This document shows, one piece after another, positions 1-34,959 of a DNA stretch of 34,959 nucleotides. The stretch's first letter is position 1; each line of letters starts with the position of its first letter. The stretch spans positions 1 through 34,959 of IMG/VR virus record IMGVR_UViG_3300044729_002161; one strand, 5' to 3'. This DNA is from a virus. Under the pieces are notes generated by a model, which saw only the letters and a program-made list of their open reading frames with translations, was not told the DNA's origin and did not search any database. The position numbers and the translations under genes are program-made.

Positions 1-313
1 AACCGTAGTTCATAGTTTTACTATTTACTGAAGTATACCTCTTCAGAACGGCTACCACTATGCGTCAAAGCTATCAGTATCGCTACCATTTAACTCTTCA
101 TAGTGTCGTGACTATATGTCACTTCAGGTAATCTTACAGGTTATACCTTACCCCGATCTATGCATAGTTTACCGATATGCGTCAATCGTTTGTCTCGTCT
201 ATTCAATCTTATCTTAAGTATTCTAAACAATCAAGCTAGGAACTATTTGCCTATCGTCTTGCTTGTTCGTATTATCCTTTTGTTCTTCGAAGCTTCATTG
301 CTTCGTTACAATA

Positions 314-341
314 AGCTTATCACAATGATGCATAGAATCAA
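314..341 (-). promoter_or_regulatory. Leftward promoter candidate
   Basis: On the minus strand TTGATT (complement of 336-341), a 16-bp spacer, then TAAGCT (complement of 314-319) preceded by an extended -10 TGA. Moderate match only. Confidence 0.35.
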
Positions 342-365
342 GGTAGGTAATCTTTGCCTAGTCTA
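338..365. repeat. Imperfect repeat copy 1 (TCAAGGTAGGTAA type)
   Basis: One of three imperfect copies of a 28-41 bp unit in the left non-coding region, the others being at 417-456 and 520-560. All contain TCAA(G)GTAGG(T/C)AA followed by a T-rich stretch and CTAGTC or TTAGTC. On the minus strand the TCAA end supplies the TTGA of a -35 box, so the repeats look like duplicated promoter upstream regions. Confidence 0.6.
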
Positions 366-392
366 CTAAAAGAATAGAGGATAGCGTGTGTG

Positions 393-421
393 CGAATACA
401 CTAAACTAATTTAGTCGTCAA
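393..421 (-). promoter_or_regulatory. Leftward promoter candidate
   Basis: On the minus strand TTGACG (complement of 416-421) is followed after exactly 17 bp by TATTCG (complement of 393-398). The -10 is imperfect. Supported mainly by spacing and by being one unit of the array. Confidence 0.4.
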
Positions 422-456
422 GTAGGTAAATCTTTCCTGTACAGTTTAGTCAAGTA
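417..456. repeat. Imperfect repeat copy 2
   Basis: This copy shares with copy 3 the block TTCCTGTAC followed by TAGTCA(A/G)GTA. Its two ends each give a TTGAC box on the minus strand (416-421 and 448-453). Confidence 0.6.
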
Positions 457-494
457 AGTAATCTAGTCAGGTATTCAGTTGGGGTTAATCCTAT

Positions 495-524
495 ATAGTA
501 TCACATGATTCCCAGTCCTGTCAA
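495..524 (-). promoter_or_regulatory. Strong sigma70-like leftward promoter
   Basis: On the minus strand the -35 is TTGACA (complement of 519-524), a perfect consensus. The -10 is TACTAT (complement of 495-500) with an 18-bp spacer and an extended -10 TGA directly before it. TACTATATAG across the -10 recurs in the divergent late control region (13485-13499 and 13576-13590). Confidence 0.6.
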
Positions 525-560
525 GGTAGGCAAATTATTCCTGTACGTTCTAGTCAGGTA
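520..560. repeat. Imperfect repeat copy 3
   Basis: This is the closest relative of copy 2: TCAAGGTAGGCAAAT, ATTCCTGTACG and CTAGTCAGGTA are seen in the same order. Its left end provides the consensus TTGACA of the best minus-strand promoter in the window. Confidence 0.6.
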
Positions 561-672
561 TAGTGTAACTGATATAGTCGGTTATTCGATAGGGGGGGTA
601 GGTGGGTGTATAGCGAAACGAATTTGGGTTACTGTATGTACACCAGTATTATAGTTTTATATACTATGCACA

Positions 673-897
673 TCACCAATCTTCAGGCATATCGTTTATC
701 TTCTTAATCATCATCTCAAACGCTTTATCTTGGCTCTCTGACACGTATCCAATACTCACCCCTACATTGCATATGGTAAAGCGTACAAGATAGCCGTAAA
801 ACCTATCTACGCTTGCATTAATCAATACAAAGCTACCAAGGGAGAAGTGTGCTCTAAAGGTTATATTAAAGTTACCTAGCTTTTTTGTTATATACAT
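673..897 (-). CDS. Hypothetical protein, 74 aa
   Basis: Not recognised. A small soluble-looking protein with alternating hydrophobic stretches suggesting beta structure in the first 55 residues and an acidic end (MPEDW). It is the last gene of a five-gene leftward set. A GAGAGG ribosome binding site sits in front of the start, separated from it by the recurrent TGCATAG motif, and the stop codon of the upstream gene lies inside that motif. A perfect TATAAT on the minus strand (complement of 648-653) lies just beyond its stop. Coding is inferred from spacing and from the shared boundary sequence. Confidence 0.55.
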   Translation of the reverse strand: MYITKKLGNFNITFRAHFSLGSFVLINASVDRFYGYLVRFTICNVGVSIGYVSESQDKAFEMMIKKINDMPEDW

Positions 898-899
898 AT

Positions 900-1133
900 C
901 TATGCACCTCTCATATTACTTACAATATGCTTCTTAGCTCTATTTGCTTTATCTAGTCTTTTCTTAAGCAGCTCTATTTCTTTTCTGTATGAATAGATAG
1001 GATCTTCTAATGATAGACCTCCTTCTGGAACTATATACACTTGACCGGGAACAGCGTAGGCTGTGTCATGTATGGTCACTTCAATGTTACCAGTGGCAGG
1101 ACTTTTATACAGAGTTATTTTAGGAGATATCAT
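900..1133 (-). CDS. Hypothetical protein, 77 aa
   Basis: Not recognised. An upstream in-frame ATG exists at 1166, but the start at 1133 is preferred: it has GGGAG 9 bases upstream and begins one base after the stop of the preceding gene. The sequence opens with MISPKITLYK, has a beta-like middle (VTIHDTAYAVPGQVYIVP) and ends in a basic helical segment (EIELLKKRLDKANRAKK) that could form a coiled coil or touch nucleic acid. The TAG stop is part of the TGCATAG motif that also forms the ribosome-binding spacer of the next gene. Confidence 0.55.
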   Translation of the reverse strand: MISPKITLYKSPATGNIEVTIHDTAYAVPGQVYIVPEGGLSLEDPIYSYRKEIELLKKRLDKANRAKKHIVSNMRGA

Positions 1134-1134
1134 T

Positions 1135-1338
1135 CTATGCACTCCCTTTAGGATACTTCTTCTCAAGTTCTTCTTTAGTCAACTGTTCGGTAATTCCGAA
1201 TAGTTCATCCAATGAATACATCGTACCTGCCCAGATTGGCAGTTCAACAATAGGCACAGGTTTAAAGTCTACGCAGTTATCTACTGTAATGGTTCTCTTT
1301 TTTTTATCTACCTTAATAACTTTTAGTTTACCCTTCAT
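1135..1338 (-). CDS. Hypothetical protein, 67 aa
   Basis: Not recognised. It starts MKGKLKVIKVDKKKRTITVD, a basic beta-hairpin-like opening, and ends in a charged helix (TKEELEKKYPKG). The ATG overlaps the TGA of the upstream lipoprotein gene (ATGA), a normal coupled arrangement. A 15-bp near-palindrome, TTCGGTAATTCCGAA, lies inside it at 1186-1200 and matches the operator-like site at 2075-2093 with one difference. Confidence 0.55.
   Translation of the reverse strand: MKGKLKVIKVDKKKRTITVDNCVDFKPVPIVELPIWAGTMYSLDELFGITEQLTKEELEKKYPKGSA
1186..1200. promoter_or_regulatory. Intragenic operator-like near-palindrome
   Basis: TTCGGTAATTCCGAA differs at one base from the core of the palindrome at 2075-2093 (TTCGGAAATTCCGAA). 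A second, slightly degraded copy 0.9 kb downstream of the first along the same transcript could be an auxiliary repressor site. Chance occurrence within codons for FGITEQ is possible. Confidence 0.35.
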
Positions 1339-1577
1339 TCTTGCACCAAGGTTACATGTTCAGTAGTTGTACAGTTCTTACCACAGGTTGTATTCCAGCT
1401 TGTCGTTGTCGTAGCATTAGGACACTTAACAACATACAATTCTTGTGCGAAGACTCCAGCATCCCTAATCATAAACACTTTGCAATCTCTAAGCTCGGAA
1501 GGTAAACTGTATTCTGGTAACTCTTTATGCCCCGGACTACAGGCTAGGGCTAAAAATAGTATTGGTATATATCTCAT
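1335..1577 (-). CDS. Small phage-encoded lipoprotein
   Basis: Predicted membrane-anchored periplasmic or surface lipoprotein of 80 residues. The N-terminus is MRYIPILFLALAC: one Arg, a hydrophobic core and a lipobox ending in Cys13 (signal peptidase II type, with Ala rather than Leu at -3). The mature part has three further cysteines (in DCKVF and KCPN, then a CGKNC pair making four in all) and a Thr/Asn-rich tail. A good ribosome binding site, AGGAG, is present with the TGCATAG spacer. Phage lipoproteins often alter the host surface or block superinfection, but nothing here proves that role. An Rz1-like outer spanin is less likely because the protein is not proline-rich and no matching inner spanin is adjacent. 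Confidence 0.65.
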   Translation of the reverse strand: MRYIPILFLALACSPGHKELPEYSLPSELRDCKVFMIRDAGVFAQELYVVKCPNATTTTSWNTTCGKNCTTTEHVTLVQE

Positions 1578-1587
1578 CTATGCACTC

Positions 1588-2061
1588 CTATTCTTCATCC
1601 AATTCTTTTAACTTATTTATTTTTTCAAAAGCACGATCTAATGAACCGAATTCACTACTGTGAAATTCACTAATAATTGCATTTGTCTCTTTTAAACACT
1701 CTTTTAGCTTTGCATTTTCAGCTTTTAGTCTCTCGATCTCTTCGTTCATCTGCTTCATTCTTGTGCCATTAATGTTTTCTTTTAAAAAAGAATTTTCAGC
1801 TTGTAGCTTATCATTCATTTCTTGATATGCAATAACGGCAGGGGGAGTCTGAAACTTAAACTCATCTCTTATCTTTGAATTTTCAGCTTGTAGCTCATTT
1901 ACAAATTCAGCTTCAGTTCTAGCTGCTTCTCTATATGCATCTACTTCATGCTGCTTCCATTCACAAGCAGCTTGCCATGCTCTACGCTCATACCCTTCTG
2001 GACGATCCCCACGAACTCGCATACTTTCTAACCAATACTCAAATGCCTCTTCATCGTTCAT
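1588..2061 (-). CDS. Coiled-coil protein with three LxAEN repeats
   Basis: Unknown 157-residue protein, first gene of the leftward set. The N-terminal 45 residues are compact and aromatic (EAFEYWLESMR, AWQAACEWKQHE), a segment resembling the start of several lambdoid accessory proteins. The rest is a long coiled coil with recurring NELQAENSKI, DKLQAENSFL and ERLKAENAKL units, about 30 residues apart, typical of a parallel dimer. It has a clear ribosome binding site (GGAGGG) and sits directly downstream of the 2075-2093 palindrome. Probably an oligomeric accessory protein; the function cannot be deduced. Confidence 0.65.
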   Translation of the reverse strand: MNDEEAFEYWLESMRVRGDRPEGYERRAWQAACEWKQHEVDAYREAARTEAEFVNELQAENSKIRDEFKFQTPPAVIAYQEMNDKLQAENSFLKENINGTRMKQMNEEIERLKAENAKLKECLKETNAIISEFHSSEFGSLDRAFEKINKLKELDEE

Positions 2062-2074
2062 TACACCCTCCAGT

Positions 2075-2093
2075 TATTCGGAAATTCCGAATA
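2075..2093. promoter_or_regulatory. Operator-like perfect palindrome in a divergent intergenic region
   Basis: Nine-base arms TATTCGGAA and TTCCGAATA flank a single central A. It lies between the divergent genes starting at 2061 (-) and 2163 (+). On the minus strand TATACA immediately precedes it, with TTCTCA 16 bp further upstream, so a bound repressor would cover the transcription start. The cognate repressor is not evident in the window. Confidence 0.55.
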
Positions 2094-2162
2094 TGTATAT
2101 CTTACCATAGTTTATTGAGAAATACTAATCTATGCACAAAGCATGTATAAACAAATGTAAAT

Positions 2163-2966
2163 ATGAAAAAGAATGTGGATAATACATTATTACAAAGAAT
2201 ACAGAAGCTACAAGAATCTGAAGCAGGTAAGCCTAAGATGTCCCTAGAGGATGTAGACGTTATAGAAGACCCAGAATATCAGTCATTCAATATAAATAAA
2301 AAAGGTACTAATCATTGGATTGGTAACTTCGGATATAGACCTGCTCGTATTGACGTTCCTGAGACAGGAGGATATGTAGAGCTACCTGAGTTTATAACTA
2401 TGGATATGCCATATCTAGAGCAACCATATCGCAGGCGTGGTATTGGCGAACAGATGTATAGAAAGATAGAAGAAGCTACAGGAAAGAAGATTATTCCTGA
2501 TACAGATCTCTCAGACTATTCTGCTGCATTGCATGCTAAGAAAGGTATGGGGAAGTCTTTTGGTAAAAAAGAATATGGTTCGGATATACTTAAGAGCTTA
2601 GTACAGTCTCTAAATAAATTAGGTTTAGCAGAGCCGGAAAAGGTAGCGAAGAAAGCTTATAATGCAATGAAGGAAAAGATTCAATCTAAAGGAGTGTCGG
2701 AATTTAAGAGCATACTTCCGTTGTTGGGAAAAGGAGCTGCGGCTGCTGCTGGAGGTGTTGCATCACTAGCTGCGGAAGCTGCTGATTCGGAAGAGGAAGG
2801 TAGTAAGCTAGAAGAGGACGCTATGCTTCGTGAAAGAGAAGAGAAAATGCGTAGAGATAATCTGCGTAAAATGCTCGGCAAAGAACAAGCGAGTCAAGCC
2901 GAGGAATCATATGAAGAATTGACTCGTCCTAGGCAATATAAAAGATTAAAAGATATACTAAAATAG
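2163..2966 (+). CDS. GNAT-like acetyltransferase fused to Ala-rich hydrophobic and basic tail
   Basis: A 267-residue protein. Residues about 70-125 resemble a GNAT fold: a beta strand (YVELPEFITM), then YRRRGIGEQMYRKIEE at 89-104, which carries the R-x-x-G-x-G pyrophosphate-binding motif of acetyl-CoA binding, then a helix containing SAALHAKKG. An Ala/Gly-rich hydrophobic stretch follows at about 184-206, then an acidic patch, a charged helix and a basic end YKRLKDILK. The catalytic core is short for GNAT (usually about 140 residues), so activity is uncertain. The layout enzyme-like domain, Ala-rich segment, acidic patch, basic tail repeats in the portal-neighbour gene at 17916, suggesting both could be virion-carried proteins. 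It is alone on the plus strand, with no good ribosome binding site ahead of its ATG. Confidence 0.6.
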   Translation: MKKNVDNTLLQRIQKLQESEAGKPKMSLEDVDVIEDPEYQSFNINKKGTNHWIGNFGYRPARIDVPETGGYVELPEFITMDMPYLEQPYRRRGIGEQMYRKIEEATGKKIIPDTDLSDYSAALHAKKGMGKSFGKKEYGSDILKSLVQSLNKLGLAEPEKVAKKAYNAMKEKIQSKGVSEFKSILPLLGKGAAAAAGGVASLAAEAADSEEEGSKLEEDAMLREREEKMRRDNLRKMLGKEQASQAEESYEELTRPRQYKRLKDILK

Positions 2967-2989
2967 TTCGAATACTATTCCGTTTAGAC

Positions 2990-3009
2990 CTCATCGAAGA
3001 TGAGCTTTT
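2990..3009. terminator. Weak hairpin between convergent genes
   Basis: CTCATC-GAA-GATGAG is a perfect 6-bp stem with a triloop, followed on the plus strand by CTTTT. It covers the stop codon of the leftward gene and lies 24 bases past the stop of the rightward gene. The stem is short and the T run brief, so termination would be weak. Confidence 0.35.
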
Positions 3010-3482
3010 CCACAATGTGTGCAATATACGTTATCTGTAGTGTATTTTTGGTCACATGCATCACACCGTCTAGACCACTGTTTAGCTCGTATAATCTCAT
3101 GATCTGGGGACAATATTCCATTGGGAGCATCTTGTAAAATTTCTTTTATGAGATGCGGATACTTTGCACACACCACAGTAAAGGCATATTGTAATACAAG
3201 TTTCTGCCAGAATCTTATCACCGGAGCTACGAACCTTAAGGGACGATATTGTACGTCGAATACCCATAACCATTTAGGATACTGAGAATAGACATAGCCG
3301 GGATGTGTAATAGAATGGAGATTACCGTCACAGAAATAAATAGAGAATCGTAGAGTACCGTATTTCTCTTTGCTATGTACGCCAAGCCTTGCGTACTTTG
3401 TCATTATCAGATTCAGTTCCTCTTCTGCTTTGTACAAGGAGTCCCAATCGAAAGACTCATCTCCCCAATAGTGGTGCGGCAT
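2991..3482 (-). CDS. Phage protein with C-terminal zinc ribbon
   Basis: A 163-residue protein of a kind met in many phages but without a known function. The middle has the KEKYGTLRFSIYF signature, then an aromatic region (YPKWLWVFDVQYRPLRF) and a helix (VIRFWQKLVLQYAF). The end is a treble-clef or ribbon-like CDAC...CTHC pair at about 139-156, expected to bind one zinc. The ribosome binding site AAGGAG is 6 bases upstream of the ATG. First gene from the left of the long leftward block. Confidence 0.6.
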   Translation of the reverse strand: MPHHYWGDESFDWDSLYKAEEELNLIMTKYARLGVHSKEKYGTLRFSIYFCDGNLHSITHPGYVYSQYPKWLWVFDVQYRPLRFVAPVIRFWQKLVLQYAFTVVCAKYPHLIKEILQDAPNGILSPDHEIIRAKQWSRRCDACDQKYTTDNVYCTHCGKAHLR

Positions 3483-3491
3483 ATGTTCTCC

Positions 3492-3725
3492 TTAACCAAG
3501 TTTGTGTATTTCTTTCAAAAACACGTTAATAGCTTCTAATGCTTCTTCGCTTCCCATGTCTCCAGAGTCAGTCCATTCGATAATACGAATTAAGTCAGAA
3601 TAAGCTTTAGAAATTTTTATGGCAATTTCTCTGTATTCTTGTGGTTCTTCATTCTGCAAATCTTGCATATCATCTATGCCATCATTTATTTTCCAATGGA
3701 TATAGCTATAAGCTCCACCACTCAT
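3492..3725 (-). CDS. Small MSGGxYxY-type phage protein
   Basis: A 77-residue acidic, mostly helical protein beginning MSGGAYSYIHWKI. This opening (MSGG plus aromatic residues) marks a small protein family frequent in phage early regions; the role is unknown. The region EEPQEYREIAIKISKAYSDLIRIIEW followed by a helix with EALEAINVFLKEIH suggests a helical hairpin. It has a strong AGGGGG ribosome binding site and lies 9 bases upstream of the zinc-ribbon gene, in the same transcript. Confidence 0.6.
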   Translation of the reverse strand: MSGGAYSYIHWKINDGIDDMQDLQNEEPQEYREIAIKISKAYSDLIRIIEWTDSGDMGSEEALEAINVFLKEIHKLG

Positions 3726-3781
3726 AAAACCCCCTAATGAATAAAAGAAACTGTGCCTCTCCCCAGTAATGTCGTGGCATA

Positions 3782-4045
3782 TTAGTTTTTCCTGAATCTG
3801 TGGTTATGTTTATTTCTACAATACTTAGAACAATATACTACTGAATATTTACCTTTAGTTTCGTATATAAAAGGTCCTCGCATTATGTAGTGATAAGTGA
3901 ACATAGTTTTTCCATCAATCGGAGTAAATTCCTTTTGAGGAAAATCTACAAGCTTATTACATCTTTCACATACAGCAAAAGCTCTATTTAGATTTTTAGC
4001 TTTAGGTTTTTGATTAGTTATCTTACCTTCAAAACTGTAACTCAT
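3782..4045 (-). CDS. Small Cys/His-rich (zinc-binding) protein
   Basis: 87 residues from the ATG at 4045. The frame extends upstream to 4123, but 4045 overlaps the stop of the preceding small gene (ATGA) and has AAGG upstream, so it is preferred. CERC at the end of the first third and YCSKYCRNKHNHR near the end give a C-x2-C...C-x3-C-x3-H pattern, which probably binds zinc. The Lys/Arg content and the fold suggest nucleic-acid contact. Function unknown. Confidence 0.55.
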   Translation of the reverse strand: MSYSFEGKITNQKPKAKNLNRAFAVCERCNKLVDFPQKEFTPIDGKTMFTYHYIMRGPFIYETKGKYSVVYCSKYCRNKHNHRFRKN

Positions 4046-4206
4046 TCTTTTACACACCTTGCTTGAATTTTTACTCCGAACATTTTTTCCATTTCTAATA
4101 GTTTCTCTATTCCTTGCATACAACTAGTATAGCTGCTAAATTTAGCATTGCTAGAACTTATGCTAGATTGAGAATTATTTAATACAATCAAAAATAAAAT
4201 CCACAT
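4042..4206 (-). CDS. Short ORF with hydrophobic N-terminus, 54 aa
   Basis: Begins MWILFLIVLNNSQSS, a short hydrophobic start resembling a signal or anchor but lacking a positive N-region, followed by a Ser-rich stretch and a helical end with two cysteines (SCMQG, ARCVKE). It is too short for ordinary ORF calling. Its ATG overlaps the TAA of the upstream gene (TAATG) and its TGA overlaps the ATG of the downstream gene (ATGA), so both junctions show translational coupling. No family recognised. Confidence 0.6.
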   Translation of the reverse strand: MWILFLIVLNNSQSSISSSNAKFSSYTSCMQGIEKLLEMEKMFGVKIQARCVKE

Positions 4207-4379
4207 TATCTATCCTCACACAATTTATAAATTCTACCATCTACATAAATTCTTTTTAGTTTGAATGTTTCTTTACTTACAAAAAACTTATCCATAACTA
4301 CTGAAAGTAAACATACAGTAACAATAATTCCTGTAAATAATCCATGTTTAAAATTTAGTTCCAGTTTTTGTTTAGCCAT
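4206..4379 (-). CDS. Small single-pass membrane protein, 57 aa
   Basis: From MAKQKLELNFKHG, with a hydrophobic helix GLFTGIIVTVCLLSVVMDKFF and a basic tail (KLKRIYVDGRIYKLCEDR). The frame runs further upstream to 4442, but that part is the shadow of the overlapping 34-residue gene at 4355-4459, so I take 4379. The nearest AGGAG is about 16 bases upstream, so the exact start is uncertain. Likely an inner-membrane protein; holin or anti-holin roles are possible for small phage membrane proteins but unsupported. Confidence 0.5.
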   Translation of the reverse strand: MAKQKLELNFKHGLFTGIIVTVCLLSVVMDKFFVSKETFKLKRIYVDGRIYKLCEDR

Positions 4380-4459
4380 ACAACTATAAATGGTACTCCT
4401 AAAGTTATTATAATCTGAACGCATTGAAAAAGCAAACGCCATTTCTCGTAAGGAGACAT
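4355..4459 (-). CDS. Tiny membrane protein, 34 aa
   Basis: Begins MSPYEKWRLLFQCVQ, a charged amphipathic start, followed by a single transmembrane helix (IIITLGVPFIVVWL) and the end NKNWN. This layout is common for tiny phage and bacterial membrane peptides. It overlaps the following gene by 25 bases in another frame and explains why that frame appears open upstream. The ribosome binding site is weak, so this rests mainly on protein character and position in the packed operon. Confidence 0.5.
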   Translation of the reverse strand: MSPYEKWRLLFQCVQIIITLGVPFIVVWLNKNWN

Positions 4460-4485
4460 TCTACTAAAATCATTCTTTATAAATG

Positions 4486-4674
4486 TTACAATTTTCTCTC
4501 TAGTATGCATTTTGATAAAGTTTTATAGTTACTATTAATTTCTACGCCTAAACATTTAACATAATGTTGTTGACATTGCAACTGTTTTCTTTCAACATAT
4601 GCCGTTGTATTAAATGACTCTGCTCCGACACCATTTAACTGACATAATATTGCTATAGTCTGAAGTATTTCCAT
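4486..4674 (-). CDS. Small cysteine-rich protein, 62 aa
   Basis: The first 18 residues (MEILQTIAILCQLNGVGA) are moderately hydrophobic, then comes a helical region with QCQQHYVKC and LSKCILERK, giving four cysteines in all. It may be a periplasmic disulfide-bonded helical hairpin, but the signal lacks positive charge. The start has an excellent ribosome binding site (AAGGAG) and overlaps the TAA of the upstream gene (TAATG). Function unknown. Confidence 0.55.
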   Translation of the reverse strand: MEILQTIAILCQLNGVGAESFNTTAYVERKQLQCQQHYVKCLGVEINSNYKTLSKCILERKL

Positions 4675-4838
4675 TATTTCTCCTTTATAAGTAAAGCTCT
4701 AACAAAAAATGTCATAGCAACTAATCCAAAAAATATTCCCACAATGGGAAAGTTATGTATGGTAGAAGCTAAATTAAGCAATACAAAAAGATAGCCTACA
4801 AATGTTAATTCTAATTTTCTTTTAAGATTTTCACTCAT
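4674..4838 (-). CDS. Small two-pass membrane protein, 54 aa
   Basis: Begins MSENLKRKLELTF and contains two hydrophobic helices (VGYLFVLLNLAS and PIVGIFFGLVAMTFFV) separated by TIHNF, ending RALLIKEK. The N- and C-termini are both charged, as in a helical hairpin with both ends in the cytoplasm. The ATG overlaps the TGA of dUTPase (ATGA), and the TAA overlaps the ATG of the next gene, which reads its ribosome binding site from within this one. It is too small for most gene callers. A holin-like role is possible, but the lysis enzymes are not adjacent. Confidence 0.65.
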   Translation of the reverse strand: MSENLKRKLELTFVGYLFVLLNLASTIHNFPIVGIFFGLVAMTFFVRALLIKEK

Positions 4839-5260
4839 GTTCCAGAACTCCCAAATCCTTTATCACCTCTTTCAGTTTCCGATAATTCCTCTACTTCCTG
4901 TAGATTTACAAAGGCATAAGGAATGATTAGTAATTGTCCAACTCTATCGCCTATTGTATAGATATTAGGAAATGCTTTAGTTGATTTGAATTTTAAAATT
5001 AACTCTCCTCTATAATTACTATCAATTAATCCAACATGATTACTTAAAACTAAATCATATTTACACAAGCTTGATCTAGGAAGAATAAGCCCTGCGAAAT
5101 TTTTAGGAATTTCTAAAGCTAATCCTGTACCATAAGAAAATCCTCCTTTATTATCAAAGGATACTGAAGTAGCAGTTAAGTCTAACCCTGCATCTCCAGA
5201 TCTAGAATAAAAAGGAATTACAGCTTTTTCGTTTAATTTTTTAATTTTTACATTCATCAT
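4835..5260 (-). CDS. dut: Deoxyuridine 5'-triphosphate nucleotidohydrolase (dUTPase)
   Basis: Hydrolyses dUTP to dUMP and pyrophosphate, keeping uracil out of phage DNA and feeding dTMP synthesis. All five trimeric-dUTPase motifs are present in order over 141 residues: DAGLDL (about 23-28), PRSSL (61-65), GLIDSNYRGEL (78-88) with the catalytic Asp, RVGQLLI (106-112) and RGDKGFGSSG (131-140). The length is normal for the family. The ATG at 5260 is chosen because GAGG lies 8 bases upstream; a frame open from 5296 would start inside a structured leader. The leader can hide this ribosome binding site (see 5261-5363). Pairs functionally with the ribonucleotide reductase at 9515. Confidence 0.95.
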   Translation of the reverse strand: MMNVKIKKLNEKAVIPFYSRSGDAGLDLTATSVSFDNKGGFSYGTGLALEIPKNFAGLILPRSSLCKYDLVLSNHVGLIDSNYRGELILKFKSTKAFPNIYTIGDRVGQLLIIPYAFVNLQEVEELSETERGDKGFGSSGT

Positions 5261-5363
5261 ACTATATACCTCAAAGAGGGCGAGCCGCCACCTCACAACT
5301 TCCAGCTACTATCGTTTATCAGGTCGATTGCTGAGGTATGTGACACCAATCAAAGGAGGGGAT
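5261..5363 (-). promoter_or_regulatory. Structured leader candidate controlling dUTPase translation
   Basis: About 100 bases between the HTH gene and dut, visibly richer in G+C than the flanking genes. On the minus strand ATACCTCA (complement of 5332-5339) is exactly complementary to TGAGGTAT (complement of 5266-5273), which holds the dut ribosome binding site. Its ACCTCA part can instead pair with TGAGGT (complement of 5290-5295). A GGCG-GCT-CGCC hairpin sits just before the ribosome binding site and competes with that second pairing. This is the pattern of a switchable leader; I do not match it to a known riboswitch class. Confidence 0.45.
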
Positions 5364-5555
5364 CTATACCAGTCGGAGACTAACCCCAAAGCGGGAGGCT
5401 ACGCTTTGGACTGTTTTTACTGGTCTGTGAAGAATATTCGCAATATTCTTTGCACTTAATTTACCAGCATTTTCAATGATAAAACCAATTGATCCTGCTG
5501 TTAAAGGTTTAGTTAATTTTGTTGCTTTTCCGTTTACTGTTGAAAATCTTTTCAT
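5364..5555 (-). CDS. Helix-turn-helix protein, 63 aa
   Basis: Predicted DNA-binding protein. After MKRFSTVNGKATKLTKPLT come helices IGFIIENAGK and LSAKNIANILHRP, then VKTVQSVASRFGVSLRLV, which matches the pattern LxR(S/P)xxxVxxxAxRxGL seen in small phage HTH proteins and in the DNA-binding parts of some homing endonucleases. The start at 5555 has AAGGAG 6 bases upstream; the frame open to 5585 lacks one. The last 50 bases form an 8-bp perfect hairpin (5386-5393 with 5402-5409). Possible transcription regulator of this block; the target is unknown. Confidence 0.6.
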   Translation of the reverse strand: MKRFSTVNGKATKLTKPLTAGSIGFIIENAGKLSAKNIANILHRPVKTVQSVASRFGVSLRLV

Positions 5556-5589
5556 TTGGTTCTCCTTCCTATATTTATTATACACTATA

Positions 5590-6195
5590 TTAAATTTTTC
5601 TCAAAGGATGATCTTCTGGAAATTCTTGTTTCATAATTTTCTTACGTGAATCTCCCCCATACTTCAACCAATGTATTCCATTTTTTGGGGTACTAAAAAT
5701 AGAATCTAATTTTGCCACCAGATAATAGAATAAATTAAATTTTCCCCATTGCTGTAAAATAAAATGTCTATCATTCAAAGGTACAGAGAAAGCAAATCTG
5801 TATATTTGATCCAAATTATTTTTCCAAAAAAAGTTTCTATGTTCTCCTCTAATTTTTAAAAATTGATTTATTGTTTCTTTTAAATTGAACTTTGGTAACG
5901 GATAAGGGGAAAAATTCCAACCTTTTAAATGATGAGGTTTCAGAAATCCCAAAGCTGCCATCCCTAAAATTTCATCCCTACTAATAGGAACAGAAGAGTC
6001 TACAATCTCAGGATGTCTTCTTAAAATACCCTTATCACTACAAGCTCTAAAACAAACTCCTAAATTAAAACTATCTAATTCCCTTTCTGCTTTATGTAAA
6101 TATGCAGTATATATCCAACCATTATTACTTGAGGGATTTCCATATTTACAATGTTTGTGGTGAATCCTACCCCACTTATCAAAATAATCACTCAT
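5590..6195 (-). CDS. Conserved-looking phage protein of unknown function, 201 aa
   Basis: Opens MSDYFDKWGRIHHKHCKYGNPSSNNGWIYTAY; the PSSNNGWIY element recurs in phage hypothetical proteins I have met, without a role. Aromatic and His-rich, with a Phe/Asn-rich middle and a basic end (GGDSRKKIMKQ). The ATG overlaps the stop of the upstream gene by 8 bases and AGG lies 5 bases before it. No enzyme motif is seen. Confidence 0.6.
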   Translation of the reverse strand: MSDYFDKWGRIHHKHCKYGNPSSNNGWIYTAYLHKAERELDSFNLGVCFRACSDKGILRRHPEIVDSSVPISRDEILGMAALGFLKPHHLKGWNFSPYPLPKFNLKETINQFLKIRGEHRNFFWKNNLDQIYRFAFSVPLNDRHFILQQWGKFNLFYYLVAKLDSIFSTPKNGIHWLKYGGDSRKKIMKQEFPEDHPLRKI

Positions 6196-6433
6196 TAATA
6201 CCTGCCATTTGTAATGCTAAATGCGTTGCTAAACATTCAAAATCCTTTTGTTGTATTTCTCTATAATCTACACTTCTAACTACGTATTTTTCGTCAAACT
6301 TGCTTGTATATTTATTAGGAATATATATGTCAGAAAATCTAATTGAATAATATACTTGAAGTAATTTGTGAGATGTCAATTGAAATAATTGTAATTGTAA
6401 ATGCCAAAAAATACAAGTTTGTTCTTTATTCAT
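6188..6433 (-). CDS. Hypothetical protein, 81 aa
   Basis: From MNKEQTCIFWHLQLQ with GGGAG 7 bases upstream; the longer frame to 6478 overlaps the upstream gene and has no site. Aromatic and hydrophobic, with YYSIRFSDIYIP and a C-terminal helix (FECLATHLALQMAG). Not recognised. Tightly overlapped with both neighbours in the leftward transcript. Confidence 0.5.
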   Translation of the reverse strand: MNKEQTCIFWHLQLQLFQLTSHKLLQVYYSIRFSDIYIPNKYTSKFDEKYVVRSVDYREIQQKDFECLATHLALQMAGINE

Positions 6434-6644
6434 TTTCTTTCTCCCAAAATAAACAATCAATAAACTCATGCCCTTCATGAAGTTCTACAGGAGGAGGGGA
6501 CATTCCTATTTTTTCTAAGGCTAAAAGTATTCTTTCTGGCAAAGGAACAAATCCTTCTAAGTTAGATATATCAGCCCTAATCCAATCTTCTACATATTTT
6601 CCATATTCATCGTCTATAATTTTTAAAACTTCACTTCTTTTCAT
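6426..6644 (-). CDS. Hypothetical acidic protein, 72 aa
   Basis: From MKRSEVLKIIDDEYGKYVEDW; the start at 6644 has GGGAG at the right distance, contributed by the last codons of the upstream gene. Helical at the start, with PPPVELHEGHEF near the end. Not recognised. Confidence 0.55.
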   Translation of the reverse strand: MKRSEVLKIIDDEYGKYVEDWIRADISNLEGFVPLPERILLALEKIGMSPPPVELHEGHEFIDCLFWEKENE

Positions 6645-6645
6645 T

Positions 6646-7200
6646 TCAACTCCCAACTATCCATTGTTTACTATTTGCTTTATATTTTGGTAATTCTTCT
6701 TTATTCTCTAACAAAGCACTATCTAAAAATCTTATCCTGTATTGAGGATATAGCATAAAATATCCCTCATTAGTTTGTATAGCATGTAATTGTTTCCAAT
6801 GAGTAGGATGTCTTGAATACCCTTCTCCTACAAAATCTACTGTAAATAAGTACATCCCAAATTTAGCTTCTATCATGTTAGGCATTACTTCACATTCTGC
6901 ATATCTTAGTGTTTCTATAGTGAAAACCTCAATATCATCACTCACACAGTCCCACATTTGAGCATCTGATAATTGTAATTTATTATTAAACAAATCTTCT
7001 CTAAATGTAATAGCGTGAGCTGGTAGTCCAGTAAATAAAGCTCCGTTATCTAACAATACACTAAATTGTAATGCTTGGTTTTGTCTAGCTCTAACAGATA
7101 CTAAATGTCCCCCAATCTTACCTTCATAATTAGAATTGGAATCGAACAAAAAATAATTCCAAATATAAACTCTAATGGGAGGTAGATTTGCGTTATTCAT
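6646..7200 (-). CDS. Hypothetical protein, 184 aa
   Basis: Soluble, aromatic, mixed alpha/beta protein. Segments such as PIRVYIWNYFLFD, QALQFSVLLDNGALFTGLPAHAI and MYLFTVDFVGEGYSRHPTHWKQLHAIQ look like an ordered globular domain, but I recognise no family. The ATG overlaps the TGA of the cytochrome gene (ATGA), so its translation is probably coupled to that gene. No separate ribosome binding site is visible. Confidence 0.55.
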   Translation of the reverse strand: MNNANLPPIRVYIWNYFLFDSNSNYEGKIGGHLVSVRARQNQALQFSVLLDNGALFTGLPAHAITFREDLFNNKLQLSDAQMWDCVSDDIEVFTIETLRYAECEVMPNMIEAKFGMYLFTVDFVGEGYSRHPTHWKQLHAIQTNEGYFMLYPQYRIRFLDSALLENKEELPKYKANSKQWIVGS

Positions 7201-7532
7201 TTTATGAAACTTTTTAAATACTCATGTAATGATTTTAATTGAACTTCCGATAATGGTACCCTAGGCATTATTTTAGTTTTTCTTTTTGGTTTATATCCTT
7301 TTGGATACTCTCTTCTTTGTGTCTTAGCTGTGATTAATTCTAATGAAGACCCCGCAATATCCGGTCCTATTGATCCGGGTTTTGTTGGATTTACATTATG
7401 ACAAGCTGCACATCTGGTTTTATATAAAGTTCCTCCATCTTTAGCATGTCCTAGTTCTGATAATAAAAAAGAAATACCCAAAGCTGCTAGGAAAAGTATT
7501 ATAGCTTCTAAATTGTGCTTAAACATAATCAT
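7197..7532 (-). CDS. Exported mono-heme c-type cytochrome
   Basis: Predicted periplasmic electron carrier of 111 residues. It has a hydrophobic export signal (residues 10-24, IILFLAALGISFLL) with Lys5 before it and a plausible signal peptidase site after GHA at 30. Then comes the covalent heme motif CAACH at 41-45, a GPDIAG loop at 56-61 and a distal Met in KIMPRVPL at 89, all in class I cytochrome order. The C-terminal helix (SEVQLKSLHEYLKSF) fits. Heme attachment would need host cytochrome c maturation. The start at 7532 is chosen for AAGGA 5 bases upstream; 7526 and 7550 are alternatives. Embedded in the early operon with overlapping neighbours on both sides, so it is a phage gene, not an assembly join. 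Confidence 0.85.
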   Translation of the reverse strand: MIMFKHNLEAIILFLAALGISFLLSELGHAKDGGTLYKTRCAACHNVNPTKPGSIGPDIAGSSLELITAKTQRREYPKGYKPKRKTKIMPRVPLSEVQLKSLHEYLKSFIK

Positions 7533-7713
7533 CAATGTCCTTATCATCAAGTAATTTTTCTACAATAACAGGATACACTCCTAGATCCTCATTATCTATA
7601 TATAATTCTTCCATAGCTTCTTCTATCTTAGATACTGCAACATCTTCACTAGTATAAACTCCTACTATTTGAGTATTTTCTAAATCTATCAGAGTTGCAA
7701 CAAAAACTCTCAT
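7519..7713 (-). CDS. Hypothetical protein, 64 aa
   Basis: Acidic small alpha/beta protein (MRVFVATLIDLENTQIVGVY then a long helix and VYPVIVEKLL). Its ATG overlaps the upstream TGA (ATGA) and AAGGGG lies 6 bases ahead. It reads directly into the cytochrome gene, whose ribosome binding site lies in its last codons, so the two are likely co-translated. Not recognised. Confidence 0.55.
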   Translation of the reverse strand: MRVFVATLIDLENTQIVGVYTSEDVAVSKIEEAMEELYIDNEDLGVYPVIVEKLLDDKDIDDYV

Positions 7714-7907
7714 TCAAACCCCTTAAGTTTTAAATATTCTAAAAGAACTAATATATCTGATTTTGTTAAACTTGTAGTTAATTCTACTTTATCTTGCTTA
7801 AGTGAAACTATTAGAATATTATCATCAATAGATGCTTTAAAAGCTAGTTCAGAAATATCAGTTTTATGTTTAAAATTGTTTTTATCTATTGATAAAGTTT
7901 TGTTCAT
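7710..7907 (-). CDS. Hypothetical protein, 65 aa
   Basis: From MNKTLSIDKNNFKHK; the start at 7907 has GGAGG 5 bases upstream and overlaps the TAA of the transglycosylase (TAATG). Contains a beta-rich middle (ASIDDNILIVSLKQDKVELT) and a C-terminal helix (SDILVLLEYLKLKG). Not recognised. Confidence 0.55.
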   Translation of the reverse strand: MNKTLSIDKNNFKHKTDISELAFKASIDDNILIVSLKQDKVELTTSLTKSDILVLLEYLKLKGFE

Positions 7908-8269
7908 TAGTTCCTCCAAAATGAATTAACTTTAGTAAAATAAATATGCTTTGTTGGGTGTTTAATTTTCTTAGCACCTGCCTTACCTAAATTATAACAT
8001 AAAATATAGGTATTATTTAATTTATGGTAGCATTCTTTTTTAAGTTTTCCTAAAGTTCTTAAAGCTAATGCTGCATTTGTGTCCACATTAAATATCCATT
8101 TAGGATTATGAAATCTGTAATATTTTTTGTTTAACTGAAATAATCCTCCATCTTGTGTTTTAGATATAGCTATTGGATTCATTCCACTTTCTATTCTTGC
8201 CAAATTAAAAGCTATGTTGGGATCTATACCATTTAATAATGCGTAATATGTTATAAATAAATTTACCAT
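7907..8269 (-). CDS. SLT-type lytic transglycosylase
   Basis: Cuts the beta-1,4 glycosidic bond in peptidoglycan. A 120-residue protein that is almost only the catalytic domain: ARIESGMNP with the catalytic Glu at 27, then ISKTQDGGLFQLN, the second conserved block of the soluble-lytic-transglycosylase family, and later TLGKLKKECYH and YILCYNLGKAGAKKI matching the third region. There is no signal peptide, so export would need a holin or virion delivery. The start at 8269 has AAGGAG 6 bases upstream; the frame to 8338 only mirrors a small overlapping gene. Likely an endolysin or entry enzyme, complementary to the M15 peptidase at 12949. Confidence 0.8.
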   Translation of the reverse strand: MVNLFITYYALLNGIDPNIAFNLARIESGMNPIAISKTQDGGLFQLNKKYYRFHNPKWIFNVDTNAALALRTLGKLKKECYHKLNNTYILCYNLGKAGAKKIKHPTKHIYFTKVNSFWRN

Positions 8270-8348
8270 GTGTTCTCCTTTCCTGTTTATCATATACAGG
8301 ACACCATTCATTTCCGCATGGTTCTTTACAAAATCCACAAGTTTTCAT
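8205..8348 (-). CDS. Small zinc-finger-like protein, 47 aa
   Basis: Begins MKTCGFCKEPCGNEWCPVY: four cysteines (C-x2-C-x3-C-x4-C) likely to hold one zinc, followed by a basic, aromatic helix. The ATG overlaps the TAA of the preceding gene (TAATG) and GAGG lies 6 bases upstream. It runs 65 bases into the transglycosylase gene in another frame, which is long for an overlap, so the C-terminus should be checked for a frameshift. Short four-cysteine proteins of this type are common in phage early operons. Confidence 0.55.
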   Translation of the reverse strand: MKTCGFCKEPCGNEWCPVYDKQERRTHGKFIYNILRIIKWYRSQHSF

Positions 8349-8620
8349 TAATCTACCTCAATAGTTTTATTATTATAAGAATCTTCCAATTTTTCTGGAT
8401 TATTTTGTAAAAAGTTTTTTATCCTGTCTTTAAGAAACTCTGCCCATGATGGGATTGTTAAATCTCGTATATCTACAGAGTGTGGTTGTTTAAAGTAAAA
8501 TCCTGCATTGTTTTTATACTCCATCCAATATAAAATTTCACATTTTTCAACAACGATATAAGTTCCTCCCATGTTCACTCTGAAAGTTAATGTTTTTCTA
8601 TTTACCATGTAATCATCCAT
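8348..8620 (-). CDS. Hypothetical protein, 90 aa
   Basis: Starts MDDYMVNRKTLTFRVNMGGTYIVVEK; an alternative start at the second Met (8608) would sit just inside the end of the newly read gene at 8602. Beta-rich first half, helical end (WAEFLKDRIKNFLQN). Its last codons carry the GAGG that serves the zinc-finger gene. Not recognised. Confidence 0.55.
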   Translation of the reverse strand: MDDYMVNRKTLTFRVNMGGTYIVVEKCEILYWMEYKNNAGFYFKQPHSVDIRDLTIPSWAEFLKDRIKNFLQNNPEKLEDSYNNKTIEVD

Positions 8621-8724
8621 GTTCTTTTTCCAAAGTAGATATTGATAATAAAAAATTTACTCCTAGAGATTGTCATTCCCCAATTTTTACTATATTGATT
8701 TTTTATTTTTAAAATATCAACCAT
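8602..8724 (-). CDS. Tiny basic aromatic protein, 40 aa
   Basis: Sequence starts MVDILKIKNQYSKNWGMTIS and ends INIYFGKRTWMITW. The ATG lies inside the last codons of the upstream gene, whose stop overlaps it, and the TAA overlaps the second in-frame ATG of the downstream gene. This fills what would otherwise be a 100-base gap in a block with almost no gaps. Beta-strand-like end; no family recognised. Confidence 0.45.
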   Translation of the reverse strand: MVDILKIKNQYSKNWGMTISRSKFFIINIYFGKRTWMITW

Positions 8725-9034
8725 ATAAATTATCCTCATCAATTTCAACAGTTCCCTGTTTTATTAACTTAGATGTTCTAGGACCTAAATCTAAAAGAAA
8801 CATACCTACTTCAAATTGAATTTTTATATAAGGAATTTTAAAATTTTTCTTTACATGTTTAGTTAATAGTTCTTTTAATTTACTATAATCTTTTGGATGT
8901 ATACAAACTGCAGTTACATTCAATCCGTCTAAATTATCATGTTCAAAAGCTTTCTTAACCACTTTTTTATAAAAGTCTATAACTGGATTGTCTTTAGAAT
9001 ATTTTATTCTTTTTGGAAATTCAATTTTTACCAT
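8717..9034 (-). CDS. Hypothetical protein, 105 aa
   Basis: Basic alpha/beta protein (MVKIEFPKRIKYSKDNPVID, then LNVTAVCIHPKDYSKLKELL, IPYIKIQFEVGMFLLDLG). It has the strongest ribosome binding site of the block (AAGGAGG). It starts 47 bases from the divergent zinc-finger gene at 9082. Not recognised. Confidence 0.55.
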   Translation of the reverse strand: MVKIEFPKRIKYSKDNPVIDFYKKVVKKAFEHDNLDGLNVTAVCIHPKDYSKLKELLTKHVKKNFKIPYIKIQFEVGMFLLDLGPRTSKLIKQGTVEIDEDNLYG

Positions 9035-9081
9035 AACTCCTCCTTATTGTATTATAACAAATATAATTAGGAGAACCAAAT

Positions 9082-9270
9082 ATGGTTTGTAAAATCTGTA
9101 AAGAGGATAAAGTAAAAGAACCTGTAGTACGTAGCAACAATACAAGATTTGTTGATCAAAATAATAGACTATGGAATGGTAAAACTTGTCCTGACTGTTA
9201 TAAAGAATATAACAAATTACGTATGAGAAAAAAAAGAAATCCTCACAAATTAGACATCCAAGAAATATAA
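9082..9270 (+). CDS. Small phage zinc-finger protein on the opposite strand
   Basis: 62 residues: MVCKICKEDK at the start and TCPDCYKEYNKLRMRKKR at 35-52 form a C-x2-C / C-x2-C zinc site joined by TRFVDQNNRLWNGK, a layout seen in many small phage proteins. The basic tail suggests nucleic-acid binding. It has an AGGAG ribosome binding site identical in context (AGGAGAACCAAAT) to that of the HTH gene at 5555. TATAAT at 9062-9067 overlaps that site and is too close to be its -10 unless the transcript is nearly leaderless. It is the only plus-strand gene inside the 10-kb leftward block and converges on the 9243 gene with a 28-base overlap. Confidence 0.75.
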   Translation: MVCKICKEDKVKEPVVRSNNTRFVDQNNRLWNGKTCPDCYKEYNKLRMRKKRNPHKLDIQEI

Positions 9271-9500
9271 AGTCTACATTCATGTTCTAGGGATTTAAAC
9301 TCAGTAACTCTTGAATAAAATTTCTTCTTATTTAAAGCTTTTTTTAATTTTTTAACTGAAGTTTTTTCTATAAAAATTTCCATTTCATCCATTCCTAATT
9401 CTGCGTGTAGCTGTATTAGATATGCTATATCGTTTATGTCCGAATACACTAAGTATTCGGACTGTCTAGTTAAATCAATAGCCTGTTTTCTACTTATCAT
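9243..9500 (-). CDS. Hypothetical protein, 85 aa
   Basis: From MISRKQAIDLTRQSEYLVYSD; the start at 9500 has GAG at a reasonable distance and follows the RNR stop by 14 bases. The sequence is helical (DEMEIFIEKTSVKKLKKALNKKK). A 10-bp perfect inverted repeat (9438-9447 with 9453-9462) lies within codons 13-21 and may act at the RNA or DNA level. Function unknown. Confidence 0.55.
   Translation of the reverse strand: MISRKQAIDLTRQSEYLVYSDINDIAYLIQLHAELGMDEMEIFIEKTSVKKLKKALNKKKFYSRVTEFKSLEHECRLYISWMSNL
9438..9462. repeat. 10-bp perfect inverted repeat inside a gene
   Basis: Arms GTCCGAATAC and GTATTCGGAC around a 5-base loop ACTAA. It sits near the 5' end of the leftward gene at 9243-9500, where a stable hairpin would impede translation or serve as a processing site. 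The half-site ATTCGG also occurs in the operator-like palindrome at 2075-2093. Confidence 0.5.
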
Positions 9501-9514
9501 AATTAACTCATTAG

Positions 9515-11368
9515 TTAGTAAATTTCGCAATTACCACCAGCACAAGCCAGCTCACCTTTAAGATCCGTTGTATCTTTTTCTTCGATAACTTTAGTTAGGT
9601 CAAGGTTGGATAATTTAGAGAATAATTCCTCATATCTCTCTTTAGTACATTCTTCGAATGGGGCTTGAACATACGTATGATCGAATCTAGGAAGAACAGA
9701 TAATCCATTGTAAAATTCTCTATTATTCCACATCCACTCTCCAACTCTATCCCATTCATCTTCTCCAACAGATATAGTAGCTGATACGTTATGGGTATTA
9801 TCCCCTTTTCTATGTCCGGGCTTAATCCATTCAGAAGAAAATTTCTTAACTCTCTCTAGTAATTGGAGGGCACTTTCTGTTCTAAATATAGATCCTTCGG
9901 GTGCTTTTACTGGTAGTCCGATGATAGCTTGTGTTTGTGGCATAAAGAAGTCATCAGTAACTAATTCAGGGTGATTTTCAGCTAAATATGAATAGATAGG
10001 TTCATTTTTCCCCACTCTAATATTTCTAATATAATACTCACTATGCCAAGCATGAATACCGCTACTAGAACCAACAACTAAAGATGTTGTTCCTGAAGGT
10101 TTAATACATGTTGTTCTAGCTGCAGGATTAATTCCAATAAGTTTAGCAACTCTTTCGTTTTCTTCTTTAACTGCTTTAGAAGCAGCAGGTAAATCTAAAG
10201 GAAGTACAGCACCTGACGCAATTCCTGTCATTCCTACTCCAATAAGAGAATCTTTCTCAGTAGTTCTTTTCCATACATCTCTAAGATAATGAAAATCAGT
10301 AAATCCTGCCTGTAATGTTCCGATGAAAGCTGCAGCTCTAGCTCTTTCTTCAAAATCTTTTTGGTCTATTATATCTGAAGCATTTATTTCAGTAAGATTA
10401 CAAAATTGATTAGGTCTTAGTGCGATTTCACAACAAGGATTAGTTCCCCAATCTGCATTATTTGTAAAGTACATTCCGGGTTCTCCAGAACCAGATGCTT
10501 GTATCTTACTCCATAGATTTAGAAAAGTATCTTTGTCAATTTTATGACGAACAATAACTGCTGAATTATTAGATCTTCCTCTTTGTGGATTTGATTCCCA
10601 CCAATTACCAAATTTACATGTGAGCATGTCTTCATCATCAATATCAAATAATGAAATAAGAGCCGCTCTACGAATTCCTCCAGCATAAACAGCATCAGCA
10701 ATAAAGCAGATAATGTCATGAACTTCCAATGAAGTCAGTTTTTCTCCATCATTTTTTCTATCTAATATTCTTTGTATATTAAATAAGCATATTTTTAATG
10801 GCTCTGGACCCGGAGCTTTACCTCCGCTTGTTACAAGCTCTGCACCTTTAGGTCTTATGTCTGAAAAATCAAAATCAGGAAGAGATTTATTTTTAGTATA
10901 AGCTTCAAAGAGAGCTTTAATTGAATCACTCCATCCAACGATAGAATCTCCAATCAAGTATCTTCTAGTTTTTGTAGGTTTTTTTATTTCGGGTAATTGA
11001 GCTACATGATGTTTCTGCACTGAGAACCCTACGCCTGAACCATTCAACAAAAGAAACATAATCTCTGAAAAAGATTTATAATGATCTATTGCTAAATACG
11101 CACAATTAAATATTCTATTAGGGCTAACTTCAATGGCTCTACCTCCAAACTGAAGGGATCTCATTGATGGTAATACTTTTTTTGGAATTATAAAATTATT
11201 GTATACATTTAATATTTCTTGATATAAGTTAGGATATTTCTTTAATTGCATTGCCATATTTCTATAGCATATTTCTTCCCAAGTCTCTCTTCTCTGTTTA
11301 GTCTTATCAAATTTAGCATACTTCATATAAACAGTAATGTCAGATAGAATCTTAGTAGACTTGTCCAT
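9515..11368 (-). CDS. nrdJ: Adenosylcobalamin-dependent ribonucleoside-triphosphate reductase (class II)
   Basis: Converts ribonucleoside triphosphates to deoxy forms using a coenzyme B12-generated thiyl radical; works in the cytoplasm. At 617 residues it has the size of the monomeric Lactobacillus leichmannii-type enzyme. Visible features are FNCAY with the first active-site Cys (89), LLNGSGVGFS, NPCCEIALRPNQFCNLTEIN with the thiyl-radical Cys (312) and the second redox Cys (323), KPSGTTSLVVGSSSGIH, and the swinging C-terminal pair CAGGNC (609/614) that takes electrons from thioredoxin. No B subunit is needed, which is economical for a phage but ties it to a cobalamin-containing host. AAGGGG precedes the start. 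A different, longer family (NrdJ dimer) is excluded by length. Confidence 0.93.
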   Translation of the reverse strand: MDKSTKILSDITVYMKYAKFDKTKQRRETWEEICYRNMAMQLKKYPNLYQEILNVYNNFIIPKKVLPSMRSLQFGGRAIEVSPNRIFNCAYLAIDHYKSFSEIMFLLLNGSGVGFSVQKHHVAQLPEIKKPTKTRRYLIGDSIVGWSDSIKALFEAYTKNKSLPDFDFSDIRPKGAELVTSGGKAPGPEPLKICLFNIQRILDRKNDGEKLTSLEVHDIICFIADAVYAGGIRRAALISLFDIDDEDMLTCKFGNWWESNPQRGRSNNSAVIVRHKIDKDTFLNLWSKIQASGSGEPGMYFTNNADWGTNPCCEIALRPNQFCNLTEINASDIIDQKDFEERARAAAFIGTLQAGFTDFHYLRDVWKRTTEKDSLIGVGMTGIASGAVLPLDLPAASKAVKEENERVAKLIGINPAARTTCIKPSGTTSLVVGSSSGIHAWHSEYYIRNIRVGKNEPIYSYLAENHPELVTDDFFMPQTQAIIGLPVKAPEGSIFRTESALQLLERVKKFSSEWIKPGHRKGDNTHNVSATISVGEDEWDRVGEWMWNNREFYNGLSVLPRFDHTYVQAPFEECTKERYEELFSKLSNLDLTKVIEEKDTTDLKGELACAGGNCEIY

Positions 11369-11377
11369 TTTACCCCT

Positions 11378-12334
11378 TTATGTTAGTCTAATTTCTCTTG
11401 TTTTACCGAAATGTTTTTTAAGCATTTTGTTTTTTTCTTCTATCATTTTAACACATTCTCCGAAATTCTTCGAAGTTTTTCTATGCGTAAAACAAATTTC
11501 TCGTATGTCTACAATTGGCATATCTTCTGTGTGTGAAATTTCTTCAGAAGTTCCTTCTCTTCCTAAATATAATTTTATTAATTTTTTTCTAGCTTCTATG
11601 TTAGGAAATCCCACTCTTACAAACAAATCAATTCTACCATTTCTCACAACATTTTCAGGAATTGCTTCCGGATAGTTAGTAGATAGAAAGTATATAGAAT
11701 TAGTTAGAGACTTAGATCCATCTAAAAAGTCTAACATTTCTCTTATTTGAGAAGAATCTTCCAGTAGAGACACTGCCTCTTCAAATACTATAATTTTTAA
11801 TCTATCTTTTGTAGAAGATTCTAATTTTTCTAAAAAACTTCTATTAGGTACTCCATCCATAAAGATAACAATGGCATCTTTCCTCTTTCTTATAAACTCT
11901 CTTAAATATGAAGTTTTACCTGTACCCGGAGGTCCAAATAGTAACACTCCTAGTTTATAAGAGGAGCAGGTTTCTTCGTATAGGCTTTTATTACTTAAAA
12001 ATAAATCTACATTTTTATCTAAGTCAACCAGAGAATCCATTAGTTCTACATACTTATCTCCTCTCATCTCTAAAGGAACTAATCTTTCCGGTGTAGAATT
12101 TGTAGAAAACTCATGAGAATAAATACCATTAGGAAGATCTTGAGGTGGATTTTCAGGAAGTGTTTTATCAAACACAGATACTAATTCTTTTGTAACAACT
12201 TCATAATAACCATCTAAATTATTTACAAAATTAGCTAATTCTGAAACACTTCCAAAATCTTTTAGCATGTACTTACTTCTAGTAAAAGGAGTGAAATAGA
12301 TCCCATTAGGGGTTTCGTATTTGTACCAGATCAT
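11378..12334 (-). CDS. AAA+ ATPase, BCS1-like
   Basis: A 318-residue ATPase. Walker A GPPGTGKT at 134-141, Walker B-like IIVFEE at 181-186, a sensor-1 STN at 218-220 and an arginine-finger-like RNGRIDLFV at 231-239, in AAA+ order. The first 90 residues are a separate domain. Walker B has Glu at the usual Asp position (FEE rather than DE). The spacing and the NGRIDLFVRVGFP signature recall BCS1/FtsH-type AAA domains, as in several phage AAA proteins of unknown role. Ribosome binding site AGGAG; nine bases upstream of the RNR gene in the same transcript. Could remodel replication or virion proteins. Confidence 0.8.
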   Translation of the reverse strand: MIWYKYETPNGIYFTPFTRSKYMLKDFGSVSELANFVNNLDGYYEVVTKELVSVFDKTLPENPPQDLPNGIYSHEFSTNSTPERLVPLEMRGDKYVELMDSLVDLDKNVDLFLSNKSLYEETCSSYKLGVLLFGPPGTGKTSYLREFIRKRKDAIVIFMDGVPNRSFLEKLESSTKDRLKIIVFEEAVSLLEDSSQIREMLDFLDGSKSLTNSIYFLSTNYPEAIPENVVRNGRIDLFVRVGFPNIEARKKLIKLYLGREGTSEEISHTEDMPIVDIREICFTHRKTSKNFGECVKMIEEKNKMLKKHFGKTREIRLT

Positions 12335-12347
12335 AATCGCTCTCCTC

Positions 12348-12710
12348 TTAAACTGGATTTGCTCGTATTTTATCTTGTAGTTCTCTGATTATTGTTTCAA
12401 TTTCATCTCTTGCGTTTGTTGCTTTTATTTTTAATTCTTCTTTTTCTGTTTCTTCTTTGCCTGTATCTTTTTCTAGATGATTTAATGCTTTATCTAAAGA
12501 TACTCTAACTATTTCGCAGAACTCTACGACAGTTTCTGCCTCATCTCTTTTCAAGCTTATATAGGAAGAATTAGTAGGTTCTATTTTATCGTATAATTGT
12601 TTAAATGCTAATGCTAATTCCATATCTTTACCGTTAACAGCATTAGTTTCTGATGCTTTTAAAATCTCAAGGAGATAATTTCTTTGATTTTCATTTAAGT
12701 ATAATTTCAT
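12348..12710 (-). CDS. Helical coiled-coil protein, 120 aa
   Basis: Starts MKLYLNENQRNYLLEILKASET and is helical throughout, with a Lys/Glu-rich coiled coil (LEKDTGKEETEKEELKIKATNARDEIETIIRELQ) near the end. It overlaps the HU-like gene by 20 bases and has AAGGG ahead of its start. Not recognised; may be a partner of the adjacent ATPase or HU-like protein by position only. Confidence 0.55.
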   Translation of the reverse strand: MKLYLNENQRNYLLEILKASETNAVNGKDMELALAFKQLYDKIEPTNSSYISLKRDEAETVVEFCEIVRVSLDKALNHLEKDTGKEETEKEELKIKATNARDEIETIIRELQDKIRANPV

Positions 12711-12948
12711 AATCGTCCCTTTTGTTATCCTTCTGAAGTGTTTCTTTTGCTGGACTACTTAACATAACATTTATTTCTAAACCTAGATCCATTATTTTAG
12801 GAGCAAAAAATCCAAATCCTTCAATATACACAGTTTTACCTTCTCTAATATCAAGAAGTATCTGATGGAAGGCTATCTTTAGTATAGCATCTATATCGTT
12901 TCTAGACAACCCGGTTTTTTGAGCTACGGAATCTTTTAGTAAGTTCAT
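12691..12948 (-). CDS. HU/IHF-like DNA-bending protein
   Basis: 85 residues with the HU-family layout: helical start (LKDSVAQKTGLSRNDIDAILKIAFHQILLDIREG), then KTVYIEGFGFFAPKI corresponding to the conserved V.I.GFG.F strand pair, and a shortened C-terminal arm region. The DNA-gripping arms are less basic than in bacterial HU and the tail is acidic. Likely organises phage DNA or acts in replication or packaging. It begins directly after the M15 peptidase stop (TAAATG). Confidence 0.75.
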   Translation of the reverse strand: MNLLKDSVAQKTGLSRNDIDAILKIAFHQILLDIREGKTVYIEGFGFFAPKIMDLGLEINVMLSSPAKETLQKDNKRDDYEIILK

Positions 12949-13350
12949 TTAATATATCCAATGTCTTTTACCTGTTGATTTTGGTTCTCTATCATCCACA
13001 TGAATAAATTTCTTATTTCTACCATCTCCAATATTATCAAACACATTATAACATATTTCATATAGTAAATCTAAATCGTCAAGTGTTATTATTACAGGTT
13101 GAATATCTGCAGCTAATCCATTAACATGAGAGCTATTCTTAGCTCCTCCGATAGCTTCATTATGAGTTGGACAGCGATATCCAGAAGTAACTACTATAGG
13201 TTTTCCAAACTGCTCTCTTGTTTCATCTAACTTAGTTAAAAGTCCTTCAGAGACAAACTGTTCTTCGCATTTTCCACACTTACACTCAAATTCTTTAGAA
13301 TTAAAAAATTTAGAAAGTTTCTTGTTTTCGTTACGTTTAAATGTTATCAT
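12949..13350 (-). CDS. M15-family zinc peptidase (endolysin-type)
   Basis: Cleaves peptide cross-links in peptidoglycan. 133 residues with the M15 (D-Ala-D-Ala carboxypeptidase/L,D-endopeptidase) signature: SSHVNGLAADI giving His75 and Asp82 as zinc ligands and FIHVDD giving His117, with VTSGYRCPTHNEAIGGA in front. Asn/Arg context and size fit phage endolysins such as T5 Lys. A CKCGKC cluster near residue 25 is common in this subfamily. First gene of the leftward block, right at the divergent promoter; ribosome binding site GAGG. Pairs with the transglycosylase at 7907. Confidence 0.88.
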   Translation of the reverse strand: MITFKRNENKKLSKFFNSKEFECKCGKCEEQFVSEGLLTKLDETREQFGKPIVVTSGYRCPTHNEAIGGAKNSSHVNGLAADIQPVIITLDDLDLLYEICYNVFDNIGDGRNKKFIHVDDREPKSTGKRHWIY

Positions 13351-13381
13351 ATTAAAAACCTCACATTAAATATATTTGTTT

Positions 13382-13410
13382 AAAATACTATGCAATATGC
13401 ATTGCGTCAA
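13382..13410 (-). promoter_or_regulatory. Leftward promoter for the early/middle block
   Basis: On the minus strand TTGACG (complement of 13405-13410), a 17-bp spacer containing TGCATAG, and TATTTT (complement of 13382-13387). TTGACGCA is also present at two sites in the left-end array. It would start transcription about 25-30 bases before the M15 peptidase gene. Confidence 0.45.
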
Positions 13411-13484
13411 CAGTAAAATTAACTATTTAGTATAATGTTAAAAATGGTTTAATTGAGATTAAATTAGGATTCTATACTGAAATA

Positions 13485-13499
13485 CGTATACTATATAGT
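13485..13499. repeat. CGTATACTATATAGT repeat, copy 1
   Basis: A 15-base direct repeat, identical to 13576-13590 and 91 bases from it. It contains the self-complementary decamer ACTATATAGT. No consensus -35 lies 17 bp upstream, so it may be a promoter core for an alternative factor or a protein-binding site. Confidence 0.55.
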
Positions 13500-13517
13500 T
13501 ATACTATTATTAGTATA
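13500..13517. repeat. Inverted repeat TATACTA-TTAT-TAGTATA
   Basis: Perfect 7-base arms with a 4-base spacer, directly abutting the first 15-mer. Operator-like. Confidence 0.45.
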
Positions 13518-13543
13518 CTATTGTGTATTCTTACCTGTTCGTA

Positions 13544-13569
13544 TCGCAGGTCGTTTCAGCTCCCTGCGA
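13544..13569. other. GC-rich hairpin in the divergent region
   Basis: TCGCAGG and CCTGCGA form a perfect 7-bp stem with a 12-base loop, the only GC-rich stretch in the region. It separates the two 15-mer copies. It has no T-run, so it is not a standard terminator; a regulator site or RNA leader is possible. Confidence 0.4.
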
Positions 13570-13575
13570 AAATTG

Positions 13576-13590
13576 CGTATACTATATAGT
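13576..13590. repeat. CGTATACTATATAGT repeat, copy 2
   Basis: Identical to 13485-13499. TACTATATAG within it also occurs on the minus strand across the -10 of the best promoter in the left array (495-500). Confidence 0.55.
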
Positions 13591-13741
13591 AAGTATTATA
13601 CACAAGGGTTTAAAAATTCTCCAAATTATATTTTTTGTAACAAATGTATTTGAGATGATGTAAGTTCGGCTGTTCCTTTTGGAATAAATATTTTAAAAAC
13701 ATGCGATTAACACAAGTCTCATTTTTAACATAGGATATTTG

Positions 13742-14026
13742 ATGAGAAATTATGATTTTTTATTCATATTAGCGTGTCTCTTTATCTTTAGAATCGTAAT
13801 ATTTTCAGCATCTTATGCTGATGCTATGTGTTTACTAGCTATCTTAGCTTATAAAATAGGAAATCAGTTCTTAAAAGACAAAAAACTCAATAGTGAAGTT
13901 TTACAAGTTATTCAAAAGAATGAAGAATTGAACTCTATAAGATTTGAACAACTAGCTCAAGAATTAATTAAAGTTAAAAATAATAACGAAGCAATTAAAG
14001 CTGCTGTAAATTTCAATAAGAGATAA
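13742..14026 (+). CDS. Membrane protein with C-terminal coiled coil, 94 aa
   Basis: First late gene. Two hydrophobic segments (FLFILACLFIFRIVIF and ADAMCLLAILAYKIG) followed by a soluble helix rich in Gln/Glu/Asn (NSEVLQVIQKNEELNSIRFEQLAQELIKVK). The ATG at 13742 is used rather than the TTG one codon earlier; AGGAT precedes it. Inner-membrane protein with a cytoplasmic or periplasmic coiled coil; holin or spanin-like roles are possible, but it lies next to terminase and not to the lytic enzymes. Confidence 0.6.
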   Translation: MRNYDFLFILACLFIFRIVIFSASYADAMCLLAILAYKIGNQFLKDKKLNSEVLQVIQKNEELNSIRFEQLAQELIKVKNNNEAIKAAVNFNKR

Positions 14027-14028
14027 GC

Positions 14029-14454
14029 ATGAGTAAGTTTGTATCTGCCGAAGACGTAAAAGATATCGTTGCTCAAAATCAAGAATTAAAAAAGTATTCG
14101 GAAAAGCTAACAGACCTAAATACAAAATTACAAAAAGAATTAGACGATACTAAAAATAAACTAAAACATTTAGAAGAAATTGCTAAATTTAATAGTAGTC
14201 CAATTAGCGTTGGATCTAGCGAAGAAGAACTCTGTAAATTAGAAATTAATAGATTATACAATGCGGCAAAAGTAGCACCTTTGGAATTTAATCAAGTTAA
14301 AGCATTTGAGATATATGTGAAATCTCTTATGTTGATTAAAGGTAAGACTGTAGTTGATGATAAGAAGAAAGATAAGTCTGGTCAAGCAACTCTTAGCAAC
14401 GATCAATTGCTACAGCTCGCTTTGCAGGTTGTAGATGACACAAACGAACAATAG
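14029..14454 (+). CDS. terS: Probable terminase small subunit
   Basis: 141 residues; called mainly from position (20-base overlap with terminase large subunit, same order as in most tailed phages) and build: an N-terminal coiled coil (VAQNQELKKYSEKLTDLNTKLQKELD) that could drive ring assembly, then a helical domain (EEELCKLEINRLYNAA ... VKAFEIYVKSLMLIKGK) and a flexible end. It would recognise the packaging site and load the large subunit. No HTH motif is obvious, so family membership is inferred. Confidence 0.6.
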   Translation: MSKFVSAEDVKDIVAQNQELKKYSEKLTDLNTKLQKELDDTKNKLKHLEEIAKFNSSPISVGSSEEELCKLEINRLYNAAKVAPLEFNQVKAFEIYVKSLMLIKGKTVVDDKKKDKSGQATLSNDQLLQLALQVVDDTNEQ

Positions 14455-15868
14455 CCCATTACAAATAAGCCCACAGCAAGCAAGAGAAATCCTTTGGCGT
14501 AAAGGAAAGATAACCGATTTTCTCCTTGATTCAAATCAAAAATTACTAAGAGATCAAATAAAAAGTAAAAAAAGAAAAACTCATGTTGCAGTATTTTCTC
14601 GACAGATGGGAAAAAGCTATGGAGCTTTAGGTATTGCAGTAGAAGAATTATTATCTAGAAAAAATATTACAATATGCTACGTTGCTCCAAGATTAAAGCA
14701 AGGTAAAAAAATTGTTAAAACTAATTTAGATGAAATATTAAAATCATGCCCACATGACTTAAAACCTAAATTCGACAGAGACTCCTCTTCTTATGTATTC
14801 CCTAGTACAAAGAGTAAACTAGAATTGTATGGGTTTAATGCTGAAGAAATAGAATCAGCAAGGGGACCTAAAGCTCATATGATCATTGTAGATGAGTGCG
14901 GATTTATGGCAGATCTCAAATACGGACTTAGGTCAGTTCTATATCCTAAATTAAATACAACTAGAGGACCCATGATTCTAGTTTCCACTCTTCCTAAATC
15001 TCAAGGACATGAGTATTGGGATATTGTTAAGAAAGCTGAGTTTGATGGAGTTTTGATAAAAAAGAATATCTGGGATTGTCCACGTTATACAAAAGAAGAT
15101 ATTGATGATTTTGCTGAAGAAGTAGGAGGATATGATTCAGTAGATTTTAAACGTGAGTATTTAAACATAATGATTACAGATGAAGACCATGCTGTAATAC
15201 CTGAAGCTAATGAAGAGACAATGGCTAGAATTGTAAAGGAATGTCAAAGACCTCCTTATTTCGATCCTTATGTTTCCATGGATATTGGAGTAAAGGACTT
15301 AACTGGTGTATTATATGGATATTACGACTTTCTTACAGGAAAAATTGTAATAGAAGATGAAGCAACTTTTAAAGGTAGGAGTTTTACTACAGCAAATTTA
15401 GCAGCTTCTATAATTCAGTTTGAAGAAAGATTGTGGGGATTAAAAAAGCCTTTTTTACGAATAGCGGATAATAACAATTTGATTTTATTAAATGATTTGA
15501 ATATAGATTATGGATTAAGCTTTATACCAACAGCTAAAGACAATAAGCATGCGTGGTTAAATCAGATAAGAATCTTAATAGCTGAAGAGAGATTAGTTAT
15601 TAATCCTAGATGTAAACAGTTGATTTTTCATTTAAAAAATGCAACTTGGAACAAAAATAAAACAGAGTATGAAAGATCTTTAGACGGTGGACATTATGAC
15701 TTAGTAGACGCTTTAGCCTATCTAATTCGTAATATAGCATACACTAAGAACCCATATCCAAGGGGTTATGGTATGACTTATGGAGATGGATCTTTTAGAG
15801 TAGGAAGCGATAATAGAACTAAATTTGAAGATCATTTGTTAAATATTTTCAATTATAAAAAGAATTAA
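14435..15868 (+). CDS. terL: Terminase large subunit
   Basis: ATP-driven DNA packaging motor and headful/cos nuclease, acting at the portal. 477 residues with an ATPase domain (Walker A-like SRQMGKS at 55-61, Walker B IIVDEC at 150-155, coupling motif VSTLP at 183-187) and a RNase H-like nuclease domain starting SMDIGVKDLTG with the first catalytic Asp at 283, then RIADNNN and a late HYDLVDALAYL. All parts of the family are present. The start overlaps terS. Cutting style (headful or unique ends) cannot be told from sequence alone. Confidence 0.95.
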   Translation: MTQTNNSPLQISPQQAREILWRKGKITDFLLDSNQKLLRDQIKSKKRKTHVAVFSRQMGKSYGALGIAVEELLSRKNITICYVAPRLKQGKKIVKTNLDEILKSCPHDLKPKFDRDSSSYVFPSTKSKLELYGFNAEEIESARGPKAHMIIVDECGFMADLKYGLRSVLYPKLNTTRGPMILVSTLPKSQGHEYWDIVKKAEFDGVLIKKNIWDCPRYTKEDIDDFAEEVGGYDSVDFKREYLNIMITDEDHAVIPEANEETMARIVKECQRPPYFDPYVSMDIGVKDLTGVLYGYYDFLTGKIVIEDEATFKGRSFTTANLAASIIQFEERLWGLKKPFLRIADNNNLILLNDLNIDYGLSFIPTAKDNKHAWLNQIRILIAEERLVINPRCKQLIFHLKNATWNKNKTEYERSLDGGHYDLVDALAYLIRNIAYTKNPYPRGYGMTYGDGSFRVGSDNRTKFEDHLLNIFNYKKN

Positions 15869-15891
15869 ACAAATAATATTAGAGGTTTTTA

Positions 15892-17913
15892 ATGACTAAA
15901 CAGACCTATTTTGCAGCAAGAGAGGGTAAAGAGACAGCTTCTGTGCTTTTAGAAAAAGCAACAGACTGGCGTAATACTTTACAAACTAATGGTTATTTAG
16001 AAAAGTTAAAGACCTGTTGGGCTTCTTATCATGGAGCATATTTTACTGATATGTCTTCTGGTCATACAATCACATTTGCTGGAGAGCAAGGTGAATTAGC
16101 ACAACTTCCTGTTAATCATATCAGAAACTTAGCTCAGCACATGTATGTTATGACAACTTCTAGTCGTCCATCTTTGGAAGCTAGAGCTGCTAACGGAGAT
16201 TATAAAACTAATGCTCAAGTTACCTTAGCTAATGGTCTTTTAGATTATTACATGCGTGAAAAAAGACTTGAGAGATATATTAATAAAGCAGTAGAGTTTG
16301 GTGTTGTCTTAGGTGCTGGATATGTTAAAGCAGAGTGGGATGCTACTACAGGTAAAGTAGTTGAGGAAGATGAAGAAACTGGCGAAAAAGTGTACGAAGG
16401 TGATATTAAGTTTTCTAATATAGATCCATTTAATGTCGTATTTGATGTAAATAGAGAAGATAACAATCATGATTGGATTTTAGTAAGAACTTATAAGAAT
16501 AAATTCGATTTGGCTGCTAAATATCCAGAATTTGAAGATAAGATACTATCTCTAGACACTAAAAGTGATAAAGATAAAAGCACACTTTCTGTATTTCGAA
16601 AGATTGACTCTGACGAAGTAGAAGTATGGACGATGTATCATAGAAAATCAGACGCTATGCCTCAAGGTAGAGAACTAGTATTTTTGTCTGATGATATAAT
16701 TTTACACGATCAAACTTTACCTTATAGAAGGATTCCTGTATTTAGAATCAGTCCTAATGAAATTTTAGGAACTGCGTTTGGCTACTCAAATCTATTCGAT
16801 CTTCTTCCTTTACAGGAAGGAATTAATCATTTATATTCTTCTATCATGTCCAATAATATTGCATTTTCTACACAAAATCTATTTGTAAGATCGGGATCAA
16901 ATATTGACATTACAAATCTTGGTGGAGGACTTAATATTATACAAGGAACAGAAAAGCCAGAACCGTTAAACCTTTTAGGAACTTCTCAAGAGACTTATAA
17001 TTTCTTATCTATCTTAGAAGGAAAAATGGAACAACTGTCTGGGATTAGCTCAGTTACAAGAGGAACTCCAGATCCTGCACAGAACTTAAGATCAGGAAAT
17101 GCCTTAGCTTTAATGCAATCAATGTCAATACAATTTCAATCGGGATTACAAAATCAATATGTACAGTTATTAGAAGATTTAGGTGTAGCAGTAATTGAAA
17201 TGTTACAAGATTATGCTACTGCTCCTAGAGTTGCTTCAATTATTGGTATAAATAATCAACAATATCTTAAAGAATTTAAAGGTTCAGATATTAAAGATAT
17301 CAATAGAGTTATTGTAGATGTAGGAAATCCTCTAGCTCGTACAACTGCTGGGCGTGTTCAAATGGCAGAACAGTTGATGCAAATGAAGCCAGAAGAGTTT
17401 TCAATACAACAATATGCTCAAGTAATTAATACTGGAAGAATTGATGGAATGATGGAAAGTCCAGTGGATCAATCGAATCTAATTCAACAAGAAAATGAAA
17501 GATTGATGATGGGGATACCTGTTCCAGCTTTAGTAATAGATGATCACAAAGAACATATTCTAAGACATAGAACCGTTCTTAATGACATTGATATAAGAAT
17601 GGATGAAGAAAGAGCGTCTGCTATCTTTGCTCACATACAAGAACATATAGATTTCTCTAGAATGACAGATCCGGGCGTTCTGATAATGACAAATCAACAG
17701 CCTCTCCCTCCAGCTCCAGAAGCATCTCCGGTTCCTAATCAAGAAGTAAATCAACCAGAACAAAATGCAGCAGGGCAATCTCCAATAGCACAAGTAGCAG
17801 AAGGTTCTGAGCAAGCAATGCAGCAAGAAGTACCGGGAACTCCCAAACCTGCTACACCTCCAGCACCGTTTGAAAATTTACCCACAACAACAGTCCCCGT
17901 CCCTGAAGGCTAG
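15892..17913 (+). CDS. Portal protein, P22-like
   Basis: Forms the dodecameric DNA entry ring. 673 residues, in the size range of P22/podovirus portals. Typical parts are an N-terminal helical region, NIDPFNVVFDVNREDNNHDWILVRTYKNKFDLAAKYPE (clip-region signature of P22-like portals), the IPVFRISPNEILGTAFGYSNLFDLLPLQEGINHLYSSIMSN segment and SGISSVTRGTPDPAQNLRSGNALALMQSM, then a Pro/Gln-rich C-terminal tail from about 600. Follows terL by 23 bases; AGAGG precedes its ATG. This type supports a podovirus-like assignment. Confidence 0.9.
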   Translation: MTKQTYFAAREGKETASVLLEKATDWRNTLQTNGYLEKLKTCWASYHGAYFTDMSSGHTITFAGEQGELAQLPVNHIRNLAQHMYVMTTSSRPSLEARAANGDYKTNAQVTLANGLLDYYMREKRLERYINKAVEFGVVLGAGYVKAEWDATTGKVVEEDEETGEKVYEGDIKFSNIDPFNVVFDVNREDNNHDWILVRTYKNKFDLAAKYPEFEDKILSLDTKSDKDKSTLSVFRKIDSDEVEVWTMYHRKSDAMPQGRELVFLSDDIILHDQTLPYRRIPVFRISPNEILGTAFGYSNLFDLLPLQEGINHLYSSIMSNNIAFSTQNLFVRSGSNIDITNLGGGLNIIQGTEKPEPLNLLGTSQETYNFLSILEGKMEQLSGISSVTRGTPDPAQNLRSGNALALMQSMSIQFQSGLQNQYVQLLEDLGVAVIEMLQDYATAPRVASIIGINNQQYLKEFKGSDIKDINRVIVDVGNPLARTTAGRVQMAEQLMQMKPEEFSIQQYAQVINTGRIDGMMESPVDQSNLIQQENERLMMGIPVPALVIDDHKEHILRHRTVLNDIDIRMDEERASAIFAHIQEHIDFSRMTDPGVLIMTNQQPLPPAPEASPVPNQEVNQPEQNAAGQSPIAQVAEGSEQAMQQEVPGTPKPATPPAPFENLPTTTVPVPEG

Positions 17914-17915
17914 TT

Positions 17916-19025
17916 ATGGATGATTATAAGTTTAATAGAGAGCTTTTTAAACAACTAAAAAAATATTCAAATGATCCAGAACAACTAGAAAACTATCTAA
18001 ATCAAACTTTAGAAAAAAGAATACCTTCATCTGTAGGAACTACAACAAAAGCCACTGAAACTGATAGATTATTACACAATTTATTAGGAGAAGCAGCTTT
18101 AGATGAAATACCGGGGTTACAAAATAAACCGTTAATAGAAGCTTTACAAGAAGTGAAAGATTCATCTAATAAAGGATTGGGGGATTTAGAAAGAAGTGTA
18201 GATATCAATCCTAAGATTAGTGTTGAAGATTTAAAACCTTATGAAGAGAGAGCTAAAGGAAGAATAAGAGGCGTTTTTAGTGCCCCTATAGGAACTAAGG
18301 TTAGTAAAGATCTTGATATACCTAAAAACATAGAAAGTAGACAAAGTACGATTGGCACATCTTTACATGAATCAGGACATAGTTTAGATGAAGTTGCAAA
18401 AAGATTAGCTCAAATACAAGATGAATTAGAAAAAAGAAGTGATCCAGAATACAAAAGAAAAAAATTCAGAAAAGTTAATGTTGATAAAGAAGATTTAAAC
18501 TTTTATGAAATGTTAACTGATGACGAATTATTTAGATACAACCAAAATGTTAAAGATAAGTTAGAACAATATGTAAAAAATAATCCAGATAAATTACAAA
18601 AAATGTTTTCTGATCCGGGGATGTCTAAATTTCAGAGTCAAAAGGTTCCTAAATTTTTAACTAATGAAAAACCATTAAAACCTCTAGAAGCTCAGAAGTT
18701 ATATAGTGGAGCTGGACATTGGTTTAAAAGAAATTTCCCTTTTGAGAATTTAAAAAATGTATTAAAGGGTGGAATTAAAACTATTAGAGGAGTTGGGGTG
18801 GGACTAATACCTGCTACAGCAGCAGCATTAACTGCAGCATACTCTCCAGATAGTAAAGCGGATACAGTAGCTAAAACTGCTCAAAAAATAACAGATGAAG
18901 GCGATCCTCTATCTTTTATATTCCCTTCAGAAGCTGGAGCAGGAGAAGAAGAAGAGATAAAGAAAATGTACGAAGAGGCTAAGAAAAATAAATTTAAAAA
19001 ACTTAAACAAAAATTAAAAGAATAG
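17916..19025 (+). CDS. HEXXH-containing protein with Ala-rich segment (possible virion-carried protein)
   Basis: A 369-residue protein two bases after portal. The centre has TSLHESGHSLDEVAKRL: HESGH at 151-155 fits the HExxH zinc-metalloprotease motif and sits in a helix, as in zincins, but no third ligand is assignable. A hydrophobic Ala-rich stretch (GVGVGLIPATAAALTAAYSP) follows at 292-311, then an acidic patch and a basic end KFKKLKQKLKE. The same order of parts is found in the GNAT-like gene at 2163. By position it may be an internal or ejected protein. LPD-type phage proteins carry similar HExGH motifs. Activity is unproven. Confidence 0.6.
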   Translation: MDDYKFNRELFKQLKKYSNDPEQLENYLNQTLEKRIPSSVGTTTKATETDRLLHNLLGEAALDEIPGLQNKPLIEALQEVKDSSNKGLGDLERSVDINPKISVEDLKPYEERAKGRIRGVFSAPIGTKVSKDLDIPKNIESRQSTIGTSLHESGHSLDEVAKRLAQIQDELEKRSDPEYKRKKFRKVNVDKEDLNFYEMLTDDELFRYNQNVKDKLEQYVKNNPDKLQKMFSDPGMSKFQSQKVPKFLTNEKPLKPLEAQKLYSGAGHWFKRNFPFENLKNVLKGGIKTIRGVGVGLIPATAAALTAAYSPDSKADTVAKTAQKITDEGDPLSFIFPSEAGAGEEEEIKKMYEEAKKNKFKKLKQKLKE

Positions 19026-19032
19026 AGGATAT

Positions 19033-19434
19033 ATGGACGATAAACTTAGACAACTTTTAGAAAAAAGAAAAATGGAAGAGCTTCAAAAAATGGAAGATTA
19101 TGCCTTAGTAGATAGGGCTAATATTGCTGCTCAAGATGAAGGATTAGATATAACTAAAAGATTAGCTAAAGGTAAAGAATTAGCGAGACAGAAAGAAATT
19201 GAAGATATGGCTAAAGCTAGAGAGTTTGAAGAACAATCTTTAGCAGACGAAGAAACAAAACGTAAAGAAGAATATGAAAAGAAACTGAAAGAAATAAGAT
19301 TCGCTGAGTATAACAAAGAAATAGAAGAAAAAGGATATGCTAATAAAAGCGACTATCCTGATTTATTTCCAGAAGAAGAACTTAATCCCATGAAAATACA
19401 AGAAGAACAGAAAAAAAGATTCGGATATAAATAA
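19033..19434 (+). CDS. Lys/Glu-rich coiled-coil protein, 133 aa
   Basis: Almost entirely charged helix (KLRQLLEKRKMEELQKMED ... FEEQSLADEETKRKEEYEKKLKEIRF), ending EEQKKRFGYK. Located between the HEXXH protein and the scaffold. Probably a capsid-interior or assembly protein; could also be a small scaffold partner. No family recognised. Confidence 0.6.
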   Translation: MDDKLRQLLEKRKMEELQKMEDYALVDRANIAAQDEGLDITKRLAKGKELARQKEIEDMAKAREFEEQSLADEETKRKEEYEKKLKEIRFAEYNKEIEEKGYANKSDYPDLFPEEELNPMKIQEEQKKRFGYK

Positions 19435-19515
19435 ACAAATATTTACAAGTAAGCTATCGCAATAATGCGACGCTTTAACTTTAAACCACCCATATAGGGC
19501 GTAAAAAGGAATTGT

Positions 19516-20451
19516 ATGTCAGACAATGCAGATTTTGCTGCAGATGGTGCAGCATCAGAAAACAATGAATCTTCTGAGAATTTAGAATCTCAAGAACTTT
19601 CGAACGAAGAACATTTACAACAAGAAGCTCAAGAAGAAATAGAAGAATTTCTTCTTAAAGTCAATGGTAAAGAAATTAAAGAAAGAGTTAATCTTCGTGA
19701 TAAAGATAGGATCACTAGAGCTTTGCAGATGGAAAAAGCCGCACAACAAGCTTTCCAAGAAAGATCTATCACCGCAAAACAATTACAAGAAATTCAACAA
19801 GATGTTAGTGAATTTTTAGAACAGTTCACTAATAATCCTGTTTCTGTAATTATGAATCCTGAGTTTAATCTATCTAAAGAACAAAAAAGAGCTTTAGCTG
19901 AAGCTATTCTAAAAGAAGATTTAGAGAATAGTCAAAAAACTCCAGAACAACTAGAAATGGAAGAAACTAAACGTAGATATCAAGAACTTCTTGCTGAAAA
20001 AGAAGCCTTGGAAGAACAACGTAGATCTGAAGAACAAGCTAGACTTGAACAAGAAGCTGCTGTTGAATTAGAAAATGAAATAGTACAAGCAATCGAAGTT
20101 GGACAATTACCAAGATCTACTTACATAAGTAAAAAACTAGCAGATTTAGCTTATATTGCTTATTCTAATGGAATTGATTTATCTATTGAAGATCTTATAC
20201 CTTTTGTTAAACAACAATATAAAAAAGATATTGCTGAAATGTTAGGTATTCTTTCTGATGATGAAGTCGAAATGTTAGTATCTAAAGATAGAATTAGAAC
20301 TATAAGAAACAAACAAATTCAAGCAGTTAAGCCTAAAGATGGTGCTCCAAAGTCACCTCTTAAAACTTCTGATACAGGAAAATCTAGTAAAAAAGAAGAG
20401 GAACCAAAGAAACTTAGAGCTAAAGATTTCTTCGGTTCTTTAGGTGGTTAA
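19516..20451 (+). CDS. Capsid scaffolding protein
   Basis: 311 residues, strongly charged and helical, with an acidic, disordered N-terminus, a long Gln/Glu coiled coil (about 125-185, LLAEKEALEEQRRSEEQARLEQEAAVELENEI), and a Lys-rich C-terminus ending AKDFFGSLGG. Placed after portal and before the major capsid protein, the normal place for scaffold. It would fill the procapsid and leave or be cleaved on maturation. An 81-base gap before it contains TCGCA-ATAA-TGCGA, a small hairpin. Confidence 0.8.
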   Translation: MSDNADFAADGAASENNESSENLESQELSNEEHLQQEAQEEIEEFLLKVNGKEIKERVNLRDKDRITRALQMEKAAQQAFQERSITAKQLQEIQQDVSEFLEQFTNNPVSVIMNPEFNLSKEQKRALAEAILKEDLENSQKTPEQLEMEETKRRYQELLAEKEALEEQRRSEEQARLEQEAAVELENEIVQAIEVGQLPRSTYISKKLADLAYIAYSNGIDLSIEDLIPFVKQQYKKDIAEMLGILSDDEVEMLVSKDRIRTIRNKQIQAVKPKDGAPKSPLKTSDTGKSSKKEEEPKKLRAKDFFGSLGG

Positions 20452-20577
20452 CAAATATAGTTGAGTAATTGCGTGTAGATAGACTTTTGAGCAAGCCTAA
20501 GCCCTCAAGATATCGAAACTACGATTCGGATTAATCAAATAAATTAACAAAACAAAGTTTATAAAAAGGAAAAACTT
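20452..20577. other. 126-base intergenic region before the capsid genes
   Basis: No gene. It contains inverted TTGAG/CTCAA ends around AAGCC repeats (about 20490-20512), possibly an mRNA stabilising or attenuating hairpin ahead of the highly expressed capsid genes. No convincing promoter is visible, but a phage-specific one cannot be excluded. Confidence 0.35.
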
Positions 20578-20898
20578 ATGTCTTACTCAAAAGACCCAAA
20601 AGTTCAAGATCTTATTCTTGAGCAAAAAAGCTTGCATATTAAAGCAGATTTAGTTGCAGGTTCTTCAGAAGCTGTTTCTTTAGTATCAATCGACAATTCT
20701 ACAATCGGTGCTACAGTAATTGAAATTGATGTTAAAGAAGATGTGTCATCTTGTGAAAAATTAGAAGTTATTGACAGAAGTACAGGACAAGCTGTTAGTT
20801 TAGATGCAGCTCCTTCTGTATTAAATTCTGTAATTTCAGTAACATTAGATGCTACAGCGTTATCTGATGTTTGTATTTCAGTTCATTTTAGGAATTAA
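20578..20898 (+). CDS. Putative head decoration protein, 106 aa
   Basis: Small, beta-rich protein (VSLVSIDNSTIGATVIEIDVKED, SVISVTLDATALSDVCISVHFRN) between the scaffold and the major capsid protein. Decoration or stabilisation proteins are often found here, and a strong AAAAGGA ribosome binding site suggests high expression. No sequence family is recognised, so the call is from place and build only. Confidence 0.5.
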   Translation: MSYSKDPKVQDLILEQKSLHIKADLVAGSSEAVSLVSIDNSTIGATVIEIDVKEDVSSCEKLEVIDRSTGQAVSLDAAPSVLNSVISVTLDATALSDVCISVHFRN

Positions 20899-20920
20899 TT
20901 AAATATAAAAGGAAAATTTT

Positions 20921-22150
20921 ATGAGCGGAACAGCTAACACACTTGACAACCTAAATGGTTTGTACAAAAAAGTTTATGATGGTAAACTAGAAAATCTTAT
21001 CCCAGATGGAACTAAACTTCTTAACGCAATTAAATTCGTAAGAAAAGAAAAGCGTCCGGGTGCTGATTATAACCAATCAGTAATTCTTGGTATGGAGCAT
21101 GGCGTAAGCTTTGCTGAGCCAGATGAAGGAGCTTTTGCTCTTAACCCACCTATCTCTGGTGTAATTAAGCAAGCTTCGATCAAAGGATACCAAATGGTTC
21201 TTAGATCAGCTATGGCTTTTGATACTATGTTCGCAGCAGATTCTGCTGGAGAAAGAGCTTTTGAAGAAGCTACAAAGTATATTTTTCAAGCTATGATGGA
21301 TTCTATTTCTAAAAAGCTTGAAGTAAGACTTTTCTACGGTCAATCTGGTCTTGCTACAATTGGTGCTCCAGTTGGTAACGTACTTCCAATTTCTGCTGGT
21401 CAATGGGCACCGGGAATTTGGGGCGGTGCAGAAAATATGAGAATTGAAATCTATGAAAACGTATCTGGTGAGCCGGGTGCTTTAAGAGGTGATGCTAAAA
21501 TTACTGCTGTAGATTTCGATAACAAAACAATAACTGTTGATGCTTTACCTGCTGGTGTTGTTTCTACAGACTTGATTTTTGAATACGGCTCTAAAGGTAA
21601 GGAGATGGCAGGTCTTCACAAGATCATCACAAATACTGGATCTTTATTTGGTATTTCTGCTTCTCAATACTCTCTTTGGAAAGGTAACTCTCACGCTGTT
21701 GGTGGAGCTATGTCTTTCAATAAACTCGCTAAAGGTTTAGCTAAGCCAGTTGCTAAAGGTTTACAATCTGATGTAACTGTTTATGTTAACCCAGCTTCTT
21801 GGGCTGATCTAATGACTGAACAAGCTGGTTCTAGACGTTTTGACGTTTCTTATAAATCATCTTCTGCTCAAAACGGTTCTGAAGCTCTTGAGTTCTTCTC
21901 TCAAAATGGTAAAATGACAATCGTAGCTTCTATTTTCGTAAAAGAAGGTTTCGCTTATGCCATTAACCATGATCAATTCTTAAGAGTTGGATCAACTGAC
22001 CTTACTTTCAAAAATCCTCTAAGCAATGAAGATTTCTTCCACTTGCTTGAGAACAATGCTGGAGTTGGTATCCGTTGTTATACAAACCAAGCTTTATTCT
22101 GTACAAAGATTGGTCATCAGCTTGTATTCACAGGAATCACTGTTGCTTAA
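20921..22150 (+). CDS. Major capsid protein
   Basis: 409 residues, expected HK97 fold. An N-terminal arm (TANTLDNLNGLYKKVYDGKLENLIPDGTKLL), a conserved-looking SFAEPDEGAFALNPP loop, a spine helix region (FEEATKYIFQAMMDSISKKLEVRLFYGQSG), and a C-terminal P-domain with ADLMTEQAGSRRFDVSY and MTIVASIFVKEGFAYAI. Capsid identity follows from size, position behind the scaffold and from codon use visibly richer in C-ending codons than its neighbours, fitting very high expression. The gene is closed by a strong terminator. Confidence 0.9.
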   Translation: MSGTANTLDNLNGLYKKVYDGKLENLIPDGTKLLNAIKFVRKEKRPGADYNQSVILGMEHGVSFAEPDEGAFALNPPISGVIKQASIKGYQMVLRSAMAFDTMFAADSAGERAFEEATKYIFQAMMDSISKKLEVRLFYGQSGLATIGAPVGNVLPISAGQWAPGIWGGAENMRIEIYENVSGEPGALRGDAKITAVDFDNKTITVDALPAGVVSTDLIFEYGSKGKEMAGLHKIITNTGSLFGISASQYSLWKGNSHAVGGAMSFNKLAKGLAKPVAKGLQSDVTVYVNPASWADLMTEQAGSRRFDVSYKSSSAQNGSEALEFFSQNGKMTIVASIFVKEGFAYAINHDQFLRVGSTDLTFKNPLSNEDFFHLLENNAGVGIRCYTNQALFCTKIGHQLVFTGITVA

Positions 22151-22180
22151 TTCAACAACTTACGCAATGTAAGAAACACA

Positions 22181-22210
22181 GGGGAAGCTTCGGCTTCCCT
22201 TTTGTTTTTG
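22181..22210 (+). terminator. Rho-independent terminator after the capsid gene
   Basis: GGGAAGC-TTCG-GCTTCCC, a 7-bp GC-rich stem with a stable UUCG tetraloop, followed by TTTTGTTTTTG. The best terminator in the window. It separates the head module from the fibre module, so the fibre genes either depend on read-through or on a promoter not visible between 22211 and 22246. Confidence 0.9.
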
Positions 22211-22246
22211 TGGATTCAAATAACAAATGTACTAAGAGGTATTAAC

Positions 22247-22702
22247 ATGGCAGTTACATTAATAGTAAATAACGTCCCTTTTGAATACCCAACGCAAGGT
22301 GAGCAAGCTCCATGGGGAGAAGCTGCCTCTGGTTGGGCACAAGAAGTTACTACAGTTTTATCCTCTTTAAATGGTCCTTCTGATATTCTAGAAACTTCTG
22401 CTACAATACAAAATAATCAATCTATCGCTCAACCAGTACCGAGCTTATTTTTTGATCCATTAACGGTTCGTTCCTTTTCTGTAAAAGGGAATGTGTATAG
22501 GACTGATGGAGTTACAAGTAAATACGAAGAATTTACTTTAACAGGATTGAATACTGGTTCTTTATTTTTGATACAACAAGATGGATTTGGTGATTCTGGA
22601 GTTAACTTTAGTATAACTAGCGGTGGACAAGTTTTATATACTTCAAGTAATTTCGTTTCTGGTATAATGAAATTTAGAGGAATTGGAATTTTACAAACAT
22701 AA
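22247..22702 (+). CDS. Fibre/appendage protein with reusable NNQ domain, 151 aa
   Basis: From MAVTLIVNNVPFEYPTQGEQ with GAGG 8 bases upstream; the longer frame from 22202 starts inside the terminator. N-terminal part (PWGEAASGWAQEVTTVLSSLNGP) resembles short attachment segments in podovirus appendage proteins. The C-terminal 100 residues (IQNNQS ... GVNFSITSGGQVLYTSSNF) are the same module as the ends of the genes at 22716 and 31653. Likely part of the receptor-binding apparatus. Confidence 0.7.
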   Translation: MAVTLIVNNVPFEYPTQGEQAPWGEAASGWAQEVTTVLSSLNGPSDILETSATIQNNQSIAQPVPSLFFDPLTVRSFSVKGNVYRTDGVTSKYEEFTLTGLNTGSLFLIQQDGFGDSGVNFSITSGGQVLYTSSNFVSGIMKFRGIGILQT

Positions 22703-22715
22703 TTAGGTGGTTTAA

Positions 22716-24488
22716 ATGTCTTTGGTAATGAAAAGATTTACAAAAGGTGTAGTTTTAAAAGGCATAACTGATGAAACTACGATAGCTTCACTAGATGGAG
22801 AAGGAGCTATATTTCAAAATAGTTCAGATCTTCGTTTAAAAGCATATATAGAGGGTTCTGTTAGGCAAATCGTAACTAACTCGCAATCTCAAGTTTTAAC
22901 TAATAAAACTATCGATCTCGATAATAATACTGTATCTAATATTCAAACTAGTAATCTAAAAGCTGGTGTGCTTAACACTAGCACAACTTTAGCAAGTGCT
23001 TCTGACACACAACTCCCCTCAGCTCTTGCTGTTAAAACTTACGTTGATAATTCTGTAGCAAGCAAAGATCAAGCTTCTGAGATATCTTATGACAATACAA
23101 CTTCAGGTTTAGCTGCACTAAATTTACAAACGGCAGTAGATGAAGTTGATGGAAATGTTGATAATCTTGTATCACTTTCTGGTGTTGCGTTAGATTCGAC
23201 AACTTTAGGAACATTTACTGGAACTACAATTCCAGACAATCAAACCGTAAAGCAAGCATTACAATCTTTAGAGTCATCTCATGAAACACACACTGGAGCA
23301 TCAACCAATGTTCATGGTTTGGGCGTAGGATCATCCGTAGTTGGTACAACTGATTCTCAAGCTCTCACAAATAAAACATTAACTGGAGCTGTTATAAACG
23401 GCTCAACTAAAATATCAGCTTTCTTGTTAGAAGAGAGTGAAGATAATTCACAATCTGGTTCATTAGTAACTTTAACAAGTATTACAAAACCTATTGTTAG
23501 ACTCACGAACGCTTCACTAGTTTCTGTTACAGGAATCACAGCTTCCGAAATTACAGGTCATGGTGGAGTTGTTACTTTAATTAATACAACTGCAAATGAA
23601 ATTACTGTATTAAATAACGCAGGAACTGCTTCTGAAGCAATACTTACAGGAACAGATGATGATATAGACTTAGCTCCTAATGGGTGCTTACTATTAAAAT
23701 ATGACACTGTAAGTGATAAATGGCGTGTAATTGGTGGAACAGGTAGTGGAAGTGTTGTAATTAAAGCATTAGCTGGTGAGAATTTAAACGCTAAAGAAAC
23801 TGTATATCTTTCAATAGGTGCTTCTGATAGTGGAAGAACTTCTGGTAGTGCTTATAAGTTAGACGCTTCAAATGATAACAGAATAGAATTTGTGGGATTT
23901 GTTAAAGAAACGGTATTATCTGGAGCAACTGCTAAAATAGTTACAAGCGGTATTCTTAAAGGATTTACTGGATTATCTGTAGGACAACCTGTATATCTAA
24001 ATCCAAATACACCGGGAGTTTATACTCAAACTGATCCTTCTGATTCATCTTATAATGCTAGATGGGTTATTAAATTAGGTACAGCAATAAGCTCTACTCA
24101 AGTATTAATTAATCCAGATTTAGCTTCTTCAGCTTATTTTAATCCTGAAATAGTTTCTAATTTTTCAATTGCAAACAATCAATCTTCTGTTGCAAATATA
24201 ACAAGTCTGATAATTGATGGAGCTTCTTATAGAGGATTCATTATTGAATATACTTTATATCGAAAAACAGATACTAATGAGACAGCTCAAGTTGGTAGAC
24301 TTAGAGGTGTTTATAAAACTGTAGCAAATACTTGGTTGATGAGTGATGATTATTCTGGAGAAAATGCTGGAGTTACGTTTAGTATTACATCCTCTGGTCA
24401 ATTACAATATACTTCCACGGATATAAGTGGAACAAACTACTTAGGTGTTTTCGATTATAAAGTAACAGACTTATTCGAGGTAATATAA
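22716..24488 (+). CDS. Tail fibre protein, 590 aa
   Basis: A fibre with repeats typical of trimeric phage fibres: LTNKTIDLDNN near residue 60 and DSQALTNKTLTGAVI near 220, with intervening coiled-coil-prone stretches (ALAVKTYVDNSV). A beta-rich middle (GGVVTLINTTANEITVLNNAG) is followed by a domain beginning SVVIKALAGENLNAKETVYLS, common in phage appendage proteins, and by the NNQ module (SIANNQS ... GVTFSITSSGQLQYTS) at the end. Likely trimer; the C-terminus would contact the receptor. Confidence 0.75.
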   Translation: MSLVMKRFTKGVVLKGITDETTIASLDGEGAIFQNSSDLRLKAYIEGSVRQIVTNSQSQVLTNKTIDLDNNTVSNIQTSNLKAGVLNTSTTLASASDTQLPSALAVKTYVDNSVASKDQASEISYDNTTSGLAALNLQTAVDEVDGNVDNLVSLSGVALDSTTLGTFTGTTIPDNQTVKQALQSLESSHETHTGASTNVHGLGVGSSVVGTTDSQALTNKTLTGAVINGSTKISAFLLEESEDNSQSGSLVTLTSITKPIVRLTNASLVSVTGITASEITGHGGVVTLINTTANEITVLNNAGTASEAILTGTDDDIDLAPNGCLLLKYDTVSDKWRVIGGTGSGSVVIKALAGENLNAKETVYLSIGASDSGRTSGSAYKLDASNDNRIEFVGFVKETVLSGATAKIVTSGILKGFTGLSVGQPVYLNPNTPGVYTQTDPSDSSYNARWVIKLGTAISSTQVLINPDLASSAYFNPEIVSNFSIANNQSSVANITSLIIDGASYRGFIIEYTLYRKTDTNETAQVGRLRGVYKTVANTWLMSDDYSGENAGVTFSITSSGQLQYTSTDISGTNYLGVFDYKVTDLFEVI

Positions 24489-24489
24489 T

Positions 24490-25107
24490 ATGAGCATACG
24501 TAAAGGTAGATTAACGTCAACTGGAGTATTAGCAGCTCCTGTAAATTTTCCTACAGGAAGCGTATTAGACTTTGCTGGTTCAACAGCACCTGATGGATGG
24601 CTGTTATGTTTTGGTCAAGCTGTAAGTAGAACTGATTATGCTAGTTTATTTGCTGCATTAGGAACTACTTACGGAGTTGGTGATGGTAGTACAACATTTA
24701 ATTTACCAGATTATAGAGGTAGAGTATTAGTTGGTAAAGATGATATGGGCGGGAGTGCTGCCTCTCGTATGACAACTGCAGGATCTGGAGTTAACGGTTT
24801 AACTTTAGGGGCGGCTGGTGGAGCACAAACTCATACACTAACAACTGCTCAATTAGCTTCTCACAATCACACAGCAAATACAGACACTCATACTCATACA
24901 TTTTCAGGATTAGTTTCAACTCAAGATGCATCAAACGCTCCTGCTAATTATATTACAGCAAATAATGTTTCTGATGTTAGTTCTAGTTTTGATGTAAGCT
25001 ATATAGCTAGTGATACACATACCCACACCATTAATAACAACGGTTCTGGTTCAGCTCACCAAAATACACAACCTTCAATTATAGCAAATAAAATTATAAA
25101 GGTATAA
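24490..25107 (+). CDS. Tail collar-domain protein (short-fibre type)
   Basis: 205 residues with the phage tail collar domain: PDGWLLCFGQAVSRTDYASLFAALGTTYGVGDGSTTFNLPDYRGRVLVGKDDMGG at about 32-87, as in T4 gp12 and microcystin-dependent-like proteins. It continues with His clusters HNHTANTDTHTHTF and DTHTHTI, which in gp12 chelate metal in a trimeric receptor-binding tip, and ends ANKIIKV. Starts two bases after the fibre gene. Confidence 0.88.
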   Translation: MSIRKGRLTSTGVLAAPVNFPTGSVLDFAGSTAPDGWLLCFGQAVSRTDYASLFAALGTTYGVGDGSTTFNLPDYRGRVLVGKDDMGGSAASRMTTAGSGVNGLTLGAAGGAQTHTLTTAQLASHNHTANTDTHTHTFSGLVSTQDASNAPANYITANNVSDVSSSFDVSYIASDTHTHTINNNGSGSAHQNTQPSIIANKIIKV

Positions 25108-25108
25108 C

Positions 25109-25393
25109 ATGAAAGAATATCATTTACACCCAGATAAACAATTCATTATAAGACAAGATAATAAACTAATTGCTATTTTAGAAGAGAGTGAAATACTTCA
25201 ATTCTCACAAATATCTCTTCCCCAAGGTTGCACTGAAATACTTGTTGGAACTGACGGCATAGTTTATGCCACTATTAACAAAGCTATGGGAGGTATTAAT
25301 CACAATCCATTACAAGAGTTAATTAGTAAGGAACAAGAAATAATAGCTTTTTATGAAGCTAAATTAGCAGCTCAACAAGAGCCACAAGAATAA
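25109..25393 (+). CDS. Hypothetical fibre-associated protein, 94 aa
   Basis: Small protein (MKEYHLHPDKQFIIRQDNKLIAILEESEI ... ) with a beta-rich first two thirds and a helical acidic end (ELISKEQEIIAFYEAKLAAQQEPQE). It lies between the collar protein and the next fibre, starting just after the collar stop. A tail-fibre assembly chaperone is a reasonable guess from place and size, not from motif. Confidence 0.55.
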   Translation: MKEYHLHPDKQFIIRQDNKLIAILEESEILQFSQISLPQGCTEILVGTDGIVYATINKAMGGINHNPLQELISKEQEIIAFYEAKLAAQQEPQE

Positions 25394-25433
25394 CAACTAA
25401 TAATATACGCACTGGAAAATGAAGGAGCGATAA

Positions 25434-27431
25434 ATGAGTAAAGATTTTTTTAAAGTAAAAAAGGGACTAAACCTTGATCCCACTAGCTCAGCAAGCATAG
25501 CATCTCCAGAAGTAGGGGACATAATTGTTGACTCTTCTGATAACAACAAGCTTAAGCGTTACGACGATGTAACTGCCTCATGGAAGGATGTAGGATCTGG
25601 TGTAGGTGGGATAAATTACATTTCGTCCAATTCTGATTTTGAAGGCGGTACAGTAGGGTATGCTACATACGCAGACGCTGCTGGAGAAGCTCCAGTTGAT
25701 GGTACTGGAGGAACTGCAACATTTGTATCTATCGGTACAGATTCTGTATCTCCTCTTCGTGGAACTAAATCTGGACTAATTAGTAAAACCGCTAATAATG
25801 CTCAAGGTCAAGGTGTGAGCTATGACTTTACTATTGATGCTGCAGATCAAGCACAAATACTACGCATTTCGTTTGATTATAGTACGTCAGTTGACTACGC
25901 TGATGGAAATATTAGAGTTTATGTTTACGATGTTTTTAACTCAAGATTAATTGAAGTAATTGATAGAGACTTACTAGCATCTGCTCAAGGTAAATTTGTT
26001 GGAACATTCCAAACATCTCCAGACAGTTTAAGTTATAGATTAATATTTCATATTGCCGATAACTTAAATTTAGCTTACACAGTAGAGCTTGATAACGTAA
26101 TTGTAGGACCTCAAACTATTGTTAAGGGTGCGATTGTTACTGATTGGGAAGATTTATCTGGAGTTACAGTAACAAACTTTACAGCATCATCAATCATTGC
26201 AAAATTTAGAAGAGAAGGTGACTCAGCTAGGGTTTCGATTAGTATTACTTCAAGTTCAGTATTAACAGGGGCATTAAGGGTAAATATCCCAAGCACATTG
26301 CCTATCGACGAATCCAAGATAACGGGAGCGAATACATGGATAGGTGAGGCTGTATTTAGTGATTTTAGTGCTAACGTAGGTTATTTGGGTAGAGCGTATC
26401 AAACCGCATTAAATTCTCAAATACTACAATTTTATGGACCTAATACTGGGGCATGGACTTCAACAACATCAACACCTGCTGTCATGGCTTCTGGCGATGT
26501 AATTACCGTTGATCTACTAATACCAATCCAAGGCTGGTCTTCCAATGTTGTTCTATCCGAGGACGCAGGAAATAGGGAGATTGTTACTAGAGTTAGACTA
26601 TCTGGAACACAGACTATATCTTCCACTGCTCAGACAATAGTAGCCTTTGATACTATTAGTGTTGACACTACTAGTAGTTTTAACACATCAACTAATACTT
26701 TTACAGCACCGGAAACTGGATATTACGATGTTTCTTTAGCTCTTAATTTATCTGGGATGGCGACTGAAGCTTTTACTGCGGTTTTAAACATTTCAGGAAC
26801 ACAGAACAGCACAGCGTTAACAGCTACCCCTTCTGGAACTACTCATATTTTTAATTGCTCAAAAACAGTCTATTTATTAAAAGGCTATACTGTTTCAGTA
26901 ACAATTCAATCGACAGCAGATACATCTTATAACGTAATTTCTACTGCTGAAAGAACATTTCTATCAATAGCAAAACGCTCATCTCCGCAAACCATTGCGG
27001 CTAGTGAGGTTGTTGCTTGTAGATATACAAGTAATAGTGGTCAGAATTTTTCAACTGGAGTCAACACCGCTATTCTCTTTGAAGATGTAAGTTACGATAC
27101 CCATGGAGCGTACAATACTAGCACTGGCATTTTTACTGCCCCTCAAACTGGTTACTATTTAGTTAATGCTAATATTCAGTTTAACTCTTTAACAGCCGGA
27201 ACTGGACTTATTCGTATGTTTGCTGTTCCTAGTACGGGGATTGCGGTGCAAGGGGATTATCGTGATATTGAAGGCGTGATCGAGTCTGCTTGTTTAAATA
27301 AAGTAGTATTCTTAGAGAAAGGCACAACTTTAGGGATTTCTGCAATACAGTCTAATGGTGCTGGGCGGGCAATAGCAACTGATTCCTCACGTAATTCTTT
27401 AGAGATTACTAAGCTAAATGGAGTATCATAA
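25434..27431 (+). CDS. Tail fibre with jelly-roll-type module and two C1q-like domains
   Basis: 665 residues. Starts MSKDFFKVKKGLNLDP, an attachment segment common in freshwater phage fibres. Then comes a carbohydrate-binding-like beta domain (about 60-220, with SNSDFEGGTVGYATYADAAG ... YRLIFHIADN), a linking beta domain, and two domains of C1q/TNF type: FNTSTNTFTAPETGYYDVSLAL near 425 and YNTSTGIFTAPQTGYYLVNANI near 570, each followed by VYLLKGYTVSV or VFLEKGTTLGI and a terminal strand. C1q domains trimerise, so the fibre tip is probably a trimer. Likely receptor recognition. Confidence 0.8.
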   Translation: MSKDFFKVKKGLNLDPTSSASIASPEVGDIIVDSSDNNKLKRYDDVTASWKDVGSGVGGINYISSNSDFEGGTVGYATYADAAGEAPVDGTGGTATFVSIGTDSVSPLRGTKSGLISKTANNAQGQGVSYDFTIDAADQAQILRISFDYSTSVDYADGNIRVYVYDVFNSRLIEVIDRDLLASAQGKFVGTFQTSPDSLSYRLIFHIADNLNLAYTVELDNVIVGPQTIVKGAIVTDWEDLSGVTVTNFTASSIIAKFRREGDSARVSISITSSSVLTGALRVNIPSTLPIDESKITGANTWIGEAVFSDFSANVGYLGRAYQTALNSQILQFYGPNTGAWTSTTSTPAVMASGDVITVDLLIPIQGWSSNVVLSEDAGNREIVTRVRLSGTQTISSTAQTIVAFDTISVDTTSSFNTSTNTFTAPETGYYDVSLALNLSGMATEAFTAVLNISGTQNSTALTATPSGTTHIFNCSKTVYLLKGYTVSVTIQSTADTSYNVISTAERTFLSIAKRSSPQTIAASEVVACRYTSNSGQNFSTGVNTAILFEDVSYDTHGAYNTSTGIFTAPQTGYYLVNANIQFNSLTAGTGLIRMFAVPSTGIAVQGDYRDIEGVIESACLNKVVFLEKGTTLGISAIQSNGAGRAIATDSSRNSLEITKLNGVS

Positions 27432-27802
27432 TGAAACAAACAACAATACTTAAAAACGGAGTAATGACTCACCGTGGACAATTTGAATCACAGCAAGAAT
27501 TAGATGCTTGGCTTGCTAAGCACATAGCTAAAAACACTTTCGGTCTACCAGAGCGTCCAGAACTTGCCTTAAACGAAGAAACAGGCGAGATGGAAGCTAC
27601 TGGAGTTATCCTTCCTGCCGAATTTACAATTGAGATTGAGGATATAACTGCACAAGTTGAGCAGGAGAGGATTAATGCTGAAGCCTTAGCTTATCTTGCC
27701 TCAACTGATTGGCTAATCATCAGAGAATTAGATGCTGGAATTGCTTGTCCGGTTGAAGTAAAAATAGCTAGACAAGAAGCTAGGCAAAGAATTGTAAAGT
27801 AA
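27431..27802 (+). CDS. Fibre-assembly-like protein, 123 aa
   Basis: The C-terminal half (YLASTDWLIIRELDAGIACPVEVKIARQEARQRIV) matches the well-known ending of tail-fibre assembly and related phage proteins (YLxxTDWxxxR...xxRxxAR). The N-terminal half (QFESQQELDAWLAKHI ...) is helical. The ATG overlaps the final base of the fibre gene's stop (TAATG). May act as chaperone or as a virion protein. Confidence 0.65.
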   Translation: MKQTTILKNGVMTHRGQFESQQELDAWLAKHIAKNTFGLPERPELALNEETGEMEATGVILPAEFTIEIEDITAQVEQERINAEALAYLASTDWLIIRELDAGIACPVEVKIARQEARQRIVK

Positions 27803-27812
27803 GGAAAATAGT

Positions 27813-27992
27813 ATGCCAATCAAGTCCCGCCAGCAACAAAAACTGATGTATGCAGTAGCTAACGATCCAGAGGTAGCTAAGAAAACTGGAGTATCTCAAA
27901 AGGTTGCGAAAGAGTTTATCAAGTCTACTCCGAAAAGTAAGTTTAAAAAACTACGTAAAAAACTTGGTTGTAAAGAGTGTTCCGAGGAATAG
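27813..27992 (+). CDS. Small DUF3008-like protein, 59 aa
   Basis: Starts MPIKSRQQQKLMYAVANDPE and continues with KKTGVSQKVAKEFIKSTP, the pattern of small phage/bacterial proteins with MPxxSxxQQRLMxAVxxG ... KxVAKEFxxxT. It ends KFKKLRKKLGCKEC and SEE. AAGGAAAATAGT gives a good ribosome binding site. The gene was masked by a longer open frame (27904-28266) whose upstream part is only its shadow. Role unknown; the basic motif links it to the proteins at 2163, 17916 and 27994. Confidence 0.75.
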   Translation: MPIKSRQQQKLMYAVANDPEVAKKTGVSQKVAKEFIKSTPKSKFKKLRKKLGCKECSEE

Positions 27993-27993
27993 A

Positions 27994-28266
27994 ATGAAAT
28001 TTAAGAAACTTCGAGATACTTTAAAATGTAATACTCCTAGGTCTTCTACTAGACCGGGAAAAAAGAAAATGGTAAAAGCTTGTGAAAATGGACAAGAAAA
28101 AATTGTACATTATGGAGCTGAAGGTTATAAACATAACTATTCTAAAGAAGCTAAAAAATCTTTTAGAGCAAGACATTCTTGCGATAAAAAGAAAAGTAAA
28201 TTAAGTGCTCAATTTTGGGCTTGTAGAGATCTTTGGGGAAAATCTAAAAAGATAGGCGAAAAATAA
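27994..28266 (+). CDS. Cys/His-containing basic phage protein (DUF5872/6321-type)
   Basis: 90 residues from MKFKKLRDTLKCNTPRSSTR; this start follows the previous stop by one base. The core, VKACENGQEKIVHYGAEGYKHNYSKEAKKSFRARHSCDKKKSKLSAQFWACRDLWG, contains the well-known K-S-F-R-A-R-H-x-C-D ... S-A-x-x-W-A-C pattern of a small protein found in many phages and large DNA viruses; its job is unknown. Probable zinc or DNA binding from the Cys/His and basic content. Stop overlaps the next ATG. Confidence 0.75.
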   Translation: MKFKKLRDTLKCNTPRSSTRPGKKKMVKACENGQEKIVHYGAEGYKHNYSKEAKKSFRARHSCDKKKSKLSAQFWACRDLWGKSKKIGEK

Positions 28267-28532
28267 TGTTAGATAAAATAAAACAGAAATTACAAGAATT
28301 ACAAGAAAAAGGATTACCAATTGTATTTCTTCGTGATCCTTTAACTAAATTACCAAGTGTATCACTTACATTGTTATTAATAGCTTTTGCTTTAAGTATA
28401 TTCTCTCTAATCAATAAGTTTGCTAAAATAGTAGATGGAGTTGATGTAGATAATACTTTAGAATTACTTATAGTAACTGCTTCTTTATATTTTGGAAGAT
28501 CAATATCTAAAAAAATGAGTGGTAAGGAGTAG
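28266..28532 (+). CDS. Two-pass membrane protein, holin candidate, 88 aa
   Basis: N-terminal amphipathic helix (MLDKIKQKLQELQEKG), then VFLRDPLTKLPSVSLTLLLIAFALSIFSLINKFA (first membrane helix) and NTLELLIVTASLYFGRSIS (second), with a charged end. The RDPxTxxPSVSLTLLxI element recurs in membrane proteins of many freshwater phages located between structural genes. Holin is a plausible role but unproven. Confidence 0.6.
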   Translation: MLDKIKQKLQELQEKGLPIVFLRDPLTKLPSVSLTLLLIAFALSIFSLINKFAKIVDGVDVDNTLELLIVTASLYFGRSISKKMSGKE

Positions 28533-28534
28533 AT

Positions 28535-31500
28535 GTGAATATAAAAATGGGGCTAAATAAACAGATTTTATCTTCTGGTTCTTTAGGAATATTCGATATT
28601 ACAGACGATTTAGTTGTTCGTGTAGTAGTAGAAAACGCTGGAGCTACTAACAACATAGTAATTCGTGGAAGAATTAAAGGACAAGCGGCTTTTACCACAT
28701 TGCAAAACATTGCAGGTTCAATTAGCACAACTGTTACTGTAGCAACTTACGATGAGATTGAAATAGACTGTACTGTTTATGATTCTCTCAGTTCTTCTGT
28801 AAAAGTAATAGCAACATCTTTTGATCAGGATGTATCTTCTACTGGCATACCAGTAGGAGCAGCCACTGCAGTAAAACAAGATGTAGGAAATGCTAGCTTA
28901 GCATCTATTGATTCTAAAACTCCTGCTCTTGTTGGAGGAAAAGTTCCTGTAGATGTCAGTAGCATTAGCGGAACAGTTGAAATTACAAACGACGTAGGAA
29001 ATGCTATACCTATTTCAGCAGCTAGTTTACCTCTTCCAACAGGTGCTGCTACTTCTGCAGATCAAGTTACAGCAAACGCTAGTTTATCTAGTATTGATTC
29101 TAAGCTCGGAGCATTAGGTCAAAATAGTATGGCTAACTCTGCTTCTGTAGCAATAGCTTCAGATCAGACAGCTATTCCAGTTTCTGCAGCAGCATTACCT
29201 CTCCCAACAGGAGCAGCAACAGAATCTACTTTATCAATTTTAAACACTAAAGTTCCTGCTAATCTCACAGTAAGCTCCACTAGATTATTAGTTGATAACT
29301 CTGGAGTAACTCAACCTGTTTCTGGATCTGTTTCAGTTTCAAATTTACCTGCAACACAAGATGTAGAAATCGTAGCCTCTATTCCTGCTGGTACGAATAA
29401 CATTGGAGATGTCGATGTAGCATCTCTTCCTATATCATACAATGCTGGAGCAACAGACGCACAAACTCAAAGAGTTATAATTGCATCCGATCAATCTGCA
29501 ATACCGATAAGCGGTACAATCACCGCATCAATTACAGGAGTTTCTACAGAAGCAAAACAAGATGTAGGGAATACTAGCCTATCTTCAATTGATAGTAAGA
29601 TTCCTTCATTAACTTTAGGAGGAAGACTTCCTGTAGATATCGGAGGTAATGGTTCTATCACTGTAACTTCTGGAACTATTACAGTTCAGAATGAAGTAGA
29701 AGTTAATAATGATGTAGGAAATCCTATTCCTGTTTCAGCTTTATCTCTACCATTACCAACGGGAGCTGCTACTAGTGCTAATCAAACAAATGGCAATCAA
29801 AAAAGTCAACTTGTTGATGGTTCTGGAAATGTAATCAGTTCCACTAGTAATGCGTTAGATGTTAACGTAAAATCGGGAGTAGCTTTAACTGTTGAATTAA
29901 GTGAAGCAAATGACTCAGTTGCTGTTTTTGGAAACGATGGAACAACTAATAGGGCACTTAAAACTGATGCAAATGGGGAGCTTCAAATTGATGTTCTATC
30001 TAGTGCATTACCTACAGGTGCTGCCACTTCTGCTTTACAAACAACAGGAAACGCTAGTTTGTCAAGTATTGATGGAAAGTTAACTACAAGTGTAAACGGA
30101 CTACTTGTAGATGGATCAGCAGTAACTCAGCCTGTTTCTGCTTCAAGCTTACCTCTTCCTTTAGGTGCAGCTACAGAAACCACTCTATTAGCATTAAATA
30201 CAAAAGTACCAGCAAATTTAACAGTATCTTCCACAAGATTACTAGTGGATAATTCTGGAGTAACTCAGCCTGTTTCAGCGTCCAGTTTACCGCTTCCTAC
30301 AGGTGCAGCTACGGAATTAACTCTTGACTCAGTAAAAACAGCAGTAGAATCTTTAGAGACAAAAGATTTCGCTACAGAGGCTACTCTCTCTTCAATAAAT
30401 ACCGAAGTAAATACTTTAAATTCAGTAGACTTCGCTACAGAAAATACATTATCTTCCATAAATACAAAAATACCAAGTTTAGGTCAAGCCGCAATGACTG
30501 GATCATCTCCAGTAGTAATAGCCTCTGATCAATCAGCAATTCCAGCATCTCAATCTGGAACTTGGAATATTAATAATGTTTCAGGTACAGTATCTCTTCC
30601 AACTGGAGCATCCACTTCAGCTTTACAAACAACAGGAAACACTAGTCTTTCTAATATTGATGGAAAATTACCTGCTACACTAGGACAAAAAGTAAGTAAT
30701 GATTCTCTTTCTGTTGTAATAGCTTCTGATCAATCTCCACTTCCTATATCAGGAACAATAAGCTCCACACAAGTATCTGGAGTAGAAGATCTCACTAATT
30801 CCTCGACAACACCTTTACTAGCTAACGGTGTTTTTACAGGTGCGGCATTTAATGTAACAGGTTATGTTTCAATTAATGTTAATGTAAAATCAGATGTGCC
30901 TTCCGCTACTGGAGGGGTTAAAGTAGAATTTTCTACTGATGGAGTTAATTGGGATCACTCTCATTCTACTTCCTACACTGCAGCTACTGGAGTTGGATAT
31001 ATATTTAATGTAGAATATAAATATGCTCGTATAGTTTACACAAATGGAACATCTCCTCAAACATATTTCCGCTTACAAACCATTTTTAAAACAACTCTAA
31101 CGAAGTCTTCTTTATACACTTTAAGCCAAGCAATTAATAGCAATATGTTTGCTGAACTCGGAAGAAGTGTCATAACAGGAGAAACTACTGGTGGAGGTGG
31201 AGGATATGTTAATGTAAAAGTTGATCCTTCTGGAGCAATGATTACTGCTACCACAATTGATACAGCACTCCCTGCTGGTACTAATAATATCGGAGATGTA
31301 GATGTAGCAACTCTACCGATAGCTTACAATGCTGGAGCAACAGACGCACAGACTCAAAGAGTTGTTGTTGCTAACGATCAAACTATTCCAATATCTGCTT
31401 CGTCTTTACCACTACCGACCGGAGCTGCAACTTCAGCTTTACAGACTACAGGTAATTCAACCTTATCGTCATTTAGTGCTAAATCTGGTGCTAGTATGGT

Positions 31501-31651
31501 AGCTGTTGCACATGACGAAGTTGTGGTAACATATGTAGGAGCTACAACTTTAATATCTACAGTTGTATACAAATTAGCTACAGTAACAGTAGCAACTCTT
31601 ACTTTCTCTTATGATGGTTCAAATAGATTAATTGGCGTTGTGAGGTCATAA
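28535..31651 (+). CDS. Large repetitive appendage protein, 1038 aa
   Basis: Start GTG with AAGGAG 5 bases upstream. After an N-terminal beta domain (LNKQILSSGSLGIFDITDDLVVRVVVENAG) it is made of about eight imperfect repeats marked by SLPLPTGAAT, many followed by SLSSIDxKxPxLGQ and VVIASDQSxIPIS. Such Ser/Thr/Ala/Val-rich repeats suggest a beta-helical or beta-solenoid shaft. Near residue 750-870 a single globular domain (GVKVEFSTDGVNWDHSHS) breaks the pattern, and one more repeat closes the chain. A 27-residue block (29243-29323) recurs identically at 30197-30277. Likely a long virion spike or fibre. Confidence 0.75.
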   Translation: MNIKMGLNKQILSSGSLGIFDITDDLVVRVVVENAGATNNIVIRGRIKGQAAFTTLQNIAGSISTTVTVATYDEIEIDCTVYDSLSSSVKVIATSFDQDVSSTGIPVGAATAVKQDVGNASLASIDSKTPALVGGKVPVDVSSISGTVEITNDVGNAIPISAASLPLPTGAATSADQVTANASLSSIDSKLGALGQNSMANSASVAIASDQTAIPVSAAALPLPTGAATESTLSILNTKVPANLTVSSTRLLVDNSGVTQPVSGSVSVSNLPATQDVEIVASIPAGTNNIGDVDVASLPISYNAGATDAQTQRVIIASDQSAIPISGTITASITGVSTEAKQDVGNTSLSSIDSKIPSLTLGGRLPVDIGGNGSITVTSGTITVQNEVEVNNDVGNPIPVSALSLPLPTGAATSANQTNGNQKSQLVDGSGNVISSTSNALDVNVKSGVALTVELSEANDSVAVFGNDGTTNRALKTDANGELQIDVLSSALPTGAATSALQTTGNASLSSIDGKLTTSVNGLLVDGSAVTQPVSASSLPLPLGAATETTLLALNTKVPANLTVSSTRLLVDNSGVTQPVSASSLPLPTGAATELTLDSVKTAVESLETKDFATEATLSSINTEVNTLNSVDFATENTLSSINTKIPSLGQAAMTGSSPVVIASDQSAIPASQSGTWNINNVSGTVSLPTGASTSALQTTGNTSLSNIDGKLPATLGQKVSNDSLSVVIASDQSPLPISGTISSTQVSGVEDLTNSSTTPLLANGVFTGAAFNVTGYVSINVNVKSDVPSATGGVKVEFSTDGVNWDHSHSTSYTAATGVGYIFNVEYKYARIVYTNGTSPQTYFRLQTIFKTTLTKSSLYTLSQAINSNMFAELGRSVITGETTGGGGGYVNVKVDPSGAMITATTIDTALPAGTNNIGDVDVATLPIAYNAGATDAQTQRVVVANDQTIPISASSLPLPTGAATSALQTTGNSTLSSFSAKSGASMVAVAHDEVVVTYVGATTLISTVVYKLATVTVATLTFSYDGSNRLIGVVRS
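29243..30277 (+). repeat. Protein-identical, codon-scrambled repeat pair
   Basis: 29243-29323 and 30197-30277 encode the same 27 residues (beginning NTKVPANLTVSS). Of 27 codons, 13 differ and 16 of 81 bases are changed, with no amino-acid change. The interval given spans both copies. Confidence 0.8.
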
Positions 31652-31652
31652 T

Positions 31653-32063
31653 ATGTCTACAATGTTTGTATTCAATCCATTTACTAATAATTTTGATTTA
31701 ATTCAAGATATAACTAATTTGCAAGGATCTGATGGAGACATAAAGGAGACTGGATTTAATATAGCAAATAATCAAATTGTAGAAGCTGACGTTACGGGGT
31801 TTTCTTTTTCTAATGGTGTAGTTAGAGGATTTAGTGCAATAGCTACAGTTTATATAGATGCTACAACTAGTCTTTATGAAAAATTTCAATTAGATGCAAT
31901 TCAAAAAGGATCTGATTGGTTTATGTCGATAAACTCAGAAGGGGATAACTCTAGTGTTATTTTTTCTATTACAAATACTGGACAATTAAGATATACTAGT
32001 GCAAATTACTCAGGGTTTGTTTCTGGAGTAATAAAATTTAGAGCTATAACTACGAGTGTATAA
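31653..32063 (+). CDS. Appendage protein with reusable NNQ domain, 136 aa
   Basis: Starts MSTMFVFNPFTNNFDLIQD, an attachment segment, then the NNQ module as most of the protein: FNIANNQIVEADVTGFSF ... SVIFSITNTGQLRYTSANYSG ... KFRAI. The same module ends the genes at 22247 and 22716. Starts one base after the previous stop. Likely a receptor-contacting or fibre tip subunit. Confidence 0.7.
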   Translation: MSTMFVFNPFTNNFDLIQDITNLQGSDGDIKETGFNIANNQIVEADVTGFSFSNGVVRGFSAIATVYIDATTSLYEKFQLDAIQKGSDWFMSINSEGDNSSVIFSITNTGQLRYTSANYSGFVSGVIKFRAITTSV

Positions 32064-33052
32064 TGCAAAAAAACCATGTGCCTACAAGTTTAGATTACAC
32101 AAATGCAATAACTTCTGCACATAATGAAGAACACAAAGCATTAGATGTAATTGCTGTAAATAGTCTAGTACCTGTTAGATTTGGTAAAGTTGAATTAGAA
32201 TATATAACTTCTGGTAATGGCGAAGGTGAAGTAGGTAGAGCAGATTATTATTCTAATGGAGCATATCAAGAAACTAAAATAATAACTAGAGGAGATAAAT
32301 TAGGATCTGCACACAAAACAACTATAAGTTTTATAAACAGAACCCCTTCTTCTTTAGCTGGTAAAGCTTTTGTAATACATGATAATGGAGGAGCAGTAAA
32401 GGTTTGGTATAACGTAGATTTTACAAATACAGAACCTAATGTGCCCGACACATATAGAAGTATTGAAGTTAATTTATTTGGAACAAACGATCACGAAACT
32501 ATAGCTAATAAAACGTCTTTAGCTTTAAATATGGACGGTCAGTTTATTTCGATATATTCTATGTATTATATAATAATTTCAAGTATTTCTGCAGGAGTTA
32601 AACCAGATTCTTATGATTTCAATACTAGTCTGTATATTAAAAATACTTCCGGTACTGATCCTGTTACTCTAAATAATAAATATTTCTATATAAATTCTGC
32701 ATTAAATGCTAATCAATATTACGTTTGGTATAATGTAAACGGCACTGGAGTAGACCCTTTAATAGTAGGAAAGACAGGAATAATGGTAGCAATTCCAAGT
32801 GGTTGTAGTCCAACTATCGTAGCTCAGAATACTAAAACGGCACTTGATGCTACGAATAAATTTATAACAAATATAAATAGCGATACTCTTGTAGTTACTA
32901 ATAATTTAATAGGAGCTACAGATTTAGCTGTTGATGTTAATACAGGCTTTTTACATTTTGTACAGAAGCTAGGAGAAAATAGACAATTGCTGGTTAGTTT
33001 AGTAATGGTTTATGATGTAGATTGTAATATTTTATCAGTAGAGAGATTATAA
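32063..33052 (+). CDS. Appendage protein with two VWYNV repeats, 329 aa
   Basis: The N-terminal 35 residues (VPTSLDYTNAITSAHNEEHKAL) are helical. Two diverged beta domains follow: KAFVIHDNGGAVKVWYNVDF ... IEVNLFGTNDHETIANKTSLAL and KYFYINSALNANQYYVWYNVNG ... IMVAIPSGCSPTIVAQNTKTAL, each with a strand pair, VWYNV, a charged loop and IANKT/VAQNTK helix. This repeat type occurs in many phage virion proteins. The first ATG overlaps the preceding stop (TAATG). Confidence 0.7.
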   Translation: MQKNHVPTSLDYTNAITSAHNEEHKALDVIAVNSLVPVRFGKVELEYITSGNGEGEVGRADYYSNGAYQETKIITRGDKLGSAHKTTISFINRTPSSLAGKAFVIHDNGGAVKVWYNVDFTNTEPNVPDTYRSIEVNLFGTNDHETIANKTSLALNMDGQFISIYSMYYIIISSISAGVKPDSYDFNTSLYIKNTSGTDPVTLNNKYFYINSALNANQYYVWYNVNGTGVDPLIVGKTGIMVAIPSGCSPTIVAQNTKTALDATNKFITNINSDTLVVTNNLIGATDLAVDVNTGFLHFVQKLGENRQLLVSLVMVYDVDCNILSVERL

Positions 33053-33387
33053 TGGGAATTTTGTTTAACCCAATCACTGCTCAATTTGAATCCAAATCTT
33101 GCAAGAGTAGTGGAGCTGTTGGTAATATAATTACAGGAACTGATGATGGAACTTTAACCGGAACTAGTTACGTTTTTGTAAATAACATATTCAAACAAAT
33201 TTTAGCAGCCGAAGATAGAGTAGAACAATATACCTATGTTGATGCTGGAACTAGAAATGAAAGAATAACTGTGATAGAATATAGTAGTGCAATAGTGCAC
33301 CCCGGTACAATTGCTAGAAAAACTATATCTTATACATTAGCAGGAAATTCTTACATAGTAACGAACATTACAAGAAGTTTAGTATAG
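33052..33387 (+). CDS. Small beta-rich appendage protein, 111 aa
   Basis: Starts MGILFNPITAQFESKSCKSS, the same short hydrophobic attachment opening (xxFNPxTxxF) as the protein at 31653, followed by beta strands (EDRVEQYTYVDAGTRNERITVIEYSS). Probably attaches at the same virion site. It is followed 10 bases later by the last gene of the window. Confidence 0.6.
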   Translation: MGILFNPITAQFESKSCKSSGAVGNIITGTDDGTLTGTSYVFVNNIFKQILAAEDRVEQYTYVDAGTRNERITVIEYSSAIVHPGTIARKTISYTLAGNSYIVTNITRSLV

Positions 33388-33397
33388 GAGAAAATAG

Positions 33398-34959
33398 ATG
33401 AAATTACTAGATGCAAATCTTTTAGCGAGCGTAGGTACATCTTACGATCAAACTCGAACTACTTTAGCAGGAAGAGTCTCTCAAAGAACTATAGATTCCA
33501 AACCTGTACTTGGACCTTCACCTACTAGATTCCTTGATGTATTCACAGATTCGGGAATTGCTCCAATAACCACAATGTTCGCATCTGATAATGGTAGAGT
33601 GTTTTTAATCGGAACTATTGCATCAGGGGTGTTGCCTGTACTACTTTATGAGATAAATCAAACTACAGGAGTTCATACATATGTAGGTCGTATTAATATA
33701 GCAGTTCCATCATCTCCAGCTATTGTACATACAGTTAGATCAATAAAAGCTGTTGATTCTGGAACAACTGGTTGGAAAATATATATAATAGCAACAGGTA
33801 CTGTATTATTAGGAGGATCTGGAGTTTTATTAGCTAACAATATAGCTAAAGCTGATTTTTCTCAAGTATCTCCTCCTACAATCTCATTTGCAACAGGTAA
33901 TGATCAAAAAGCTATTTATCAATTAGGTAGACTTCCAAGTTTAAATTCTAGATCAATGACAATCACTTTAGGAACTCCTGTAAAGTTTAATTTTGTGGGT
34001 CATGGATTTAATAATAATGATCAAGTTTATTTTACCTCTCAGGTTGGTTCGGCTTGGACGGCTTCGACTTTTGCTGTGAACACTAAGTATTTTGTTCGTA
34101 ACGCAGGATTAAATGATTTTGAATTGTCTGCCACATTTAACGGTGCTTCTATTGCTGCGGCAGCAGGTCCTACTTCGGTCGTTCTTCAACCTGTCAATCA
34201 AGAAATTGATACATTCGGAGCAATAATTGATGTTTCTGCAAATAGATTATATACTCACATCGGAACTGCAGCTAATCCTCAATATTTTATAAGAGACACT
34301 TCAGTAGCTCCCGCTTATTCAACACAAACAGCAAATATTACAATAGGAACTCCGGGCAAGATTCAGATAGTAGGGCATGGATTAACTGAGAATGAACCTG
34401 TTCAATTTTTAGCAGGATCGCTCCCTGCTGCCTTTTCTTTAAATACCACTTATTTTGTCCGTAACTTAACAATAAATGATTTTGAACTTTCCTTGACTCA
34501 AGGAGGAGCTTCAATTACAACTGCAACAGCAGCTACTGGTGTTACTCTAGGTAAAGCTTTTGGTTATACCGATTCTCAGTGGTTACATAAAACTAGTATT
34601 CTTCCTGCTATCTCAGGAACTCTTCTTGCTACAACAGATGTTGATGCAATAGCAAATCCAGTAAATGCTCCTTTAAATGGAGCAGTTCTTAACGGTCAGA
34701 AATGTGCTTTTTTTGCAACATCCTCGAACTTATACTTAGGGAGACTTGATGAGTTAACTCCAGAAACAACAACTTGGTCTTCTCTAACAACCTCTAATAT
34801 GCTTGGAGCACCTAACCAGATTATAACTCCTGTAGTTATTTCAGCTTCATGGTCGGATGCTCTTGATCATGCTATTATTCAATTCGGTCAAGCAGCTACT
34901 AACGCTTTTAGGTTTATGTTAAAAAAAGTTGAAAACAGTAAACTAACTGCAATTTTCGG
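33398..34959 (+). CDS. Partial large tail/appendage protein (3' end cut by the window)
   Basis: Open from ATG at 33398, behind AGGAG, to the window edge without a stop: over 520 residues. Starts MKLLDANLLASVGTSYDQTR. Two copies of a 70-80 residue domain are visible, at about residues 187-262 and 313-385: both contain IxxGTPxK, VGHGxxxNxxVxF, NTxYFVRN, NDFELS, GASI and end in VxL. This domain occurs in many phage tail-surface proteins. The surroundings suggest a virion spike or a platform for fibres. The full domain plan is unknown because the gene is truncated here. Confidence 0.75.
   Translation, partial: MKLLDANLLASVGTSYDQTRTTLAGRVSQRTIDSKPVLGPSPTRFLDVFTDSGIAPITTMFASDNGRVFLIGTIASGVLPVLLYEINQTTGVHTYVGRINIAVPSSPAIVHTVRSIKAVDSGTTGWKIYIIATGTVLLGGSGVLLANNIAKADFSQVSPPTISFATGNDQKAIYQLGRLPSLNSRSMTITLGTPVKFNFVGHGFNNNDQVYFTSQVGSAWTASTFAVNTKYFVRNAGLNDFELSATFNGASIAAAAGPTSVVLQPVNQEIDTFGAIIDVSANRLYTHIGTAANPQYFIRDTSVAPAYSTQTANITIGTPGKIQIVGHGLTENEPVQFLAGSLPAAFSLNTTYFVRNLTINDFELSLTQGGASITTATAATGVTLGKAFGYTDSQWLHKTSILPAISGTLLATTDVDAIANPVNAPLNGAVLNGQKCAFFATSSNLYLGRLDELTPETTTWSSLTTSNMLGAPNQIITPVVISASWSDALDHAIIQFGQAATNAFRFMLKKVENSKLTAIF

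Follow-up and report, generated by a model that had tools for sequence, protein, structure and literature searches.

Genomic location of the cytochrome gene

The stretch of DNA analyzed here (the window; 34,959 nt) is an IMG/VR virus record, IMGVR_UViG_3300044729_002161, with genes for a terminase large subunit (TerL), a portal protein, a major capsid protein and a ribonucleotide reductase. The TerL gene (14435..15868, plus strand; phrog_2, E 4.2e-26) was used to define the phage clade to which the window belongs. Since contigs related by capsid or TerL reach 80-90 kb, the window is probably a fragment. The ribonucleotide reductase encoded at 9515-11368 (minus strand) is of the B12-dependent type; it shares 63% identity with a 'hypothetical protein' from Microcystis phage Mel-JY01 and 59-61% with genes of Oceanospirillum and Vibrio phages which are annotated as 'recombinase', likely a misannotation. 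Two peptidoglycan enzymes are found at 7907-8338 and 12949-13350 (both minus strand), an SLT lytic transglycosylase and an M15 peptidase endolysin, and a protein of 1038 aa with many LPLPTGAATS-like repeats, perhaps a tail fibre, is encoded at 28535-31651 (plus strand).

The cytochrome c gene is located at 7197..7532 on the minus strand and is read from 7532 to 7197. The plus strand of this interval is full of stops, and the minus-strand frame is open between a TTG at 7550 and the stop at 7197. The ATG at 7532 is the best start codon in this frame, because a Shine-Dalgarno sequence (AAGGA; 7538..7542, minus strand) ends 5 nt ahead of it; the gene limits proposed in an earlier reading made from the sequence alone (the sequence-only reading) could thus be retained. 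The resulting precursor comprises 111 aa, MIMFKHNLEAIILFLAALGISFLLSELGHAKDGGTLYKTRCAACHNVNPTKPGSIGPDIAGSSLELITAKTQRREYPKGYKPKRKTKIMPRVPLSEVQLKSLHEYLKSFIK. Phage genes overlap the cytochrome gene on both sides, as had been noted before: upstream, a gene for a protein of 64 aa to which no function was assigned (7519..7713, minus strand) shares 14 nt with it, and downstream, a gene at 6646..7200 (minus strand; phrog_3704, E 3.6e-31) overlaps by ATGA (7200-7197). The base composition of the cytochrome gene is similar to that of the neighbouring genes.

The phrog_3704 family of the downstream gene has matches in 96 GenBank phages, mostly cyanophages and also Pelagibacter and Flavobacterium phages. 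We do not believe that this gene encodes a ferredoxin, as the name of the family would imply, since its product contains two cysteines and no iron-sulphur or ferredoxin cysteine motif. The database names 'ferredoxin' and 'PurM' for phrog_3704 both look wrong.

The protein is a class I cytochrome c

The assignment as a cytochrome c is based on a Pfam match, on hydropathy and charge, and on an AlphaFold2 model. A search against cytochrome c profiles, which had been proposed earlier as a check, was passed by the window protein: it matches PF00034 (Cytochrom_C) with an E value of 4.3e-8 and a score of 34.8 bits, the cut-off being 21.3. The translation bears out the previously described order of a putative signal sequence, the haem-attachment motif CAACH (7398..7412, minus strand), a GPDIAG loop and a distal Met (in TKIMP). 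The hydrophobic signal segment, AIILFLAALGISFLL, has a mean hydropathy of 2.8 over 15 residues and is compatible with either a signal peptide or a membrane anchor; a likely cleavage site, read by eye, is located between GHA and KD. The mature part would comprise approximately 81 aa with a predicted pI of about 10. The presumed sixth haem ligand, a Met (codon 7268-7266), lies within the subfamily signature YPKGYKPKRKTKIMP (7263..7307, minus strand) and is preceded by a basic cluster.

A PDB sequence search with the window protein also retrieved cytochromes c. The AlphaFold2 model, which was built on a form of 109 aa starting at the ATG at 7526, has a mean pLDDT of 80.8, with values of mostly 85-93 in the haem domain (means of successive blocks of 10 residues from residue 31 of the model: 92, 91, 87, 92, 85, 75, 93, 89). 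Its helices (31-38, 40-43, 62-71 and 94-105) are consistent with a class I cytochrome c. The 50 Foldseek matches listed for the PDB are without exception cytochromes c or proteins with a haem-c domain. The best of them has a probability of 1.00 but an E value of just 0.016, so the fold is supportive and alone not decisive. With respect to CcoP of the cbb3 oxidase, the window protein scores 24.6 bits against the cut-off of 27 for PF13442 and does not match TIGR00782. Three other phage members (see below) pass PF13442 with 27.5-36.6 bits, a profile which overlaps PF00034, and none of the phage members tested reaches the cut-off of TIGR00782. Judged from its sequence and predicted structure, the window protein is a class I monohaem c-type cytochrome encoded by a phage, and it is probably exported. 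The proposal of an exported phage c-type cytochrome made in the sequence-only reading is thus supported by sequence, model and comparison, with export being probable.

A subfamily carried by phages of two builds

Scans of IMG/VR detected the same cytochrome subfamily in five other phages, namely four members of the window's clade, G001 (L002; 21 kb), G002 (L003; 36 kb), G003 (L004; 88 kb) and G639 (L199; 75 kb), and additionally G676 (L202; 104 kb). The window and the four clade members have a capsid family in common that G676 does not share; G676 is a contractile-tailed phage that encodes a tail sheath and whose capsid belongs to phrog_212. The subfamily is thus carried by phages of two builds. 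In G676, a ribonucleotide reductase gene and a ThyX-like match lie in the vicinity of the cytochrome gene.

Throughout the six phage proteins, the two cysteines and the histidine of the haem-attachment motif, the GP, and the residues YP, Y, P, R, T and MP (including the distal Met) of a subfamily signature, YPxxYxPxRxTxxMP, are invariant. N-terminal hydrophobic segments were recognized by hydropathy in four members and by visual inspection in the remaining two, and cleavage sites were likewise placed by eye. The net charge of the mature proteins is +11 to +13 in five of the six, and +5 in G676; some of the bacterial homologues found reach +8 to +10, so the basic charge is not special to the phage proteins.

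No relative of the cytochrome was found in PHROGs, INPHARED (50,697 GenBank phages), PLSDB or BFVD, which agrees with the earlier statement that such proteins are not commonly reported from phages. Pfam searches of 75 clade records gave five matches, and three of these records had been chosen for their cytochrome; at least two of the remaining 72 records carry one (G639 and G634), a lower bound because many records are fragments. The G639 protein scores under the Pfam cut-off and was assigned by its signature. G634, also a member of the clade, encodes a different, c553/c4-like cytochrome c (L198, 1495-1773, minus strand), which in the phylogenetic tree is located apart from the other phage cytochromes among c4/c553-like domains (support 80/79) and is apparently a second acquisition. 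The G634 gene adjoins small membrane-protein genes.

The only firm grouping of the subfamily in the tree comprises the window, G001 and G002 (97/97); G003, G639 and G676 have no firm deeper placing, so the subfamily may have a single origin or more than one. The cytochromes of G001 and G003 are 61% and 38% identical to that of the window, close to the respective values for TerL (61% and 41%), whereas G002 shows 59% identity for the cytochrome and 42% for the capsid protein. Identity therefore follows the core proteins in G001 and G003 but not in G002, and the pattern is best explained by an old, sporadically carried cargo gene that has to some extent been exchanged between phages.

A scan of genome contigs using only the motifs YKT[RK]CA[AS]C and HN[VL]NPTKP gave generic matches from Acidobacteriota, Campylobacterota and SAR86. 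The phage signature was absent from the inspected matches of profile searches of 398 Pseudomonadota, 200 Campylobacterota and 247 Acidobacteriota genomes. TerL, portal and capsid proteins of the clade are nearest to those of a Silvanigrella aquatica phage, with merely 25-31% identity, which gives a weak hint at the host; this phage itself carries no cytochrome.

The gene as cargo of a variable slot

The comparison with related contigs indicates how the gene is placed in the phage genome. In L034, whose TerL is 87% identical to that of the window, the 64-aa gene runs straight into the homologue of the 6646-7200 gene and the junction is closed (1097-2036). Between the same two border genes, L043 (2134-3060), L047 and L048 contain a gene for a ClpX-like AAA ATPase and L046 (2558-3208) contains thyX, and a ThyX gene is also present in rearranged versions of the region in L033 and L035. 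The closed junction in L034 together with the ThyX and ClpX-like contents elsewhere argues for a cargo slot in which the cytochrome gene is the cargo, and against a chimeric contig. A spermidine-synthase-like gene is located two genes beyond the slot in L034 (2033-3070).

Cytochromes c are common host genes. Cellular contamination of viromes is a known problem (PMC3877843), and a cytochrome gene could also enter a virus record through the joining of host sequence to a phage contig or through the misbinning of a bacterial island. For the window, we regard this as extremely improbable: the gene overlaps phage genes by ATGA and by 14 nt, its base composition is like that of its neighbours, the corresponding site of L034 is empty, and the same subfamily is present on five further phage contigs with different flanks. 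A contig chimera, named at the outset as the finding that would speak against a phage cytochrome, was thus rejected.

The two overlapping neighbours had been suggested as possible partners of the cytochrome. The 6646-7200 gene is kept without a cytochrome match in L034, L035, L043, L046, L047 and L048, and the 64-aa gene in L033, L034, L043, L046, L047 and L048. We therefore rejected both as dedicated partners.

Selection and possible functions

Pairwise comparison of the window, G001 and G002 yielded dN values of 0.24-0.28 and pS values of 0.70-0.78, with synonymous differences near saturation; by this measure, the window cytochrome is under purifying selection. Most relatives have no cytochrome gene, which indicates that it is dispensable. 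A short protein encoded by a dispensable gene, among small genes of unassigned function in a type of region that holds host-takeover genes, might benefit the phage by means other than electron transfer. For example, it might compete with the host cytochrome c for haem, for the cytochrome c maturation (Ccm) system or for docking sites, thereby lowering respiration (in host takeover or the timing of lysis), or it might exclude other phages. However, the haem-binding residues, the GP and the distal Met are invariant across proteins that are just 31-36% identical, as would be expected if a redox function had been kept, and such a role is thus improbable.

The sequence-only reading had proposed that the cytochrome keeps host respiration going late in infection or redirects electrons to a terminal oxidase, and this is still the best explanation. 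We lean towards a phage-supplied, basic, soluble periplasmic carrier that passes electrons to a terminal oxidase of the host during infection, for which we infer the partner, the host and the attachment of haem. The cytochrome would be made during infection together with the surrounding operon, its precursor would be exported by Sec, and haem would be added in the periplasm by the Ccm system of the host, which we assume to be present. The soluble, strongly basic carrier could then be reduced by a bc1-type complex of the host or another periplasmic donor and hand its electrons to an acidic docking site of the host terminal oxidase, assuming that the host has an oxidase that accepts cytochrome c. 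Proton pumping and ATP supply might in this way be sustained after synthesis of the host cytochrome stops, or one oxidase might be favoured over another; the benefit would fall in late infection. The carriage of the subfamily by phages of two builds likewise suggests that host respiration is kept up or re-routed during phage multiplication. No oxidase, bc1 or Ccm genes were recognized among the window proteins scanned, and the direction of electron flow thus has no support from a partner gene.

Class I cytochromes c feed many periplasmic enzymes other than oxidases. An exported carrier might accordingly serve a dihaem peroxidase, which would remove peroxide in the infected cell, a reductase of nitrite or of nitric oxide, or a system oxidizing inorganic substrates, for instance Sox. 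The best NCBIfam match of the window cytochrome is indeed SoxX (TIGR04485), though at 21.8 bits far under the cut-off of 61, and published phages carry soxC, soxD and soxYZ (PMC8190135) as well as nirK and norB (PMC8115048). We nevertheless consider a non-oxidase enzyme as the partner rather unlikely, as none of the NCBIfam equivalog cut-offs is reached and no Sox, peroxidase or denitrification genes were recognized among the window proteins scanned.

A more far-reaching scenario seems doubtful to us. The subfamily might represent a phage-specific cytochrome c lineage which is passed between differently built phages sharing a host group and which rewires the respiratory chain: the basic stretch that is conserved next to the haem ligand would dock with an oxidase or reductase that is poorly served by the host carrier, and the phage would thereby gain an electron route of its own.

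Comparison with known systems

With class I cytochromes c (PF00034; c551, c553, c6 and the mitochondrial type) the window protein shares a putative signal sequence, a single CxxCH followed by GP, the distal Met before the C-terminal helix, the order of the helices and a mature size of approximately 80 residues. It differs in being encoded by a phage, in the YPxxYxPxRxTxxMP signature, which is absent from the bacterial matches inspected, and in reaching no equivalog cut-off.

We found no published stand-alone cytochrome c of a phage in the open-licence PMC literature, and an earlier report elsewhere is possible; a study of nitrogen-cycle viruses observed no cytochromes in phages (PMC8115048). 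The most similar cases that we found in print are oxidase genes reported from viromes (PMC3474794, PMC3877843) and soxD on two phage contigs, where one or both haem motifs are missing and where in one case soxD is located beside soxC (PMC8190135). Phage soxD likewise codes for a protein of the cytochrome c type, but this is part of a sulfane dehydrogenase, whereas the window protein stands alone and has all ligands. What makes it of interest is that a complete, putatively periplasmic stand-alone cytochrome c with all haem ligands appears to be kept by selection in several phages.

Electron-carrier genes are well known in cyanophages, which encode plastocyanin (PetE), ferredoxin and PTOX. Like these, the cytochrome is a small electron-transport protein encoded by a phage; it would carry haem c in place of the copper of plastocyanin and would need the Ccm system of the host, and no photosynthesis gene was recognized in the window. 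Its action might be likened to that of cyanophage plastocyanin, a protein for which electron donation to cytochrome c oxidase has been proposed (PMC10452541), but in a respiratory and not a photosynthetic setting. If this is true, phage control of host energy would extend to the part of the respiratory chain that lies outside the cytoplasm and would depend on the haem-attachment machinery of the host.
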